A stretch of DNA of 64,000 nt. Origin: Desulfobacula sp. Its GTDB lineage: Bacteria > Desulfobacterota > Desulfobacteria > Desulfobacterales > Desulfobacteraceae. Below, one piece after another: positions 1 through 64,000 of this stretch (the stretch's first letter is position 1; each line of letters begins with the position of its first letter). A program made the translations under genes and the position numbers. The DNA is taken from positions 124,001 through 188,000 of the forward strand of contig JAMPXP010000005.1 of the NCBI GenBank assembly GCA_023701135.1, read 5' to 3'. The notes beneath the pieces were generated by a model, which searched no databases, had not been told where the DNA came from, and was given only the letters and a program-made list of their open reading frames with translations.

Positions 1-1719
1 CCGGAGATAGGGGATGGCCGCCCCGGTCAATGTGATCAGGGTCAGGACCGGGTCCGGGAAATCAACGCCGAGCCCTTGGGCTGCTGTTTTGATGTCTTTG
101 AGCCGCCGGGCGATCTGATCCACGGGCAGGTCTGAAATGATTCCGAAAACCGGAAGGGCCAGTTCACAGACAATTTCCCCCTGATCGCAGAGAACCACGC
201 CGCCTTTCAGGTCACGGATGCGGTTGACGGCCAGGGCCATATCGGCGTCGTCGGCCCCCACCAAGACAATGCAGGAGGTGTCCCAGGCTGCACTACAGGC
301 CAGTGCCCCGGAATTCAGGCCGAAATTCCGGATCAGGCCGGTGAACATTTTCCCTGATCCCCGGGTCCGGTCAATGGCTGAAATTTTGGATAACCCGCCG
401 TTTTTCGGGCAAAGGATCTCGCCATTCAGGACCGGCGCGTCTTCCATGAGTTCCCGGGTGACCAGGTCGGTGACCATGTCCATGACCCGGACCCTGGCCA
501 TGCCATGGTTCCCGTGGCCGGCCCTGATTTTAAAATCACCGGCCGTCAGCTTTTTAGGAAGCCGGATGGTGTCCAGACTTTGGGGGGAATACCGGTGGCG
601 GCGGGCCGATACCTGCAATCGGCCGTCCTGTGAAATCACGCGGCCGTTGCTGATCACATATTCGGCCCGGATGGTGCCGGGGTCCGGGATGATCACCAAG
701 TCTGCGATTTTCCCCGGGGCAATCCCGCCGATGGCATGGTCCAGGCCGAAATGTTCGGCCACATTCAGGGTTGCCGCCTGGATGGCCGTAACCGGATCAA
801 ATCCGTAGTCAATGGCCTTTTGGACCGGATGTTCCAGATAGCCGAGTTCCAGGAGGTCGGCGGGAGAAACCCCGTCCGTGGTCACAATCAGCCGCCTGAG
901 GCTGATATTCCGGTCCAGGATCCCGGATATGGCTTTTAAGTCCCGGCGGATGCTGCCCTCCCTGGCCATGACATAGAACCCCAGGCGCAGCCGTTCAAGG
1001 GCGTCTTCCGCGCTGGTGGGTTCGTGGCAGGAGGAAATGCCCATGGCGGCATAGGCGGCCAGTTTGTTGCCCCTGGCCCCGGCGGAATGGCCTTCCAGGG
1101 TTTTTCCGTTTTCCAGCAGGGCTTCAAAATTGGACTGGAAGGCGTCGGGGGTCTGAAAGACCGTCTGCCAGTAGGATTCTCCCAGGCCGACGATGTCTTC
1201 CCGCTTGGCCAATTCCTGCATGATGCCGGGAGGAACGCCCAGGGCGGCCCGGCTGATGGAGGCCATGGCCGGGGCCGTGGCCAGAATCTTGACCGGCTGA
1301 TCCCTTAATGATGCCAGGAAATCCGTCACACCCTCAACCCCGGCCACGGGAAACACTTCCATGGTTTCGGTGATGATGGTGGTGGTACCTCCCTTCATGG
1401 CCTGGTCTAGAAATTCATGGGCCGTTGTCCAGGCGGCCAGGTGGGTGTGCGCGTCGATAAGCCCCGGTATCACCGTTTTCCCCACGGCGTCTATAATTTT
1501 TGTATCATTTCCCAGGGCCTGGGACAGGTCCGGCCCCACAAGGGCAATACAACGCCCCTTGATGGCAACCCCGTAATTTTCCTGGATTTCACCGGTGTAC
1601 ACATTGACCAGGCGGGCGTTGATGACGGCCAGATCGGCTTTTTCAGTTCCCAGGGCAACCCGCCGGAGGCTTTGCATTTCTTCTGCCGTCAAATGCAGCC
1701 CCAATCCTCTTTTTTCCAT
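1..1719 (-). CDS. ade: Adenine deaminase-type amidohydrolase (3' end outside window)
   Basis: The reading frame is open for 573 codons and leaves the window in frame, so only the C-terminus is missing. An N-terminal composite domain leads into the amidohydrolase metal motif GLIDAHTHL. It is followed by GHSAG, a CHEP motif, the REGSIRRDL segment and TTDGVSP, then the typical C-terminal Ade domain. Adenine deaminases convert adenine to hypoxanthine and ammonia with a binuclear metal centre in the cytosol. The TTDGVSP region resembles the YerA-like branch more than classical AdeC, so the exact substrate is less sure than the fold. The ATG at 1717-1719 has an AAGGAG-type ribosome site about 9 bases upstream. 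The gene diverges from the ATC-hydrolase-like gene. No promoter was confidently seen in the 139-base gap. Confidence 0.85.
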   Translation of the reverse strand, partial: MEKRGLGLHLTAEEMQSLRRVALGTEKADLAVINARLVNVYTGEIQENYGVAIKGRCIALVGPDLSQALGNDTKIIDAVGKTVIPGLIDAHTHLAAWTTAHEFLDQAMKGGTTTIITETMEVFPVAGVEGVTDFLASLRDQPVKILATAPAMASISRAALGVPPGIMQELAKREDIVGLGESYWQTVFQTPDAFQSNFEALLENGKTLEGHSAGARGNKLAAYAAMGISSCHEPTSAEDALERLRLGFYVMAREGSIRRDLKAISGILDRNISLRRLIVTTDGVSPADLLELGYLEHPVQKAIDYGFDPVTAIQAATLNVAEHFGLDHAIGGIAPGKIADLVIIPDPGTIRAEYVISNGRVISQDGRLQVSARRHRYSPQSLDTIRLPKKLTAGDFKIRAGHGNHGMARVRVMDMVTDLVTRELMEDAPVLNGEILCPKNGGLSKISAIDRTRGSGKMFTGLIRNFGLNSGALACSAAWDTSCIVLVGADDADMALAVNRIRDLKGGVVLCDQGEIVCELALPVFGIISDLPVDQIARRLKDIKTAAQGLGVDFPDPVLTLITLTGAAIPYLR

Positions 1720-1858
1720 ATGCTGCCGCTCCTTGTATGCGTTTATCCCCATAAATATATTGGATATTTTTGCTGATATCGGATAAGAAGGCAAGAGACG
1801 AATTGAACCCGCCGGAAAAAAAGGCCTGGGCTTGAGCTGCCTGGGCCGGGGAGAGAAA

Positions 1859-2563
1859 ATGATGATGACGGCCCGTGACCATGCGCTGCTCTTTGCAGCC
1901 CTGGCAAAATCGGTGATTCAGGAGGTCGGTCTTGAGAAAGGAGAACCGCTGATCCGGCAGGGGGTCCGGGAATACGGCCGCCAGCGCGGCAAGCGGATGG
2001 CGCTGCGAGCCGTGAAATACGGGCATGCCCTGACCATGGACAACTATTTTGCCTATGGGGAATGGGCCGTGCCGAAAAACGAGATGCATTTCAAATTTGC
2101 GGAAAAGACTCCCCATGCCCGGATGCAGATTTATCGATGCCCCTGGCATGAAACCTGGAAAGAGAACCGGGTCCTGGAATTCGGCAAATATTTCTGCCAA
2201 GAGATTGATGAGGCCCTTGTCCGCGGGTTCAACCCGGATCTTGTCCTCCAGGTCAATTCAACCCGGACCAATGGGGGAGAGGTCTGTGATTTTATTTTCA
2301 GGGATGCCGGCCTTTCCTTTTTCAAATTCCTGGGCCTGGCCTTCAAAAAGAAGGTCCGGCCGGGGAAAGCTGCGGTCATGCCCTGGGAATACCATTGCGG
2401 CCATCTGTATCAAACCATGGGCCGGGTGATCCGCCGGGAACTTGGGGAACGGGCCGACAGGATCATGGACCATGCCCTGAAAGACGCACAGGCGTTTTTC
2501 GATGACGGGCAGATCACAATGATCAAGGCTTATGAGAACACGGATTTTGAAATTCTGCCGTAA
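1859..2563 (+). CDS. L-2-amino-thiazoline-4-carboxylate (ATC) hydrolase-like protein
   Basis: This 234-residue protein resembles the ATC-hydrolase family (Pfam ATC_hydrolase), which was defined by an enzyme that opens L-2-amino-thiazoline-4-carboxylate on the way to L-cysteine. Visible family-like features are an N-terminal helical segment and a C-terminal half with CDFIFRDAG followed by the conserved MPWEYHCGHLY stretch. Many members occur in anaerobes with no known ATC metabolism, so the true substrate here is unknown. I start at the first of three consecutive ATGs (1859) because GGGGAGAG lies 5-10 bases upstream. A TTG at 1832 in the same frame is a weaker choice. It ends 15 bases before sbcD and may be cotranscribed with sbcDC. 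Confidence 0.6.
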   Translation: MMMTARDHALLFAALAKSVIQEVGLEKGEPLIRQGVREYGRQRGKRMALRAVKYGHALTMDNYFAYGEWAVPKNEMHFKFAEKTPHARMQIYRCPWHETWKENRVLEFGKYFCQEIDEALVRGFNPDLVLQVNSTRTNGGEVCDFIFRDAGLSFFKFLGLAFKKKVRPGKAAVMPWEYHCGHLYQTMGRVIRRELGERADRIMDHALKDAQAFFDDGQITMIKAYENTDFEILP

Positions 2564-2578
2564 AGGACGAATACCCCT

Positions 2579-3805
2579 ATGAAATTCCTTCACACCTCGG
2601 ACTGGCATATCGGCCGGTCGCTCTACGGCCGGAAGCGCTATGATGAATTTTCAGCCTTCCTGGACTGGCTGGCCGGGTTCATCGAGGCCCGGGAAATGGA
2701 CGCCCTTCTGGTGGCCGGGGACATCTTTGATACGGGAACGCCCAGCAACCGGTCCCAGGAGCTGTATTACGGGTTTCTGCGCCGGGTGTCGGCCTCCTGC
2801 TGCCGCCATGTGGTCATCATTGCCGGGAACCATGATTCCCCTTCTTTTTTAAATGCGCCCAAGGAGATCCTGAAGGCCCTGCAGGTCCATGTGGTGGGGG
2901 CCTTTACCGGGAATCCGGAAGATGAAATCCTGGTTCTGAAAGACCCTTCCGGAAACCCCGAAGCCATTGTCTGCGCCGTGCCCTATTTAAGGGACCGGGA
3001 TATCCGGGTCGCCGAGGCCGGGGAGAGCCTGGAGGACAAGAATATGAGGCTCATCCAGGGCATCAAAACCCATTATGCCGAAATTGCCGGGCTGGCGGAA
3101 GAAAAGCGGAAAGCCTGCGGTGATATCCCGGTGGTGGCCCTGGGCCATCTTTTTGCCGCCGGAGGCAAAACCCTTGAGGGCGACGGGGTCCGGGAGCTGT
3201 ATGTGGGGTCCCTGGCCCGGGTGGGAACGGAAGTTTTCCCCCCGGTTTTTGATTATGTGGCCCTGGGCCATCTTCACCTGGCCCAGACCGTGGGCGGCGA
3301 CCCCCGGATCCGGTATTCGGGATCACCCATTCCCATGGGATTCGGCGAGGCGGGCCGGGAAAAAAAGGTGATCCGGGTGGAGTTCCAGGGCCGGGTCCCG
3401 GAGATCAGCGATGATCCCATTCCCTGTTTCCAGGTCCTGGAAAGGATTTCCGGGGACATGGAAAAGATCCTGGGCCGGCTCTTTGAACTCAAGGCCCTCG
3501 GCAGCCGGGCCTGGCTGGAGATTGAATATAGGGGCAAAGATATCATCCCTGATTTAAGGTCGATTCTGGAAGAGGCCGTGGCCGGTACAGGCATGGAAAT
3601 ACTCCCTATCATAAACCGGCAGGTCATGGACCGGATTCTCCGGAGAAAAGAGGCGGAAGAGGAACTGGACAATCTGAGCGTGACCGATGTGTTTGACCGC
3701 CTGCTGGACGCCCACGGGGTGGACCCGGAAAAGCGCCCGGCCCTGGTCCTGGCCCACCAGGAAATTCTCACCCAGCTCCATGAACAGGATACCCATGCCG
3801 AATAA
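2579..3805 (+). CDS. sbcD: Exonuclease SbcCD, nuclease subunit D
   Basis: A 408-residue Mre11/SbcD-type nuclease. The calcineurin-like phosphoesterase motifs are all present: SDWHIG near residue 7, GDIFDTG near 47, GNHDSP near 83, then GHLF and GHLHLAQ with a GSPIPMGF segment. These bind two Mn2+ ions. A C-terminal capping region of about 100 residues follows. The partner sbcC starts 11 bases after the stop, the usual arrangement for the SbcCD complex that opens hairpins, trims protein-blocked ends and processes double-strand breaks. The N-terminus MKFLHTSDWHIG is the canonical family start. Confidence 0.95.
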   Translation: MKFLHTSDWHIGRSLYGRKRYDEFSAFLDWLAGFIEAREMDALLVAGDIFDTGTPSNRSQELYYGFLRRVSASCCRHVVIIAGNHDSPSFLNAPKEILKALQVHVVGAFTGNPEDEILVLKDPSGNPEAIVCAVPYLRDRDIRVAEAGESLEDKNMRLIQGIKTHYAEIAGLAEEKRKACGDIPVVALGHLFAAGGKTLEGDGVRELYVGSLARVGTEVFPPVFDYVALGHLHLAQTVGGDPRIRYSGSPIPMGFGEAGREKKVIRVEFQGRVPEISDDPIPCFQVLERISGDMEKILGRLFELKALGSRAWLEIEYRGKDIIPDLRSILEEAVAGTGMEILPIINRQVMDRILRRKEAEEELDNLSVTDVFDRLLDAHGVDPEKRPALVLAHQEILTQLHEQDTHAE

Positions 3806-3816
3806 AGGGAGAGATT

Positions 3817-6800
3817 GTGAAAATCCTTGGACTCAGATTTAAGAACCTGAACTCCCTTTACGGGGAATGGGTTATCGATTTTACCGCGCCTGAATATGTC
3901 CAGGACGGGATTTTCGCCATCACCGGCCCCACCGGCGCAGGCAAGTCCACCCTTCTGGATGCCGTCTGCCTTGCCCTTTACGGCAGGACCCCGCGGCTGA
4001 ATCTCATTACCAAAACCAGCAATGAAGTTATGTCCCGCAGGACCGGCGAATGCTTTGCCGAAGTCTTTTTCGAGACCCAGGCCGGGCGGTTCCGCTGCCA
4101 TTGGAGCCAGAGGCGGGCCGGGCAGAAACCCGGGGGCAACCTCCAGGATGCAAAGCACGAGATTTCCGACGCAGACACCGGCCGGGTCCTGGAATCAGGC
4201 AAGCGGGAGGTGGCCTTAAGGATTGAAGAGGCCACGGGCATGGACTTTACCCGGTTTACCCGGTCCATGCTCCTGGCCCAGGGAGGTTTTGCCGCCTTCC
4301 TGGCCGCGGCCCCGGACGAGCGGTCCCCCATCCTGGAGCAGATCACGGGCACGGCCGTGTATACCGAGATTTCAAAACTAGTCCATCTCAGAAAAACCGA
4401 CGAGTATAAAAAATTGGAGATCCTGAAGGCGGAAACCGAAGGGATCACCCTTTTGACGGAAGAAGAAGAGGCCCTGATCCTTGAGGGGCTTGAACAGAAA
4501 AAAGCGGCGGAAGAAAGCGCAAGACAGAAGCATCAGGAGGTCCGGGCCGCCATTCTCTGGATCACCGGGATGGAGACCCTGAAGACCGAGCTGTTGTCCA
4601 TCCGGGCCGAGTCGGACAATCTTTCCGGGGCCTTAAAGGCCTTTGAGCCGGACCGGAAAAGATTGCAGGAGGCTATCCGGGCCGCCGAGCTGGACAGCCT
4701 CCATGCCGGGCTCAAATCCCTCCGGGATCAGCAGAAGGAGGATCTGGATGCCCTTTCAAAGATCAGGGCCCTGATGCCGGATCGGCAAAAAGCCCTTGAG
4801 ACCGGGGGAATCGCTCTGGAAAAGGCCGAGTCTGCCCTGGAGGCCCTAAAGGCCCAGGAAAAGACGGAGCTTGCCCGGATCAAAACCGTCCGGGCCCTGG
4901 ATCTGAGAATTTCGGAGAAAGCCGCGGTTCTGAATACCCTGGCCATCGAGCGCCAAAAGATGGAAGCGGAGATGGCCGGGAAAAAAGAGCAGCGGAAAAA
5001 GGCGGCCCAGGATCTGGCCAAGGCAGAGCAGGGACTTTCCCAGGCCAATGACTATCTTTCCCGCCATGCCCTGGATGCCGGGCTGGGGACCCGGCTTGCC
5101 GGTCTTGCCGAGCAGGTCAAGGCCCTTCAGGCGGTAAAGGAAAAACAGGCAGCCGCGGCCAGGGACCTCTCCGGGCTCCGGAAAACCCTTGAGGCTGCAA
5201 AAGGCCGGAGCCGACAGCAGGCTGCCGTCCGGCAGGGCCTGAAGGAAAAGCATGAAGCCTGCCTGAAGGCCGTGGAAGCGGCCAGAAAAGAAATGGAAGC
5301 CCTTCTGGAGGGCCGCCTGCTCCGGGAATACCGGGCCGAATATGAAGGCTGCCTGCGGGAAATGGCCTATTTGAGAAAGATCCGGGACCTTGAGCAGGAA
5401 AGGGAAAAATTAAAGGAGGGAGAGGCCTGTCCTCTTTGCGGTTCACTCGACCACCCCTATGCCCGGGGCCAAATTCCCCAGGCGGACCGGACGGAAGAGA
5501 GTATCAAACGGCTTTCAAGCCTTATCGAAAAGGCCGAAGACCTGGAAAAGGGTTTGAAAGACCGGGAGGCCCTGGAAAAGTCTTCAGGCCTGGCCCTGAT
5601 GGAGGCTGAAAAACAGGAGGTCCTGGTCCGGCACCAGGAAGAGGACCTCCGGACCGATATCCTCAGGAGTGAAAAAGAATTCCACCGGGTTTCAGATGAT
5701 ATCTCCCGGCAGACGGAAGCCCTTGTCCTGGAACTCCAGGCCTTCGGCCTGGACGGGATTCCGGCGGACGGCCCCGGAGCTCTCATGGAGAGCCTCACTG
5801 CCCGGCAGAAAAATTTCCAGGATTCCCTGGATCGGAAAATCAGTATGGAAAAGCGTCAGGCCGAAGTCCTGGCCGGGATATCGGGGCTGGACAGGATGGT
5901 CCAAAGCCTGGAGGAACGCATCAGGGAAAGCCGGGAAAAGGCGGGCGAACATCGCCTGGACCTTGAGCGGTTGAATTCGGAGCGCATCCAATGCTATGGG
6001 GATAAAGATCCGGACAGGGAGGAAGCAAGACTGGAAAGACAGGTGGAAGCGGCTGAAAAAGCCGTTAAGACGGCAAGAAAAAACCGGGACGAGGCCAGGG
6101 AACAGGTCAGGGAAGGCCTGACCCGCATCTCGGCTCTGGAGGAAGCCACGAGCAGCCGCCAATCAGGGCTTCTGACCCGGGAGGCCTCTTTTCTCCAGGC
6201 CTGCCGAACCTCCGGGTTTGAGACTGAGGTGATCTTCCTTTCCTCAAGGCTTTCCCCGGATGAAAGAAAAAGGCTCTCGGAAAAAGCGGGAAAACTGGAT
6301 GAAAGCGTCCTGGCGCTTGAGGCCAGAAAAGCCGACCGGGAAAAGCGGCTTCTGGCTGAAACCCAGAAGCAACTGACGGACCAGGGGCTGGAGGATCTGA
6401 GAAAAGAGGAAGCCGATCTCCAGGAAGCCCTGAAAACCCTGGGCGAGGAAATCGGGGCCGTCAAGCAGAGGCTCTCGGACAATGCCCTGGCCCAGGAAAA
6501 GCTCTTGCAGAAAAAGCAATTCATTGATTTGCAGAGACTGGAATGCGCCAGATGGGACAGCCTCCACGGCCTTATCGGCTCGGCGGACGGCAAGAAATAC
6601 CGGAATTTTGCCCAGGGCCTGACCTTTGAGGTCATGGTGGCCCATGCCAACCGCCAGCTTGAAAAGATGTCGGACCGCTACCTGCTGATCCGGGATGAGA
6701 CCCAGCCCCTGGAACTGAATATCGTGGACAATTACCAGGCCGGTGAAATCCGATCCACCAAAAACCTTTCCGGCGGTGAAAGTTTTATCGTCAGCCTGGC

Positions 6801-7062
6801 CCTGGCCCTGGGACTCTCCCATATGTCCGGCCGCAGGGTCCGGGTGGATTCTTTATTTTTGGACGAGGGCTTCGGCACCCTGGATGAGGACGCCCTGGAA
6901 ACTGCCCTGGAGGCCCTGGCAGGGCTTCATCGCCAGGGTAAACTCATCGGCATTATTTCCCATGTCCCGGCACTGAAGGAAAGGATCGGCACAAGGATAG
7001 CCGTCACCCCGGTTTCAGGCGGGAAAAGCAGGATCTCCGGCCCCGGCTGCATGGCCCTCTAA
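3817..7062 (+). CDS. sbcC: Exonuclease SbcCD, ATPase subunit C
   Basis: A 1081-residue Rad50-like SMC protein. The Walker A motif GPTGAGKST lies at residues 37-45. Long heptad-rich, Lys/Glu/Leu-rich coiled coils flank a zinc hook, CPLCG, at about residue 538. The ABC signature LSGGES is near residue 983 and the Walker B motif LFLDEGFGTLDED near 1012. The two coiled coils bring both ATPase lobes together at SbcD. The start is GTG at 3817, preceded by AGGGAGAG, which gives the family N-terminus MKILGLRFKNLNSLYG. The extreme Glu/Lys-rich composition creates long antisense frames, which I do not regard as genes. Confidence 0.95.
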   Translation: MKILGLRFKNLNSLYGEWVIDFTAPEYVQDGIFAITGPTGAGKSTLLDAVCLALYGRTPRLNLITKTSNEVMSRRTGECFAEVFFETQAGRFRCHWSQRRAGQKPGGNLQDAKHEISDADTGRVLESGKREVALRIEEATGMDFTRFTRSMLLAQGGFAAFLAAAPDERSPILEQITGTAVYTEISKLVHLRKTDEYKKLEILKAETEGITLLTEEEEALILEGLEQKKAAEESARQKHQEVRAAILWITGMETLKTELLSIRAESDNLSGALKAFEPDRKRLQEAIRAAELDSLHAGLKSLRDQQKEDLDALSKIRALMPDRQKALETGGIALEKAESALEALKAQEKTELARIKTVRALDLRISEKAAVLNTLAIERQKMEAEMAGKKEQRKKAAQDLAKAEQGLSQANDYLSRHALDAGLGTRLAGLAEQVKALQAVKEKQAAAARDLSGLRKTLEAAKGRSRQQAAVRQGLKEKHEACLKAVEAARKEMEALLEGRLLREYRAEYEGCLREMAYLRKIRDLEQEREKLKEGEACPLCGSLDHPYARGQIPQADRTEESIKRLSSLIEKAEDLEKGLKDREALEKSSGLALMEAEKQEVLVRHQEEDLRTDILRSEKEFHRVSDDISRQTEALVLELQAFGLDGIPADGPGALMESLTARQKNFQDSLDRKISMEKRQAEVLAGISGLDRMVQSLEERIRESREKAGEHRLDLERLNSERIQCYGDKDPDREEARLERQVEAAEKAVKTARKNRDEAREQVREGLTRISALEEATSSRQSGLLTREASFLQACRTSGFETEVIFLSSRLSPDERKRLSEKAGKLDESVLALEARKADREKRLLAETQKQLTDQGLEDLRKEEADLQEALKTLGEEIGAVKQRLSDNALAQEKLLQKKQFIDLQRLECARWDSLHGLIGSADGKKYRNFAQGLTFEVMVAHANRQLEKMSDRYLLIRDETQPLELNIVDNYQAGEIRSTKNLSGGESFIVSLALALGLSHMSGRRVRVDSLFLDEGFGTLDEDALETALEALAGLHRQGKLIGIISHVPALKERIGTRIAVTPVSGGKSRISGPGCMAL

Positions 7063-7087
7063 CCGTGGACCCGACAGGTCCCCGGCA

Positions 7088-7360
7088 TTATTTCTGGGCC
7101 TCCTCGGGCGTGGCCCAGAGGATATGGTCTTTGTTGACAAACAGGGTTTCATATTTTTCAGGAAAATCCAGGCCTGACCGGTATACGGCGGCGTTGATCA
7201 GGACCAGAAAGGGCTCCCGGTCGCTGCTGATGAGATCGCTGAGCCTGCTGTATCCGGGCTGGCGGTCGATATTAACGCTGGCGCTGATCCTTGTCCCGTC
7301 CACCAGGGTAATCCGGATGGTGCGGGTGTTCATGTCCTTATAAAAGTCAAGGTCATCCAT
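7088..7360 (-). CDS. Small conserved protein, DUF6812-like
   Basis: A 90-residue soluble protein. The pattern RTIRITLVDGTRI, then VNI, RLSDLISSDREPFLVL and LFVNKDHILWATPEE resembles the DUF6812 family, whose role is not known. It has no signal peptide, cysteines or membrane segment and looks like a small all-beta fold. I take ATG 7358-7360 as the start because GGAGG lies 5 bases upstream. A longer frame beginning at 7381 lacks a ribosome site. It is convergent with sbcC, with only 25 bases between the stops. The family assignment is from memory of the motif pattern. Confidence 0.7.
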   Translation of the reverse strand: MDDLDFYKDMNTRTIRITLVDGTRISASVNIDRQPGYSRLSDLISSDREPFLVLINAAVYRSGLDFPEKYETLFVNKDHILWATPEEAQK

Positions 7361-7461
7361 GGGGTCCTCCTTTGGCTGCAAGTGAAGGGATGGTTTGTTG
7401 CAGCAAAGGTAAGAACGGATGGAAAGTCTGTCAACCCATGGATTTTATTAAATTTTTCCCG

Positions 7462-8400
7462 TCAGGCCCCCATCTCCTGGAACCGGATGAACAGGGCCAG
7501 CCCCAGGAAAACAAGGGCCATCCCGGCCATGGAAATGCCGTCGGGCAGGGGGGCATTCAGGAGGAGGATTTCCCCGGCCAGGGCGAAAATCACCTCGCTG
7601 GACTGGGTGGCATCCACGGCGGCCAGTTCGGCAGGCCTTTGGGATTTATTCCGGGCCGTTAAAAACAGGCTCGTGGCAATGACCCCGGAGAATACGGCCA
7701 CCAGAAAGGTATGGACCATTTGGCCCCGGGAAGGAAGCCCGGGCCGGGTCAGGGCAATCAGCACCAGCCAGAAGGGAACGGACCCCAGGGACATTAAAAA
7801 AACTTTGTGAAAGGGGTTCTTCACCAGGGGATCATCAATCCTGGGCAGGGCGGTATTTCCCCGGCCGGCCTCCCAGACCAACTGGTTTCCGACGGGGTAG
7901 CAGAAGGCGGCCAGGAAAACCGGAAGGGCGCCCATGAGGATTTCTTTCAGGGAACCCATTTCTGCCAGGTGCAGATTGATCATGAGAACCCCGGCAAAGA
8001 CAAGGGAGGAAAAAATCCAGGTTTTTTTTGGGAAAGACCTTCCAAATCCCATGAGCACCACAAGGGTGGCGATGATGGTGGTCTGCCAGGTGGCGGCAAT
8101 GACCCAGCCCGGTGAATAATCGGCGGCAAAGCAGAGGAGCGAATAAAACCCGCCGAAACCGATGCTGCCCGTAAGGGTCCAGAATTTCCAGTTCCTGAAG
8201 AAGACCCGGAACAGCCCCCGGGTGGCGGCGGGGCCCTTGAAAAGGGTGATGAGCCCGGTCAGGATCAGGATCATGAAGGCATACCGGAGGCTGGCCGACC
8301 ATACCCAATGCCCGCCGTCAAGGCTCATTATGCGGTTGAGGATAAAGGAGGAACTGAAAAACAGGCCCGACAGAAGACCGATGGAGATTAAGAGAATCAT
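7462..8400 (-). CDS. EmrE-type multidrug/metabolite exporter (DMT superfamily)
   Basis: A 312-residue integral membrane protein with about ten hydrophobic helices in two repeats, matching the larger EmrE-type multidrug resistance efflux family rather than the four-helix SMR proteins. Recognisable parts are the N-terminal SSSFILNR segment, WVWSASLRYAFM and WVIAATWQTTIIATLVVL. Members are proton-coupled or facilitative exporters of small molecules; the substrate cannot be predicted. I use ATG 8398-8400, which begins directly with the first helix. A GTG start 45 bases further upstream would add a charged 15-residue tail. It lies divergently from the radical SAM gene. Confidence 0.8.
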   Translation of the reverse strand: MILLISIGLLSGLFFSSSFILNRIMSLDGGHWVWSASLRYAFMILILTGLITLFKGPAATRGLFRVFFRNWKFWTLTGSIGFGGFYSLLCFAADYSPGWVIAATWQTTIIATLVVLMGFGRSFPKKTWIFSSLVFAGVLMINLHLAEMGSLKEILMGALPVFLAAFCYPVGNQLVWEAGRGNTALPRIDDPLVKNPFHKVFLMSLGSVPFWLVLIALTRPGLPSRGQMVHTFLVAVFSGVIATSLFLTARNKSQRPAELAAVDATQSSEVIFALAGEILLLNAPLPDGISMAGMALVFLGLALFIRFQEMGA

Positions 8401-8559
8401 GGCTGCCTTTTTATCATCTTGGGTTAAAATACCCTGGCGATACACCAGTCCTATGCAAAGATCAAGAATTATTCCGGGAAGCGGCTTTACAACGGCTTGG
8501 CCGGGATTATCTTCTTTCCGTTATGTTGCCCTTTAACCCTGAATATCCCCGGAGGCCCC

Positions 8560-9588
8560 ATGCATTCCCTACCCTTTGAGCAGGGCCCTATCCGGCCCGT
8601 TGACGAGGCCGACAGCCTTTTGATCCGCACCACCCGGGGCTGTCCCTGGAACCGCTGCACCTTCTGCTCCCTGTATGAGGACATGAAATTCTCCCTGCGG
8701 TCCGTGGCAGAGATCAAACAGGATATCCTGGCCGCCCGGGCCTATTTCAACGGTCATCCCTTTGAAACCTGCTTTCTCCAGGACGGGGACAGCTTTGTCA
8801 TGAAAACTAGAGATCTCATCGAGGTCCTGACGGCCCTTAAAGCGGCTTTTCCTTCTTTAAAGCGCATCAGCTCCTACGGCCGGGCCCAGACCATGGTGAA
8901 AAAGACGCCGGCGGAAATGAAGGACATCCGGGCCGCCGGGCTGAACAAGCTCTATTGCGGCATGGAATCCGGCTCCCTTCAGGTCCTTGAACGGGTGAAA
9001 AAAGGCATCACCCCGGAATCCATCATCACCTCCGCCCGCATGGCGGCCGATGCCGGGATGGACACCACCCAGTTCATCATCCTGGGGCTGGGGGGAACCG
9101 AATTGTCGGAGGTCCATGCCCGGGAAACGGCCAGGGTCCTCAGCATCGTCAACCCCGACCATATCCGGGTCCTGACCATCGGGGTCAAACCCGGCTCCGG
9201 CCTGGACCGGCAAATGGCCGAAAAAGAATTCACCCTGCCTTCGGAAACCCAAATGATTGCCGAGCAGCGACTGCTTCTCGAAAACCTGACCGGCATCACC
9301 AGCCATTATGCCAACCACCACAGCGTGGATCTGCTCCTGGAAGTCCGGGGAACCTTCCCCCAGGACAGGGAACGACTGATCGCCATCCTGGACCGGTTTT
9401 TATCCCTGGACCCGGAGACTCGGATCCATTTTATCCTGGGACGGCGCCTGGGATATTACAGGAGCCTCTCGGATATGGACAATTCCTTCCATCACCGGTT
9501 TGTGGAAGAACAGGTCCAGAAAATCCGGCAAACCCATCCCGATGGCTTTGAGCAGATCTTTCACGATCTTCGCTGCCGGGTGATCTGA
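8560..9588 (+). CDS. Radical SAM protein with a CX4CX2C cluster motif
   Basis: A 342-residue radical SAM enzyme of unknown reaction. The iron-sulfur motif is GCPWNRCTFC, with cysteines at 28, 33 and 36, so the spacing is CX4CX2C rather than the usual CX3CX2C. The partial TIM barrel follows, with a SYGRAQTM beta strand and GMESGS (SAM-ribose region), then a FIILGLGG strand. The region is Elp3/MiaB-like but lacks a TRAM domain and any extra cluster-binding domain. ATG 8560 is preceded by GGAGG at 8551. A frame extended to 8497 has no ribosome site. Function is unassigned; the neighbours give no pathway hint. Confidence 0.85.
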   Translation: MHSLPFEQGPIRPVDEADSLLIRTTRGCPWNRCTFCSLYEDMKFSLRSVAEIKQDILAARAYFNGHPFETCFLQDGDSFVMKTRDLIEVLTALKAAFPSLKRISSYGRAQTMVKKTPAEMKDIRAAGLNKLYCGMESGSLQVLERVKKGITPESIITSARMAADAGMDTTQFIILGLGGTELSEVHARETARVLSIVNPDHIRVLTIGVKPGSGLDRQMAEKEFTLPSETQMIAEQRLLLENLTGITSHYANHHSVDLLLEVRGTFPQDRERLIAILDRFLSLDPETRIHFILGRRLGYYRSLSDMDNSFHHRFVEEQVQKIRQTHPDGFEQIFHDLRCRVI

Positions 9589-9651
9589 ACCCCTTTTAAC
9601 GCCACTCCAATCCGGCCTAAAATATTGCTTGGTCGTTGACATGGCCCCCTT

Positions 9652-9685
9652 CCTGTGATTACCTGAACCCGTAATCCGTCACAGG
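9652..9685. repeat. Imperfect inverted repeat upstream of the membrane protein gene
   Basis: The arms CCTGTGA (9652-9658) and TCACAGG (9679-9685) are perfect complements. Inside them TTAC and GTAA also pair, with a 4-base bulge. No T-run follows immediately, so it looks more like a regulatory dyad or mRNA leader stem than a terminator. TGTGA/TCACA half-sites recall CRP/FNR-family operators, but the spacing is longer than the classical site. Confidence 0.4.
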
Positions 9686-9725
9686 TTCCATTTTCCTTTA
9701 TCCTTAAGCAGAGAGGAGGCTCGCC

Positions 9726-10379
9726 ATGACCGACGCCAGCATCAAAGCCCTTGACACCATCCGGGATATTTCCATGCTCAAATGGTATGTGATCCCGCTA
9801 TTGGCCATTGTCTTTTACATCTACACCGCAGAAATGAAAAAGGCCCGGGAGACCCGGAACTGGAATGCCGTGTTTGCGGGCCTCACCGTATTCGGCATGG
9901 ATTTTATCAATGAAACCTGGAACGGCTGGGTCCTTCATTTCACGGGCCGCTCCGCCTTCTGGACCGCCCCCGGCGACACGGCCCTGCGCACCCTGGTGGG
10001 CTGGAACATCGAGATCATGTTCATGTTCGCCATCTCCGGCATCATATATTACAATACCATTTCGGAAGACAAAACGGAAAAGATCCTGGGCATCCCCAAC
10101 CAGTGGTTCTGGGCCATCGGCTATTCCGCCTTCTGTGTGTTTGTGGAATGGTTTTTGAACAAGGGCGGCCATCTCATCTGGGAATACCCATTCTGGAACC
10201 GCTCCTTTAAAGGAGTCTGGCTGATTTTTTTCTTCGGCTATTTCCATTTTTACGTGGCAGCCCTTCTCGTCATCAATATGAAGACCATCCGGGCCAAGCT
10301 GACCACCGTCACCAGCCTTTACACCATCGCTGTCCTGGCCAATATTTACGGCCTCGGCATCATGGGCTGGCGGTATTAA
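9726..10379 (+). CDS. Unknown polytopic membrane protein
   Basis: I do not recognise this 217-residue protein. It shows about six hydrophobic segments, starting with WYVIPLLAIVFYIYT near residue 19 and ending with a helix just before the C-terminus. It is rich in Trp and Phe, with charged or polar residues in the loops (FINETWNGW, VEWFLNKGGHLIWEYPFW). A good ribosome site, AGAGGAGG, precedes the ATG. Codon use matches its neighbours. The gap before it holds an inverted repeat. A membrane enzyme or sensor is possible, but nothing in the sequence decides. Confidence 0.7.
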   Translation: MTDASIKALDTIRDISMLKWYVIPLLAIVFYIYTAEMKKARETRNWNAVFAGLTVFGMDFINETWNGWVLHFTGRSAFWTAPGDTALRTLVGWNIEIMFMFAISGIIYYNTISEDKTEKILGIPNQWFWAIGYSAFCVFVEWFLNKGGHLIWEYPFWNRSFKGVWLIFFFGYFHFYVAALLVINMKTIRAKLTTVTSLYTIAVLANIYGLGIMGWRY

Positions 10380-10403
10380 ATCGTCATTATTCAGGAAAGT
10401 CTT

Positions 10404-11768
10404 ATGGATTTTAAAAACCTGAAAGAGTCCGGCAGGGTTGAGTTTAAAACCTCCTTTGGCAAGGAAGTGATCATATCCCTTGCGGCCTTTGCCAATACCC
10501 GGGGCGGAAAGGTGATCCTGGGAGTGGATGACAGCGGGGAGGCGAAAGGCATTAAGCTGGGCAAGGAAACGGAGCAGAAATATCTCAATGAGATCAAAAC
10601 CGCGACCTATCCCCAGTTGATCCCCCATTCTGATATTCATGATGTGGACGGCAAAACCATCCTGGTTTTTCAGATCAGCGAATATCCGGTCAAACCCGTG
10701 GCCTGTAAAAACCGGTATTATAAGCGGGTTAAAAACAGCAACCATTTGTTGAGTCTGGAAGAGATCGTTGACCTGAGGCAGCAGAGCCTTGATATCTCCT
10801 TTGATGCCCACGCGGTTGAAGAAAGCCTGTCCTCCCTTGATACGGCGGCCATGGAAGCCTTCATGAAACAGGTCAATTCAAGGGGGCGGATAGCGCTCAT
10901 GGACGACCTTCTGACCAATATGACAAAACTTCAACTGATCCGGTCCGGCAAACCCACCCTGGCCGGGCTGCTGTTATTCGGGAATCATGGGTATTCCATT
11001 CATATCGGCCGGTTCAAGGCCGCAGATACCATTATTGACGACCTGCTCATCAAGGCGCCGCTTCCGGAAGCCCTGGACGAAGCCCTGATCTTCATCAAAA
11101 AGCATATCAATCTTTCCTATGAATTTGATGGCGGCCTGGAACGGAAAGAAGTCTGGCAATATCCGCTGGATGTGATCCGGGAGCTTTTGCTGAATGCGGT
11201 GGTTCACAGGGATTATCAGCATTCCACGGATATTGTGATTAAGATTTTTGACCACAGGATTGTGTTTTCAAATCCAGGGACTTTGTTTGGGAGCCTGACC
11301 CTTGAAGACCTGGAAAAAGACGATTATGTCTCGTCCATCCGGAACAAGCTTCTGGCAGAAGCCTTTTATCTGACAGGCGATATTGAAAAATACGGCACAG
11401 GGTTTGTCCGTATCCGGAAAAAATTGGCTGAATTAAAGGCAGGAACCTTCAGAATAAGTGAGATGGGGGACTTCTTCAGGGTTGAATTAATGGATGCCCG
11501 GTCCATCGACTCTGGAAAAGACGTTCAAACGCCGGGGAAAACGCCGGGGAAAACGCCGGGGAAAACGCCGGGGAAAACCCAGGCCCGGATACTGGAACTC
11601 CTGTCCCGGGATCCACACCTTTCCATCCCTGACATTGCGGGGCAGATCCAAAAGTCTGAATCCGCTACCCAGAGAGCCCTTCGAAAATTGCGTGAGGCAG
11701 GGATAGTGGAGCGGGAGGGATCAGCCAAGACAGGCTACTGGAAAATTATAACCCGTCCGGAAGGATAA
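10404..11768 (+). CDS. AlbA_2 / GHKL-ATPase transcriptional regulator with winged-helix tail
   Basis: A 454-residue protein of the Schlafen-AlbA_2 'ATP-binding protein' type, often mis-named RecG-like. Residues 1-115 form the AlbA_2 domain (RVEFKTSFGKE, FANTRGGKVILGVDD). The middle carries a GHKL-type ATPase region (RELLLNAVVHRDY, IVFSNPG, KYGTGFVRIRK). The last 65 residues look like a winged helix (LSRDPHLSIPDIAG, REAGIVEREGS). Between them is a TPGK repeat linker encoded by a 12-bp tandem repeat. Such proteins are thought to be DNA-binding regulators. The pterin-binding methyltransferase gene starts one base after its stop, an unusually tight pairing that suggests it regulates or is coupled to that gene. 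Confidence 0.8.
   Translation: MDFKNLKESGRVEFKTSFGKEVIISLAAFANTRGGKVILGVDDSGEAKGIKLGKETEQKYLNEIKTATYPQLIPHSDIHDVDGKTILVFQISEYPVKPVACKNRYYKRVKNSNHLLSLEEIVDLRQQSLDISFDAHAVEESLSSLDTAAMEAFMKQVNSRGRIALMDDLLTNMTKLQLIRSGKPTLAGLLLFGNHGYSIHIGRFKAADTIIDDLLIKAPLPEALDEALIFIKKHINLSYEFDGGLERKEVWQYPLDVIRELLLNAVVHRDYQHSTDIVIKIFDHRIVFSNPGTLFGSLTLEDLEKDDYVSSIRNKLLAEAFYLTGDIEKYGTGFVRIRKKLAELKAGTFRISEMGDFFRVELMDARSIDSGKDVQTPGKTPGKTPGKTPGKTQARILELLSRDPHLSIPDIAGQIQKSESATQRALRKLREAGIVEREGSAKTGYWKIITRPEG
11529..11576 (+). repeat. Four perfect 12-bp tandem repeats inside the AlbA/GHKL regulator gene
   Basis: The unit ACGCCGGGGAAA occurs four times without change at 11529-11540, 11541-11552, 11553-11564 and 11565-11576. 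It encodes four TPGK units in the linker between the ATPase region and the winged helix. The unit length is a multiple of three, so gain or loss of units would change linker length without shifting the frame. Confidence 0.95.
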
Positions 11769-11769
11769 T

Positions 11770-12627
11770 ATGAAACTCATTGCCGATAACCTTCGCATCA
11801 CAAAGCCGATGATCCGGGAGGCGCTGAAAGCCCTTGATCCGGTGCCGGTGCAGGAACTGGTGAAAAGGTGCGCAGCCCAAAGGCCCTTTGCCCTGGATAT
11901 CAATACCGGGCCTTTGGGGAAAAACCCGGAGGCAGGGATGCGGTTTTTCATCGAGGCTGCGGAAAGCGTGACAACCCTTCCCCTTGTCATCGACACGTCC
12001 AATCCAGGGGCCATGAGGGCGGGGCTCCAGGCGGCAAAGAACCGGGTCATCATCAACGGGTTTTCCCTGGAGCCCCGCAAACTTGAACAGATCCTGCCCC
12101 TGGCAAAGGAATTCGATGCCGATATTGTGGGATTTCTGTTATACCCGGACAGCCGGGTGCCCAGAAACGAGGCGGAACGCTTTGAAATTGCCCTGGAACT
12201 GATGGACAGGGCCGAAGGCGCCGGCGTGGCAAAGGAACGGGTGATCATTGATCCGGTGGTGCCGCCCCTGGCCTGGACCGACGGGATTGCCCAGGCCAGG
12301 GCCGTGCTGAATGTCATCCACACCCTGCCGGATGTATTGGGGTTCGCCGTCCGGACCATTGGGGGCATCTCCAACCTGGGCACCGGGGCAGGGGACAAGG
12401 CCAAAAGGCGGTTGCTGGAGCAGAGCTATGTGGCCATGCTGGCCTCGGCGGGCTTAAGCTTTGCCCTCATGGACATTTTGGATCCAGACCTTGTTCAATC
12501 AGCAAGGGTGTCGGCGCTTCTGGCCAAAGAAGAGATTTTTTCCTGGGCCATGGTGCCGGAACCCTGCGAATTGCTTCCCCAAGATACGAAATCAACGCTG
12601 ATCAACCCGAACTTCCAGAAAGGATGA
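11770..12627 (+). CDS. Pterin-binding (DHPS/MeTr-like) corrinoid methyltransferase
   Basis: A 285-residue TIM-barrel protein of the dihydropteroate-synthase-like family. It has FALDINTGPLGKNPEAG, LVIDTSNPGAMRAGL and IINGFSLEP, the signature set of methyltetrahydrofolate:corrinoid methyltransferases (AcsE/MtvA/MtgA group), rather than of folate-synthesising FolP. Such enzymes move a methyl group between tetrahydrofolate and a corrinoid protein. No corrinoid protein or MtaB/MttB partner lies next to it. The start is one base after the stop of the AlbA/GHKL regulator, so the two are probably translated together; cfa follows after 4 bases. A cobalamin operon lies 2 kb downstream on the other strand. 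Confidence 0.8.
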   Translation: MKLIADNLRITKPMIREALKALDPVPVQELVKRCAAQRPFALDINTGPLGKNPEAGMRFFIEAAESVTTLPLVIDTSNPGAMRAGLQAAKNRVIINGFSLEPRKLEQILPLAKEFDADIVGFLLYPDSRVPRNEAERFEIALELMDRAEGAGVAKERVIIDPVVPPLAWTDGIAQARAVLNVIHTLPDVLGFAVRTIGGISNLGTGAGDKAKRRLLEQSYVAMLASAGLSFALMDILDPDLVQSARVSALLAKEEIFSWAMVPEPCELLPQDTKSTLINPNFQKG

Positions 12628-12631
12628 TCCG

Positions 12632-13753
12632 ATGAATGAAACCAAAGCCAAAAAAATTATGGAGACCTTATTGGTCCCCATGGATATCCGCATTGACGGG
12701 GAAAGGCCCTGGGATATCCGGGTGAAGGACCCGGATTTTTATCAGCGGGTTCTGTCCGGCGGCTCCCTGGCCCTGGGGGAAAGCTATATGGAGGGAATCT
12801 GGGACTGCGACGCCCTGGACCGGTTTTTTGAAATTATTCTGGCAAACCGGATGGATCAAAGGATCAAAGCCATGGGCGGCAAGGTGATCTGGGACCTGAT
12901 CACGGCCCGGATGACCAATCTTCAGAGCCGGGCCCGGGCCTTTATCATCGGCCGGCGGCATTATGATACCGGCAACAAGCTCTTTTCCATCATGCTGGAC
13001 AAGGGGATGAACTATTCCTGCGGGTTCTGGCAAGGGGCGCATACCCTGGATGAGGCCCAGGAAGCCAAGCTGGAACTGATCTGCCGGAAGCTGGACTTGA
13101 AACCGGGCCTGCGGGTCCTGGACATCGGCTGCGGCTGGGGCGGGTTTGCAGGCTATGCCGCCCGGAACCACGGGGTCCGCGTCACCGGCGTCACGGTTTC
13201 CAAAGAACAGATGGCCTATGCCAGGGAAGCCTGCCGGGGGCTCGAGGTTCAAATCGAAATGAAGGATTACCGGGACCTGGACCAACCCTTTGACCGGGTG
13301 GTGTCCGTCGGCATGTTCGAGCATGTGGGGTGGAAAAATTACCGGACCTTTATGCGGGTGGTCCACCGGTGCCTGACCCCGGAGGGGCTTTTTCTATTGC
13401 ATACCATCGGGGGGAACAGATCTGTCAAGGCGACGGACCCCTGGATCAGGAAATATATTTTTCCCAATTCCATGCTGCCGTCGGCCCGGCAGATCGCCCA
13501 GGCCGCCGAAGGCCTGTTTGTCCTGGAGGACTGGCACAGCTTCGGGCTGTATTATGACCGGACCCTCATGGCCTGGTACGACAATTTCAGGAAGGGCTGG
13601 GAGGCTGTCCGGGACCAGTATGACCCGCAGTTTTACCGGATGTGGTGTTATTATCTCCTGTCCTGCGCCGCCGCCTTTAGGACCCGGCGGAACCAGCTCT
13701 GGCAGATCGTGTTTTCCAAGGGCGGGATCAAACATGTGTTCAAGGCCCGGTAA
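12632..13753 (+). CDS. cfa: Cyclopropane-fatty-acyl-phospholipid synthase
   Basis: A 373-residue SAM-dependent enzyme that adds a methylene bridge to unsaturated acyl chains of membrane phospholipids. The N-terminal lipid-binding part contains GGSLALGESYMEGIWDCD. The SAM site is VLDIGCGWGGFAGYAA, followed by GVTVSKEQ and MFEHVGWKNY. The C-terminus has the SCAAAFRTRRNQLWQ motif with the Cys (345) equivalent to the active-site cysteine of E. coli Cfa. The length matches the family. It begins 4 bases after the methyltransferase gene and is likely in the same transcript. Confidence 0.93.
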   Translation: MNETKAKKIMETLLVPMDIRIDGERPWDIRVKDPDFYQRVLSGGSLALGESYMEGIWDCDALDRFFEIILANRMDQRIKAMGGKVIWDLITARMTNLQSRARAFIIGRRHYDTGNKLFSIMLDKGMNYSCGFWQGAHTLDEAQEAKLELICRKLDLKPGLRVLDIGCGWGGFAGYAARNHGVRVTGVTVSKEQMAYAREACRGLEVQIEMKDYRDLDQPFDRVVSVGMFEHVGWKNYRTFMRVVHRCLTPEGLFLLHTIGGNRSVKATDPWIRKYIFPNSMLPSARQIAQAAEGLFVLEDWHSFGLYYDRTLMAWYDNFRKGWEAVRDQYDPQFYRMWCYYLLSCAAAFRTRRNQLWQIVFSKGGIKHVFKAR

Positions 13754-13803
13754 TGGATTTGCCTTTAGCCGTTATTGAACCTGATGAAAAGTGAGGTCCC
13801 GGG

Positions 13804-14328
13804 ATGAATCGTCACCATTTGGAAAACCTGACACGGGCTTTGGAAATTTTTCCCGGCCACGAATCCTTTTCGGCAAGCCTGGCCGGGATTCTTTTGTCTG
13901 CCTGTGAAAAGGACACCATCACCCATGATGGGCTGAACCAGGGGAAGCTCCTGGATTTCAGCGATGTCCTGCTGTTTTTATGGGAATGGAAATTCATTCT
14001 GCCGGTACGTTCCGCCAAATGCGGGGAATGGGATTCCCGCCTTTTGACGGCCGGGCCGGACGAGATATTTGAAATGCCCCATATCTCAAGGGCCCTGGTA
14101 AGAAAGGCCGCCCGGACCGGGGCCTGGGACTCGAGGCCTGCCATTGTGGATCTTTTTTCACCCATGGATGCCGGGCTTCTTATGTTTTTTTTCGACCATC
14201 TTGCCGGCCGGGACTTTTTTGTCATCAGCGGCATGATGAGCCCCTGTCCCCAAAGATCCCTCAGGACAGGCCTGTCTTTTTACGAGGTCAGCCCTGTCCT
14301 GTTCTGGGGCAACCCGATCAGCATATGA
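13804..14328 (+). CDS. Hypothetical protein
   Basis: This 174-residue frame has no family that I recognise. AGG lies about 7 bases before the ATG, and codon use (G/C-rich third positions) fits the neighbourhood, which supports a real gene. The N-terminal half is helical (LTRALEIFPGHESFSASLAGILLSA). There is a WEWKFILPV segment and a hydrophobic MDAGLLMFFFDHLAGRDFFVISG region near residues 120-140, more like a buried core than a membrane helix. It follows cfa by 50 bases and is convergent with the CobT fusion gene. Confidence 0.55.
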   Translation: MNRHHLENLTRALEIFPGHESFSASLAGILLSACEKDTITHDGLNQGKLLDFSDVLLFLWEWKFILPVRSAKCGEWDSRLLTAGPDEIFEMPHISRALVRKAARTGAWDSRPAIVDLFSPMDAGLLMFFFDHLAGRDFFVISGMMSPCPQRSLRTGLSFYEVSPVLFWGNPISI

Positions 14329-14395
14329 TTTTTTTTTCTGATCTTCCCGGAGGTATTTTGTACGCTACCCCTTCATGGCGACCATTCCGGCATGG

Positions 14396-14425
14396 ATTCC
14401 GAAATAGTCAAGACTTTTTCGGAAT
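14396..14425. repeat. Perfect inverted repeat between convergent genes
   Basis: ATTCCGAAA (14396-14404) pairs with TTTCGGAAT (14417-14425) around a 12-base loop. It sits in the gap between the stop of the hypothetical gene (14328) and the stop of the CobT fusion (14444). Neither side has a T-run, so a rho-independent terminator is doubtful. It could be a 3' end stabilising stem. Confidence 0.4.
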
Positions 14426-14443
14426 GCTGTCCGAGAAAGTCGG

Positions 14444-16564
14444 CTATGGGCGGTGGAGATTCATGGAGGATCTTGCCACCTTTGCCTCATCAAAGGAAGC
14501 CATCTCGCACAGGATTTTGCAGGCCGCATCAATGATGTCCATGGCCAGTGCGGCCCCTGTGCCCTCGCCCAGCCTCATGTCAAAATCGATGAGGGGCACA
14601 AGGTTCATATGGCCCAGGGCCGCCTTCTGGGCCTTTTCCACGGAGCGATGGCCCGAGATGAGATAGCCCTGGACCGCCGGATGGATGAGGTAGGCGATGA
14701 GGCCTGCGGCCGTTGAAATGACCCCGTCCAGGACAATGGCGGTTTTTTGGGAGGCAGCGGCCAGGATGGCCCCGGTCATGCCGACGATTTCAAAGCCCCC
14801 GATTTTCTGGAGGAGTTCAAACCCGTTGGCCGGGTCCAGGTCATGAAAGGCCAGGACCCGTTCAATGACCTCTATCTTGTGGGCAAGGCCTTTGTCGTCC
14901 ACGCCCGTTCCCCTTCCTGCAGCCTCGGCAGGGCTGATGCCGGTGATGACGGAAATGAGGGCCGAGGCCGAGGTGGTGTTGCCGATGCCCATTTCCCCCA
15001 GTCCCACAATATCCATGGGGGTTTTTTCATAAGCCTCCAGAAAAGTGCTCATCCCGTTTTCAAGGGCGGCGATCACCTGTTCCCGGGTCATGGCCGGTTC
15101 AAGGGCAAAGTTCCGGGTTCCTTTGGCCACCTTTTTGATGATGAGATCCGGGTGGGGGGAGAACTCCTTTTTGACGCCCATGTCCACGATTTTCAGGTCA
15201 ATGCCGTGGTGGCGGCAGAGCACATTAATGGCGGCCCCGCCGTTTAAAAAGTTCTCCACCATCTGGGCCGTGACCTCGGAGGGATAGGCGGAAACCCCTT
15301 CTTCGGTAATGCCGTGGTCCCCGGCAAAGACAAAGAGGTTTTTTTGCCGGATGGCCGGGGAAAGGGTGTTCTGGATCAGGGCCATGCGGACGGCCAGGTC
15401 CTCCAGGCGGCCCAGGGCGCCCAGGGGTTTGGTTTTTTCATCCATCCGGGCCGTGGCGGCCGGCAGAAGATCCTCCGGCACCGGGGCTATGGATTCCAGC
15501 ACGGTCCGGCAAAGGCTTTGAGACGGCAGGCCTTCCAGTTTCAGGCCGGGAGAGGCGGGCAAGGGGTTGGCGGCGGCCGGGGCCAGGGGTTTTGAAAGGC
15601 TGAAATCCAGGATATATTTGAGATAATTGCCGGACAAAACCTTGGGCATGAGGGCCGGGGCCGTTTCCGGGGCAAGGGTGTCTTCGATGAGAAGTTCCAG
15701 CAGCCCGGCCCGGGTCTCCATGAAGGGCAGGGCCTTTTGCATATGATCCCGGGTCATGCCGTAGACCCCGGACACGACGGCCTCCCGGTAGTGGATGAGA
15801 TTCAGGAGATTGGTTTCGATCTGTTCGTTCTTGGATATCCCGCTGAAAAAAGCCAGGTGGCCCCCTTTGCAGATCTTGGCAATGCCCTGGCAAAAGGCCT
15901 TGTAATCGGCGCAGGCATTGATGATGAGGTCAAATTCGCTTTCATGGGTGTCCTTGGCGCAGGAGATGCCCGAAGCAAAAAGAAAGGGGGTGATCTTTCG
16001 GATTTTGGCCTGGTTTTTTTCGATGACAAGGGGGATGAGGCCCAGGTCAAGGGCATAAAGAGCTGTGATCAGCCCCATGGTGCCGCCGCCGTAGATCAGG
16101 ACCCGGTCCCCGGTTTTGGCCGGGAGTTTTTCAAAGGCGTTGATGACGCAGCCCACGGGCTCTGCAAAACAGGCGATGGGGGAGGGAAGGGCGTCCGGCA
16201 GGGGGATGAGGCTGTCCCGGGGCAGGAGGGCCCTGTGGGCAAACCCGCCGTCGGTGTGGAACCCGGTGATCTTCATGCCTTCACAGAGGTTTTCCTTTCC
16301 TGTCCGGCAGAAGGTGCAGGCGCCGCAGCTTTTGCCGGGCCAGACCATGAACCGCTTCCCGGTTTCGTCCCGGACCACCATTTCATGGCCCAATACCCTG
16401 GGGAAAACAAGGTCCCGGTGGCCCTGCTCCCACATCTTGGCGTCGGTCCGGCAGACGGCGCAGCAAAGGACACTGGTCAGAACCAGACTGCCGTCGGAAA
16501 TTTTCATGTCCCGGTCATCGGCCTGGATTTCAAGCCTGCCGAGCCCGGTCAATACCATTTTCAT
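14444..16564 (-). CDS. cobT: Fusion: zinc alcohol dehydrogenase (MDR) + CobT phosphoribosyltransferase
   Basis: A single 706-residue frame joins two enzymes. Residues 1-322 are a zinc-dependent medium-chain dehydrogenase. They show catalytic-zinc residues in CCAVCRTD (Cys 38) and GHE (59-61), structural-zinc cysteines at 80, 83, 86 and 94, and the Rossmann motif GGGTMG at 159-164. An Ala/Pro-rich linker (323-350) follows. Residues 351-706 are CobT, nicotinate-nucleotide:dimethylbenzimidazole phosphoribosyltransferase, with AGDHGITEEGVSAYP, GEMGIGNTTSA (523-533), SGHRSVEKAQ and RLGEGTGAALA containing the catalytic Glu 667. CobT activates the cobamide lower ligand. The ATG lies one base after the stop of the 66-residue gene. 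It is the last gene of a cobalamin-riboswitch operon, which supports a cobamide role for the dehydrogenase half. Substrate of that half is unknown. Confidence 0.93.
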   Translation of the reverse strand: MKMVLTGLGRLEIQADDRDMKISDGSLVLTSVLCCAVCRTDAKMWEQGHRDLVFPRVLGHEMVVRDETGKRFMVWPGKSCGACTFCRTGKENLCEGMKITGFHTDGGFAHRALLPRDSLIPLPDALPSPIACFAEPVGCVINAFEKLPAKTGDRVLIYGGGTMGLITALYALDLGLIPLVIEKNQAKIRKITPFLFASGISCAKDTHESEFDLIINACADYKAFCQGIAKICKGGHLAFFSGISKNEQIETNLLNLIHYREAVVSGVYGMTRDHMQKALPFMETRAGLLELLIEDTLAPETAPALMPKVLSGNYLKYILDFSLSKPLAPAAANPLPASPGLKLEGLPSQSLCRTVLESIAPVPEDLLPAATARMDEKTKPLGALGRLEDLAVRMALIQNTLSPAIRQKNLFVFAGDHGITEEGVSAYPSEVTAQMVENFLNGGAAINVLCRHHGIDLKIVDMGVKKEFSPHPDLIIKKVAKGTRNFALEPAMTREQVIAALENGMSTFLEAYEKTPMDIVGLGEMGIGNTTSASALISVITGISPAEAAGRGTGVDDKGLAHKIEVIERVLAFHDLDPANGFELLQKIGGFEIVGMTGAILAAASQKTAIVLDGVISTAAGLIAYLIHPAVQGYLISGHRSVEKAQKAALGHMNLVPLIDFDMRLGEGTGAALAMDIIDAACKILCEMASFDEAKVARSSMNLHRP

Positions 16565-16565
16565 C

Positions 16566-16766
16566 TCATATCTCCTCTTCCGTCAGAACGAGTTTTTTGA
16601 TGGAGACCCCTTCAAAGCCTTTATCCTTCAAGGCTTCTGCATGTTGCCGGACAAGCGTCATCCGGTCCAGGGGAAAGACACTGGCCTTGTCCAGCCCGGT
16701 CCGGAGATAGGCCCCGTCTTTAGACCGGATATAGTCGGGGCCGGATTTTAAGATGAGCAGTTCCAT
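16566..16766 (-). CDS. Small protein of the cobamide operon (66 residues)
   Basis: An unrecognised 66-residue acidic protein lies between the TrpD-like and MDR-CobT genes. An AAGGAG ribosome site lies 5-6 bases upstream of ATG 16764-16766, and its TGA is followed after one base by the ATG of the fusion gene. That spacing strongly suggests it is translated. It reads as two short beta/alpha units (ELLILKSGPDYIRSKDG, then VRQHAEALKDKGFEGVSIKKLVL), with no cysteines and no membrane segment. A longer frame running up to 17018 overlaps the TrpD-like gene and is not used. It may be a partner subunit or specificity factor; no function can be assigned. Confidence 0.8.
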   Translation of the reverse strand: MELLILKSGPDYIRSKDGAYLRTGLDKASVFPLDRMTLVRQHAEALKDKGFEGVSIKKLVLTEEEI

Positions 16767-16788
16767 GGGTTCTCCTTGTGTGCGTAAA

Positions 16789-17889
16789 TCATACCAGGCT
16801 GTGAAGGGTTGCCAGGCCCTTTTCAGGATCTGTGTTCTGGGCCCTGACCCAGTTTTCAAGGGTCGTGAAGGCTGCGCCCGTTTCCAGCAGGGTGGCCGCT
16901 GCCTGAATGCCCCCTTCAAGGTCCTTTGCCTTTCCGGCAACAAGGAAGATGAGCCCGGCATTGAGAAGCACGGCATCTTTTCGGACGGAATTGTCCCGGT
17001 TGGCCATGAGGCCGGCAAAGCGCCGGGCTTCGGATTTGATATCGGTCCCGGGGGAAAGGGCTTCAGGGCTTTTAGCGGCTATGCCGAGGGGTTTGGGGTC
17101 AATGGTAAATTCATGGATCTCGCCGGTTTCAAGGATTTGGGCGCAATGGGTGAGGCCGCAGACCGAGGCCTCGTCCATGCCCATGCCGGAGCCCTCAAGG
17201 GCGCCGTGGAGGACAATGGCCCGGGTGTAGCCGATGTCCTGCATGACTTCGGCTACGGGCCGGACCATGGCTTTGGAATACACGCCCCGGACTCCGATGG
17301 ACGGCAGGGCCGGGTTGGCCAGGGAGGCGGCAATGTTCAGGGTGGAGCCGAAACAGATCTGCGACAGGATGCGGCCCAGGGCCCTGGGGTGGATATGGGG
17401 GCTCATGCCGTTGAAAAGGCCGATATTTGCGGTTTTTATGCTGCCGGCCACCACGTCGGCCGGGCATTCCACGTCAACGCCCAGGGCTTCGGCCATGTCC
17501 ACGGTGCCGCAGACCGAGGTGATGGCCCTGGCCCCGTGCCGGGCCATGGGGATGCCCCCGGCCGCCGCAACAAGGGCCGCCGCCGTGCTGATATTGAAGG
17601 TTTTGAACGTGTCCATGCCCGTGCCGCTGTTGTCCACGGGACGGAGCCCCGGGTCCAGATCGATTTTGGTGGTGTCCAGGTCATAAATGGCCTGCCAGGC
17701 TCCGGCCACTTCCTGCCGGGTTTCCCCCTTGGCGGTCAGGGCGGCCAGGAAAGCCCCCTGCTGCATTTCCGTGACTTCGTTGTTCAATAGGGAAATAAAG
17801 GCCAGTTCGGATTCTTCCCGGGTCAGGCTTTCTTTCTGGATGAGACGGGTGATGACGGCGCCGAATTCACGGTTCAATGCCTGGGACAT
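16789..17889 (-). CDS. TrpD-like phosphoribosyltransferase in the cobamide operon
   Basis: A 366-residue relative of anthranilate phosphoribosyltransferase. The helical N-domain is followed by the PRPP loop DNSGTGMDTFKTFNIST (86-102), where TrpD normally has GTGGD. It then has ARHGARAITSVCG (116-128), where TrpD normally has a KHGNR motif, and the metal-binding GMGMDEAS. The Lys-to-Arg and Asn-to-Ala changes lie at the pocket holding PRPP and anthranilate. No other trp gene is nearby and the gene sits directly behind a cobalamin riboswitch. I therefore infer a phosphoribosyl transfer in lower-ligand metabolism rather than tryptophan synthesis. The ATG at 17887-17889 has AGGAGG 6 bases upstream. 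Automated pipelines would probably name it trpD. Confidence 0.85.
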   Translation of the reverse strand: MSQALNREFGAVITRLIQKESLTREESELAFISLLNNEVTEMQQGAFLAALTAKGETRQEVAGAWQAIYDLDTTKIDLDPGLRPVDNSGTGMDTFKTFNISTAAALVAAAGGIPMARHGARAITSVCGTVDMAEALGVDVECPADVVAGSIKTANIGLFNGMSPHIHPRALGRILSQICFGSTLNIAASLANPALPSIGVRGVYSKAMVRPVAEVMQDIGYTRAIVLHGALEGSGMGMDEASVCGLTHCAQILETGEIHEFTIDPKPLGIAAKSPEALSPGTDIKSEARRFAGLMANRDNSVRKDAVLLNAGLIFLVAGKAKDLEGGIQAAATLLETGAAFTTLENWVRAQNTDPEKGLATLHSLV

Positions 17890-17948
17890 GATGCCTCCTG
17901 AATAATAAAGGTATTATCAGGATCTTGTTCCAGCAGAGAATCCTAGGG

Positions 17949-18135
17949 CATAGAGGCAGGCTTTCCGACTGACGGATCATCCTAATGGCTGCGCCTTCCC
18001 CTGATCTTAAGAGTGGCTTTTGTGCAGTTTTCGTCCCCGGTCACGGCACCGGCTGGCATGTGGCGGACTCTCACCGCCTTTCCTTTTAACCCTTGGGAGG
18101 CCTGTCCTTCCAAAGGCACCTGTATGCTTGGCCAA
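17949..18135 (-). ncRNA. Cobalamin riboswitch
   Basis: Read on the minus strand, the leader contains the hallmark elements of the B12-sensing aptamer. They are GGTGAGAGTCCGCCAC, the GCCAGCCGGTGCC segment, an AAAGCCACTC box, GGGAAGGCG, and finally AGTCGGAAAGCCTGCCTC near 17951. It lies about 60 bases before the TrpD-like start, so it should repress the operon when cobalamin is plentiful. The outer boundaries are approximate. The leader end carries no clear T-run terminator, so control may be at translation through the AGGAGG site. Confidence 0.92.
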
Positions 18136-18197
18136 TCTTATACCCGGGGCCGGCTTATTTTGTCAACGATAAAAAAGGGAGGCCCATTCCGGGGTCC

Positions 18198-19088
18198 TCA
18201 TCCGCCAAAAATGGTCAGGCCTGCGCCGGTGACGGCCAGGGCAATGGCCAGGGTCTTGGGTCCTGTGATCCGTTCCTTTAAAAACAGGGCCGCCAGGATG
18301 AAGATAAAGATGGTGGACATCTGGTTTAAAATGGCGGCCTGGGAGGCTGTGGTGTATTTCATTCCCCCCACCCAGCAGATCAGGGCCAGATAGTTCCCGG
18401 AAACGGATGCGGGAAAGGCCGTGAGCCAGCTTTTCGAGAACCTGAGTTCACGGAGATAGGACCTGCGTTTGGGGTGGCAGAAGAGATAGACCAGGAGGGA
18501 TGCGGTTCCGGCCCCTACCCGGACAAAATTGGCCCAGAGGATGCCGGTCCTGCCCAGGAGTTCCTTTATGATGACGATTCCCAGGGCCACCAGGACCATG
18601 GCCAGGCAGCCCATGAGGATGCCGGACCAGGAGCTTTGTTTGATCACGGTGGGGTCTGTGATCTTTGTCCGGGACAGGGAGCCCACAAAAACCGCAGCAA
18701 AGATCAGAAAGCCCCCGATCATGGCCCCCGTGGTCAGGCTTTCCCCTAAAAGCAGAAACGAAAAAAAGATCACACTGGGCAGATAGAGGCATTCCACAAT
18801 GGCCACAAGCCCTGCACCCAGGCGGTTCAGGGCCATGAAAAAGAAGAGATCCGACAGGGTGATACCGAAAAACCCGGACACAGCCAGGAGAAGCCAGTCG
18901 TTGAGGGGTTTGTCCGGAAAAAAGGGAATCTTCAGGATGACCATGGTCAGGGAGATCAGGATCAAGGCTACCAGGCTTTTATAAATATTCAGGGAAACAG
19001 GTGAAAACACCTCCCCGCTTTTTTTGTAGAGAATGACGGCGCTTGCCCAGAAAAAGGCGGAGCCCAGAGACAGTATGGCGCCCAGCAT
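18198..19088 (-). CDS. EamA/DMT-family transporter
   Basis: A 296-residue membrane protein with ten predicted helices in two EamA repeats. Repeat one ends near LLLGESLTTGAMIGGFLI and repeat two near FLKERITGPKTLAIALAV, both in the position of the usual family 'GE...G..LI' motif. These are drug/metabolite transporters; the substrate is not predictable. It starts 8 bases after the MaoC-like gene on the same strand and is probably cotranscribed with it. Its stop lies about 60 bases upstream of the riboswitch start, so it could lie on the same strand ahead of the cobamide operon. Confidence 0.85.
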   Translation of the reverse strand: MLGAILSLGSAFFWASAVILYKKSGEVFSPVSLNIYKSLVALILISLTMVILKIPFFPDKPLNDWLLLAVSGFFGITLSDLFFFMALNRLGAGLVAIVECLYLPSVIFFSFLLLGESLTTGAMIGGFLIFAAVFVGSLSRTKITDPTVIKQSSWSGILMGCLAMVLVALGIVIIKELLGRTGILWANFVRVGAGTASLLVYLFCHPKRRSYLRELRFSKSWLTAFPASVSGNYLALICWVGGMKYTTASQAAILNQMSTIFIFILAALFLKERITGPKTLAIALAVTGAGLTIFGG

Positions 19089-19096
19089 GGATGGCC

Positions 19097-20032
19097 TCAG
19101 GAGAAGAGGAGTCTTCCTTTCAGATGGGGAAGCCCCTTTTGCTGGTCCCGGAGTTCAAAACGGACCTGGGGCCGTCCGGTTTCCTCATCCGATGCCTGTT
19201 CCCAGCCCAGGGTGGTGACGGCGGGCATGAACACCGGCAGCTTGAACGAGGCTTCGATGAGGGCAGGGCCCTGAAGGTCAAATTCCCGGTCAAGACTTGC
19301 CGTTACCCTGGCAAGGCTCCACATGCCGTGGGCAATGGCGGTTTTAAAGCCGAAAAGCCTGGCTGTTAGGGTATACAAGTGGTGGGGGTTATAATCCCCG
19401 GACACGGCAGCATAGCGGAGACCGGTGCCCGAGGGAACAGGGATGGTTTCTCTTTGTTCCAGAAAGATTTCGTCTGGTTTCGGGGCCGATGGGGCCTTTT
19501 TTGCCCCGCTCCGGGTAAAAAAGCCTGAAATGCCCTGCCAGACAATTTCCCCGCCGGAGCTGACCTCCAGGATGAAACGGGTTTCAATACCGGTTTCCTT
19601 TTTTGTAAACCCGGAAAGGATACAGGCCAGATCAAGGGTCTCGCCGGTGTTTACCGGTCTTTTCTGTTCAAAGGACTGGAACACCTGGATCAGTCCCGTG
19701 GGCTTCAGGGGGAAAAAGGGTGAGATGATGAATTTTCCCAGGATGCCGATAAAAAGGGTCTGCAGATAGGTGATGGGAATGGTGCCGTTGTTATTTTCTT
19801 TAAATCCGCAGATGGTTCTGTAACGGGAGATGAGGGCCGGGTCCGGTTGAAACCCCTGCAACAGGATACGGGTCAGCGGGACAGTTGCGTTATCGGCCAG
19901 GGTATTGGGACGGAATGGGGCTATCAGCAGGGCTTTTAAAAAAACCAGTCCCATGCGGGGCGTTTTTTTTATTTGCACCGAGGTTTCGGGCCCTGCCGGG
20001 GTTATCCGTATGACGGGTTGGTCCTGTTCCAT
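19097..20032 (-). CDS. MaoC-like acyl dehydratase (hotdog fold)
   Basis: A 311-residue double-hotdog protein. The C-terminal MaoC domain has YAAVSGDYNPHHLY with the catalytic Asp and His, followed by GFKTAIAHGMW. This is the (R)-specific enoyl-CoA hydratase / beta-hydroxyacyl dehydratase signature. The N-terminal half is a degenerate hotdog (IPITYLQTLFIG) with no catalytic pair. The protein is likely to hydrate or dehydrate acyl-CoA or acyl-ACP thioesters, but chain length is unknown. It is divergent from gdhA, with a 192-base gap holding several dyads. Confidence 0.78.
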   Translation of the reverse strand: MEQDQPVIRITPAGPETSVQIKKTPRMGLVFLKALLIAPFRPNTLADNATVPLTRILLQGFQPDPALISRYRTICGFKENNNGTIPITYLQTLFIGILGKFIISPFFPLKPTGLIQVFQSFEQKRPVNTGETLDLACILSGFTKKETGIETRFILEVSSGGEIVWQGISGFFTRSGAKKAPSAPKPDEIFLEQRETIPVPSGTGLRYAAVSGDYNPHHLYTLTARLFGFKTAIAHGMWSLARVTASLDREFDLQGPALIEASFKLPVFMPAVTTLGWEQASDEETGRPQVRFELRDQQKGLPHLKGRLLFS

Positions 20033-20180
20033 AAGCAGGTTACTTTATCTTCGTTTGATCCTGAAGTCAATAATGGTTATTGCGGATAATCCCGGTTTTC
20101 TGATATTAAAGAATCAGATTCAATACATTTCCGGAAAAGACAACGGTGCCTATTCCGGAAGATAAACAACGGCGTTTATC

Positions 20181-20198
20181 CTGAATCGAAAGATTCAG
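20181..20198 (+). promoter_or_regulatory. Stem-loop with GAAA tetraloop in the gdhA leader
   Basis: CTGAATC (20181-20187) and GATTCAG (20192-20198) form a perfect 7-bp stem closed by GAAA, a stable GNRA-type loop. It lies 11 bases before the AGGAGG ribosome site of gdhA. A related dyad, TCTGAT-N8-ATCAGA, occurs at 20099-20118 and a TTCCGGAA palindrome appears twice between them. It could be an operator or an mRNA stem affecting gdhA. Confidence 0.5.
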
Positions 20199-20224
20199 AA
20201 CCTTAACAGGAGGCAAAAGAAAAG

Positions 20225-21574
20225 ATGAGTACCATACTGGATATTGTCACAGCAAGAGATCCCTATGAAAAGGAATTTCACCAGGCGGTTACGGAAGTGG
20301 TGGAATCCGTCAAGCCGGTACTGGACAAAAACCCTGAATACCGCCATGCCGGTATCATTGAAAGAATCGTCGAACCGGAACGGGTGATCCAGTTCAGAGT
20401 TCCCTGGGTGGATGATCAGGGAACCGTCCGGGTCAACAGAGGCTTCAGGATTCAAATGAACAGTGCCATAGGGCCGTATAAGGGCGGTCTTCGGTTTCAT
20501 CCATCCGTGAATCTGTCCATATTAAAATTCCTGGCCTTTGAGCAGGTGTTTAAAAATGCCCTGACCACCCTTCCCATGGGCGGGGCCAAGGGCGGATCGG
20601 ATTTTGATCCCAAGGGCAAATCCGATAATGAGGTCATGAGATTCTGCCAGAGTTTCATGATGGAACTCTTCCGCCATATCGGGCCGGATACGGATGTGCC
20701 GGCCGGTGATATCGGTGTGGGCGGAAGGGAGATCGGCTATCTCTTCGGCATGTATAAAAAACTGAGAAATGAATTTTCAGGTGTTCTCACAGGCAAGGCC
20801 CTGAACTGGGGCGGCAGCCTGATCCGGCCCGAAGCCACCGGATACGGGGCCGTCTTTTTTGCCGATGAAATGCTGGCCACCCGGAAACAGAATCTCAAGG
20901 GCAAGGTCTGCCTTGTGTCCGGCTCCGGCAACGTGGCCCAGTATACCACCCGGAAGCTGAACCAACTGGGCGCAAAGGTGGTGACCCTTTCCGATTCCTC
21001 AGGCTATATCTATGATGAAAAAGGCATTGACGAGGCCAAACTGAATCATGTGCTGTATCTTAAAAATGTCCGGCGGGCCAGGATCAAGGACTATGTGGAA
21101 AAATACCCGGAGGCCGTCTATACCGCAGCCGACCCTTCAACCGGATTTAACCCCCTCTGGGACCACAAGGCCGACTGCGCCTTCCCCAGCGCCACCCAGA
21201 ACGAAATCAATGCCCGGGACGCCCAGAATCTTGTCAATAACGGGGTCTATCTGGTCTGTGAAGGGGCGAACATGCCGACCATGCCCGACGGGGTGGATAT
21301 CTTCCTGGATCATAAGCTTCTGTTTGCCCCGGGCAAGGCCGCCAACGCCGGAGGAGTCGCCGTGTCCGGCCTTGAGATGTCCCAGAATTCCATGCGGATC
21401 AAATGGTCCCGGGAAGAGGTGGAAGCCAAACTCAAAGGGATCATGAAAAGTATCCATTCCGCCTGTATTGCCGCTTCGGAAGAATACGGGACCCCGGGCA
21501 ATTATGTGAACGGGGCCAATATCGCAGGCTTTGTAAAGGTAGCGGATGCCATGATGGATCAGGGATTGGTGTGA
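20225..21574 (+). CDS. gdhA: NADP-type glutamate dehydrogenase
   Basis: A 449-residue hexameric-type glutamate dehydrogenase, the size of the NADPH-dependent biosynthetic class. Key motifs are KGGLRFHPSVN, PMGGAKGGSDFDPKGKS with the catalytic lysine, DVPAGDIGVGGREIGYLFG, the nucleotide-binding SGSGNVAQY and a C-terminal CEGANMP region. It interconverts 2-oxoglutarate, ammonium and glutamate in the cytosol. AGGAGG lies 9 bases before the ATG. The leader has stem-loops that may control it. Confidence 0.95.
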   Translation: MSTILDIVTARDPYEKEFHQAVTEVVESVKPVLDKNPEYRHAGIIERIVEPERVIQFRVPWVDDQGTVRVNRGFRIQMNSAIGPYKGGLRFHPSVNLSILKFLAFEQVFKNALTTLPMGGAKGGSDFDPKGKSDNEVMRFCQSFMMELFRHIGPDTDVPAGDIGVGGREIGYLFGMYKKLRNEFSGVLTGKALNWGGSLIRPEATGYGAVFFADEMLATRKQNLKGKVCLVSGSGNVAQYTTRKLNQLGAKVVTLSDSSGYIYDEKGIDEAKLNHVLYLKNVRRARIKDYVEKYPEAVYTAADPSTGFNPLWDHKADCAFPSATQNEINARDAQNLVNNGVYLVCEGANMPTMPDGVDIFLDHKLLFAPGKAANAGGVAVSGLEMSQNSMRIKWSREEVEAKLKGIMKSIHSACIAASEEYGTPGNYVNGANIAGFVKVADAMMDQGLV

Positions 21575-21621
21575 AAGAGCTTGACAATTAAAGGGTAACG
21601 GATTATAAGGGGTTGTAACAT

Positions 21622-21757
21622 AAAGGGGAGTAGTTATCGGCTGCTAAAAGGCCGACCCGGATTCCGTCAAGACGGTCGAAAGACCCGGAACCGGGACAGT
21701 GATCCTGCAAACAAGACCTTTATCCCGGCGACCATGCCGAGGGTAAAGGTCTTTTTT
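21622..21757 (+). ncRNA. yybP-ykoY family (Mn2+) riboswitch
   Basis: The stretch begins with AAAGGGGAGTAG, the conserved 5' box of the yybP-ykoY RNA. It continues through a GC-rich stem region to the 3' helix, where AAGACCTTTA pairs with TAAAGGTCTT and is followed by T residues. A TerC-family gene starts about 47 bases downstream, the classical partner of this riboswitch. In studied cases Mn2+ binding prevents termination or frees the ribosome site, so manganese should raise expression. Confidence 0.88.
21713..21757 (+). terminator. Riboswitch expression-platform terminator
   Basis: AAGACCTTTA at 21713-21722 pairs with TAAAGGTCTT around 21744-21753, followed by a short T-run (TTTTATT). This is a good intrinsic terminator immediately ahead of the TerC gene and forms the likely switch of the Mn2+ riboswitch. 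Confidence 0.75.
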
Positions 21758-21803
21758 ATTATCGGCATGGGATATATGAACGATTTTGTTAAGGATGGTA
21801 TCT

Positions 21804-22772
21804 ATGATTGCTGAAATCACCTGGGTCCACTGGACCGTATTTATCCTGGCCGTAATCCTGTTCCTGGCAATGGATCTGGGCGTGTTCCACCGGAAAGCCC
21901 ATGCCGTCAAATTTAAAGAGGCTCTGCTGTGGACGGTTCTGTGGTTCTCCCTGGCCATGGGGTTTGCCTGGGGGCTGAATGTTCTGCGCGGGCAGGAAGA
22001 AGCCCTTGAATTTTTGACGGGCTATATCGTGGAGTTGTCCCTGTCCATGGACAATGTGTTTGTCATTGCTTTGATTTTCAGGTATTTTCAGGTCCCTTTG
22101 GCCTATCAGCACCGGGTCCTGTTCTGGGGCATCATGGGGGCCCTCGTTCTGAGGGGAAGCATGATCTGGGCTGGAGCCGCCCTGGTAAGGCAATTTGAAT
22201 GGACCCTGATCGTTTTTGGCGGTTTTCTGGTTTTCAGCGGCATCAAATTGCTGTTTACCAAAGAAGAAAGCGTGGAACCGGGAAAAAATATCCTAATGCG
22301 ATTGGCCCGAAGATTTCTGCCCATCGCCCCCTCATATGACCAACAGCGCTTTGTAACCTTTGTCAGCGGCCGCCGCGTGTTTACCCCTCTTGTTCTGGTA
22401 CTTATCATGGTGGAGGCCACGGACCTTATATTTGCACTGGATTCCATTCCTGCCATCTTCGGCATCACGACAAAAGAATTTATTGTATTCACTTCCAATG
22501 TCTTCGCCATTCTGGGGCTGAGATCCCTTTATTTTGCCCTGGCCGGGGCCATCGACTATTTCCGCTACCTGAAATTCGGACTTTCCCTGGTGCTGGTGTT
22601 TATCGGCGCCAAAATGCTTTTGCTGAAATTTATTCACATCGCCACCCCCGTGTCTCTGGGGATTATTGGAACAATCATCCTGGTCTCCATCGGACTTTCT
22701 CTGGTGAGCCGTTGGATACAAGCCGGCAAGCCGCTGAAACGAGAAGCAATATTCGGTAAGGCAGTGGATTGA
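21804..22772 (+). CDS. TerC-family membrane protein (Alx/YkoY-like), likely Mn2+ exporter
   Basis: A 322-residue integral membrane protein of the TerC family, with about nine helices. The hallmark acidic helices are present: DLGVFHRKAH, FLTGYIVELSLSMDNVFV, LVLIMVEATDLIFALDSIPA and FTSNVFAILGLRSLYFAL. Alx/YkoY-type members export manganese, some working with Sec insertion of metalloenzymes. The upstream yybP-ykoY riboswitch supports the manganese role. I start at ATG 21804 because AAGGA lies 8 bases before it; TTG 21786 and ATG 21795 are in frame but less well placed. Confidence 0.9.
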   Translation: MIAEITWVHWTVFILAVILFLAMDLGVFHRKAHAVKFKEALLWTVLWFSLAMGFAWGLNVLRGQEEALEFLTGYIVELSLSMDNVFVIALIFRYFQVPLAYQHRVLFWGIMGALVLRGSMIWAGAALVRQFEWTLIVFGGFLVFSGIKLLFTKEESVEPGKNILMRLARRFLPIAPSYDQQRFVTFVSGRRVFTPLVLVLIMVEATDLIFALDSIPAIFGITTKEFIVFTSNVFAILGLRSLYFALAGAIDYFRYLKFGLSLVLVFIGAKMLLLKFIHIATPVSLGIIGTIILVSIGLSLVSRWIQAGKPLKREAIFGKAVD

Positions 22773-22914
22773 CAGCGGTTTGCTTTTAATGTCGATCGGC
22801 TCCTGGCCGCCGGTAATGCTTGAAAATCAAAGGGATATGATATATTAAGATGCTGAATCAGGGCCGGATGAATGCATTCAATATGGCTCAAAATTAAACA
22901 ATGGAGGAAATGTA

Positions 22915-23841
22915 ATGCTGAGAGTTTCAAGATCTAAAATGACCCTGACGGTTTTAGCGGTGATGGTATTTTTTATAATAGCCGGATTCATGGAGGTTGC
23001 CGATGCCCGGGTGCGGAGCGGGGGGAGGTCCTTCAAAAGAGCACCGTCCGTATCAAAACCGGCCGCTCAAACCCAGGCTCCTCGGCCCATGGGAAGCCCC
23101 ATGGGCGGGTCCTTTACCAGGGGGTTGGCCGGCGGCATCATGGGCGGGTTCCTGGGCAGTATGCTTTTTGGCGGAATGGCCCATGGCGCAATGGGCGGTA
23201 TCGGAGGCAGCGGATTCGGGCTGTTTGAGATCCTGCTCCTGGCGGGTGCAGCTTATTTCGCTTACAAATGGTTTGCCCGCCGGAAAGCCCTTGCAGGGAA
23301 TACCGGATCGGCAGCTTCCCCGGGTCGGAATCCCTCCTCCCGGTTTTTTTCCGGACCGGGCGCGTCCCAGGTGACACAGGATAATATGGAAGAAGATCCC
23401 CTGGTCGCTGGTGTGCGGGAAATCTGGGCCGTTGACGGCAGTTTTGACCCGGATGCATTTAAAGAAACCGCCCAGGATCTGTTTTTCAAAATTCAGGCCG
23501 CATGGACCCGTCGGGACACCTCCGTTCTGAAGCCCCATGTTGGAGATCAATTGCTGGAGGAATATGAGCGTCATTTTAACGACCTCAAACAGCAGGGCCG
23601 GCTCAATCGCCTCGAGAACATTGCCGTGCGGAATGTCGACCTGATGGCCGCCGGTGTCCAGGGCGGTGAGATGTTTGTCACGGTCCGGTTTACAGCCAAT
23701 CTGCTGGATTATACCGTGGATGAAAAATCCGGCGAGATTGTACAGGGGGATTCTGAAAATTCCGTGAAATTTGATGAGGCGTGGACCTTTGCGGCGCCTG
23801 TGGGAAGCCGGGCATGGAAACTGGAAGGCATAGAGGCCTGA
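22915..23841 (+). CDS. Tim44-like domain membrane protein
   Basis: A 308-residue protein with an N-terminal signal/anchor helix (residues 9-28), then a Gly/Met-rich segment (RGLAGGIMGGFLGSMLFGG). A second hydrophobic helix follows near 105-118 and a C-terminal Tim44-like domain occupies roughly 165-305. That domain binds lipids or membrane proteins in relatives; bacterial members have no settled role. A GGAGG site precedes ATG 22915. It is 25 bases upstream of htpX, suggesting a shared role in membrane-protein quality control. A weak promoter-like pair (CTTGAA, 16 bases, TATATT) lies at 22819-22846. Confidence 0.82.
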   Translation: MLRVSRSKMTLTVLAVMVFFIIAGFMEVADARVRSGGRSFKRAPSVSKPAAQTQAPRPMGSPMGGSFTRGLAGGIMGGFLGSMLFGGMAHGAMGGIGGSGFGLFEILLLAGAAYFAYKWFARRKALAGNTGSAASPGRNPSSRFFSGPGASQVTQDNMEEDPLVAGVREIWAVDGSFDPDAFKETAQDLFFKIQAAWTRRDTSVLKPHVGDQLLEEYERHFNDLKQQGRLNRLENIAVRNVDLMAAGVQGGEMFVTVRFTANLLDYTVDEKSGEIVQGDSENSVKFDEAWTFAAPVGSRAWKLEGIEA

Positions 23842-23866
23842 GCCGGATACCTGAAGGAGAATGAAG

Positions 23867-24742
23867 ATGAAACGGGTTGTTCTGTTTTTGTTGACCAATA
23901 TTGCGGTCCTGCTGGTATTGTCGGTCAGTGCCCGGATCCTCGGCATTGACCGCTACCTGACCGCCAATGGCCTTAACATGGGGATGCTGCTGGCCTTTGC
24001 GGCCTTGATAGGCTTTGGCGGATCCTTTATTTCGCTTTTGATGTCCAAGACCATGGCCAAATGGAGTACCGGGGCCCAGGTCATTGGGCAGCCCGCCAAT
24101 ATGGACCAGGCCTGGTTATTGGACACCGTCGGCCGGCTGGCCGGTAAAGCCGGGTTGCCCAGGCCGGAAGTTGCGGTTTATGAAGGGGCGCCCAATGCCT
24201 TTGCCACGGGCCCCAGCAGGACCAATTCCCTGGTGGCGGTATCCACGGGCCTGCTGCAGGGGATGAACCGGCGTCAGGTGGAAGCGGTTCTGGCCCACGA
24301 GGTGGCCCATATCGCCAATGGGGATATGGTGACCCTGACCTTGATCCAAGGTGTGGTTAATACTTTTGTGATCTTCCTGTCCCGGGCCGCCGCCTATGCA
24401 GTGGACAGCTTTCTGCGCAAAAATGACGAAGAAACGAGCGGCCCAGGCATTGGCTATTTCATTACCAGTATGGTATTTGAAATCCTGTTCGGTATTCTGG
24501 CCAGCATTGTGGTGATGTATTTTTCCCGTCAGAGGGAATACCGGGCCGATATGGGGGCGGCCCAACTCATGGGCGACCGGCAACCCATGATTGATGCCCT
24601 GCGCGCCCTCGGCAGCCTGGGATCGGGGGAGCTGCCCAAAGAAATTGCCGCCAGCGGGATCTCCGGCAGGGGCATGACGGCATTGCTCAGCAGCCATCCG
24701 CCGCTGGAATCCCGGATTGCAGCTCTGCAATCGGCAAACTGA
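23867..24742 (+). CDS. htpX: Membrane zinc protease HtpX
   Basis: A 291-residue M48 metalloprotease with an N-terminal helix pair and the zinc motif [10 protein letters not shown] at residues 144-153, followed by [20 protein letters not shown] and the EYRAD third-ligand motif. The length and order match E. coli HtpX closely. It cleaves misfolded inner-membrane proteins with its active site facing the cytosol. I use ATG 23867, 7 bases after AAGGAG; ATG 23861 sits too close to that site. Confidence 0.94.
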
Positions 24743-24812
24743 TCGTCTCCGCCAGGAAGGTTATCTTGCATATTAAAAACATGCAAGCCTCAAAAGGTTA
24801 GAGTTGAATCAT

Positions 24813-26135
24813 ATGGATATCATTTGGCTTGAAATAGGATTAATCTTTTTTCTGATTGTCTTGAACGGGTTGCTGGCCTTGTCTGAGCTGGCCCTTGTCT
24901 CGGCCCGGAAGACCAGGCTGGAACAACTTGCAAAAGAAGGCGATGCAAGGGCGGCCGTGGCTCTTAAGCTCGCCAATTCACCGGATAGTTTTTTATCCAC
25001 CATACAGATCGGGATTACCTTTATCGGAATTCTGGCCGGCGCCTTTGGCGGGGCAACCCTGGCTGAGGGGATAGGAATCCGACTTGCCGGTGTCCCTTTA
25101 TTTGCACCCTATGCCGAAGCCATCGGCGTTACGATCGTGGTCTTCTGCATCACCTATTTATCCTTGATCCTGGGGGAACTGATTCCGAAGCGGATCGCTT
25201 TAAATGATCCGGAAAATATCGCCTGCCTGGTGGCTCCGGCCATACATCTCCTTTCACGGCTGGCGCATCCATTGGTGATTCTGCTGAGCAGTTCCACAAA
25301 TCTATCCCTCCGTATTTTCGGGTTCAAAGTGACCGCTGAGCCGACTGTGACGGAAGAGGAAATAAAACTGCTCATCGACAAAGGAACCCAGGCCGGAACC
25401 TTTCAAGAATTTGAACAGGATACGATTGAGCGTGTCTTTCGCCTGGCCGATCGCCGGGTGTCTGTTTTGATGACCCCCAGGGCGGATATTGTCTGGCTCA
25501 ATCTGAACGAAAGCCCGGAGGAAACAAAGCATAAGATCGCACAGCATAAGTATTCGTCATATCCCTTGGCCCGGGACCGGTTTGAAAATATTGCAGGGGT
25601 GATCCGGGGAAAGGACCTGCTTTCACTCATCATGGAGGGCAAACCCTTTGATCTTGAGGAAATATGCCGTCCCCCCCTTTTTGTCTACGAGACCACGCCG
25701 GCGGTTAAGGCCATGGAATTATTCAAAAAAACCAAGATGCATATCGCTTTTGTGGTGGATGAATACGGCACGACCCAGGGCCTTGTCACTTTTGGGGATA
25801 TTTTAAGGTCCGTGTTTGAGGATGTTGAAGACACTGTTGAAGGGGAAAGCGACATTGTGAAACGGGAAGACGGCTCATTGCTGGTATCCGGGAGTCTGCC
25901 CTTGGATGAGTTCATGGATTACATGGAAATCGGAAGCCTGACCGAAGAAGAACAGGCAGGGATAGACACCGTGGGAGGATTCGTCATGGCGAGGCTCGGC
26001 ACTGTGCCTGCGGAAGGGCAGTCCTTTGTATGGAAGGGGTTAAGGCATGAAGTCGTTGACATGGATGGAAGAAGGGTGGATAAGATCCTGGTGTCACGGC
26101 AGGACTTCAATAAAGAGGCCTTTCAACCGGAATAA
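24813..26135 (+). CDS. CNNM/CorC-HlyC family transporter-like protein
   Basis: A 440-residue UPF0053-type protein. Residues 1-190 are the DUF21/CNNM transmembrane domain (ALSELALVSARKTRLEQLA, IQIGITFIGILAGAFGGATLA). A CBS pair occupies about 205-325 (MTPRADIVWLN, TKMHIAFVVDEYGTTQGLVT). The CorC_HlyC domain is at the C-terminus. Relatives handle Mg2+/Co2+ efflux or membrane repair; older 'hemolysin' names are misleading. The start at ATG 24813 gives the compact N-terminus; TTG 24804, 6 bases after AAAGG, is possible. It follows HtpX on the same strand. Confidence 0.88.
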   Translation: MDIIWLEIGLIFFLIVLNGLLALSELALVSARKTRLEQLAKEGDARAAVALKLANSPDSFLSTIQIGITFIGILAGAFGGATLAEGIGIRLAGVPLFAPYAEAIGVTIVVFCITYLSLILGELIPKRIALNDPENIACLVAPAIHLLSRLAHPLVILLSSSTNLSLRIFGFKVTAEPTVTEEEIKLLIDKGTQAGTFQEFEQDTIERVFRLADRRVSVLMTPRADIVWLNLNESPEETKHKIAQHKYSSYPLARDRFENIAGVIRGKDLLSLIMEGKPFDLEEICRPPLFVYETTPAVKAMELFKKTKMHIAFVVDEYGTTQGLVTFGDILRSVFEDVEDTVEGESDIVKREDGSLLVSGSLPLDEFMDYMEIGSLTEEEQAGIDTVGGFVMARLGTVPAEGQSFVWKGLRHEVVDMDGRRVDKILVSRQDFNKEAFQPE

Positions 26136-26154
26136 GCGGGTTTAAAAGGGTAGT

Positions 26155-26559
26155 TTACATGTCTGCCAGATAGGGCTCGATCAATTTCAGTTCATTTGGC
26201 CGGATGGGACGCCAGGGAACGCCATAAAGACTTGCCTGGGTCAGCTTGACAGGATGGATCCGGGCCACTTCAATTCCCTCGTCTACCTCGATCCAGAGGG
26301 TTTTTTCCATGTCTATGTGATAGGCCTGGGATATTTTTTCGGCAAAATTATGGATATAGTTTTTCAGCGAGGTATTCATGGTGGGATTGAGCCTTGCATT
26401 TTTCAGGATAACGGCGAAAGGCACCAGATAGCTGATCCCTTCACCATCCGTGCCCAACCGGACAATCTTTACATGGTATGATCCCGGCCACCAGGAAACC
26501 GGTTTTTCACCATCCGTGCTTTTCCCGTCCCATTCATAAATAAAATCATGAAGAATCAT
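26155..26559 (-). CDS. Unknown 134-residue protein of the cupin operon
   Basis: I do not recognise this soluble protein. It begins MILHDFIYEWDGKSTDG, contains WWPGSYHVKIVRLG and two short amphipathic helices, and ends with a conserved-looking YGVPWRPIRPNELKLIEPYL. ATG 26557-26559 overlaps the stop of the upstream GalT-like gene in an ATGA arrangement, and AGAGGA precedes it, so translational coupling is very likely. It is the third gene in a cupin / GalT-like / unknown unit and is convergent with the CorC-family gene. Confidence 0.75.
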   Translation of the reverse strand: MILHDFIYEWDGKSTDGEKPVSWWPGSYHVKIVRLGTDGEGISYLVPFAVILKNARLNPTMNTSLKNYIHNFAEKISQAYHIDMEKTLWIEVDEGIEVARIHPVKLTQASLYGVPWRPIRPNELKLIEPYLADM

Positions 26560-28193
26560 GGTGATGTCCTCTGGGGTTTCATTACCCTTCGGCAGGCCTG
26601 GGCCACGTCTTCGGGATAGGCGCCGGAGATCCACCGGAGCTGGGCTTCGGAAAAGGTGCCAGGGCTATAGGGCAGTCTCGGGATAAACGAGTAGAGAAGC
26701 CGCTGGTCAGTGTCCCATGAATCCAGCCGTTTCGAAAATTCTATGGTGGTGACAAATTGTGCGCCCAGTGCTTCAAGGGCTTTTACGCCAGTCAAAAGAG
26801 CCTTGTCCAGGGATTCCCGCATGGGGGTGTCGGCTTCAAGAATATTGCCGCAGGCGGTTTTGGGCATGAGCTGAAGTTCCCATTCCGATACCTGGGCCTT
26901 GGGAACAAACAAAAGGGTGTGATCATCTTCGGAAAGAATCAGGGAGGAGGGGCCGTCCGTTTTCCCATCGGTCCTGGTATTGTTTCTCAGGGCCGTCACA
27001 TAGGTTTCAAAAAAGGACTTTCCCGTTGTCTGCCGGTATTGGGTGACGAATTCCCGGATCAGATCTCCTGCGGCAAAGGACGGCATCTCTTCTCCCGTTT
27101 GTGTCCGGACCTGTTTGGGGATCATGGCGTTCTGGTGGTGGATCATCTGGTGGGAGGCATGGAGCCTGTGTCCGGACTGGGCATATCCAAAGCCGAAATT
27201 CCATCCCCAGAGGGTGCTGTCAAAGCTCAGTGAAGGAGACCCCGGCTGTCTGAGCCGGGCCAGGATTTTTTTTCTCAGGATCTCAAGTTCTTCCGTGGTC
27301 AGGGGAGCCCTTGAGCCGGGGCAGGGAATATCCAGCTCCGTCCCGAGCCGGATAAAGGCCCTCTGGTAGTAAAGATGACGCAGGCCCTTTATGTCGTCAT
27401 CGGTCAGATCCCTTGCCCGGTACCGGACGGCATCGTTGGCCATATTGGATGCAAAATGGCCCCAGGGAATATAGGAATTCCGCCTCAGGTATTCAAACAC
27501 ATGGGTGCTTTTGTCGTGGGAAAGATATTCTCCCGTGATCTCATTGGTTCCCTGGACTCCAGGTTTCAGTACCAGGGCATTCTTCCAGGGGTCAGGCAGA
27601 TGGGGATTGTTCACCAGGACTTCAAACACTTCGGGGTCATGGATGTCCGGGCTAAGCCGTCCCGAGGGATGTTTTTTATACCCGATTCCCACAGGGGTTT
27701 GAAGGTCCGGACCAAAGATGACCCGGCAGGATTTCCGGGCCAGGAGGATCAGCTCTTCAGGGTCGGTGGAGGCCTGAGCCAGGGCGATCCGAAGGGGATG
27801 GGGCAAGAGCCTGAGAATTTCAATTTTCTCTTTGAGGTCAAAGGTTCTGTTATCCCGGGCCTGTCGGATATTTTCCAGCAGGGAACAGGGTTCCGGAGCG
27901 GGAATGGCAATGGTTTCAGGGTGGGCCGCCTTTGCATCGGCCCAGGCCGAATTGATATAGGTGGTTCCCCGGAAGGCAAAGGGGTTATGGATTTCATAGA
28001 TCAGGTCGGCTTCTGGCTCATACATGTCTTTGTCCGGGAAATTGGCCTGGTTGTCCACTCCGGTGCCGTCTTCCAATTCTCCAAGGCTCTGCAGGTAATC
28101 CCGTTTTCTCAGGTTCCGGACCCCAAAGGAAGGCCTGTGGACTCCGACCTTAAACCGGCCGTCTTTTCCCACGCAGGATCTCAGTTCCGTCAT
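26556..28193 (-). CDS. GalT/HIT-superfamily-like protein, unknown substrate
   Basis: A 545-residue soluble protein. Residues 330-354 read WGWNFGFGYAQSGHRLHAS then HQMIHHQ, which resembles the His-triad-like active site of galactose-1-phosphate uridylyltransferases. A later VPKAQVSEWELQLMPK stretch matches the second GalT half. The N-terminal 300 residues are unlike classical GalT and contain charged, Pro-rich segments. It might be a nucleotidyl-transferring or nucleotide-hydrolysing enzyme, but the substrate is unknown and this assignment rests on motif resemblance only. Both ends overlap neighbours by ATGA, with the cupin upstream and the 134-residue gene downstream. Confidence 0.6.
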   Translation of the reverse strand: MTELRSCVGKDGRFKVGVHRPSFGVRNLRKRDYLQSLGELEDGTGVDNQANFPDKDMYEPEADLIYEIHNPFAFRGTTYINSAWADAKAAHPETIAIPAPEPCSLLENIRQARDNRTFDLKEKIEILRLLPHPLRIALAQASTDPEELILLARKSCRVIFGPDLQTPVGIGYKKHPSGRLSPDIHDPEVFEVLVNNPHLPDPWKNALVLKPGVQGTNEITGEYLSHDKSTHVFEYLRRNSYIPWGHFASNMANDAVRYRARDLTDDDIKGLRHLYYQRAFIRLGTELDIPCPGSRAPLTTEELEILRKKILARLRQPGSPSLSFDSTLWGWNFGFGYAQSGHRLHASHQMIHHQNAMIPKQVRTQTGEEMPSFAAGDLIREFVTQYRQTTGKSFFETYVTALRNNTRTDGKTDGPSSLILSEDDHTLLFVPKAQVSEWELQLMPKTACGNILEADTPMRESLDKALLTGVKALEALGAQFVTTIEFSKRLDSWDTDQRLLYSFIPRLPYSPGTFSEAQLRWISGAYPEDVAQACRRVMKPQRTSP

Positions 28194-28540
28194 ATTTCCG
28201 GTGCTCCCGATGGAATAAGGCAGACAAAGGTAAGGTCTTTGTCAAAGGTGTTCCTGAACTGATGTTCTACATTGGCGGGAACAAAGACCGCGGATCCCTT
28301 TTCCAGCGGATACCACTGATCCTTGATCCATACTTCTCCCTTGCCCTTGTGGACAAAGACCTCATGTTCCCAGTCATGGGCATGCCGGGGAGTGAATCCG
28401 CCGGGACCCATTTCAAAGACCCGCATGCAGAAATTCTTTGCTCCGTCCTCTTTGCCGATCATCACGCGCCCTGCAACCTGCTTTACGTTTTCATTGTCCA
28501 TGACAATGGGCAGGACGTCTCGATAATTCACTATCTTCAT
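28190..28540 (-). CDS. Small cupin-domain protein
   Basis: A 116-residue single-domain cupin. The first cupin motif is GFTPRHAHDWEHEVFVHKGKG (metal ligands His, His, Glu), and the second is FVPANVEHQFRN. Stand-alone cupins of this type act as isomerases, epimerases, dioxygenases or sugar-binding sensors. Its stop overlaps the start of the GalT-like gene (ATGA), so it may act on the same metabolite. It is preceded by a sigma70-like promoter with a 22-bp dyad. AAAGGAGG lies 8 bases before the ATG. Confidence 0.88.
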   Translation of the reverse strand: MKIVNYRDVLPIVMDNENVKQVAGRVMIGKEDGAKNFCMRVFEMGPGGFTPRHAHDWEHEVFVHKGKGEVWIKDQWYPLEKGSAVFVPANVEHQFRNTFDKDLTFVCLIPSGAPEI

Positions 28541-28573
28541 CTACAGGCCTCCTTTGCAAGGGTTCCCAAATAT

Positions 28574-28622
28574 TTCTTCTCGAGCTCGAACAGAAATATG
28601 CTATTTATTCATGGATTGTCAA
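28574..28622 (-). promoter_or_regulatory. Promoter and 22-bp dyad of the cupin operon
   Basis: On the minus strand TTGACA (28622-28617) is followed after 17 bases by ATATTT (28599-28594); CATATT at 16 bases is an equal option. Immediately downstream, at 28595-28574, lies a dyad with perfect core TCGAGCTCGA flanked symmetrically by TTCT and AGAA with 2-base gaps. A dyad covering the transcription start is a likely repressor operator. Confidence 0.6.
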
Positions 28623-28654
28623 TGGGGGAAGCCGCTCGATCAAAGCTTGCAGAT

Positions 28655-29635
28655 TTATGCTTTTTTTGATGCCAGGGTTTCCAGGGCGTCTTGGGCCGCA
28701 TCGGCCAGATCCCGGTGGTCCAATGAGGCAAGCCTCGCCCTGATCCATTCCCCGGCGGCTTCATCACCGGCAAGCCCCAGGACATAGAGGATGTCCCCCT
28801 TGACCGGGATATCCTTTTCATCAAACCGGTTCATGAGGATGGGGCAGATGCGGGCCGCCAGTTCCGGAGCCGATTCGCAGAGGTCTTCCACAATGACCAT
28901 GGCCCCCAGCCGGACGGACCAGGTGTCGTGAAGCAGCAGGGCGATAAAGCCGTCAAAGATCTGATTTTTTTCGACCATCTGCCGGGTTATCCAGGACGCA
29001 TCCCCTTGTTCGAGGATGGTTTGCAGGGACTTGGCGCTGAGTTGGGCCGGGTCCCGGTGGAGGGCCATGTTGAGGATTTCATGGGCCGTTACCTGGCCGG
29101 TCCACCTGAAGCCGTCATCCAGGATGAGGCAGGGGGCGGACATCACCCCGTCTTTGGCAGCGGTTTCCGGGAACAGGCTGCCGTCTATGATGTGGAGACG
29201 GATTCGGGGGCAGTAAAGGGCCAGAGCTGATACCGTTCTGACCACGGTGGGGCAGAACGGGCATTGAAGGGCGATATACAGGGTCAGTCGGACCGGGATA
29301 TCAATGCCGTCAAGGGTTTTTACGATCTCCCCGGAAAGGGGTGACCCCTGGCCGGACAGACCGGCCAGGGCTTCCAGAAAAGGTCCCAGCTCCTTATCCA
29401 GGGGAAGGGCCGAATAGGTGATATTGTCCTTGAGCCGGAATCCGGGCAGGCCGGTATCGGTTTTTTCCTCTTCAATGACCAGATCCGGAATCAGGGTGGA
29501 CAGCGCACCGGCCATCAAGGCAAAGGGAGGGTCTTCGGCATGGCCCGTGGAAAGCCGTTGAATCCGGGTCTTGATGGGCCTGGTTTGGGTAAAGGTCTTT
29601 ATTTTTGCTTGGGATTCAGGATCAAAAAGCGTCAT
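28655..29635 (-). CDS. Thioredoxin-fold disulfide protein with HEAT-like tail
   Basis: A 326-residue protein. The first 100 residues and the next 100 resemble two thioredoxin/glutaredoxin folds, as in archaeal protein disulfide oxidoreductases and the AhpF N-domain. Only the second has the redox motif: IALQCPFCPTVVRTV. The cis-Pro segment SAPCLILDDGFRWTGQVT follows. The C-terminal 110 residues are HEAT-like helices (WSVRLGAMVIVEDL, DILYVLGLAGDEAAG). It may reduce or sense disulfides. ATG 29633-29635 follows AAGGAGCC, while a longer frame upstream overlaps the GGDEF gene. It starts 19 bases after that gene and is probably cotranscribed. Confidence 0.75.
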   Translation of the reverse strand: MTLFDPESQAKIKTFTQTRPIKTRIQRLSTGHAEDPPFALMAGALSTLIPDLVIEEEKTDTGLPGFRLKDNITYSALPLDKELGPFLEALAGLSGQGSPLSGEIVKTLDGIDIPVRLTLYIALQCPFCPTVVRTVSALALYCPRIRLHIIDGSLFPETAAKDGVMSAPCLILDDGFRWTGQVTAHEILNMALHRDPAQLSAKSLQTILEQGDASWITRQMVEKNQIFDGFIALLLHDTWSVRLGAMVIVEDLCESAPELAARICPILMNRFDEKDIPVKGDILYVLGLAGDEAAGEWIRARLASLDHRDLADAAQDALETLASKKA

Positions 29636-29654
29636 GGTGTGCGAAGGCTCCTTA

Positions 29655-31286
29655 TTAGATAAAGGCCCGGACCTTGTTGCCGCCCTGGTCCATGGCCAGG
29701 GCGAGGGCCTGGAGGGCGTTTTTTGTGAGATCATGAACAGCGGTGCCGGGTTTGTGGTCATAGGAGGCTATCCCGATGCTGACAGTGAGATTCAGTTCTG
29801 TTGTTCCGGCTTCAAAACGGAAACCGGCGATTTTTTCCCGGATTCGTTCAGCCAGCATCCTGGCGCCGTTTAAGGCCGTGTTGGGCAGGACAAGGCCGAA
29901 TTCTTCCCCCCCGTAGCGGCAGACCAGGTCATGGTTCCTGACCATGCTTTGCATCAGGACAGCGCTGGTGGTGAGGATGGCATCACCGGTGTCATAGCCG
30001 TGGGCGATATTAACGGCCTTAAAATGATCAAAGTCCACGAGAAGAACAGACAAGGGGGTATCATACCGTTTTGAGGTGGAAATTTCGGATTCCAGTTCCT
30101 GTTCAAAGCACTGGCGGTTATACAGTTTGGTGAGAAAATCCTTTCTCGAGATTATGATGATCCGGTTCCGGGCGTCTTCCGCCTCCCTGGCGATCCCGGC
30201 TTTTTTAAGAGTGCCGTGAATGATGGAAAAAATGTGTTCAGCCGAGATTTCCTCCTTTGCAAAATAGGCAAAAGCGCCTTTGGCCATGGCTTCCGGACCC
30301 TTATGAAGGCTGTGTTTTTCCAGGGTGAAGATAACGGGGATTTTCGACCGAACCTGGTTTAATTTTAACAGCAGGTCAAAGCCGTTTCCGTCGGGCAGGA
30401 TATCATTGATGAATATCAGGTCGATTCTATTTTCGGAAATCAGTTCCATGGCTTTTTCAAGGGTTTTTGCCTGGGATACCGAACAGGTGATCACCCCCCG
30501 GATAAAATGGCTGAAGATCCTGAAATCCTCGTTGGAATCTTCGATATAGAGGATCTGGTACCCCTGGGCCGGCTGGGGGGCCTGACCCTCGGGCAACGGG
30601 ATATGTTTTGATTTCACCGGGGGGGCGGACAGTTTTTTGGCGATCAGGGCAATCCGGTCAACGGCCGTTTTGATGGAGGCCAGACCGGATTTGACCCTGG
30701 GACCGGCGCTTTTATCCTGGAGCAGTTGGCTCATGCTCCCCTGGAGGAGTCTCAAGGGTTGCTGCAGTTGGTTGGCGGCCGTCACAGACCGTCCGGTCAG
30801 CTCTTTTTTCAGAAATTCTTCCTGAACGGCCAGGTCATATTGGGAGGCGGTCTTTTTATAGATTTTATCCAGTTCATTGAGGCTCTGGTCCACGGCTTTT
30901 TTCTGTTTAAAAAGTTCGTAGAAAATATTGATTTTTGCCCGGACGAATTCACCCTCAAGGGGTTTGGCCATATAGTCGATTTTAAGCGGCGTAAAATCGG
31001 CAAGAAATTGTTTTTTCGGCCCGGTATCGGTAAGGATGAGCAGGGGCGTATTATAGGTCTGGCGGTGGCTCATGAGCATGGCCCCGATTTTATACATGTC
31101 CGTATGGGGATGGGTTTCATCCGCCAGGACCAGGATGAAAAAATGGGTATAAATCAGCTCAAAGGCCTTTTTTTCTGTATCGGCCTCAAGGATGTCAAGG
31201 TCGAAAAATCCCTTGAGAGCATCTGTGAGGGCGGTTTTCGTGTCTGCCCCGGCCAGGAGGAGAAGCTTGTCTTTTGCCGTTTTCAT
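29655..31286 (-). CDS. Diguanylate cyclase with two receiver-like domains
   Basis: A 543-residue signalling protein. An N-terminal receiver-like domain (1-125) lacks clear acidic pocket residues. A coiled region (130-220) is followed by a second receiver domain (about 245-360; ILYIEDSNEDFRIF, LIFINDILPDGNGF) in which the Asp of INDILP is the likely phosphoacceptor. A GGDEF domain forms the last 165 residues, with the active motif YGGEEF near residue 458. It probably makes cyclic di-GMP in response to an unknown histidine kinase. ATG 31284-31286 has AAAGGGG 5 bases upstream; an ATG 15 bases further out is less likely. Confidence 0.88.
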   Translation of the reverse strand: MKTAKDKLLLLAGADTKTALTDALKGFFDLDILEADTEKKAFELIYTHFFILVLADETHPHTDMYKIGAMLMSHRQTYNTPLLILTDTGPKKQFLADFTPLKIDYMAKPLEGEFVRAKINIFYELFKQKKAVDQSLNELDKIYKKTASQYDLAVQEEFLKKELTGRSVTAANQLQQPLRLLQGSMSQLLQDKSAGPRVKSGLASIKTAVDRIALIAKKLSAPPVKSKHIPLPEGQAPQPAQGYQILYIEDSNEDFRIFSHFIRGVITCSVSQAKTLEKAMELISENRIDLIFINDILPDGNGFDLLLKLNQVRSKIPVIFTLEKHSLHKGPEAMAKGAFAYFAKEEISAEHIFSIIHGTLKKAGIAREAEDARNRIIIISRKDFLTKLYNRQCFEQELESEISTSKRYDTPLSVLLVDFDHFKAVNIAHGYDTGDAILTTSAVLMQSMVRNHDLVCRYGGEEFGLVLPNTALNGARMLAERIREKIAGFRFEAGTTELNLTVSIGIASYDHKPGTAVHDLTKNALQALALAMDQGGNKVRAFI

Positions 31287-31388
31287 GTCAACCCCTTTCA
31301 TCTATAGGATTCGGATAGATATCCTTTATCAGAATCCTGCTTTAAAATTAAGAGGAAATCATGTAAATTGTTAAACTTGTCATAAAAG

Positions 31389-34300
31389 ATGAACCCTGAA
31401 CCGGACAAAAACATGAAATTCATTGCCGATCTTCACATCCATTCCCGGTATTCCCGGGCCACCGCCAAGGACCTTGATTTCGAACACCTTTACCATACGG
31501 CCCAGATTAAGGGGATAAGCCTTGTCGGCACCGGGGATTTTACCTATCCGGCCTGGATTGAAGAAATCGAAACCAAGCTTGAGGAAACAGAGCCCGGTCT
31601 CTTTTCCCTGAAAAAAGAGATTGCGGATAAGATCGACAAAACCCTTCCCGGAAATCTAAGGGGCCCGGTCCGGTTCATCCTCCAGACGGAAATCAGCAAT
31701 ATTTATAAGAAAGGGGGAAGGGTCCGGAAAAATCATAACCTGGTCTATTTCCCGGATATCAACAGTGTCAAAAAATTCAATGCCCGGCTGGATGCCATCG
31801 GGAACATCAAATCCGACGGCCGCCCCATCCTGGGCCTGGATGCCCGGGATCTTCTGTCCATCATGCTGGATATCAATGATAATGGTTTTTTTGTACCGGC
31901 CCATATCTGGACCCCCTGGTTTTCCCTTTTCGGATCCAAATCCGGGTTTGATTCCATGGAAGAATGCTTCGGGGATTTGACCTCCCATATCTTTGCCGTT
32001 GAAACCGGGCTGTCTTCGGACCCGCCCATGAACTGGCGCATTCCGGATCTTGACCCTGTCCGGCTCATCTCCAATTCCGATGCCCATTCTCCGGGATACC
32101 TGGGCCGGAACGCCAATGTCTTTGATACGGAATTGGATTATTTCCATATCCGCCGGGCCCTTGAGACAAATGACCCCGCCGCCTTCGGGGGGACCCTGGA
32201 TATGTACCCCCACCAGGGGAAATACCATTATGACGGTCACCGTAAATGCAATATCAGCCTGAACCCAGCGGAATCGATACGCTTGGGCGGCATCTGTCCG
32301 GGCTGCGGGCGGCCGTTGACCCTGGGGGTGCTGAACCGGGTGGAGGAGCTGGCCCTGCGGCCGGAAGGCTATGCGCCGGAAAACCGTCACGGATTTACGA
32401 GCATTATCCCCCTGCCGGATATCCTCTCGGAGATTTTTGATGTGGGGCCCAAAACAAAAAAAGTGACGGAAGCCTACAGGCGGGCCACCGAATTCCTGGG
32501 ACCCGAACTCCGGATCCTGACGGACCGGTCCGTTGAGGAAATAGGAAAGGCGGGTATCCCGTTGCTGGCCGAGGCGGTGAAGCGGATGAGGGAAGGCCAA
32601 ATCCTCATTGAACCCGGCTATGACGGGGAATTCGGCAAGGTCAATATTTTTTCAAAACAGGAAAAAAAAAGCCTTAAAGGCGAAAAAACATTTGCCTTTG
32701 CGCTTTCTAAGGCCCCGTCGGAAACCCGGGCAAGGATTGTCGCAGAAAAAAAACCGGCCTTTGAACGAAAAAGCAAAAAATCCCTGGAACCGGCGCCCAA
32801 GAGCCGGAAGACAGATGTGTTGGAAGGCCTGAACCCTGATCAGCAGCAGGCCGTTGAATCGGATTCCCGGGCCATTATCATCCAGGCCGGTCCCGGCACC
32901 GGCAAAACCCGGACCCTCACCGCGAGAATTGCCCATCTCATATCAGGAAAAAGGGTCGATCCGGGCGCTGTCCTTGCCCTGACCTTTACCAATAAGGCGG
33001 CCAGGGAGCTGGAAAAACGGATTCAAAAATATCAGCCCGGTTCACAGACGCCTGTCACGGCCCTTACCTTTCATGCCTTCTGCCTCAGGCTCCTGAAGGA
33101 ATACCAGGACTTTGACGCCGTCCTGGCCGATGATGACCTGCGGATTTCACTGGTCCGGGAAGCCATGGGCGGAAAGGGCAAAAGGGGCGAGGTCCATGCA
33201 GCAGACCAGTTCATCGGCCTTTGCAAACAGAACCTCCTGGGGCCGGAAGATGATCTTGAAAAGCTGGCGGGTGAAGGCGGGGCAGGGCGTTTGAGAACGA
33301 TTTACAAAGACTATCTTTCCCTTTGCAAAGAACGGAATACGGCGGATTTTGAGGATCTCATTTTTTTGACCATGGGGATGCTGACCACGGATGAGAAGAT
33401 TCTATCATCGGTCCGCAGCCGGTATCTTTATATTTTTATCGATGAATACCAGGATTTGAATTTCGGGCAGTATGAGCTGGTAAAGCTGCTGTCAAAGGAG
33501 AGCCATATCGTGGTCATCGGGGACCCGGATCAATCCATCTACGGGTTCAGGGGGTCGGACAATGTCTATTTCAAGCGGTTTGAATTTGATTTTCCGGGGT
33601 GTGAAAAAATCATCCTGACCCGGAATTACAGATCGGCCCAGGCCATCCTAGATGCCTCCTTCCAGGTCATCTGCAAATCACCGGAAAAGGATGAGAAAAT
33701 CCGGATCTTTTCTGATATCGGGACCACAAAGAAGCTCATCATCAAGGAGACGGCTTCGGAAGAGGCGGAAGCCGCAGCCATCGGGAAAATGATTGAACGT
33801 CTGGTGGGCGGGACGTCTTTTCTTTCCATGGATTCAAGAAAGGCGGAATTTGACAATTCCAAAGAATATTCGTTTTCCGATTTTGCCGTCCTTTTCCGCA
33901 CCCGGAAACAGGGTGAAGCCTTCATTGCCGCCTTTGAAAAGGCGGGGATTCCTTTCCAGGCCGCCGATAAGGGGAATATGCTGAAGGCGGTGGGGATTTC
34001 CCAATGGCTTTCTCTTTGCCGGCGCCTTACCCAAAAAGAGGATTTTCCAGGGAAGACCGCCCTGGAGGATGGATTCGGCTTTGAAGACATCCCGTCCCTG
34101 AAAGAGGAGATCCGGTCCCTTGGCAATGAAGCCGGATTAAGGCTGCTGAGCGAAAAGACGGGCCTCAATGAGATCATGGAAAAAAATGACGGCACACGAC
34201 AGGCCTTTGAAAGGCTTTTGTCCCAATCAAGGCTTCATCCTGATCTGAAAACTTTTCTGGACTCCCTTGCCCTTGACCGGGATGCCGATATCCTGGAATA

Positions 34301-34643
34301 TGATGTGGAAAAGGTCTTTCTTTTGACCCTCCATGCGGCCAAGGGGCTTGAATTCCCGGTGGTGTTCGTGGCAGGATGCGAACAGGGCCTGATCCCCTTT
34401 GCCAGGGACGGAGAGCAAATTGAGAATATGGAAGAGGAACGCCGCCTTTTCTATGTGGCCATGACCCGGGCCATGGATATTCTTTGTTTGACTTATGCAA
34501 AAAAAAGACGCATATATGGCAAAAGCGTTAAGCGGCAACGCTCTTTATTTATTGAGGATATTGAAAAAAGACTGACCCGGCTGGAAAAAAGTGCGGCCCG
34601 GATGCCGGAGCCAAAGAAGCCTGAACAACTGGAATTGTTCTGA
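31389..34643 (+). CDS. Fusion: PHP/endonuclease Q-like domain + UvrD helicase
   Basis: A 1084-residue two-part protein. The N-terminal 430 residues match the PHP-type endonuclease Q family (FIADLHIHSRYSRATA, GTGDFTYP, ISNSDAHSPGYLGRNAN, zinc finger CPGCGRPL). Endonuclease Q nicks DNA at deaminated bases such as uracil and hypoxanthine. A Lys-rich linker leads to a UvrD/Rep superfamily 1 helicase from about 475: QAGPGTGKTRT near residue 500, IFIDEYQDLN, GDPDQSIYGFRG, TLHAAKGLEFPVVF and a final RRLFYVAMTRA motif. The natural reading is a nick-and-unwind repair machine. ATG 31389 and 31413 are both possible starts. The upstream gene is divergent. Confidence 0.88.
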   Translation: MNPEPDKNMKFIADLHIHSRYSRATAKDLDFEHLYHTAQIKGISLVGTGDFTYPAWIEEIETKLEETEPGLFSLKKEIADKIDKTLPGNLRGPVRFILQTEISNIYKKGGRVRKNHNLVYFPDINSVKKFNARLDAIGNIKSDGRPILGLDARDLLSIMLDINDNGFFVPAHIWTPWFSLFGSKSGFDSMEECFGDLTSHIFAVETGLSSDPPMNWRIPDLDPVRLISNSDAHSPGYLGRNANVFDTELDYFHIRRALETNDPAAFGGTLDMYPHQGKYHYDGHRKCNISLNPAESIRLGGICPGCGRPLTLGVLNRVEELALRPEGYAPENRHGFTSIIPLPDILSEIFDVGPKTKKVTEAYRRATEFLGPELRILTDRSVEEIGKAGIPLLAEAVKRMREGQILIEPGYDGEFGKVNIFSKQEKKSLKGEKTFAFALSKAPSETRARIVAEKKPAFERKSKKSLEPAPKSRKTDVLEGLNPDQQQAVESDSRAIIIQAGPGTGKTRTLTARIAHLISGKRVDPGAVLALTFTNKAARELEKRIQKYQPGSQTPVTALTFHAFCLRLLKEYQDFDAVLADDDLRISLVREAMGGKGKRGEVHAADQFIGLCKQNLLGPEDDLEKLAGEGGAGRLRTIYKDYLSLCKERNTADFEDLIFLTMGMLTTDEKILSSVRSRYLYIFIDEYQDLNFGQYELVKLLSKESHIVVIGDPDQSIYGFRGSDNVYFKRFEFDFPGCEKIILTRNYRSAQAILDASFQVICKSPEKDEKIRIFSDIGTTKKLIIKETASEEAEAAAIGKMIERLVGGTSFLSMDSRKAEFDNSKEYSFSDFAVLFRTRKQGEAFIAAFEKAGIPFQAADKGNMLKAVGISQWLSLCRRLTQKEDFPGKTALEDGFGFEDIPSLKEEIRSLGNEAGLRLLSEKTGLNEIMEKNDGTRQAFERLLSQSRLHPDLKTFLDSLALDRDADILEYDVEKVFLLTLHAAKGLEFPVVFVAGCEQGLIPFARDGEQIENMEEERRLFYVAMTRAMDILCLTYAKKRRIYGKSVKRQRSLFIEDIEKRLTRLEKSAARMPEPKKPEQLELF

Positions 34644-34681
34644 AATTTACGAACCCGCGAACATGAGACATCAGGATACAA

Positions 34682-35053
34682 ATGGAACAACGGATTATAA
34701 AAACAATTGAGCTTGAAAACGGTCATGCCCTTGTACTGTCGGATCTGTCCCGTAAAATCAGTGAAGATGCTTATGTTGTGCTGATGAAGGCAAGCATGGA
34801 GATTAAAATTGAAAAAGAGCTGTTTATCAATGATCCCTTGCCGGATTTCAAATTTCAGGATATTCTGAGTGTTCTGGGGGATAAAACGGTATATGAATAC
34901 AAAATGGAACGTAATTTCATTCTGAACCGTGAGAAGGATGCGGTGCTCGCCCATATGGTTGACACCTATATCAAAAACCTGGGGCAATATGTGGGCAAAC
35001 CAGGGTTCCCCGGAAAATTTGTCTTAAAGGAATATAAGAACAGGATAAAATAA
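34682..35053 (+). CDS. Small unknown protein before the lytic transglycosylase
   Basis: A 123-residue, charged, soluble protein that I do not recognise. It begins MEQRIIKTIELENGHAL and carries the segments LFINDPLPDFKFQDILSVLG and HMVDTYIKNLGQYVG. AGGAT lies about 7 bases upstream. No cysteine, signal or membrane helix is present. It sits 38 bases after the PHP-UvrD gene and 7 bases before the transglycosylase gene, so all three may be one transcript. A conserved hypothetical protein is the honest label. Confidence 0.7.
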   Translation: MEQRIIKTIELENGHALVLSDLSRKISEDAYVVLMKASMEIKIEKELFINDPLPDFKFQDILSVLGDKTVYEYKMERNFILNREKDAVLAHMVDTYIKNLGQYVGKPGFPGKFVLKEYKNRIK

Positions 35054-35060
35054 AAAGAAA

Positions 35061-35633
35061 ATGAAACCCTTTTTCCATTTTCTGGTGTTTTTTTTATGCC
35101 TTGCCTTTGTTCAGACTGCCCGGGCAGATATCTATATGTATGTGGATAAAAGCGGGGTGGTTCATTTTACCAATGTCCCCGCATCAGACAAGTACAAATT
35201 GTTTATAAAGGAACTGCCTGCAAGGGTGAAACGGAATTTCAACACCGCGGAATACGATCATATTATCAGGAAAGCGGAAGAGACATATGATGTGGATTTT
35301 TCCCTGATCAAGGCCGTCATCCAGGCTGAATCCAATTTTGATCCGGAAGCGGTGTCCAAAAAAGGGGCAAAGGGACTGATGCAGATCATGCCGGGCAATT
35401 TTCAGTCCCTTGCCGTGCAGGATCCCTTTAACCCGTCACAGAATATCATGGGCGGAGTGAAATATCTCCAGGAACTGCTGAAGCGATACGAGAATAAACT
35501 GCCCCTGGTTCTTGCCGCATACAATGCCGGTCCTGAGGCAGTCGATCAATACCGTGAGATTCCTCCCTTTGAGGAAACCCAAAACTATGTCAGAAAAGTC
35601 TTGAGACTCTATAAGCAGTTTAAGGATTCCTGA
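35061..35633 (+). CDS. Periplasmic lytic transglycosylase (SLT) with DUF4124-like N-domain
   Basis: A 190-residue exported protein. Residues 1-22 are a signal peptide ending TARA. Next is a short DUF4124-like segment (IYMYVDKSGVVHFTNVP). The SLT domain covers about 65-185: catalytic Glu 90 in IQAESNFDPEA, then KGAKGLMQIMP and AAYNAGPEAV. It cleaves peptidoglycan glycan strands to give 1,6-anhydro ends. It ends 6 bases before the convergent galU stop. Its gene neighbours suggest no special target. Confidence 0.9.
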   Translation: MKPFFHFLVFFLCLAFVQTARADIYMYVDKSGVVHFTNVPASDKYKLFIKELPARVKRNFNTAEYDHIIRKAEETYDVDFSLIKAVIQAESNFDPEAVSKKGAKGLMQIMPGNFQSLAVQDPFNPSQNIMGGVKYLQELLKRYENKLPLVLAAYNAGPEAVDQYREIPPFEETQNYVRKVLRLYKQFKDS

Positions 35634-35639
35634 TAAGGC

Positions 35640-36512
35640 CTAGAATTTTTTCTCGATTTCTCTTATAAAGCTGATCAGCTTGTCTCTCATATCCGGTCTT
35701 TCCAGGGCAAAGGCAAGGTTGGCCATCTGGAATCCGACCTTGTCCCCACAGTCAAACCGTTTCCCTTGAAACCGATATCCGAATATGGGCTGTTCATTCA
35801 AAAGGGCTTTCATGGCATCCGTAAGCTGAATTTCTCCATTGGCGCCCTTTTTCCCTTTTTCCAGGTGGTAGAAAATCCTGGGAGTCAAAATATACCGGCC
35901 CACAATGGCCAGGTTGGAAGGGGCATTTTCCGGCTTTGGCTTTTCGATCATATCATCAATTTTAACAATATCGTCTTCGATCTGGGTGGCTTTCAGGATG
36001 CCGTATTTATCGGTCTGGTCCTTTTCAATTTCCATGATTGCGGCAATGGAAGCCCTGAGTCGGTCAAATTTTTTGACCATTTCGGCAAGCACGGGTTTAT
36101 CGGTCTGGATCAGATCATCGGCCAGAAGGACGGCAAAGGGTTCATCTCCCACAATATCCCTGGCGCACCAGATGGCATGGCCAAGCCCCAGAGGCTGATT
36201 CTGGCGGGTATAGACAATGGTTCCGGTCTGGGGCACCAGTTCCTGAATCTGTTTTAAAAGATCATCCTTGCCTTTTTCCATCAAGGTGTGTTCGATTTCA
36301 AAGGACCGGTCAAAATGATCTTCCAGGGCCTTTTTCCCCCGGCCGGTAACAAAAATAATCTGCTCGATGCCTGCTTTAAAAGCTTCCTCCACTGCATACT
36401 GGATAATGGGTTTATCCACCACCGGGAGCATTTCTTTGGCCATGGCCTTGGTGGCGGGAATAAATCGTGTTCCAAGTCCGGCTACCGGGAATACCGCTTT
36501 TCTAATTTTCAT
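35640..36512 (-). CDS. galU: UTP--glucose-1-phosphate uridylyltransferase
   Basis: A 290-residue enzyme that forms UDP-glucose from UTP and glucose-1-phosphate for envelope polysaccharides. The nucleotide-binding motif VAGLGTRFIPATKAMAKEMLP is at residues 10-30, with VDKPIIQYAVEEA, VLLADDLIQTD and EKPKPENAPSNLAIVGRYIL further on. The length and motif order match bacterial GalU. GAGAGG precedes the ATG, and a TTGACA-17-TAAAAC promoter is present upstream. Confidence 0.95.
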   Translation of the reverse strand: MKIRKAVFPVAGLGTRFIPATKAMAKEMLPVVDKPIIQYAVEEAFKAGIEQIIFVTGRGKKALEDHFDRSFEIEHTLMEKGKDDLLKQIQELVPQTGTIVYTRQNQPLGLGHAIWCARDIVGDEPFAVLLADDLIQTDKPVLAEMVKKFDRLRASIAAIMEIEKDQTDKYGILKATQIEDDIVKIDDMIEKPKPENAPSNLAIVGRYILTPRIFYHLEKGKKGANGEIQLTDAMKALLNEQPIFGYRFQGKRFDCGDKVGFQMANLAFALERPDMRDKLISFIREIEKKF

Positions 36513-36576
36513 GGAAACCTCTCAAAATGAATGACAAAAACATGAATCTATCTCAGGCGCGCAACCTGTTGTATGT

Positions 36577-36605
36577 GTTTTATTTTGAAAAAGAGCATCT
36601 GTCAA
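36577..36605 (-). promoter_or_regulatory. Likely sigma70-type promoter of galU
   Basis: On the minus strand TTGACA (36605-36600) and TAAAAC (36582-36577) are separated by 17 bases. It lies about 65 bases upstream of the galU ATG, facing it. Confidence 0.55.
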
Positions 36606-36667
36606 TTGATTTTGGCCCGGATGCCGCTTCATTACGGGTGCTGAAAAATTGTTAAAGGTGTAATCAT

Positions 36668-36696
36668 TTGACATTATTGTACCTTTTTCGTATAGT
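36668..36696 (+). promoter_or_regulatory. Sigma70-type promoter of the YkgJ-family gene
   Basis: TTGACA (36668-36673) and TATAGT (36691-36696) are separated by 17 bases, a near-consensus promoter. The start codon of the downstream gene follows 44 bases after the -10 box. Confidence 0.7.
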
Positions 36697-36740
36697 CCCC
36701 ATTTTTGAGCAATTATTTAACAAATGATGAGGAAGATGGA

Positions 36741-37532
36741 ATGATTGATACCGCCCCCAAAAAATCAGAAATACCACCGGAGCAGCTTAGCCTGAAAAGC
36801 AGCTTCCGGTTCAACTGCCACAAGGGTGTAAAATGTTTTACAGACTGCTGCCGGGGAATTGATATCATGTTGACCCCCTATGATATCCTGACCATGAGAA
36901 AAAAGCTGGACATGAGTTCGGAAGAATTTCTCGCCATATTTACAAAACCGCAGATCCTTGAGAAAGCAGGCCTGCCTGTGGTGACCTTAAAGCTTTTAGA
37001 CGATGAAAAAAAATCCTGTCCCTTTGTTGAGGACAAGGAGGGCTGCGCTATTTATGAAGATCGCCCGACGACCTGCCGGTATTATCCATTGGGCGTCGGT
37101 TCTCTGAGCTATTCCGGGGAAAAAGGGGAAAAGGATGAATTCTTTTTTACCGTTAAGGAGGCCCACTGCCTTGGATTTGAGGAAGATAAACAATGGACGG
37201 TGGCAGAGTGGCGGCAGGACCAGGGGGTTGACCTTCGGGACCGGATCAATGATGGGTGGATGGAACTTATTGTCCGGAAAAAATCTTTGCCGCCGAGCAT
37301 GAAGCTTTCTGAGGAAAGCCGGAAAATGTTTTTTCTCGCCTGCTATAATATCGATAGATTCAGAGATTTTGTTTTCAACAGCACCTTTCTTAAAAGATAT
37401 GATTTTCCGGAACAAGACATTGAAAATATTAAAAATGATGATATCAAGCTGTTGCAGTTTGGGTTTGAATGGCTGAAAGCCACTTTTTTTTATGCAGGAC
37501 AGGAAAAATTTAAAGTAAAAGAAAAAAAATAG
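36741..37532 (+). CDS. YkgJ-type cysteine-cluster protein
   Basis: A 263-residue protein with a CxxxxxCxxxCC arrangement (Cys 26, 32, 36, 37: NCHKGVKCFTDCC). A later CPFVEDKEGCAIYEDRPTTCRYYP segment adds three cysteines, forming the probable zinc or iron-sulfur site of the YkgJ family. The function of the family is not settled. ATG 36741 is preceded by GAGGA at a 7-base distance. A TTG 36 bases upstream in the same frame is inside the promoter-proximal leader and less likely. It ends at a strong hairpin shared with the convergent dapA homologue. Confidence 0.8.
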   Translation: MIDTAPKKSEIPPEQLSLKSSFRFNCHKGVKCFTDCCRGIDIMLTPYDILTMRKKLDMSSEEFLAIFTKPQILEKAGLPVVTLKLLDDEKKSCPFVEDKEGCAIYEDRPTTCRYYPLGVGSLSYSGEKGEKDEFFFTVKEAHCLGFEEDKQWTVAEWRQDQGVDLRDRINDGWMELIVRKKSLPPSMKLSEESRKMFFLACYNIDRFRDFVFNSTFLKRYDFPEQDIENIKNDDIKLLQFGFEWLKATFFYAGQEKFKVKEKK

Positions 37533-37552
37533 AAATTTAAAATGATGGGTTT

Positions 37553-37584
37553 AAGAGGCCGTGCCGGTTTCGGCATGGCCTCTT
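37553..37584. terminator. Shared terminator hairpin of convergent genes
   Basis: AAGAGGCCGTGCCG (37553-37566) pairs with CGGCATGGCCTCTT (37571-37584) around a GTTT loop, with one G:T pair. It lies between the stops of the YkgJ-type gene and the dapA homologue and could serve both. A T-rich stretch follows on each side, though neither T-run is long. Confidence 0.75.
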
Positions 37585-37595
37585 GCTTTCTGATA

Positions 37596-38630
37596 TCAAT
37601 AGGTATACCACAGCGTTTTTTGGAATTCGGAATCATAGAGCCGTTTTTCAATATCCACATTAAAAAACGACCCGATGGGTTCAAATATTTCCGGGTGATC
37701 CGCGAAAATGCCTCTGGCGGCATTGAGAAGTATTGTAAATCCTGTTTGCGTCATTTTTCCCAAAGGTTTCCGGCAGGGTCCCGAGGGCATGCCCAGCAAC
37801 TGCATCAGGGTTTTGACAGGAACCGGATTTCTTGATCTGCAGGTGACGGTCCCAAATTCACAGGTTTCCTGGGTGGTGACCACAACCAGGTCCAGCAAGG
37901 GTTTCAAAACGGCCTGGACTTTCATGGCACCGGCCTTATCCCCTTGGTTCAAAAGGCTGACAAGCTGAGTCATGGCCTTGGGTGCAATATTGGACATGAC
38001 AGATATGGAACCGCAGGCCCTGATTTCAGGATGGGTCATAACGTCGTAAACCAGAGCGTCATCTCCTGAAAAAATCATGAAATCGTCACCGCAATATTTC
38101 CGGGTGAGCTTCATATTGTCAAGATTTCCTGTGGCTTCTTTAACGCAGGTCACATTGGGACAGGTTTTTGCCAGGATGGCCAGATCCTGAGGCAGCATCT
38201 GGGCACCGGTCCTTCCCGGAATAATATAGGGGATAATGTTCAGGTTCGGGTATGTTTGGGCAATCACCTCATAATATTCCCTTCGGATTTCAAGGGAGCT
38301 GGGACCGTTGTAATAGGGGTCCACCATGAGAACGGCGTCCACATCTTCATCGGCGGCATGACCCACGGCTTCCAGGGCTTCGGAGGTATTATTGCTGCCG
38401 GTCCCTGCTATTCTGAGGCATTTATTTTTGGCAAGGCCTGCAACCAGTGTGATCACATCATGATGTTCTTCCCATTTGAATGTGGGGCTTTCTCCGGTGG
38501 TACCGGTTGCGAGTATACCGGTGGTTCCGTTTTCGATCTGAAAATGGATGAGTTTTTCCAAGCCTTCTTGATCAAGCCCTCCGGCCCGATTAAAAGGGGT
38601 GATTAATGCGGTATAGCATCCTGGTTCCAT
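37596..38630 (-). CDS. dapA: DapA-family aldolase/lyase
   Basis: A 344-residue dihydrodipicolinate synthase-family protein. The key residues of DapA are present: GTTGESPTF (Thr-Thr pair), DPYYNGPS (Tyr) and CVKEATGN with the Schiff-base lysine. The family also includes N-acetylneuraminate lyase and other pyruvate aldolases, so DapA is probable but not proven. It is about 50 residues longer than usual; the extra part is C-terminal (GSFFNVDIEKRLYDSEF). lysA, encoding the last step of lysine synthesis, lies 22 kb away. Confidence 0.82.
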   Translation of the reverse strand: MEPGCYTALITPFNRAGGLDQEGLEKLIHFQIENGTTGILATGTTGESPTFKWEEHHDVITLVAGLAKNKCLRIAGTGSNNTSEALEAVGHAADEDVDAVLMVDPYYNGPSSLEIRREYYEVIAQTYPNLNIIPYIIPGRTGAQMLPQDLAILAKTCPNVTCVKEATGNLDNMKLTRKYCGDDFMIFSGDDALVYDVMTHPEIRACGSISVMSNIAPKAMTQLVSLLNQGDKAGAMKVQAVLKPLLDLVVVTTQETCEFGTVTCRSRNPVPVKTLMQLLGMPSGPCRKPLGKMTQTGFTILLNAARGIFADHPEIFEPIGSFFNVDIEKRLYDSEFQKTLWYTY

Positions 38631-38753
38631 AGCCCTGCCTTATCAATAACCGGTAAATAAAAAAAATGTTCTACAGATGATTCTTCACACCTGCTATCAC
38701 AAGTCTTGCTTTGGTTCAAGCCTAATTTACAAGGCTGAATAGTTTAATGGGAC

Positions 38754-38782
38754 TTGACACAAAATTGTATCAGAAATAATAT
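38754..38782 (+). promoter_or_regulatory. Sigma70-type promoter of the TPR/unknown gene pair
   Basis: TTGACA (38754-38759) and TAATAT (38777-38782) are separated by 17 bases, a near-perfect promoter 57 bases before the TPR start codon. A dyad, TTCAAGCCT with AGGCTGAA, lies just upstream (about 38715-38739). Confidence 0.75.
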
Positions 38783-38838
38783 ACCTGACTTTAACCTAAC
38801 CATTAATTTTTTAGAAATCATATATAAGGATGTTCATA

Positions 38839-39516
38839 ATGACGGATTCAAAACAGGCAAAACACCTGCCAAAAAGTGCGGATGAGCAGATTAACCGGTT
38901 GAAAAGCCAGTTAACGGGTAATGAAGAATGCGGGACAACCCATTACAACCTTGCCGTGGCCCTCATGGGGAAACAGGAATATGCCGAGGCTGAACGAGTG
39001 CTTCACGATGCCATTGACTGCAGCCCGACCCTGGCTGAGGCCTATGTCCTCCTTGGGGGTATCTGCCTTCAACGGAATGATCTTGAAGGTTGCTACCGGT
39101 ATAATCAAAGGGCCACAAAAGCCAGGGCCGGTTTTGCCGAAGGATATGGGAATATGGCCTTTGTTCTTTTGCAGATGGTGGACGGCAAGAATCCCAAAGA
39201 AGATGAAGAAAAAGTGGATAAGGCCGTTAATAACCTGAAAAAAGCCATTATCCATAACAAGAATTTTGTTCAGGCCTATGCCACCCTCGGAACTGCCTAT
39301 TTCATGAAGGGTCTTGTCCGGGAAGGGATCGAGGCCAATCTTGAAGCGATTAAAATAGCCCCTGATTTTCCCGTGGCCCACAACAATCTGGCCGCGGCTT
39401 ATCTTGAGTTGGGCGAATTTGATAAGGCCGTTGCCCATTGTGACAAAGCTGAGGCCCTTGGCTATGAGGTTCCGGAAAAATTGAAAAAAGAGCTTTTGCC
39501 CCATAGAAAGCCTTAA
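38839..39516 (+). CDS. TPR protein upstream of dsrAB
   Basis: A 225-residue protein made of about four tetratricopeptide repeats (THYNLAVALMGKQEYAEAE, AEAYVLLGGICLQRNDLEG, AYATLGTAYFMKGLVREG, AHNNLAAAYLELGEFDKAV). Such repeats form a protein-binding superhelix. It has no signal peptide and is probably cytosolic. The ATG at 38839 follows AAGGA with an 8-base gap. Its TAA overlaps the next start (TAATG), so it is coupled to the unknown gene, and both precede dsrAB. A role as assembly or scaffold factor for sulfite reductase is an inference from position only. Confidence 0.8.
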   Translation: MTDSKQAKHLPKSADEQINRLKSQLTGNEECGTTHYNLAVALMGKQEYAEAERVLHDAIDCSPTLAEAYVLLGGICLQRNDLEGCYRYNQRATKARAGFAEGYGNMAFVLLQMVDGKNPKEDEEKVDKAVNNLKKAIIHNKNFVQAYATLGTAYFMKGLVREGIEANLEAIKIAPDFPVAHNNLAAAYLELGEFDKAVAHCDKAEALGYEVPEKLKKELLPHRKP

Positions 39517-40694
39517 TGAAAAAATCACGGTTTCATTTTTATATATCAGGTGAAGAACAAGAGGTTTTACCCGGATCGGCATTGTGGGAATTGCCGTTAT
39601 CCGGGAAGGGACCCGGCAGAGATGATGTCGTTGTATCCGGGTTGGTCCGCAAGGACAGGGATATAACCGTAGGAGATTATTTTTCAGCCTCATGCCGGTT
39701 TTTATCCCGGAACGGGTTTTTAATTCTTATATCAGGTCTTAACGAGGTTCTGCAGAAACCTGTCTTATATGAGCATATTCATCAGATTTCAGTCTTTCTT
39801 GAAAAACACGGCGCCTTTTATCATCCTTTGAAAATCAGGGTTGATCTGACGGATACCCAGACCTGCTTTTTTGTCCTGAACGGCGCGGTCGGAAATCCTG
39901 GTTTGTCGCTGATAGAAAAAGAAGTTTCGCTGATTTCAAAATTAAATCAAAGTTATCCCAAACAGTACCTCCCTCTTGTCTTTGGCCTGGATATCCTGAG
40001 GACCCCAAAGGGAATCATTGGATTTTTTTTAGGAGAATGGTTTCAGGATTACAAGGAATTCCATGTGACGGCTGGAAACGGTGAACGGCAAATTGTGATC
40101 TGGGAATCCGACGGCAATTGCCGTCATCTGCCGGAGCAATCCATACTGCCGGTTTATCGGGAGGCGGCGCGGATACTGACTTATTATTATGATCTTGAAA
40201 CCTTTGAACAGGTCTGGCCCTGGCACCATGCAGCCGGTGATTTTGTTTTGAGAGAGGCTGGCGGCCAATTCCAAGTCAGGCTGATTACGGTGAGAGGATA
40301 TTCTCCTCTATCGGAATTCGGGGTTGATGAAACAGAGAAAAAAAATCAGATCTTACCGTCGCTGCTGGTGTTCTTTTTTAACCTCAGTTTAAGAATGCGT
40401 CTGGACCGCATGGACGGCACGGGTGAGGCCGTCCTGCTGGGGGATGGGGTCATAACAGCAACCGTTGACGGATTTTTGGATGCCCTGAATGAAAAATCCA
40501 AAACCTATGAATATGGGGATTTGAGGCGAATTTTCATCTCGTTCTTCAATGGGTTCAGTCTGGATCAGATGGTGCGTATCTGTATCACCATCCTGGAATC
40601 CGGTGAAATAATGAATCCGGCGGAAAATGGGCTGATAAAGAGGAGTCTTGAGTCCCATTGCAGGATTATGCAGGAGATTTTTAAAACCGTGTAA
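39516..40694 (+). CDS. Unknown protein between the TPR gene and dsrAB
   Basis: A 392-residue soluble protein that I do not recognise. It has an N-terminal beta-rich segment (FHFYISGEEQEVLPGSALW), several aromatic-rich strands (GFFLGEWFQDYKEFHV, VWPWHHAAGDFVLREAGG) and a helical C-terminus (RRIFISFFNGFSLDQMVRICI). Single cysteines are scattered, with no cluster. The start overlaps the TPR stop as TAATG, so expression is coupled. The dsrA promoter begins 15 bases past its stop. Position suggests a link to sulfite reductase, but nothing in the protein proves it. Confidence 0.7.
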   Translation: MKKSRFHFYISGEEQEVLPGSALWELPLSGKGPGRDDVVVSGLVRKDRDITVGDYFSASCRFLSRNGFLILISGLNEVLQKPVLYEHIHQISVFLEKHGAFYHPLKIRVDLTDTQTCFFVLNGAVGNPGLSLIEKEVSLISKLNQSYPKQYLPLVFGLDILRTPKGIIGFFLGEWFQDYKEFHVTAGNGERQIVIWESDGNCRHLPEQSILPVYREAARILTYYYDLETFEQVWPWHHAAGDFVLREAGGQFQVRLITVRGYSPLSEFGVDETEKKNQILPSLLVFFFNLSLRMRLDRMDGTGEAVLLGDGVITATVDGFLDALNEKSKTYEYGDLRRIFISFFNGFSLDQMVRICITILESGEIMNPAENGLIKRSLESHCRIMQEIFKTV

Positions 40695-40709
40695 AAAAAA
40701 CCTTTTTTA

Positions 40710-40738
40710 TTGACATGTTGAAACAGAAATTTTATATC
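40710..40738 (+). promoter_or_regulatory. Sigma70-type promoter of dsrAB
   Basis: TTGACA (40710-40715) and TATATC (40733-40738) are separated by 17 bases. It leaves a leader of about 140 bases to the dsrA ATG. Confidence 0.7.
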
Positions 40739-40823
40739 TGCAATGTTATTTTTTGGGTAATATTGATAGGACAGACGGGTTATAGAATTAACTCTCTGGA
40801 ATGACAAGGGAAAAGATTATTAG

Positions 40824-40849
40824 ATGAAAAGTTTGGATAACCTTTTCAT
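40824..40849 (+). promoter_or_regulatory. Stem-loop in the dsrA leader
   Basis: ATGAAAAG (40824-40831) pairs perfectly with CTTTTCAT (40842-40849) around a 10-base loop, 38 bases before the dsrA start. It may stabilise the mRNA or form an operator; the sequence gives no further clue. Confidence 0.45.
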
Positions 40850-40886
40850 TAGTGAATGTAAATTAACAATTAACGGAGGTAAGTAA

Positions 40887-42215
40887 ATGGCAAAACATGA
40901 GACTCCTTTACTGGACCAGCTGGAATCCGGCCCATGGCCTAGCTTTGTCTCTGACCTGAAAGCCCAGGCTGAAAAAAGAGCAAAGAACGTAGAAGGTGTT
41001 GAATTCCAGATCCCCCAGGATTGTGTAGCCGATCTTTTGGGTGTTTTGGAACTGTCTTACAAGCACGGCAGAACCCACTGGAAACATGGCGGTATCGTTG
41101 GTGTATTCGGTTACGGCGGCGGCGTTATCGGCAGATACTGTGATCAGCCCAAATTGTTTCCGGGTGTCGAGCATTTCCATACCATGCGGGTGAACCAGCC
41201 TGCAGGTAAATACTATACAACGGATTATCTAAGATCTCTGACCAAACTTTGGGATCTGAGAGGTTCCGGCGTAACCAATATGCATGGTGCAACCGGCGAT
41301 ATCATTCTTCTGGGAACCACCACTCCCCAGCTTGAGGAAGTATTCTGGACACTGACCCATGATATGGGCCAGGATCTTGGCGGTTCCGGTTCCAACCTGA
41401 GAACCCCGGCCGATTGCCTTGGCCAGTCCAGATGTGAATATGCCTGCTATGATACCAATGCTTTGGTTTATTTTTTGACCAATAATTATCAGGATGAACT
41501 CCACAGACCGGCCTTCCCCTATAAATTTAAATTTAAACTGGATGGCTGCCCCAACTGCTGCGTTGCTTCCATCGCCCGTTCCGACATGTCCTTTATCGGT
41601 ACCTGGAGAGATGATATCCGGATCAATCAGGATGCAGTGAACAAATATGTTGAAAATGACCCGAAATATCCTGCCAATGCCGGAGCGTTCCGCGGCAGCA
41701 GAAACTGGGGCAAATTCGACCTTGAAAAAGAAGTTCTGGGCCTCTGCCCCACAAAATGCATGAAGTTTGAAAACAAAAAGCTGTCCATTGACAATGCCAA
41801 CTGTACCCGTTGCATGCATTGCATCAATGTTATGCCGAGAGCCCTTAAAATAGGTAAGGATACCGGCCTTTCCATCCTTGTCGGTGCAAAGGCCCCGATT
41901 CTTGACGGCGCCCAGATGGGCTCCCTGCTGGTTCCCTTTGTGGAAGTCAATCCCGACAATGATTATGCAGCCATTACCGAAGTCATTGAAAACGTATGGG
42001 ATTGGTGGATGGAAGAAGGCAAAAACCGTGAACGTCTGGGTGAGCTGATCATGCGTCAGGGATTCCAGAAACTTCTCGAAGTCACTGGTATTGAGGCAAA
42101 GCCGCAGCATGTATCCTATCCGAGAACCAACCCGTACATTTTCTGGAAAGAAGATGAGGTCACCGGCGGCTGGGAACGTGATGTTGACGAATACAGAAAA
42201 CACCATCTTAGATAG
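40887..42215 (+). CDS. dsrA: Dissimilatory sulfite reductase, alpha subunit
   Basis: A 442-residue protein. The siroheme-[4Fe-4S] binding set is visible: SRCEYACYDTNALVYF (C-X5-type cluster) and GCPNCCVASIARSD. An inserted ferredoxin domain binds additional [4Fe-4S] through CPTKCMKF and NCTRCMHCINVMP. Together with DsrB it forms the alpha2beta2 enzyme that reduces sulfite in the last step of sulfate respiration. GGAGG precedes the ATG. dsrB begins 15 bases later. It is the clearest taxonomic marker in the window. Confidence 0.98.
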   Translation: MAKHETPLLDQLESGPWPSFVSDLKAQAEKRAKNVEGVEFQIPQDCVADLLGVLELSYKHGRTHWKHGGIVGVFGYGGGVIGRYCDQPKLFPGVEHFHTMRVNQPAGKYYTTDYLRSLTKLWDLRGSGVTNMHGATGDIILLGTTTPQLEEVFWTLTHDMGQDLGGSGSNLRTPADCLGQSRCEYACYDTNALVYFLTNNYQDELHRPAFPYKFKFKLDGCPNCCVASIARSDMSFIGTWRDDIRINQDAVNKYVENDPKYPANAGAFRGSRNWGKFDLEKEVLGLCPTKCMKFENKKLSIDNANCTRCMHCINVMPRALKIGKDTGLSILVGAKAPILDGAQMGSLLVPFVEVNPDNDYAAITEVIENVWDWWMEEGKNRERLGELIMRQGFQKLLEVTGIEAKPQHVSYPRTNPYIFWKEDEVTGGWERDVDEYRKHHLR

Positions 42216-42230
42216 AAAGGGAGAATAATA

Positions 42231-43379
42231 ATGGCATTTATTTCTACTGGTTATGATCCAGCAAAACCGATGGAAAACAGGATTACCGACATCGGTCCGA
42301 AAGACTATAACGAATTTTATCCTCCTGTTATCGCAAAAAATAAGGGAAAATGGTCTCACCATGAAATCCTTGAACCGGGTGTTCTGGTTCATGTCGGTGA
42401 TTCAGGAGATGAGCTTTACACCGTCAGAGTCGGCGGCGCCCGTTTGATGTCAACCAGCCATATCAATGAAATTTGTGATATTGCTGACAAACATTGCAAC
42501 GGGTATGTCCGTTTTACCACCCGTAACAATATTGAATTCATGGTGGATTCAAAGGATAAGGTTGAGCCCCTTAAAAACGACCTGAAATCCAGAAAATTTG
42601 CCGGCGGTTCCTTTAAATTCCCCATCGGCGGAACAGGCGCCGGGGTTACCAATATCGTTCATACCCAGGGCTGGATTCATTGCCATACCCCTGCCACCGA
42701 TGCCTCCGGTACGGTGAAGGCAGCCATGGATGCATTGTTTACAGATTTTCAGGATATGAGACTTCCGGCACAGCTCAGGGTTTCCATGGCTTGCTGCCTG
42801 AACATGTGCGGTGCGGTTCACTGCTCTGATATCGCCATCCTTGGATATCACAGAAAACCGCCCATGCTGGATCACGAATATCTTGACAAGGTTTGCGAAA
42901 TTCCCTTGGCTATTTCCGCCTGCCCCACCGCAGCCATCAAACCGGCAAAGGTGAAATTGGCCAACGGCCAGGAAGTCAAATCCGTTGAAGTTAAAAATGA
43001 GCGCTGCATGTACTGCGGTAACTGCTATACCATGTGTCCGTCCATGCCTCTGGCAGATACGGATGGTGACGGTATTGTTCTCATGGCCGGCGGTAAGGTT
43101 TCCAACAGGATTTCCGCTCCCAAATTCTCCAAAGTAGTTGTGGCTTTCCTGCCCAATGAAATGCCGAGATGGCCTTCCATGACTGCAGCCATCAAGAAAA
43201 TGGTTGATGCCTATGCCAAGGGCGCTCAGAAATATGAACGTATGGGTGACTGGGCTGAAAGAATCGGCTGGGAAAAATTCTTTGAAGCATGTGAAATTGA
43301 ATTTACCCATCATCTGATTGATGACTTCCGTCAGCAGGCTTATATGAGCTGGCGCCAGACAACTCAGTTCAAATTCTAA
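42231..43379 (+). CDS. dsrB: Dissimilatory sulfite reductase, beta subunit
   Basis: A 382-residue partner of DsrA. The cysteine motifs are [14 protein letters not shown] and [11 protein letters not shown] for the siroheme cluster, and [20 protein letters not shown] for the ferredoxin domain. DsrAB passes electrons to sulfite, giving the DsrC trisulfide in studied species. No dsrC or dsrMKJOP is in this window. GGGAG precedes the start. dsrD begins about 95 bases later. Confidence 0.98.
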
Positions 43380-43473
43380 AAAGAATTGTTGAACCGTAAT
43401 TTTATATAAAACTGCTGAGGCCGGAGTGATGTTTCATTCCGGCTGAAGCATTTCAATTCAAAGGAGAATGACC

Positions 43474-43731
43474 ATGAGTGATCTTCTTGCCAATAAAGAG
43501 GCGGCCACTTCGGCTGTCGTCGATTGGATGACCAAAAAAGCCGGGACCAAGACCAAATTTTATTTTAACGATTTTTCTAAGATTTTTCCCGATGACAAAC
43601 CACGGGAAATTAAAAAAGTCGTCAATAAACTGGTTGAAGAAGGCGTGCTTGAATACTGGTCCTCCGGAAGTACAACCATGTATGGGCTGAAAGGTTCCGG
43701 TATCCAACACTCGTCTGAAGGCGAAGAATAA
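43474..43731 (+). CDS. dsrD: DsrD, small sulfite-reductase-associated winged-helix protein
   Basis: An 85-residue protein with the DsrD winged-helix pattern: TSAVVDWMTKKAGTKTKFYFNDF, IKKVVNKLVEEGVLEYWSSGSTTMYGLKG. DsrD has been reported to stimulate DsrAB activity as an allosteric activator. It follows dsrB in the conserved order dsrABD. I use ATG 43474 because AAGGAG lies 7 bases before it; ATG 43468 is too close. Confidence 0.96.
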   Translation: MSDLLANKEAATSAVVDWMTKKAGTKTKFYFNDFSKIFPDDKPREIKKVVNKLVEEGVLEYWSSGSTTMYGLKGSGIQHSSEGEE

Positions 43732-43762
43732 GATTCAAAAACGCCTCTGATTTAAAGGGTTC

Positions 43763-45181
43763 ATGCAAAAAAATGGTAAAAATGTGCCGGGAGTTATTAT
43801 TGCCGGCCTAAGGGGTGGATCAGGGAAAACGGTCATATCTCTTGGAATTACCGCAGCATGGAAAGAAAAAGGCTTCAAGGTTTCATCCTTTAAGAAGGGG
43901 CCGGATTATATTGACGCCGGCTGGCTTTCAAAGGCAGCCGGTCGTCCCTGCTACAATTTAGACACATTTCTGTGTTCTACCGCGACCGTAAAGCAATCCT
44001 ATATTGAACATTCCAAAAATTGTGATATTTGTGTGGTTGAAGGCAACAGAGGGCTATATGACGGCATAGATACCGATGGCTCCACTTCCACGGCAGAGTT
44101 GGCAAAGCTCCTGGGTCTTCCCGTTTTACTTGTCTTAGACTGTACCAAAGCGACGCGGACAATGGCTGCCCTGGTTCTCGGGTGTATCAAATTTGATCCG
44201 GATATCCGGATCGTCGGCGCCATCCTGAATCGTGTGGCCGGGAAGCGCCATGAACAAAAGGTGCGGGTCAATATCGAAAAATTTTGTAACATTCCCGTCT
44301 TTGGTGCCCTTCCAAAGCTGGATGCAGACGATTTTCCGGAAAGGCATATGGGTCTTGTTACATCGGAAGAGCATGCGTTCTCCGACAAGGCAATTCAAGC
44401 CGCCCTGCAAATTGTAAGGGATAATGTTGATCTGAATGGATTGTATGATGTTTTAGTCCCCGATGAATCCTCCGTTGATACGATTACGGAAGAGATCCGG
44501 GAGGTAACCCTTGAAAATCGACATGCTGGCCCAGAGAGAGTTACCATAGGTGTTATCAGGGATTCCGCCTTTCAATTTTATTATCCCGACAATATCGAAG
44601 CCTTACGCAAACTCGGCGCAAAGATTGTATTTATCAGTCCCCTGAAAGAAACATCCATCCCGGATGTGGATGCCATTTATATGGGCGGGGGTTTTCCTGA
44701 AACCCATGCACCTGAACTGGCCCAGAATCAAAGATTCAGAGATAGCCTGAAACGGGTATCCGAAAAGGGGCTGCCCATTTATGCCGAATGCGGAGGCCTG
44801 ATATTTTTAGGGCAAAGCATCCGGCTGGAGGATCAGGTATATCCTATGTCAGGCGTTTTCCCGATACGGTTCGGGCTGTGCAAAACACCCCAGGGGCATG
44901 GTTATACCAAGGTGAAGGTGGTTCATGAAAACCCGTTTTTCAAAACCGGGGAAATATTAAAAGGCCATGAATTCAGATATTCAAGCATCCTCGCCATCGA
45001 TTATACAGAGGATGAAATGGCATTCAGAATGGAGCGCGGTAAAGGCATCATTGACAAGAAAGACGGGTTTTTTAAACAGAATACATTTGGAACCTATACC
45101 CACCTGCATGCCCTGGGGGCCCTTTCATGGGCTCCTTCCCTGATTGAAAAAGCGATGGCGTACAAAATTTCCAAATCCTGA
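43763..45181 (+). CDS. dsrN: DsrN/CbiA-type amidase (siroheme or cobyrinate a,c-diamide synthase)
   Basis: A 472-residue glutamine-dependent amidotransferase. Residues 10-200 are the P-loop domain (GLRGGSGKT at 15-23), and the C-terminal type 1 GATase domain has AECGG with nucleophile Cys 343 and the HLHA motif near 448. CbiA amidates cobyrinate side chains; DsrN homologues, located in dsr operons, amidate siroheme to the form used by DsrAB. The position 31 bases after dsrD favours DsrN. From sequence alone a CbiA role in cobamide synthesis cannot be excluded. The terminator after it closes the dsr operon. Confidence 0.85.
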   Translation: MQKNGKNVPGVIIAGLRGGSGKTVISLGITAAWKEKGFKVSSFKKGPDYIDAGWLSKAAGRPCYNLDTFLCSTATVKQSYIEHSKNCDICVVEGNRGLYDGIDTDGSTSTAELAKLLGLPVLLVLDCTKATRTMAALVLGCIKFDPDIRIVGAILNRVAGKRHEQKVRVNIEKFCNIPVFGALPKLDADDFPERHMGLVTSEEHAFSDKAIQAALQIVRDNVDLNGLYDVLVPDESSVDTITEEIREVTLENRHAGPERVTIGVIRDSAFQFYYPDNIEALRKLGAKIVFISPLKETSIPDVDAIYMGGGFPETHAPELAQNQRFRDSLKRVSEKGLPIYAECGGLIFLGQSIRLEDQVYPMSGVFPIRFGLCKTPQGHGYTKVKVVHENPFFKTGEILKGHEFRYSSILAIDYTEDEMAFRMERGKGIIDKKDGFFKQNTFGTYTHLHALGALSWAPSLIEKAMAYKISKS

Positions 45182-45210
45182 AGCTGTTTGCAGGACCCTT
45201 TAAAAAATGA

Positions 45211-45246
45211 AAAGGAGTTTTCCGGAAAAACCGGGAAACTCCTTTT
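45211..45246 (+). terminator. Rho-independent terminator after dsrN
   Basis: AAAGGAGTTTTCCGG pairs with CCGGGAAACTCCTTTT across an AAAAA loop and ends in a T-run, 30 bases after the dsrN stop. Because it is symmetrical it may also serve the convergent cytochrome c3 gene. Confidence 0.85.
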
Positions 45247-45272
45247 CGATTAGAGGGTATTATTCGAAAGGG

Positions 45273-45737
45273 TTAGGATTTTGTCTCGGGAACATGACAG
45301 TTATTGCATGACACCGGAGCATTACCCTTCATACCTTTGGGATCGCCTGCTTTGATATTGGCTTGTTTATGACATTCAATGCAGTTGCCGTGCATGGCAT
45401 TTTCAAGCGCCATAATATCCTTGGGATTCTTTTTATCTTTTTCCATGATGTTGTGACATTCAGCGCATTTCTGAACGGCATCGCCCGTCTTCAAGGTCAG
45501 AGGTTTATTGTCTTTGTCATGGTGGCATTCGCCGCAGGTTATTTTGTAGTCTTCAGCATGTTTCTTGTGCGTGAATTCGACAAATGAAAATTTAGGTGGG
45601 GTTTTTGTTCGTTTGGTGTAGGCATTGGAGTCCATTTTTATTGTGTCGGGCGCTTTTGTTCCGGCATTAAGACCCGTCGCGATAAAAATCACAGCAATAC
45701 TTGCAGCCAAAAACCATGTCAGCAATTTTTTGTTCAT
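45273..45737 (-). CDS. Tetrahaem cytochrome c3
   Basis: A 154-residue periplasmic protein. A signal peptide covers about residues 1-25 (LTWFLAASIAVIFIATGLNAG). Four haem motifs follow: CGECHH, CAECH, CIECH and CNNCH, plus the FTHKKH axial-ligand segment, which is the class III cytochrome c3 pattern. It shuttles electrons from periplasmic hydrogenases or formate dehydrogenases toward membrane complexes. ATG 45735-45737 is preceded by AAGGAG. A TTGACT-18-TAAAAA promoter-like pair lies at 45863-45834. Confidence 0.93.
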   Translation of the reverse strand: MNKKLLTWFLAASIAVIFIATGLNAGTKAPDTIKMDSNAYTKRTKTPPKFSFVEFTHKKHAEDYKITCGECHHDKDNKPLTLKTGDAVQKCAECHNIMEKDKKNPKDIMALENAMHGNCIECHKQANIKAGDPKGMKGNAPVSCNNCHVPETKS

Positions 45738-45891
45738 GATCAATTCAGCTCCTTTTTAAATTACAATTTAGTTTGCTTTTATCCGGTAGCATTGACTAAA
45801 ACCACCGGGGATTTCCCTATTCACATGCTGGTATTTTTACACCCTAACTAAGGGGAAAGTCAATATAAAAGCATTCGTAACATCATGAAGA

Positions 45892-46692
45892 TCAGCTTTC
45901 TTCCGATTCATCTGTAGCAGGGGAATCCACAGGGGACTCAAGATTTTCTTCCGAATCCGAATCCGGTTTCTTGCCGAATATCCGTGCCCCGATGATTCCG
46001 ATTTCATATAAGATCATTAAAGGGCCGGCCATCAGCAGTTGGCTGATGACATCAGGGCCCGGGGTAAGAACTGCAGCTACAATGAAAATGATCAGAATGG
46101 CGTATTTTCTGTTTTTTTGTAAAAAGGAAACGCTCACAAGGCCCATCCTGGCCATGAAAGATAGAACCAAAGGCAATTCAAAAATGAATCCAAAGGCCAG
46201 GAGCAAGGTTGAAGAAAAAGAAAGATATTCTTTCATGGATAGCATGGCATGGATGGAATCCGTTGAAAATTCGAGGAAGAATTGGAATCCATAGGGAAAG
46301 GCGATGAAATATCCAAAAGAGGACCCAAGAATAAAAAAAATGATCGAAAGCACGACAATGGGCAAAAAATATTTTTTTTCTTCTCTGTAAAGCCCGGGAG
46401 AAACAAACATCCAGAATTCATAGAAAAGGACCGGGGTGGATATAACGATACCGGTAATTAAGGATACTTTAAGATAGGTAAAAAAGGCTTCGGGAAGACC
46501 GGTAAAAATCATCTGCGTATTTTTATCATTCCCAATGGCTTTGATAAGGGGGGCCGTTAAAATTTCAAACAGTTTTTCCTTAAAAAAATAGGCGCCGCAG
46601 AATCCGATTCCAATGGCAATGGCGGAGCGAACCAAGCGGTCCCTAAGTTCACTAAGGTGTTCGGTAAAGGGGCTTTTTTCTTCAGTGCTCAT
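45892..46692 (-). CDS. tatC: Twin-arginine translocase subunit TatC
   Basis: A 266-residue membrane protein with six helices and the conserved N-terminal motif PFTEHLSELRDRLVRS. FYEFWMFVSPGLYREEKKYF contains the conserved Pro and Glu residues. An acidic Ser/Glu-rich tail of about 30 residues is extra. TatC recognises twin-arginine signal peptides and, with TatB and TatA, exports folded proteins such as periplasmic hydrogenases. It begins 10 bases after the tatB stop. Confidence 0.94.
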   Translation of the reverse strand: MSTEEKSPFTEHLSELRDRLVRSAIAIGIGFCGAYFFKEKLFEILTAPLIKAIGNDKNTQMIFTGLPEAFFTYLKVSLITGIVISTPVLFYEFWMFVSPGLYREEKKYFLPIVVLSIIFFILGSSFGYFIAFPYGFQFFLEFSTDSIHAMLSMKEYLSFSSTLLLAFGFIFELPLVLSFMARMGLVSVSFLQKNRKYAILIIFIVAAVLTPGPDVISQLLMAGPLMILYEIGIIGARIFGKKPDSDSEENLESPVDSPATDESEES

Positions 46693-46702
46693 AGGGCAGG
46701 CG

Positions 46703-47077
46703 TCAACTTTTTAGATTATCCGTGATGTCAGCGTTGGCTTTTTCGGAGGGTGGGTATGCGGGCGCCGCTTTTTCTTTTGCTTCAGGATCGCCGGAAGCCT
46801 TCTGACCGTCAACGGATGAAAATGCTTCTTTTTTTGTATTGGCTTCTTTCAGGATGTCTTTCAGGTCCGTTTTCGGCAAATTGATATCTTTGATATCTTT
46901 GATATCCTTCACTGTTGTTTCCACATCAATGCTGCGTTTGAATTCTTGGGCGGCTTTCTTGAATTCTCCCATGGCTCGGCCCAAGGTTTTGGCAAGATCA
47001 GGCAGTTTTTGAGGACCTATGACAATGAGGGCGATGGCCAGAATTAATAAAATTTCAGGCATTCCAAGACCAAACAT
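46703..47077 (-). CDS. tatB: Sec-independent translocase subunit TatB (TatA/B family)
   Basis: A 124-residue single-helix protein. The N-terminus [21 protein letters not shown], then [25 protein letters not shown], is the hinge and amphipathic helix of the TatA/B family. A Glu after the MP of GMPE and the GPQKLP motif fit TatB. A C-terminal charged tail includes KDIKDIKDI, encoded by 9-bp tandem repeats. It pairs with tatC, but no separate tatA lies here, so either it serves both roles or tatA is elsewhere. Confidence 0.88.
46881..46907 (-). repeat. Three 9-bp tandem repeats in tatB
   Basis: TTGATATCT occurs at 46881-46889 and 46890-46898, and TTGATATCC at 46899-46907. Read on the minus strand they encode three KDI units in the TatB tail. 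The repeat length keeps the frame. Confidence 0.85.
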
Positions 47078-47125
47078 AGTGTTTTAGCTCCTTTGATGAA
47101 ATTTGCCGGTCATATCAAGCTATGT

Positions 47126-47155
47126 CATTTACACTGAATAATCCTTACGTGTCAA
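47126..47155 (-). promoter_or_regulatory. Possible promoter of tatBC
   Basis: On the minus strand TTGACA (47155-47150) is followed after 18 bases by TAAATG (47131-47126). It faces tatB, about 50 bases before its ATG. Spacing and -10 sequence are not ideal. Confidence 0.4.
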
Positions 47156-47171
47156 GAAAGGATATCGAAAA

Positions 47172-48593
47172 TCAAGGTTTTGGTCCTCGTTTAAAAGGCT
47201 TTCTTCCGGCCGGCTTCGGCTTTGGAAGGAATTTCTTACGGGGTTCCGGCAAGTCCTTTTCCAAAGCCTCGGAAGGATATTCACAAGCAATCTTATAACC
47301 CAGGACTTTTTCTATTTCCGGGATGAAAAAAGAACTGGATTCATCGGCAAAACTGATGGATGTGCCCGAGGCCCCGGCCCGACCCGTTCGACCGATCCTG
47401 TGGATATAATGGTCAGGTTCATTGGGAAGATCATAGTTGATGACATGGCTGATATTTTCGATATGTAACCCGCGGGCGGCAACATCGGTTGCGACAAGAA
47501 GATTGATCCTGCCGGCTTTAAAATTCTCCAAAACCTTGAATCGCTTATCCTGGGGGATATCACCGGAAAGGACGCTGCATTTTTGATTGTATCGCTCGAA
47601 TTTGGATGCCAGATATTTGGCCGTATCCTTTCGGTTCACGAATAAAATCACCCGGGTGAGGTTTTCACTGGTAATCAGATTATAAACATGTTTGAATTTG
47701 TCGGATTCCGTTGTAATATAGACAATCTGGTGAACGCTGTCCGCTGCAGTCTGTTCCGGGTCGATTTCGATCTGGACGGCATTGTCGGTGGTCCAGGTTT
47801 GGGCCAGCCGTAACACTTCCGGGGTCAGGGTGGCCGAGAAAAACAGGGTCTGCCGCTTGCTTTTATGGGGGGTGGTGAGGATGATTCTCCGGACATCCGG
47901 GATGAACCCCATGTCCAGCATCCGGTCGGCTTCATCAATAACGATAATCTCAACCTTGGAGGTGTGGATCAGTTTTTTATCCATGAAATCCATGAGCCGG
48001 CCCGGCGTTGCAACGATTACATCAACGGGAGAGGATTTGAGGGCCGTTTGCTGCTCCTGGTATCCGGTCCCGCCATAGACGCCCAATATTTTAAAGCGGG
48101 TAAATTTGGCCAGGGCTTTAAAGTCTTTTTCAATCTGGTGGACCAGTTCCCGGGTAGGGGCCAGGATGAGCGCTCTGGGTGTTCCGTTATTATTTTTTTG
48201 AGGTGTTTTAAGGAAGGCCGCCAAGATTGTAATGATAAAGCTTGCACTTTTTCCGGTCCCGGTCTGTGCTTTTGCCGTTGCATCTTTCCCTTCAAGGGTA
48301 TGGGGCAGCAGTTTGGCTTGAACCGGGGTGCAATAATTGAATTTCAGATCGGCAATGGCGTGCAGAATGCTTGAATGAAGGCCCAGGTCGTGAAATCGGG
48401 TTTCCCCTTCCAGCGGTTCCACCGGAAAATCCAGAACGGTCCATTTTTTTTTCTGAGGTCTTGCAGGGCGATCCTGGACGGGTTCTGCAAGAAAAGGAGG
48501 TATAGGTTTCGGGATATCAGCAGGGGGAGCTGAAGGGGGGAGAGTAGATTCTTTTGTAAAAAGATTTTTTAAAAATAATAGAAGTTTTTTCAA
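47172..48593 (-). CDS. DEAD-box RNA helicase (RhlB/RhlE-like)
   Basis: A 473-residue helicase. The N-terminal 60 residues are Pro-rich, followed by the Q motif segment TRFHDLGLHSSILHAIADL and KFNYCTPVQAKLLP. The core motifs are QTGTGKSASF, PTRELVHQ, TPGRLMD, IDEADRMLD, FSATLTPEV, ATDVAARGLH and HRIGRTGRAG. A basic tail (KPKPAGRKPFKRGPKP) likely binds RNA. Such helicases remodel mRNA and ribosomal RNA. The gene lies upstream of tatB on the same strand but seems separately transcribed, given a promoter-like site between them. Confidence 0.92.
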   Translation of the reverse strand: MKKLLLFLKNLFTKESTLPPSAPPADIPKPIPPFLAEPVQDRPARPQKKKWTVLDFPVEPLEGETRFHDLGLHSSILHAIADLKFNYCTPVQAKLLPHTLEGKDATAKAQTGTGKSASFIITILAAFLKTPQKNNNGTPRALILAPTRELVHQIEKDFKALAKFTRFKILGVYGGTGYQEQQTALKSSPVDVIVATPGRLMDFMDKKLIHTSKVEIIVIDEADRMLDMGFIPDVRRIILTTPHKSKRQTLFFSATLTPEVLRLAQTWTTDNAVQIEIDPEQTAADSVHQIVYITTESDKFKHVYNLITSENLTRVILFVNRKDTAKYLASKFERYNQKCSVLSGDIPQDKRFKVLENFKAGRINLLVATDVAARGLHIENISHVINYDLPNEPDHYIHRIGRTGRAGASGTSISFADESSSFFIPEIEKVLGYKIACEYPSEALEKDLPEPRKKFLPKPKPAGRKPFKRGPKP

Positions 48594-48625
48594 TCGGTTC
48601 TTTCGCTTTTCTGTTAAAAATGAAC

Positions 48626-48662
48626 GGCCTGTCTGTGTTTAATGGTAATTAACAGACAGGCC
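48626..48662 (-). terminator. Terminator downstream of the AOR/ThiS-like pair
   Basis: GGCCTGTCTGT (48626-48636) pairs perfectly with ACAGACAGGCC (48652-48662) over a 15-base loop. On the minus strand the 3' side runs into TTCATTTTTAAC, giving the T-run. It ends the transcript before the DEAD-box gene. Confidence 0.78.
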
Positions 48663-48697
48663 CGGATTTGTGAAGCTAAAAATGCAAAATTATAATA

Positions 48698-48895
48698 TTA
48701 GCCTCCGGCCACCAGTGGCAGAAGCTCTATCTTTGAGTTGTCCGTGATTTTGGTTTCTGAAAATTTTGGGCTGGACACAAGTTTGCCGTTCAAGCGAACC
48801 ACAGAACAAAATTGGACATTTTCAAGACGCTGAAAAAGTGTGGCCAGGGTCATATGCTCAGACCAGGCTATTTTTTGTCCATCCACTTCAATCAA
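48698..48895 (-). CDS. ThiS/MoaD-like sulfur carrier paired with AOR
   Basis: A 65-residue beta-grasp protein ending in VAGG, the Gly-Gly tail that is thiocarboxylated in ThiS and MoaD. The core resembles ThiS/MoaD (CSVVRLNGKLVSSPKF, SKIELLPLVAGG). It starts with TTG, 3 bases after the AOR stop and about 10 bases after GGAG. MoaD is the sulfur donor for the pterin of molybdenum/tungsten cofactors, so pairing with a tungsten AOR is logical. A ThiS role is possible, but no thi gene is near. Confidence 0.85.
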   Translation of the reverse strand: MIEVDGQKIAWSEHMTLATLFQRLENVQFCSVVRLNGKLVSSPKFSETKITDNSKIELLPLVAGG

Positions 48896-48898
48896 GAA

Positions 48899-51037
48899 TT
48901 ATTCAACTCCGTTTATTTTCAGGATATCCATGACTTCCGGGAAATCAATACCCAGCCGCTTGGCGGTTTCCACGGTGGGGATGCCGTTATCTGTCCATCC
49001 CCTGCGTTCATAAACCGCATTCTTGAGTTTTTCATAGTGGTCTTCTCTTTTTTTCCGCAGGGCTGATAATTTTTCTTGAGTGTTCATGGAACTGATATCA
49101 AAGCCGTACTTATTTTTTAGCTGTTCGTCATATCTTTCCTTCCGGGATTCATATTCTTCTATGGTTACAGGACCTACGGCCCGGTAGGGAAGGGTATCGT
49201 GTTCTCTGGTGCCAAAACCCATTTTCAGGTTGAAAATCCTTTGGAAATTATAGACGGCTTCGCTCATGGTGATGATGTCTTCGGGTGCTGTTTTTCGGCC
49301 GGTGACAGAGCTGAAAAAGTCGGCATACCAAGCCACATGTTTCATCACTTTAGCCGGTTCTGCTGTTTTTTTATTGTCTTCGGGAACGATATCGTTCCAG
49401 GGAAGTTTGCAAAGGCCGCAGAGGCTGAACCATGTCCTGAACATGGGAAACCAGTGAAGGGCCTCGGCTTTGTTTTCAAAAGTCGGCATGAAATTGTGAA
49501 CCATATCCAGGAAAATCAGCCAGGCTTCATCATGCTGGGGACCCTTTAGGGCAAGTCCGTAGCCGCCTTGCTGGGCAAGGGATTCCTTGGTAATGTATTC
49601 GGAGAATTCCAGACCTTTGGATTCCATGCCGATGTCCTGCATAAAGGCCGGGTCGGCGCCGAAGTCCTTGGCAAAGATTTTTTTCATATTCCGGATGCCC
49701 TTGCCGACAATGGCACCAAAGCCTTCTCCCTTGGCCATCTGATGGATGATGGCCAGGGCATTGAACCTGTTGCCGAAGCTTAAATCCATGCCTCCGGTGT
49801 GATCTTTTGTGATCAGTCCGTTTTCAAAGCATTCCATGACAAAGCCAAGGGAAGTGCCGACGGAAATGGTGTCAATGCCATAGGCATCACAATAGAAATT
49901 GATTTCAAGAATGGTATGGGCATCGAAAATGCCCAGGTTTGATCCGCAACCGGCAATGGTTTCATATTCCGGACCATCGACAAAGACTTTTTTCCCCTGG
50001 TAGGGACCCGTAAACGGTGAAAAATCTTTGACGCCGTGGGCGCAGGCTACGGCACAACCTTTCCAGCAGCCGTCAAACCCCTTGTCAAAAATGTGTTCAT
50101 AGATTTCTTCACCAATGACCTTGCTTTCAGGGTGGGAGCCGAATTTGAAATTATGGACCGGCAGACAGTCATGATCATTCATAATGGGAACCAGGTGGGT
50201 GGTCCCGACCAGGGCCATGCGGTTTTGCCTGGAATCCAGGTCATGGATCTCCTTTGCATGGCTTTTGGTGACGATTTTGAGCGCCTCGAGATCGGCAGGA
50301 TTGTTGGATTTCATTGAAACGGCGCCATATCTGGCAACAACGGCCTTGACCCGTTTGTCGGCAAAAACGGTTCCAATGCCTCCGCGGCCGGCCTGTTTGT
50401 AACGGACCCGTTTTCGTCCGGCATCCCACCAGGAAAAATTCAGACATCCGAAAAAGGTATGCTCGGCACCGGGGCCTGCCGTTACCACTGACACATTGAC
50501 CGGTTTGTCAGGATCAAAATACCGGGTCAATTGATCTGAGAGTTCATAGGAATCCTTGGGGAGGTTTTCGGCGGTATAGATTTTTATTTTATTTTCAATT
50601 CCGTCGATGAGGATGACCCTGTCAGTGGTTGCTTTGCCGTCGATCTGGAGGACATCAAAACCGGAAAATTTTTTATAGGGCCCGAAATATCCGCCGACAT
50701 TGGAATCGATGGGCGCCCCGGTCAAAGGGGAAATGGAAGTAACAATGCTTTTTCCTCCGCCTGGATAACCCGGTGTTCCGCCAAGGGGGCCGGATGATAT
50801 ACAAACGGCATTCTCAGGGTCATTCCATTTGGTCGTTCCGGAAACCGAATTCCACAAAAGCCAGAGGTCATATCCCTTCCCGCCGATGAAGATCTGTTTG
50901 ATTTTTTCATCAATGGGGTTGATCATAATATCGTTTGAACTCAGATTGATGCGAAGGGATTTGTCCGTATACCCTTTTTGTATGTCTGCTTTTTCATAAG
51001 AGACGGATTTAATCTCTTTTAGTTGAAACTGGCTCAT
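48899..51037 (-). CDS. Aldehyde:ferredoxin oxidoreductase, tungsten type
   Basis: A 712-residue AOR-family protein. N-terminal segments (LRINLSSNDIMINPIDEK, FIGGKGYDLWLLWN) and NVGGYFGPYKKFSGFDVLQIDGKA match domain 1. The iron-sulfur cysteines appear in CWKGCAVACAHG (spacing CX3CX3C) and CGLCKLPW. Such enzymes oxidise aldehydes to acids or run in reverse with ferredoxin, in the cytosol. The family also includes BamB-type carriers, so the exact substrate is open. ATG 51035-51037 has AAGGAG 5 bases upstream, whereas a longer frame to 51184 crosses the promoter. The ThiS/MoaD-like gene follows by 3 bases. Confidence 0.9.
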   Translation of the reverse strand: MSQFQLKEIKSVSYEKADIQKGYTDKSLRINLSSNDIMINPIDEKIKQIFIGGKGYDLWLLWNSVSGTTKWNDPENAVCISSGPLGGTPGYPGGGKSIVTSISPLTGAPIDSNVGGYFGPYKKFSGFDVLQIDGKATTDRVILIDGIENKIKIYTAENLPKDSYELSDQLTRYFDPDKPVNVSVVTAGPGAEHTFFGCLNFSWWDAGRKRVRYKQAGRGGIGTVFADKRVKAVVARYGAVSMKSNNPADLEALKIVTKSHAKEIHDLDSRQNRMALVGTTHLVPIMNDHDCLPVHNFKFGSHPESKVIGEEIYEHIFDKGFDGCWKGCAVACAHGVKDFSPFTGPYQGKKVFVDGPEYETIAGCGSNLGIFDAHTILEINFYCDAYGIDTISVGTSLGFVMECFENGLITKDHTGGMDLSFGNRFNALAIIHQMAKGEGFGAIVGKGIRNMKKIFAKDFGADPAFMQDIGMESKGLEFSEYITKESLAQQGGYGLALKGPQHDEAWLIFLDMVHNFMPTFENKAEALHWFPMFRTWFSLCGLCKLPWNDIVPEDNKKTAEPAKVMKHVAWYADFFSSVTGRKTAPEDIITMSEAVYNFQRIFNLKMGFGTREHDTLPYRAVGPVTIEEYESRKERYDEQLKNKYGFDISSMNTQEKLSALRKKREDHYEKLKNAVYERRGWTDNGIPTVETAKRLGIDFPEVMDILKINGVE

Positions 51038-51159
51038 ATTAACTCCTTGGCTATAAAATCCATTTGTAAATTTGCCATACAAAATTTTCAGACCCATTTT
51101 TCCTATACCACATCTTCCGGGTTTAGGATAGAAAAGACCTTGCGGATGAAACTGCCACA

Positions 51160-51201
51160 AATGGTTAAACCATTGATAAACCATCCGGCCTCAAATGTCA
51201 A
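51160..51201 (-). promoter_or_regulatory. Promoter with overlapping 15-bp palindrome of the AOR gene
   Basis: On the minus strand TTGACA (51201-51196) is followed after 17 bases by TATCAA (51178-51173). The palindrome AATGGTTAAACCATT occupies 51160-51174 and touches the -10 box and probable transcription start. This position suits a repressor binding site. The leader to the AOR ATG is about 125 bases. Confidence 0.6.
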
Positions 51202-51319
51202 TCGCCGGTCATGGAAATTTAATCAGGCTAAATATTCAAAAAAACTTGACTTTTTGTGGTATTCATAGTTAACCAGTTGATTGTGAAAACAAGAGAATCA
51301 TGGAAAAAAGGTAAATTCA

Positions 51320-51619
51320 ATGTTCATTTTAGCCAATTTTTTTGATGCCCTCGCCGGAGTCATGGGCTGGGCTCTCGATATCTATATGTGGATTGTGGTT
51401 GCCGGGGCTGTCCTGTCCTGGGTGAGCCCTGACCCTTATAATCCTATTGTCAGGTTCATCAACAATGCCACAGAACCTGTTTTTTATCAAATCCGGAAGA
51501 GGCTTCCCGTAAATTTTGGGGGGCTTGACATCTCTCCCATCATTGTAATTTTAGCGATTTATTTCCTTCAGAGATTTGTTGTGAACAGTCTTCACGGGCT
51601 GGCGCGGGCAATGGCATAA
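51320..51619 (+). CDS. YggT-family membrane protein
   Basis: A 99-residue protein with two hydrophobic helices (about 10-35 and 72-95) and the YggT motif VLSWVSPDPYNPIVRFINNATEPVFYQIRK between them. YggT proteins often stand next to divIVA or sepF and pilT, as here, and are linked to cell division and osmotic protection, though their activity is not known. It is the first gene in the plus-strand envelope cluster; divIVA follows after 20 bases. Confidence 0.9.
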   Translation: MFILANFFDALAGVMGWALDIYMWIVVAGAVLSWVSPDPYNPIVRFINNATEPVFYQIRKRLPVNFGGLDISPIIVILAIYFLQRFVVNSLHGLARAMA

Positions 51620-51639
51620 TAAAAAGCGAGGTATTGTGT

Positions 51640-52140
51640 ATGGGGATAACACCTTTGGTTGTTAAACAGAAAGAGTTCACGACAAGATTCAGGGGCTTTG
51701 ATGTTCAGGAAGTAGACCGCTTTCTTGAAGATGTGGCAAGAGAATTGGATCAATTGAATCATTCCATTCAAACCCTCCATGAAGAAAATCACCGGCTGAA
51801 TCTGGAAAATCAAGGCTATCGGAAAAGAGAAAATTCCATGAAGAATGCCATGATTCAGTCCCAGAAAGTCCTGGATCAGATGAAAGAAAACGCAAAAAAA
51901 TCTTCCGAGATCATCATCGCCAATGCGGAAGTTGAAGCTGAAAAAATATTGAACAGGGCTCATAAACGGCTTTCTCAACTTCATAGCGACATTATTGAGC
52001 TGAAGCGTCAACGGATTCAGCTTGAAATGCAGATCAGCGCAGTCCTTGAATCCCATTCAAAAATGCTTGAAATGACCAAGGAAGAAAATAAGGCTGCCGA
52101 TGAAACAGATTCCACTTTGAAATTTTTAAAGCAAGCATAA
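51640..52140 (+). CDS. DivIVA-family polar/septal coiled-coil protein
   Basis: A 166-residue protein. The N-terminal DivIVA membrane-targeting segment is ITPLVVKQKEFTTRFRGFDVQEVDRFLE; a long coiled coil rich in Glu and Lys follows to residue 155. DivIVA binds negatively curved membrane and recruits cell-pole or septum proteins. ATG 51640 has GAGG about 7 bases upstream, while TTG 51634 is closer. The gene is placed between yggT and the PilT ATPases, which are also polar proteins. Confidence 0.88.
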   Translation: MGITPLVVKQKEFTTRFRGFDVQEVDRFLEDVARELDQLNHSIQTLHEENHRLNLENQGYRKRENSMKNAMIQSQKVLDQMKENAKKSSEIIIANAEVEAEKILNRAHKRLSQLHSDIIELKRQRIQLEMQISAVLESHSKMLEMTKEENKAADETDSTLKFLKQA

Positions 52141-52176
52141 ATTAATAAGAATACTTAACTAAAAAGGGCATTGGCA

Positions 52177-53259
52177 ATGGCTGAAATTGATGCTTTTTTT
52201 AAGCTGATGCATGAGCAGGGGGCCTCGGACCTCCATCTGTCCTCCGGGCAACAGCCTGCATTAAGGCTTCATGGTGATATCCAGCGGATTAAATATGATA
52301 TCCTCACAAGTGATAAATTAAGGGGCCTTCTCTATGAGATTACCTCCCAGGAGAAGATCAAGACCTTTGAGGAAACCGGTGATGTGGATTTCGGCTATGA
52401 AATTCCAGGGCTGGCGCGATACAGGGCCAATTATTTCATGCAGAAGAGCGGCATTTCTGCTGTTTTTCGTGAGATCCCCTCTGAAGTGCTGACGGTTGAG
52501 CAGCTTGGCCTTCCGCCGGTTATTTCAAAACTGGCGGAACTGCCCCGGGGCCTCGTTCTGGTGACGGGGCCAACTGGGTCCGGAAAATCAACCACCCTTG
52601 CCGCCATCATTGATCAGGCCAATAAGGTCAGAAAAGACCATATTATAACGGTGGAAGACCCCATCGAGTTTGTCCACAGAAGCCAGAACTGTATTGTTAA
52701 CCACAGGGAAGTCGGCTTGCATACAAAAACATTTTCATCTGCACTCAGAGGTGCCTTGCGTGAAGATCCGGACATTATCCTCGTGGGTGAGTTGAGAGAT
52801 CTTGAAACCATTTCTCTTGCCATTGAAGCTGCCTCAACCGGCCACCTGGTTTTCGGAACCCTTCACACCTCCAGTGCAGCCAAAACCGTGGACAGAATCA
52901 TCGAGGTCTTCCCATCAACGGAGCAGGCCCAGATACGCTCCACTCTGGCAGACGGGTTAAGGGCCATTATCGCTCAAACCCTGTTCAAAAGAATCGATAA
53001 GAAAGGCAGGTGTGCAGCCCTTGAGATCCTCGTGGCAACACCGGCGGTAAGGAACCTGATACGGGAAGCCAAAACCCACCAGGTCCCGTCCATGATTCAG
53101 ACCGGCAAGCAATATGGGATGCAACTGCTGGATGATGCCATCATGAATTTATACAAGAAGGGATGGATCAGCGCCGATGCCGCATACAGCAAGGCCAATA
53201 ACAAATCTTTGTTCAGGTCCTTTTTAAAGAATCCGCCGGTTGATTTTACAGAAGCTTAG
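52177..53259 (+). CDS. pilT: Type IV pilus retraction ATPase PilT
   Basis: A 360-residue secretion ATPase. The N-domain has GASDLHLSSGQQPALRLHG. The Walker A motif is GPTGSGKSTT near residue 132, the Asp box VEDPIEFVH and the Walker B DIILVGELRDLET. The C-terminal AVRNLIREAK segment is the retraction signature of PilT. It powers pilus retraction at the inner membrane. ATG 52177 is 8 bases after AAGGG; TTG 52171 is weaker. A second PilT-like gene begins 35 bases later. Confidence 0.95.
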   Translation: MAEIDAFFKLMHEQGASDLHLSSGQQPALRLHGDIQRIKYDILTSDKLRGLLYEITSQEKIKTFEETGDVDFGYEIPGLARYRANYFMQKSGISAVFREIPSEVLTVEQLGLPPVISKLAELPRGLVLVTGPTGSGKSTTLAAIIDQANKVRKDHIITVEDPIEFVHRSQNCIVNHREVGLHTKTFSSALRGALREDPDIILVGELRDLETISLAIEAASTGHLVFGTLHTSSAAKTVDRIIEVFPSTEQAQIRSTLADGLRAIIAQTLFKRIDKKGRCAALEILVATPAVRNLIREAKTHQVPSMIQTGKQYGMQLLDDAIMNLYKKGWISADAAYSKANNKSLFRSFLKNPPVDFTEA

Positions 53260-53294
53260 CCTGTCTTTTTTGATACCATAAAAAGGAAAGCCGT

Positions 53295-54458
53295 ATGAAA
53301 AAACAACAGATTGATCACATTCTGTCAAAAATGCTGGATTCCCATGATAATGTCTCCGATTTGAATTTTACTCCTGGAAAACCCCTGCAGGTAGAAAGCT
53401 CAGGACAACTGGCGGCCGTCCACATTGAGCCTGATTTCAATGTATTAACCCCTTTCCAGACGGAAATCGTAGCCCTGAATTTGATTAATAATAACCGCAA
53501 ATTGATGGAAACACTGATTCGGGAGGGGTCCTGCGATCTATCCTACCAGCTTGGAAATAAGGCCCGGTTCCGTGTGAATATTTTTTCAAGATCCGCCCGG
53601 TATTCCATTGTGCTCAGGAAGCTTGAAACTCAGATTCCCACTATTGAAGAACTGGCGCTTCCCAAGGCCTTTCACAGGATGTCGGAAGAAAAGAACGGCA
53701 TTATTTTTGTGACCGGAGCCACAGGTTCGGGTAAAACCACATCTCTGGCGGCACTGCTGGATAAGATCAATGAAACAAAATCGGTTCATGTCATCACCCT
53801 GGAGGATCCCATTGAGTATCAGCATCCCCAGAAAAAATCCACCTTCAACCAGAGGGAGCTGGGTGCGGATTTTGATACCTTTGCCAATGGTTTGAGAGCA
53901 GCTTTGCGTCAGGCCCCGAAAGTGATCCTGGTGGGTGAGATGCGGGACAGAGAAACCGTTGAAATAGGGCTTACGGCTGCGGAAACAGGCCATCTGGTAC
54001 TATCCACCCTGCATACCGTGGATGCCGGGCAGACCATCAACCGTGTGCTGGGCATGTTTTCCACGGAAGAAGAAAAGCAGATCCGGATCCGTCTGGCCGA
54101 TACCCTCCGATGGGTTTGTTCCCAGCGATTGCTGCCGAAAATAGGTGGCGGCCGGGTTGCCGCCTTTGAGATCATGGGAACCAATTTGAGGGTAAAAGAT
54201 TCCATCCTCCATGGAGAATCCGAAGGGAAAACCTTTAATGAAATTATTACGGCGGGAAAACCCCAGGACATGGTTTCTTTTGATGAGTATATTATTTCTC
54301 TGTATGAAGAAGGCAAGATTGACGAGAATACTGCCGTTTCTTATGCCTCAAGAAAGGATATTGTCGGCCGAGGACTCGATTCGATCAAGAGTTCACGGGG
54401 CGAGACCACATCCAAGATTGATTCTTTGGAAATTGATCTTGGATATAAAGGAAAATAA
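53295..54458 (+). CDS. Second PilT/PilU-like pilus ATPase
   Basis: A 387-residue paralogue of PilT. Walker A is GATGSGKTTS, the Asp box LEDPIEYQH and Walker B VILVGEMRDRETV. The His-box HLVLSTLHTVDA is intact. It lacks the canonical AIRNLIRE motif: the segment reads RVKDSILHGES. This resembles PilU-type or accessory retraction ATPases. The tail of about 40 residues (SRGETTSKIDSLEIDLGYKGK) is extra. It is followed after 5 bases by the zinc-ribbon gene. Confidence 0.9.
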   Translation: MKKQQIDHILSKMLDSHDNVSDLNFTPGKPLQVESSGQLAAVHIEPDFNVLTPFQTEIVALNLINNNRKLMETLIREGSCDLSYQLGNKARFRVNIFSRSARYSIVLRKLETQIPTIEELALPKAFHRMSEEKNGIIFVTGATGSGKTTSLAALLDKINETKSVHVITLEDPIEYQHPQKKSTFNQRELGADFDTFANGLRAALRQAPKVILVGEMRDRETVEIGLTAAETGHLVLSTLHTVDAGQTINRVLGMFSTEEEKQIRIRLADTLRWVCSQRLLPKIGGGRVAAFEIMGTNLRVKDSILHGESEGKTFNEIITAGKPQDMVSFDEYIISLYEEGKIDENTAVSYASRKDIVGRGLDSIKSSRGETTSKIDSLEIDLGYKGK

Positions 54459-54463
54459 GTGTT

Positions 54464-55078
54464 ATGAACATCACCTGCCATAACTGCAATACAAAATTGA
54501 ATATTCCCGATCACAAGCTGCCCAAAGACAAGGAATCGACCGTAGTCTGTCCCAAATGCAGGGAAAAGATCCAAGTCCCGGCAGCACCGAAATCCCAGCC
54601 ACCTGTGGATGAGAAAAAGAACTCCTTCTATCAGCGGCGTTTTGAAGACCGTTTGAATGCCCTGGTCTGCGTTGACCGGGCGGAATTGAAGTCAAAGATA
54701 AATTCGGCCCTGGATCAGATGGGATTGAATGCCGAAGCTGCTGTTGATATGCGGGGAGCATTCAATAAAATGGAATACAATGCCTATCAGCTTCTGATTA
54801 TAGAGGATGATTTTGACCCGGAGAATAAGGGCGCAACGGGAATTATCGAGAGGATGAGCGCCATTGATATGTCTTTGAGGCGGAAAATCTGTATTGTTTT
54901 GATCAGCCGAAAATTCAACACCAATGATAATATGGCGGCCTTGCATTCCAGTGTCAACAATATTATTCATCAGGATGACACCCATCATATGGAAGCCTTT
55001 TTATCCAAAGCCGTGGCAGAGCATAAAAATTTATACTCCATTTACAATGAATCCCTGAAGCTGGTCGGTAAAGCATAG
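54464..55078 (+). CDS. Zinc-ribbon + receiver-like domain protein
   Basis: A 204-residue protein. The MJ0042-type zinc finger lies in residues 1-40 (CHNCNTKLNIPDHKLP, CPKCREKIQVP). After a short linker, residues 65-200 show a receiver-like alpha/beta pattern (LVCVDRAELKSKIN, AYQLLIIEDDFDP), with the acidic IEDD at the site of the usual phosphoacceptor Asp. Whether it is phosphorylated is uncertain. It sits 5 bases after the second PilT, so a role in pilus or polarity control is likely. Confidence 0.7.
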   Translation: MNITCHNCNTKLNIPDHKLPKDKESTVVCPKCREKIQVPAAPKSQPPVDEKKNSFYQRRFEDRLNALVCVDRAELKSKINSALDQMGLNAEAAVDMRGAFNKMEYNAYQLLIIEDDFDPENKGATGIIERMSAIDMSLRRKICIVLISRKFNTNDNMAALHSSVNNIIHQDDTHHMEAFLSKAVAEHKNLYSIYNESLKLVGKA

Positions 55079-55099
55079 CGGGATTGAGACAGGATTTGT

Positions 55100-55975
55100 A
55101 TGGCCCGTTACTGGTATGAACCACTGAGTTTTCCCGAGTGGTTCAAAAGGATATTTTCTTTTTTTAATATTGCCTTGTTTCTTATGACAGCAATATTTTT
55201 CATTTCCGAATTCAGATTTGACTGGTTTGAAAAACTGGTGGGGTCCTATCTGGCTTCTACCAATGAGGTCCGCCCTGAAATCGGGGCCGTCTGGGAAATC
55301 GGAAAACAAACCACCAATGCCCATGAATCCCTGAAGACCATTGTCGATAAAAAAGAGGACATCCGGCAGACGGCGAATGCGGCAGGTTCTTTTTCAGAGC
55401 TTGTATCCAGTCTTCTGCCGGGGGAATGGGTGACACTTGAAAGACAACAGTTTAAATCCCTGTATCTCAGCCTTGAAAAATCATCATCCCTGAAGATCAT
55501 TGATCCGGCGAGCCTGGTATGGCTCCTCAACGGCAGCGACCTTGACAGGATATTTTGTGAGGGCATCAAGGGCGGGATAAAAATTTTTTTCATTGATCGG
55601 GAAAACAGGGTCATCAAGGAGATAGAACTCCAAAAAGAAGATATTATTGAAATCGAAAACGCGGATAAGCCCCTGGCTGGAATTCTGACGGACATGGCCG
55701 GATTTCAGGATCGTATTTATCCGGCCCGGATTTTTTTTGACGCACTGTTAAAATTGCCGGCGGAAATTATCCCGGATCTGATCGTAAACCCTGAAGCCCT
55801 GCTCGAGCAGGAAGGAAAGCTCATCCGGGTCGGCATCTTTAATGAGGCGGTAAACGGGTATATCAAGCTCGGATTTGAATTTGAAGCATCGGGGGGAGAC
55901 ACGGTCGTATTTTTAAAAGGCCGAGAGTGGGCCGTCTGGCAGTTGAGTCTGAACCTGAAGGGAGAGGCAAAATGA
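55100..55975 (+). CDS. Unknown membrane-anchored protein in the envelope cluster
   Basis: A 291-residue protein that I do not recognise. A single N-terminal helix (IFSFFNIALFLMTAIFFIS, about residues 17-37) anchors it. The rest is mixed alpha/beta with a linker (YLASTNEVRPEIGAVWEIG) and a probable periplasmic or cytosolic globular domain. There are no repeats and only one cysteine (CEGIKGG). Its stop overlaps the start of the class A PBP gene as ATGA, so the two are translationally coupled, suggesting a partner or regulator of the PBP. Confidence 0.7.
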   Translation: MARYWYEPLSFPEWFKRIFSFFNIALFLMTAIFFISEFRFDWFEKLVGSYLASTNEVRPEIGAVWEIGKQTTNAHESLKTIVDKKEDIRQTANAAGSFSELVSSLLPGEWVTLERQQFKSLYLSLEKSSSLKIIDPASLVWLLNGSDLDRIFCEGIKGGIKIFFIDRENRVIKEIELQKEDIIEIENADKPLAGILTDMAGFQDRIYPARIFFDALLKLPAEIIPDLIVNPEALLEQEGKLIRVGIFNEAVNGYIKLGFEFEASGGDTVVFLKGREWAVWQLSLNLKGEAK

Positions 55976-57972
55976 ATCTTTTTTTAAGGATCAGCGCCAT
56001 TGTCCGATTCTGCTTTTTCATGGGGCTGATTCTCGTCTCCCTTGGAAGCCTTTCAGGGATGTTCCTGGTTTTCTATATGGCAAAAGATCTGCCAAAACTG
56101 CCCTCTCCCTTAAGCAAAATTATAGAAACACCCCAGACCCAGATCTATGCATCAAACGGCCAGGTTTTAATCCGTCTGGGGGAAAGACAGGCCGTTTCCC
56201 TGGACATGGTTTCCAAAAATTTTATCAACGCCATTCTGGCAACAGAAGACCATCTTTTTTTCGAACACCGGGGCATAAACAAACTCAGAACCTTAAAAGC
56301 CCTTTATATAACCCTGACATCACCCTCCGGGAAAGTGGAAGGGGCTTCGACCATTACCCAGCAACTGGCCAAAAATTTATTCTTCAGTTTTAAAAAGACC
56401 TATGCCCGAAAATTCAAAGAACTTCTCGTGTCAATGCAGATAGAAGCTTCCAGCACTAAGGAAGAGATCCTGCAAACCTATATCAACCAGATTCATTTCG
56501 GAGCAGGAGCCCAGGGTGTGGAAAAAGCAGCCCAGGTTTTTTTTGGAAAAACAGCCCTTGATTTAACCCTGCCCGAGGCTGCCCTGCTTGCAGGGCTCCC
56601 GAAGTCCCCGACCAATTATAATCCCTTCCGGCATTATGATCTTGCGCTCAAGCGCCGGGACATTGTTTTAAACAGAATGGTCCAGGCCGGGTTTATTTCT
56701 GATGTTGATGCCCGGCAGGCCATGATGACAAGGCCTGAACTTTATCATGAGCAATCAGATTCCAGGACCGGCAGTTATTTTTTGGATGCTCTGATCAGTG
56801 AATTGATTTCAAAATATGGGGAGGATGTTGTATATCATGGCGGAATAAAGATCTATGCAACCCTTGATACAAGACTTCAATCTTATGCACAGCAAGCATT
56901 GAAGAAAGGGCTTGAAAACCTGGATGCCATGATGGGGATAACCGATGGTACCGTTGATCCTCCCCAGGGGGCCATCGTCGCCATTGATACGGGGTCCGGG
57001 GCCGTTAAAGCCATGATCGGTGGAAGGGATTATTACGAAAGCGAATTCAACCGGGCCACAAAAAGCAGAAGACAGCCAGGAAGCGGATTTAAACCCTTCC
57101 TGTATTATACGGCTTTAAAAGACCTGGGATTTCATCCGGCAACCGTTATGACGGACAAGCCTGTTCTTATCCCGGTCAAAGGGGCCGCGGACTGGGAACC
57201 CAAAAATTTCAGCAAAACCTTTAACGGCCCGATGATTTTGAAAAAAGCCCTGACCGAGTCCGTCAATACCATAGCCGCCCAGATGGTGGAAAAAGTCGGC
57301 CCCGATGCCGTGGTCCGGACGGCTAAAACATGCGGCATTGAAAGTCCTTTACAAGAGGTGTATTCCGTGGCCCTGGGGACCTCGAATGTAACTCCTTTTG
57401 AAATGGCGGCTGCCTTTTCGGTCTTTGCGACAATAGGCGTGAAACATGAGCCCTTTTTATTCTGGCGAATTGAAGATGCTTACGGCCGGATTATTTTTGA
57501 ACACATTGTCCAGGAAAAAAGAGTTCTGGATCCTTCCATTACCTATCAGTTGGTGGATATGATGAAATCTGTTATTGATACCGGTTCCGGAAAATCCATC
57601 CGGCAACTGGGGTTTCATCGGGCTGCGGCAGGGAAGACGGGAACGACGGACAATTTCAATGATGCCTGGTTCACGGGGTTTACACCAACCCTGTGCACTT
57701 CTGTCTGGACCGGATTTGATAAGGAAAGAAAGCTTTTGGACCGCAATAATATCGGCATCACCGGTGGCAGAGGGGCGGCACCCATATGGGCTGATTTTAT
57801 GATGAATGCCGTGAACTCGGACCCTGAGAGGGATTTTCCGATTCCCGATAATGTTCATTTTGAAGCAGTGGATACGGTCACCGGATGCCCTCCGGAAGGA
57901 CAAGGGGGAGGCCGTGAGCAGATGAGTGTTCCTTTGAAGGCGGAACAGCAATTATGCCGGGATGAACAATAA
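55972..57972 (+). CDS. Class A penicillin-binding protein (PBP1A-like)
   Basis: A 666-residue bifunctional enzyme. A signal-anchor helix lies at about 12-35. The glycosyltransferase 51 domain (about 60-230) has AILATEDHLFFEHRGI, EGASTITQQLAKN and FGKTALDLTLPEAALLAG. The transpeptidase domain (330-620) has PGSGFKPFL (SxxK), TESVNTIAA (SxN) and AGKTGTTDNFNDAWF (KTGT). It polymerises and cross-links peptidoglycan in the periplasm. ATG 55972 overlaps the preceding stop and AGGGAGAGG lies upstream. The SPOR gene starts on its stop (TAATG). Confidence 0.95.
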   Translation: MNLFLRISAIVRFCFFMGLILVSLGSLSGMFLVFYMAKDLPKLPSPLSKIIETPQTQIYASNGQVLIRLGERQAVSLDMVSKNFINAILATEDHLFFEHRGINKLRTLKALYITLTSPSGKVEGASTITQQLAKNLFFSFKKTYARKFKELLVSMQIEASSTKEEILQTYINQIHFGAGAQGVEKAAQVFFGKTALDLTLPEAALLAGLPKSPTNYNPFRHYDLALKRRDIVLNRMVQAGFISDVDARQAMMTRPELYHEQSDSRTGSYFLDALISELISKYGEDVVYHGGIKIYATLDTRLQSYAQQALKKGLENLDAMMGITDGTVDPPQGAIVAIDTGSGAVKAMIGGRDYYESEFNRATKSRRQPGSGFKPFLYYTALKDLGFHPATVMTDKPVLIPVKGAADWEPKNFSKTFNGPMILKKALTESVNTIAAQMVEKVGPDAVVRTAKTCGIESPLQEVYSVALGTSNVTPFEMAAAFSVFATIGVKHEPFLFWRIEDAYGRIIFEHIVQEKRVLDPSITYQLVDMMKSVIDTGSGKSIRQLGFHRAAAGKTGTTDNFNDAWFTGFTPTLCTSVWTGFDKERKLLDRNNIGITGGRGAAPIWADFMMNAVNSDPERDFPIPDNVHFEAVDTVTGCPPEGQGGGREQMSVPLKAEQQLCRDEQ

Positions 57973-59255
57973 TGATCCGGATCTTAAGAAATATTGGTGT
58001 TCGGCTCTGGATTACCGCACTTTTTTTTATTCCGCTGGGGTTTTTTCTGGCATCGGGAATTACAAAAATTTTTCCGGATATCAATCCGATTGGGCTCTTA
58101 TGGGCCATGATGGTCGGCTTTATTCTGCTTCTCGGGTTTTTATTGGATATGGCCGGGAAAAAGGCCCTGGTCAATCTTATCAAAGAAGCCCAGGCCTGGG
58201 AGAGGGCCGGATTAAACACCAAAGCCGAAAAAAAATATGCCAGGGCCTTAAGGCTCTATGATACCTTTCTTTTCGGATTGTTTTCCGAAAGACGGGTAAG
58301 CCGGAAAATATCGGGCGCCATCGCCAGGTTCAAATTGAATACATCGGTTGGAAATGAGAATTTTAATCTGGCCACGGCCATGTATTTAAAAATGAATCCA
58401 GCCGATGAAGCCATGGCGGAACGCTGGCTCAAGCAGGTGAAACCATCCCGGAAACTCAGCGCTCTCGATCAGGAGGTTCTCACCCTGCTTGCCGAAACCT
58501 ACTATAGCCATAAATCATTGTCTGAAAGGGTATCGGATATTTTTCAGAAATCCGGAAAAGGGGACTATGCGGTAAAAAAAGTGCATCCGCCTGAACAAAA
58601 GCCTTCTTCTTTTGCAAAGGCTTACCCAAAAGCAGGTTCCGCGCTTGCTGACCCCGGTGAAACCCTTGCAAGCCGGAAGCCCTATTCCCAGCCGATGATT
58701 AAGCCGGTCGAGAAAGCCAGGGTCAAGCAGAAGATTGAGATTGGAAAATTTATTCGGACGGGCTTGGACAAACTAATCGATTTGATTCAATTTTTTGCCC
58801 GTAGTGCTGGCTCTGTTGTCAGTTTTCTGATTTTATCGGTTCGTCGGATGTATGGATTTATCAAAGGCCATGAAAAGGTTCAATCCTATCTGAAAATAGC
58901 TTTTCTGGGATTTGTTACGATTTGCCTCGCGGCTTTTATCATTAATACCGTATCCCATATGGTTAAGCCGGATCCGCCATCTGCTGAAAAAATAGTGGAA
59001 AAAATAGATATCCCTGTGGTCAAGCCTTTTACCATACAGGTGTCGGCATATCTGAAAAAAGAATTTGCCGACATTTATGTGAACAATTTGAAGAAAAAGG
59101 ACATTGAGGCAACCGTAAAAAAGGTGGATGGCGGTGGGAAAACCTGGTTTGTGGTCCGGGTCTCTGAATTTGCGGATAAAAAAAGCGCCGACAGCTATGG
59201 TCAGCAGTTAAAACAGCAAAAAATTATTGATGATTTTTTTGTCACCAATAAGTGA
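57972..59255 (+). CDS. SPOR-domain membrane protein coupled to the PBP
   Basis: A 427-residue protein with two N-terminal helices (about 8-30 and 38-58), a helical, TPR-like region (AQAWERAGLNTKAEKKYARALRL), a Pro/Lys-rich linker and a third helix near 310-330. The C-terminal 75 residues form a SPOR domain (FTIQVSAYLKKEFADIYVNNLK, WFVVRVSEFADKKSADSY), which binds denuded peptidoglycan at septa. Its ATG overlaps the PBP stop. The set suggests a septal PBP complex with DivIVA and YggT. Confidence 0.82.
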   Translation: MIRILRNIGVRLWITALFFIPLGFFLASGITKIFPDINPIGLLWAMMVGFILLLGFLLDMAGKKALVNLIKEAQAWERAGLNTKAEKKYARALRLYDTFLFGLFSERRVSRKISGAIARFKLNTSVGNENFNLATAMYLKMNPADEAMAERWLKQVKPSRKLSALDQEVLTLLAETYYSHKSLSERVSDIFQKSGKGDYAVKKVHPPEQKPSSFAKAYPKAGSALADPGETLASRKPYSQPMIKPVEKARVKQKIEIGKFIRTGLDKLIDLIQFFARSAGSVVSFLILSVRRMYGFIKGHEKVQSYLKIAFLGFVTICLAAFIINTVSHMVKPDPPSAEKIVEKIDIPVVKPFTIQVSAYLKKEFADIYVNNLKKKDIEATVKKVDGGGKTWFVVRVSEFADKKSADSYGQQLKQQKIIDDFFVTNK

Positions 59256-59302
59256 ACACGGGTTTGAAGAGATGCAGACCAAGATCCTTAAAATTTAAAA
59301 TA

Positions 59303-59920
59303 TCAAAAATTGATCACCTTGTCGGCCAATTGCATGGACGTGACAACATCCAGCATATTGGTGGTTTCCCCAACCTTTTTTTCGTCCAGTAAATTAAAAT
59401 GCGTCAGGCAGGCCCCGCAGACCAGAATGCTGACCCCGGAGGATTCCAATTCCATGAGGTCATTCAGAATGGCCGAGTCTTTTACGGCAAATTTTACGCC
59501 GTCATTAACCAACACGATTCTCCAGAGATCAGTTCCCATCTCTTTCAGGGTTTTTATAAAATTGACCATGAGTTTTTGCCCCAGATTGTCATCCCCTTTT
59601 CCCATATTCCGGGAGGAGATCATGACGAGAATTTTTTGGTGGTCGGATTCTTTTTTGATCTTTATGGATTCCGGGCGGCTTTCAAGCTTTTTTGCCTTTT
59701 CCCGGTCTCTTTGGCCTGAAACCGTTGAAAAGCCCCCATTCGAGTCAACAGAGACGTTGAATCCTTGGAAATTCAAAAACCGGCTGACATTTTCAACGGC
59801 TGCATCATTGTCGACAATGACTTCTATTTCAACGGCAGCCTCTGCTTCCAGGTGTTTTTTTGTTTTCAGTACCGGTTCCGGACATTGAAGCCCCCGACAG
59901 TCAATTTTGTTTTTTAGCAT
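59303..59920 (-). CDS. yedF: YedF, TusA-DsrE fusion linked to selenium/sulfur transfer
   Basis: A 205-residue protein. The N-terminal TusA-like domain has CRGLQCPEPVLKTK with Cys 13, and the C-terminal half is DsrE-like (ILVMISSRNMGKGDD, VSILVCGACLTHFNLL). The family is annotated as a selenium-metabolism protein YedF and is common in selenocysteine-using anaerobes. I take ATG 59918-59920, 6 bases after AAGGAG; ATG 59923 is adjacent. The fusion order is the normal one for YedF. Confidence 0.9.
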   Translation of the reverse strand: MLKNKIDCRGLQCPEPVLKTKKHLEAEAAVEIEVIVDNDAAVENVSRFLNFQGFNVSVDSNGGFSTVSGQRDREKAKKLESRPESIKIKKESDHQKILVMISSRNMGKGDDNLGQKLMVNFIKTLKEMGTDLWRIVLVNDGVKFAVKDSAILNDLMELESSGVSILVCGACLTHFNLLDEKKVGETTNMLDVVTSMQLADKVINF

Positions 59921-60146
59921 CATACGCTCCTTATTTATAATGACCGAATATTATGAAGTCTTCCAGGCTTCGTCAAATAGCAATATCCGATTGAAATCAG
60001 ATTCATTATTGGAAATCCGGATATCCGGCGACCGGGAAAATCTCTATATTCAAGGTCCGGGTTTAAAATGATTTGACAGCCAAGACCATATATGGAAATA
60101 TTTTGCTGATTGCAAGTCACCATCATCCATTCAAAAGGAGAAATCC

Positions 60147-60443
60147 ATGATCATTATTTCAAATGTCAGTTATCCCCCTGAAAGCACAAAGGAAATTGCA
60201 AGGCGCTATCTAAAGGCACCTGTTTTGCCGGAGTTTCTGACCAAAAGAGGTCCCTATGTTTCTTCCAGCATGACGGGTGGTATGAATTCCATCACATTTT
60301 ATGAGCTGGACAATAACCGGCTTGCAGAAGGGCTAAAGGCCATAGGCGAAAGTCTGGCCATATATTTTGGCGTACCCGGCTATAGCTATGACCTGAAACC
60401 CTATTTTGAACTTGAAGAAGGCCTGGCTATTCTCGGTCTTTAA
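60147..60443 (+). CDS. Unknown 98-residue protein
   Basis: I do not recognise this small soluble protein. It reads MIIISNVSYPPESTKEIARR and later PVLPEFLTKRGPYVSSSM, FGVPGYSYDLKPYFELEEG, with no cysteine or membrane segment. AAAGGAG lies 5 bases before the ATG, which is strong support for a gene. Its C-terminus overlaps the convergent YkgJ-type gene by 17 bases. The divergent yedF gene is 226 bases away. Confidence 0.65.
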   Translation: MIIISNVSYPPESTKEIARRYLKAPVLPEFLTKRGPYVSSSMTGGMNSITFYELDNNRLAEGLKAIGESLAIYFGVPGYSYDLKPYFELEEGLAILGL

Positions 60444-60804
60444 TTTTTTTTGATCTTTGAATGGCCCAGGCGCAGATATGTTCAAAATCCTTGAATTTCC
60501 ATTTGACGGGGAATTCAAGGCATTGCTTCGGTTTAAAAGCATTGATGCGGCAGCCGTCGTCGGTCAGAAATATGCATTCTCCATTTTCTTTTTCCTTTAA
60601 AGACAGACCTATTCTATCCCTTGTGAGAATCGTACAGGTTTCAATAAAATGACGGACATCCATTGAAAGAAAGGCGGCAATGATGTCGGGCTCATTTTTT
60701 TCAAGACGGACATACCCCTCCTGACGACAGCAGGCACCGCATTTAAGGCATGTAAACCCTGTCAGATTCTGAATCATATCTTTAGGCTTGAACACCGGTT
60801 TCAT
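60427..60804 (-). CDS. YkgJ-type cysteine-cluster protein
   Basis: A 125-residue protein with CLKCGACCRQEG near residue 19 and later cysteines in GECIFLTDDGCRI, KQCLEFPVKW and HICAWA. This is the Fe-S or zinc pattern of the YkgJ family, whose role is unknown. ATG 60802-60804 lies inside the end of lysA, which suggests cotranscription. A later ATG at 60777 would shorten it by nine residues. It overlaps the unknown convergent gene at the 3' end. Confidence 0.8.
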   Translation of the reverse strand: MKPVFKPKDMIQNLTGFTCLKCGACCRQEGYVRLEKNEPDIIAAFLSMDVRHFIETCTILTRDRIGLSLKEKENGECIFLTDDGCRINAFKPKQCLEFPVKWKFKDFEHICAWAIQRSKKIKDRE

Positions 60805-62053
60805 CTAAAGGGGTATTGAACGGATCAGAAAAACCCTCGGTGCTTTCCTTAAGTATAGAGCGGACGAGGGCCTGGGAAGTCTGTCTTCTTCTGGAAAGCC
60901 TGACCCGGCCGTTTTCAATCACAACCTCTGCCGGCATGGGGCGAAGGTTGTAAACCCCGCCCATGGCATAGCCATAAGCCCCGGCATCGTTGATGGAGAG
61001 AAGGTCTCCCTCCCTGATTCTGCTGATCTTTCTGCTTTTGGCAAACAGGTCCCCTGTTTCACAGATATTTCCACAGATGTCGTATTCCATTTTTTTATCC
61101 TTTGGGTTGCTGACATTCTCAATACGGTGATAGGCGTCATAAAACATGGGGCGGATCAACTGGGGAAACCCTGAATCTGTTCCACAGATGATTTTTTTGC
61201 GATTGGTTTTAATGGTATTGACCTCAACCAGAAGGCAACCTGCCGTGGCCGTAAGAAATTTCCCAGGCTCAAAATAAAGGCCGAGCTTTTTTCCGTATGC
61301 ATCGCAGAAGTCTGAAAATAAGGCAATAATGTCCTGCCCCATGCGTTTATAATCTGTTTCCGTTTCATCCGGTCCATAGGGTACCTTAAATCCGCCGCCG
61401 AAATCAAGGAATTCAAGGTCGGGGAAATTGTGTTTTGTGGCAACGGACATGATATTTTTCATTGCATTTGTGATGGAGTCCGGTTTGATCAGGCCTGATC
61501 CGGTGTGCTCATGGAGCCCTATAATTTTAAGCCCGTATTTTTTGATAATTTTGAGGACCTTGTCCAGGTCTTCGAGAAGAATGCCGAATTTTGTCAGATC
61601 CCCGCCGGTTTTGATTTTGTCGTGTTCCCCATCCACGACATCCGGGTTGAAACGCAGGCACAGCCGTGTCCCCGGATATTGAACGGCATATTTTCCAAGA
61701 CGGGACAAGGAGCCGATATTCATGAGGACTCCCGTTTTCATGACCTCATCGACTTCGGAATCTTTCATATTATTGGCAGTGTATATGATCCGGGAAATAT
61801 CAAACCCGCAGGCCGAGGCCATATATAAATCTCCCGGACTGACAGCGTCGATGAAGGCGCCGAGGGAATGCAGGGTTTTCAAAACACTGGGATTGTAATT
61901 GGCTTTCATGGCATAACAGATGGTCAGTTCCGGCCATGGAAAGGCCTCCTGGAAATAGTGATACCGCTCTTTGATCCGGTCCAGGTCGTAAACATAGGTT
62001 GGGGTTCCATAGGTCCCTGCAATTTGGGTCAGTATCCGGGGGGTTAAGCTCAT
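60782..62053 (-). CDS. lysA: Diaminopimelate decarboxylase
   Basis: A 423-residue PLP enzyme that decarboxylates meso-diaminopimelate to lysine. The PLP lysine is K50 in CYAMKANYNPS; further motifs are HEHTGSGL, LDFGGGFKVPY, EPGKFL and GNICETGDLFAK. The length fits LysA. ATG 62051-62053 is preceded by GGAGA; a longer frame to 62113 adds an AT-rich segment without a ribosome site. The 116-base upstream gap is very AT-rich and does not look like a lysine riboswitch. The dapA homologue is 22 kb away. Confidence 0.93.
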   Translation of the reverse strand: MSLTPRILTQIAGTYGTPTYVYDLDRIKERYHYFQEAFPWPELTICYAMKANYNPSVLKTLHSLGAFIDAVSPGDLYMASACGFDISRIIYTANNMKDSEVDEVMKTGVLMNIGSLSRLGKYAVQYPGTRLCLRFNPDVVDGEHDKIKTGGDLTKFGILLEDLDKVLKIIKKYGLKIIGLHEHTGSGLIKPDSITNAMKNIMSVATKHNFPDLEFLDFGGGFKVPYGPDETETDYKRMGQDIIALFSDFCDAYGKKLGLYFEPGKFLTATAGCLLVEVNTIKTNRKKIICGTDSGFPQLIRPMFYDAYHRIENVSNPKDKKMEYDICGNICETGDLFAKSRKISRIREGDLLSINDAGAYGYAMGGVYNLRPMPAEVVIENGRVRLSRRRQTSQALVRSILKESTEGFSDPFNTPLDETGVQA

Positions 62054-62169
62054 GATGATCTCCGCTATAATTTTGATATTTAGAATAATTGTCCAAAATT
62101 TAAACGTAGTCAAGAATAAAATTCTAAATTTTAATAAAATATAAAAATTATTATCTGAATAATTAAGAT

Positions 62170-63192
62170 TTATAAGAATAAATTAATATTGGGTCTTGAC
62201 AGGGTTTCGGGGTTGGATTCAAAAATGGATGCCAGGTTGTTCCGGATATCAACCAGGGTTTGGGCGCGGACAAGTTTTTTTAACAATTGGTGTCCGAATT
62301 TAAAATTGGCGCAGAAATAGGGGGCATATTTTTTAAACAGCCTTACGGAAAAATCCTCATCAAAGTGATCCGGAAGAAGGTATGAAAACCTCAGGGCCGT
62401 TTGATGGAAAATATCATTTCCAGGTACGAACCGGTTTGTCCACTGGCTGAAGAGCCAGGGCCTTGCCACCGCCATTCTGCCGATGGACAGTCCTTGGCAG
62501 GAGGTCTGCCGGATCATTCGGATTCCGTCTTTTTCCTCGAAAAGGTTTCCGTTGCCGAATACCGGTATGGAGACGGCCTCCTGAACAAGCCGGATCATGT
62601 CCCACTGGGGCGGGCGTGTCCTCCTGTCCGGGGCAATTCTCGGATGGAAGGTCAGGGCATCGGCCCCTGCCTCTTCAAACCGTACAGCCATATTAACGGC
62701 AGATAGCGGATTGTTTTCCCAACCGGTCCTGAATTTAACAAATACGGGAATGGATACCGCTTCTCTCACTGCTTTTACAATTTTTGATGAAAGCTCGGGA
62801 TTTTTTAGCAGGGCGGCACCATATCCTTTTTTACAGATTGCCGCGACAGAGCAACCAAAATTTAAGTCCACGCCGAAAAATCCTTCTTTTTCGATGCGTA
62901 CTGCGGCAGCGGCCATGCTTTCGGGGTCCGAGCCGAAGATCTGGCAGACAAGATAACCGAGCTCTTCTTCCTGCCATTTAAAAACCGGGGACGTGCACGG
63001 ATTTTCATGGGGAATGGCTTTGGCATTGCACATCCCTGTAAAAAGAAGGCCAAAACCCCCGAATTCAGAAACAAGCCGTCTGAATGCGATATGACCAAGC
63101 CCTGCCATGGGTGCGAGTACCATTCTGTTTCGAATCACCCGGTCCTTGACGATCAGATCCTTGACAAGATATTGGGCGAGCGTTCCGTCCAT
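62170..63192 (-). CDS. tRNA-dihydrouridine synthase family protein
   Basis: A 340-residue FMN enzyme of the Dus family. Motifs are NRMVLAPMAGLGHIAFRRL, VDLNFGCSVAAICKKGYGAALL with the probable catalytic Cys (the usual GCP reads GCS here), KFRTGW, HPRIAPDRR and IGRMAVARPWLF. Dus enzymes reduce uridines in tRNA with NADPH. The C-terminal helical tRNA-binding region is present. The subfamily (DusA/B/C-like) is unresolved. Confidence 0.88.
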   Translation of the reverse strand: MDGTLAQYLVKDLIVKDRVIRNRMVLAPMAGLGHIAFRRLVSEFGGFGLLFTGMCNAKAIPHENPCTSPVFKWQEEELGYLVCQIFGSDPESMAAAAVRIEKEGFFGVDLNFGCSVAAICKKGYGAALLKNPELSSKIVKAVREAVSIPVFVKFRTGWENNPLSAVNMAVRFEEAGADALTFHPRIAPDRRTRPPQWDMIRLVQEAVSIPVFGNGNLFEEKDGIRMIRQTSCQGLSIGRMAVARPWLFSQWTNRFVPGNDIFHQTALRFSYLLPDHFDEDFSVRLFKKYAPYFCANFKFGHQLLKKLVRAQTLVDIRNNLASIFESNPETLSRPNINLFL

Positions 63193-63375
63193 TATTCAGT
63201 GAAATTGATGAGGGGCGTTATTAGCATGCCGATACCTAACCGAGAACCCAATCCATTGTCAAGATGGTTTTCTTTTTTTGTGTTCGATCCTTCACGTTCT
63301 GCCTGGGTTTTCCATTTTCTTGACATAAGCCGGCAGCTATAATATCTTACACTGTTATTTTAAGGAACAAAGAAT

Positions 63376-64000
63376 ATGAACAGCACACACGAACACGAAA
63401 AAAAACAGTTCAAAAGATTGTTTCAGCAGCAGGGAATTGACCGGTTTGATTCCAGGCTTCTGGTTCTGGAAGCTTTCTTAAAGCTTGAGCATCACGTTAC
63501 CATCAGCGATCTTATGGCCCAGCTTGAAGCGGACCGGGTTCATCTTGAAAAGGAATTTGTTCTCAGCAGCATGGAGCTTTTATATCGGTTCGGGTTTGCC
63601 GCAAAAATAGAATTCGAAGACAAAGAAACCCATTATGAGCACAGACATCTTGGGCTGCACCATGACCATATGGTCTGCACAAAATGCGGAACGATCCTGG
63701 AATTCAGGGACGAAGCCATTGAAATACAACAGCTCAAAGTCGCAGAAGCTTATGGCTTCCATATGCTCCAGCATAAAATGGAGATCTACGGCATTTGTTC
63801 CAAATGCCTGGAAGACCGAAGCCCTCTTGTTCCGTTGCATAAGGCAAAAAAAGGTGAAAAACTCATTGTCAAGGAGCTTGAGGCCGGAAAACAGATGCAG
63901 CTTCGAATTTCTTCCATGGGGTTGAAAATAGGAGATTTGATTGAAATCGTATCCTCTGGTTTTGGGGGGCAGGTGGTGATTGCAACCGGTGAAAACCGGA
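63376..64000 (+). CDS. Fur-family regulator fused to FeoA domain (3' end outside window)
   Basis: The open frame has at least 208 residues. Residues 1-145 form a Fur domain: an N-terminal winged helix, HHDHMVCTKCG (Cys 101, 104), and CSKC (141, 144) as structural zinc ligands. From about 152 a FeoA-like SH3 domain begins (KGEKLIVKELEAGKQMQLRISSMGLKIGDLIEIV) and continues past the window edge. Fur family proteins repress iron or other metal genes. FeoA supports the FeoB ferrous-iron transporter, so feoB may lie just beyond. AAGGAAC precedes the ATG. Confidence 0.88.
   Translation, partial: MNSTHEHEKKQFKRLFQQQGIDRFDSRLLVLEAFLKLEHHVTISDLMAQLEADRVHLEKEFVLSSMELLYRFGFAAKIEFEDKETHYEHRHLGLHHDHMVCTKCGTILEFRDEAIEIQQLKVAEAYGFHMLQHKMEIYGICSKCLEDRSPLVPLHKAKKGEKLIVKELEAGKQMQLRISSMGLKIGDLIEIVSSGFGGQVVIATGENR

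Follow-up and report, generated by a model that had tools for sequence, protein, structure and literature searches.

Why should a gene resembling trpD and a zinc-dependent dehydrogenase stand behind a cobalamin riboswitch, and why should the dehydrogenase be fused to CobT? These questions are raised by a locus on the minus strand of the window, the 64,000-nucleotide stretch of Desulfobacula sp. DNA analysed here, in which a cobalamin riboswitch is followed by a TrpD-like gene, a gene for a 66-residue protein and a gene for a 706-residue protein joining an MDR zinc dehydrogenase to CobT (Table 1). This tightly spaced, single-strand arrangement had been described in the original prediction and was confirmed using cmscan, open reading frames, Pfam and NCBIfam. 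The match to RF00174 (77.9 bits, E 1.7e-17) lies above the gathering score of 31.5, and the aptamer is complete. Such a riboswitch is not peculiar to this locus: among 28 loci that we chose for scanning out of 80 fetched loci, 21 have one ahead of the first module gene, at a distance of no more than about 300 bases, as does the window, and these loci are spread across phyla.

Table 1. Features of the riboswitch-controlled locus, in positions of the window
Feature	Positions	Strand	Basis or remark
Cobalamin riboswitch RF00174, full aptamer	17938..18138	-	cmscan, full model
Leader, riboswitch to first gene	17884..17945	-	fold -14.8 kcal/mol
TrpD-like phosphoribosyltransferase-fold ORF, 366 aa	16789..17889	-	Glycos_trans_3N + Glycos_transf_3 (Pfam)
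Conserved small ORF, 66 aa	16566..16766	-	22 nt after TrpD-like ORF
MDR-CobT fusion ORF, 706 aa	14444..16564	-	1 nt after small ORF
MDR zinc dehydrogenase half, fusion residues ~1-340	15545..16564	-	ADH_N (Pfam); K43 + R50-D51 signature
CobT half, fusion residues ~353-706	14444..15508	-	DBI_PRT, TIGR03160, GEGTGA motif

The concern that the fusion might be an artefact of a single assembly fails because full-length matches, running from residue 1 or 2 to at least residue 699, occur in 24 of 86 family genomes (own genome counted; two of the 24 carry one internal stop) and because gene order is conserved as well. Of 30 fetched family loci, the window's own locus counted, 25 have all four parts in identical order, with the TrpD-like gene cut by an edge in three of these. 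The remaining five loci lack one or two parts, each ending there at a contig or locus edge, and two of them (L031 and L032) are whole in longer fetches of apparently the same contigs (L054 and L067). A search for the same gene order in other Desulfobacterota had been proposed; the order does recur, but that scope proved too narrow, as the unit spans several phyla and takes several forms, of which the fusion is one. The wider set of 80 loci was retrieved on an exact match to the peptide GTGMDTFK or MARHGARA; 39 loci contain both, 18 the former alone and 23 the latter alone. A relative of the window's MDR protein is co-located with the TrpD-like gene in 71 of these 80, from Desulfobacterota, Firmicutes, Nitrospirota, Bacteroidota and one archaeon, and outside the fusion lineage it is encoded by a separate gene upstream. 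Some of the nine loci with no MDR match are cut by contig edges, while four (L074, L076, L078 and L087) have no such match despite room for one.

The TrpD-like protein has the fold of TrpD (Foldseek E values to 5.9e-24, with TM scores by query of 0.78-0.86 among the matches listed) and exceeds the cut-off of TIGR01245 trpD (242.3 bits against 199.05), so it is likely to be named TrpD by annotation pipelines. With the same model, 395.1 bits are reached by the TrpD that the genome has besides, whose gene is flanked by apparent trpE-G and trpC-F genes (identified by eye), whereas the TrpD-like gene lies in no trp operon. Residues G89, G91, D93, N99, S101 and the metal pair D239-E240 are kept in all 34 aligned TrpD-like members, which therefore share the Mg-binding Asp-Glu pair and the N-x-S motif with TrpD. 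Arg193 and Asn138 (Mtb numbering) hold the carboxylate of anthranilate according to the consulted part of PMC9835598; our positions were matched via alignment to 9ucw and the genome's own TrpD rather than to the Mtb sequence, the mapping of motifs to numbers being ours. The genome's own TrpD has Arg and Asn at these two positions, but in the TrpD-like members Arg is replaced by L175 (34 of 34) and Asn at position 120 by Ala (29) or Ser (5). The GTGGD motif of TrpD also differs, with Met for the second glycine of its GG pair to read GTGMD in all 34. Because the fetch used GTGMDTFK or MARHGARA, the fetched rows are partly biased towards Met92 and Ala120; Leu175 is in neither peptide. In two sets of loci fetched without a peptide pattern, the anthranilate site is replaced in 23/23 and 19/19 covered loci and the Met is present in 23/23 and 17/18, the lone exception, in the profile-fetched set, being Ala. 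The TrpD-like clade also separates from the two canonical TrpDs included with support of 100/100. Judged by sequence, the protein is not the tryptophan enzyme, because the genome has another one in its trp operon and none of the 34 aligned members keeps the anthranilate-carboxylate residues; the prediction of a divergent TrpD with another role held up in this respect. The TIGR01245 match would also suit a chance grouping of ordinary enzymes, in which a surplus TrpD and an alcohol dehydrogenase with no relation to it are found with a CobT. That reading is scarcely credible, and chance is already refuted by conservation of the set across phyla, the riboswitches, the clade separation and the replaced active-site residues.

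The small open reading frame is more than a chance one, because it is conserved in 27 other loci at 42-89% identity. Its product is predicted to have strands at residues 2-8, 11-16, 19-23, 30-32 and 54-60 and a helix at 33-48; searches of Pfam, NCBIfam and PDB sequences gave no family beyond chance, and a fold search of the PDB gave no match at E 0.001. DUF2584 was considered and not taken as a homologue (2 of 40 members match, best E 0.0024). The dehydrogenase half of the fusion retains the Cys4 set for structural zinc and the ligands of the catalytic zinc, with C80, C83, C86, C94, C38 and E61 present in all 27 aligned MDR proteins and H60 replaced by Glu in five of the 27 (L096, L097, L104, L106 and L112). 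All 27 have lysine (K43) at the position that we take to be that of the proton-relay His after the C-x-T/S-D motif, as in horse ADH, while His occupies this place in each of the five solved relatives aligned. In NCBIfam, the half matches best to the Zn-dependent oxidoreductase PRK10083 (75.7 bits), followed among the best by L-threonine 3-dehydrogenase (71.8 bits, where the cut-off is 458.35). These scores would accord with the MDR protein acting on threonine or aminoacetone as a dehydrogenase and so furnishing the aminopropanol linker, one of the roles originally suggested. This is very improbable, and we rejected it for want of support: 43 of 48 carriers have a CobD-like protein of at least 231 bits (a dividing line of our own), 13 of them over the curated cut-off, and in L196 the module is surrounded by CobT, CobS, CobD, CbiB, CobU and CobQ. 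Further, the linker reading offers no role for a protein of phosphoribosyltransferase fold, and the fusion partner is CobT, not CbiB or CobD. The part of the suggestion that stands, by inference, is an undescribed branch of lower-ligand synthesis.

The CobT half belongs to its family by score (DBI_PRT 441.6 bits; TIGR03160 cobT 438.6 bits against a cut-off of 319.3), and its alignments to ArsA and to Thermus CobT are of about equal quality. It keeps the GEGTGA motif and with it the general-base glutamate, the motif being taken to correspond to E317 in SeCobT numbering. E317 is the general base of SeCobT and E174 contacts the 2'-OH of ribose and not the base (PMC9561151, in the portion seen). 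The fused CobTs (12 rows, 95/93) are separated in the tree from CobTs linked to BzaF, and the position of SeCobT 174 is E and not D in 12/12 fused CobTs versus 0/8 in Bza operons. The other 20 CobTs vary at this position (12 E, 8 D), which, like its contact with ribose, counts against a base-supply reading of the difference. Ties to CobT exist also outside the fusion: CobT is the next gene of the operon in L094, L184, L187 and L188, and follows with one gene in between in L098, and CobT scores over cut-off in all 24 bacterial carrier genomes examined. The sole archaeal carrier has a match below cut-off (18 bits). These ties, together with the riboswitches, support the prediction of a riboswitch-controlled cobamide unit tied to CobT.

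The number of CobT copies follows base-supply systems. At least two CobTs are present in 15 of 19 carriers with Bza genes but in 2 of 17 without them, 15 of which have a single CobT (Fisher 6.6e-5, a value uncorrected for kinship, as are our co-occurrence counts generally). In the window's own genome, one CobT, on contig C38, is overlapped by BzaF, and the other is the one fused to the module. Neither BzaF nor BzaAB, nor BluB over cut-off, is found in 27 carriers, although Bza absence is soft evidence where the genomes are drafts; Trichlorobacter thiogenes and Alkalibacter mobilis are carriers lacking both systems, and BluB is over cut-off in none of 28 genomes examined. Against the base-supply reading, Bza genes are also present in 22 carriers, some of which therefore already have a base, and none of the module genes resembles a known base-synthesis enzyme.

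Computation thus yields a conserved unit with a riboswitch, a tie to CobT by fusion, operon or co-occurrence, and active sites unlike those of ordinary TrpD and MDR proteins. From this we infer that the unit concerns the base or its ribotide rather than the linker or the corrin ring. We place slightly better than even odds (about 0.55) on its being a dedicated supply line for a CobT, one providing a non-Bza lower-ligand base or ribosylated precursor. It is probably an undescribed module, independent of Bza and BluB, through which CobT receives a lower ligand that the module has made or prepared, or else the ribosyl donor for one. A shortage of cobamide would lead the riboswitch to permit production of the TrpD-like protein, the small protein and the fusion, whereupon the TrpD-like and MDR proteins, with the small protein as a partner, would produce or prepare what that CobT consumes. 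CobT would then convert the supplied base or precursor to an alpha-ribotide that CobS would attach. With low confidence, we suggest that the TrpD-like protein may add ribosyl phosphate to, or take it off, a carboxylate-free aromatic nitrogen base, and that the MDR protein might then oxidise or reduce a phosphorylated polyol or ribosyl intermediate, before the fused CobT receives the product.

An alternative is that the TrpD-like protein makes a phosphoribosyl donor replacing nicotinate mononucleotide, or recycles the nicotinate released by CobT, with the MDR protein adjusting the donor. The retained G89, G91, D93, N-x-S motif and metal pair would fit such an activity, as would the need of CobT, present in every bacterial carrier examined, for a ribosyl-phosphate donor. 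However, the GTGGD glycine that contacts the 5'-phosphate of PRPP in AnPRT is the one replaced by Met, there is no obvious part for a dehydrogenase, and nicotinate phosphoribosyltransferase occurs irrespective of the module (11 of 16 family carriers versus 15 of 20 non-carriers; among carriers from beyond the family, 7 of 12). We consider this alternative unlikely, and replacement of nicotinate phosphoribosyltransferase by the module was rejected given the lack of association with module presence. A slightly less likely option is salvage or remodelling, in which the nucleotide of scavenged cobamides is broken down or reused and its base returned to CobT, the TrpD-like protein running as a phosphorylase and the MDR protein oxidising a ribose or aminopropanol fragment. 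In two Geobacteraceae loci (L096 and L097), a gene for the remodelling enzyme CbiZ (E 1.2e-49 and 5.2e-51) overlaps the TrpD-like gene and is followed by genes read by eye as BtuB and BtuFCD, so that an operon with CbiZ and an adjoining apparent B12-uptake operon suit salvage too; BtuFCD-like genes, again by eye, follow the TrpD-like gene in L087. Yet the de novo corrin gene CbiD is present in 40 of 48 carriers and absent from eight, and no CbiZ or transport gene is attached, by eye, in the Firmicutes loci viewed or in the fusion-bearing chains. The 40 carriers with CbiD and the surroundings of the module in L196 also speak for the supply line, the eight carriers without CbiD against it. L077, from Bacteroidota, speaks for it too, as the module there lies inside a cbi/cob operon, its neighbours named by eye; this locus has two CobTs in tandem.

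Supply of a base to CobT by its own operon has precedents. BzaF-CobT pairs (G000 and G057) and bzaAB-cobT operons followed by genes read as bzaCDE (G086 and G087) similarly combine a base-supply system with its own CobT, but the module has no ThiC-family or radical-SAM protein and instead has MDR, TrpD-fold and small proteins; neither BzaF nor BzaAB occurs in the window's operon, the BzaF-CobT pair of this genome being separate. The ArsAB system of tandem CobT homologues for phenolic bases resembles the locus in that the CobT half aligns with ArsA, and resembles L077 in its tandem CobTs, but the window has a single CobT half, fused to a dehydrogenase, with the second CobT elsewhere beside BzaF. 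BluB, the oxygen-dependent DMB synthase, is likewise a base supplier for CobT, but we found no sequence relation between it and the module. A bolder and unlikely form of the supply reading would add to BluB and Bza a third way of making a lower ligand, one that needs no oxygen. The TrpD-fold enzyme would N-ribosylate a carboxylate-free aromatic amine with PRPP, the zinc dehydrogenase, which has a phosphate-reading pocket in this scheme, would bring about oxidation, closing of the ring and release of the sugar tail, and a benzimidazole- or imidazole-type base, with its C2 derived from C1 of PRPP, would pass to the fused CobT. A variant giving a cobamide with an altered nucleotide sugar would fit the evidence equally well.

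Within open-licence PMC literature, at the level of titles and the start of abstracts, nothing was found joining TrpD or alcohol dehydrogenase with cobamide lower-ligand synthesis, and three papers matching TrpD or dehydrogenase with cobamide or cobalamin (PMC8620254, PMC12452182 and PMC8305020) concern, as excerpted, other matters; a fourth such match, PMC4342826, comes under the title-level result. BzaAB and CobT have been reported in sulfate reducers in a paper whose consulted part does not mention this unit (PMC10553843). As excerpted, a survey found the cobamide form predictable for 58% of predicted producers, with known genes for benzimidazole or phenolic ligands absent in 42% (PMC6461909). 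Lower ligands determine which microbes can use whose B12-like cofactor, and in anaerobes without BluB or Bza the module would provide a new genetic marker for cobamide prediction. It would also explain second CobT copies and correct the name TrpD that these proteins probably receive in automated annotation.

Two species offered possible links to known cobamides. A connection to 5-methylbenzimidazole, the ligand associated with Desulfobacterium autotrophicum, was dropped because a BzaD/BzaE-like pair in G057, a putative genome of this species, could account for that ligand and because Eubacterium callanderi, a carrier, has an apparently full bzaABCDE set. Geobacter lovleyi makes cobalamin (PMC11321594; PMC3403914, each as excerpted), and no plasmid record matched at E 1e-60. 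Lastly, the fold of the leader between the riboswitch and the first gene (z -1.32, its energy equalled by 21 of 200 shuffles) gives a weak hint that a hairpin could partly mask the Shine-Dalgarno sequence immediately ahead of the ATG.

The cobalamin riboswitch, TrpD-like gene, 66-residue gene and MDR-CobT fusion that the original prediction had placed on one strand were all confirmed, with a zinc MDR dehydrogenase forming the first ~340 residues of the fusion and CobT the last ~350. The fusion is real: a single full-length match occurs in 24 of the 86 family genomes, the window's own counted, which removes the worry of an assembly artefact. Furthermore, the predicted gene order was found in 25 of 30 fetched loci, and the other five are interrupted at contig or locus edges. 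In a midpoint-rooted tree the 12 fused CobTs from Desulfobacterota, Bacteroidota and Fermentibacterota cluster together (support 95/93), and this grouping across three phyla suggests that the fusion probably arose once and afterwards spread. In 21 of 28 loci that we picked for scanning (9/9, 6/10 and 6/9 by batch), an RF00174 match precedes the first gene by no more than about 300 bases, a placement not due to chance since just 24 matches occur across the 406 kb scanned. One of the seven loci without a riboswitch (L077) carries the module genes inside a longer operon, where two tandem CobTs occur, the second highly divergent (branch length 1.84). Upstream of the window's riboswitch are two genes, and genes with similar N-termini occupy the corresponding place in locus L035.

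Coordinates of the module and of associated features
Feature	Position	Strand	Basis
Cobalamin riboswitch RF00174 and three tightly spaced genes	18138-14444	minus	covariance-model match, ORFs, domain searches
TrpD-like (366 aa), 66-residue protein, 706-residue fusion, in this order		minus	
Window placement	G000:C9:124001-188000		
EamA-type transporter and dehydratase-like gene, upstream of riboswitch	18198-20032	minus	named by eye
ATP-binding helicase-like regulator with short tandem repeat (TPGK, four in a row)	10404-11768	plus	by eye
BzaF-CobT pair, frames overlapping by 4 bases	L194:7149-9520 (G000:C38:263148-265519)		
Module within long cbi/cob operon, Salinivirgaceae (Bacteroidota)	L077:1-15035		by eye

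The conserved unit extends beyond the fusion-bearing form. Comparison of a TrpD-like alignment with 84,980 species genomes gave 109 related stretches, and we retained 80 of them; this is an undercount because a match to one of two exact peptides was obligatory. An MDR match shares the locus in 71 of these 80; it is absent from nine, and a contig edge does not account for four of them (L074, L076, L078 and L087). In several lineages the MDR is a stand-alone gene that directly precedes TrpD-like: Firmicutes (Eubacterium callanderi, Acetobacterium fimetarium and Alkalibacter mobilis, where the small protein follows TrpD-like), Geobacteraceae, one Nitrospirae genome and one Thermoplasmatota archaeon. 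Intermediate orders include MDR-TrpD-CobT (L094, L184), MDR-TrpD-CobT-CobS (L187, L188; CobS confirmed in L196, a wider fetch of the L187 contig) and MDR-TrpD-x-CobT (L098), while L043 has TrpD-small-MDR without CobT. Occurrence is sporadic, with 6 of 391 genomes in the class of E. callanderi and 13 of 395 in the window's phylum, starting genomes included. The archaeal locus (L103, from MAG G099) holds MDR and TrpD-like genes; its genome gave an 18-bit CobT match, below the Pfam cut-off, for which incomplete assembly may account.

The TrpD-like protein has a predicted AnPRT fold (mean pLDDT 91.9; best Foldseek E 5.9e-24). In AnPRT, Arg193 and Asn138 hold the carboxylate of anthranilate, and Gly107 and Gly110 of GTGGD hold the PRPP 5'-phosphate (PMC9835598). 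Of the 34 aligned module proteins, all have Leu in place of the Arg, 29 have Ala and 5 have Ser in place of the Asn, and all have Met where GG has its second Gly; this set was partly fetched by peptides containing the Met and the Ala. Covered loci fetched by other means have Leu in 23/23 and 19/19, Ala or Ser in 23/23 and 19/19, and Met in 23/23 and 17/18. The metal-binding Asp-Glu and N-x-S motifs are retained. Unlike the module proteins, the genome's own TrpD, flanked by what look, by eye, like trpE-G and trpC-F genes, has the normal residues at the Arg, Asn and Gly positions, and a long branch (support 100/100) divides the 34 from the two canonical TrpDs included in the tree.

The MDR retains its structural-zinc cysteines in 27/27 sequences. 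All 27 have Lys where 5/5 aligned solved relatives have the His that serves as proton relay in horse ADH, and R50 and D51 ahead of the GHE motif are each present in 25/27; together these residues suggest a charged substrate. The zinc-ligand His of GHE is Glu in five loci from Geobacteraceae, Nitrospirae and others (L096, L097, L104, L106, L112). The small protein has a high-confidence predicted structure (pLDDT 96.8), and neither a PDB fold nor a family matches it significantly. At the CobT column that we take to be SeCobT position 174, all 12 fused CobTs have Glu, all 8 Bza-operon CobTs have Asp, and the other 20 are mixed (12 Glu, 8 Asp). Since E174 touches the ribose 2'-OH in SeCobT (PMC9561151), this split hints at a different pocket and names no base. 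CobTs of BzaF genomes do not form a single clade, with six of eight together and L160 and L200 elsewhere.

We term a genome holding the TrpD-like gene or fusion a carrier. CobT is above cut-off in 24 of 24 bacterial carriers examined, and at least two CobTs occur in 15 of 19 carriers with Bza genes versus 2 of 17 without (Fisher 6.6e-5, kinship ignored). In a subset of 28 family genomes (out of 86) that we selected chiefly for completeness, 11 of 13 carriers have BzaF, against 3 of 15 genomes lacking a fusion match (p 0.0018, kinship ignored). In the window's genome the BzaF-CobT pair constitutes another base system, which has a CobT to itself. Overall, Bza genes occur in 22 carriers and CbiD in 40 of 48, while 27 carriers, several of them drafts, have no BzaF, BzaAB or BluB above cut-off. 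Read most simply, each CobT would be served by one base-supply system, and the module would be among these systems. An aminopropanol-linker role, also raised originally, is unlikely, as 43 of 48 carriers have a CobD-like match of at least 231 bits (our dividing line), although just 13 surpass the curated cut-off. Nicotinate recycling finds no support, with nicotinate phosphoribosyltransferase in 11/16 family carriers, 15/20 non-carriers and 7/12 carriers elsewhere. Salvage is a possible role: in L096 and L097 CbiZ overlaps the TrpD-like gene and uptake genes (by eye) come next. The Geobacteraceae CbiZ, with an apparent signal peptide and the same overlap, is Pfam-confirmed in these two loci and inferred from the N-terminus in L098 (the x gene) and L101. 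A natural test case between salvage and base supply is G052, a carrier rated 100% complete that has no CbiD or ThiC/BzaF and whose sole CobT is the fusion.

The proposal of an undescribed branch of lower-ligand assembly was right in spirit, its restriction to Desulfobacterota being too narrow; titles, abstract openings and selected passages of the open papers retrieved contained no description of the module. Additionally, BzaD/BzaE-like radical-SAM genes stand side by side in five Desulfobacterota genomes (L206-L210), including Desulfogranum japonicum, and inspection of the fetched flanks by eye showed no BzaC; this pair plus BzaF might yield a benzimidazole other than 5-OH-Bza.
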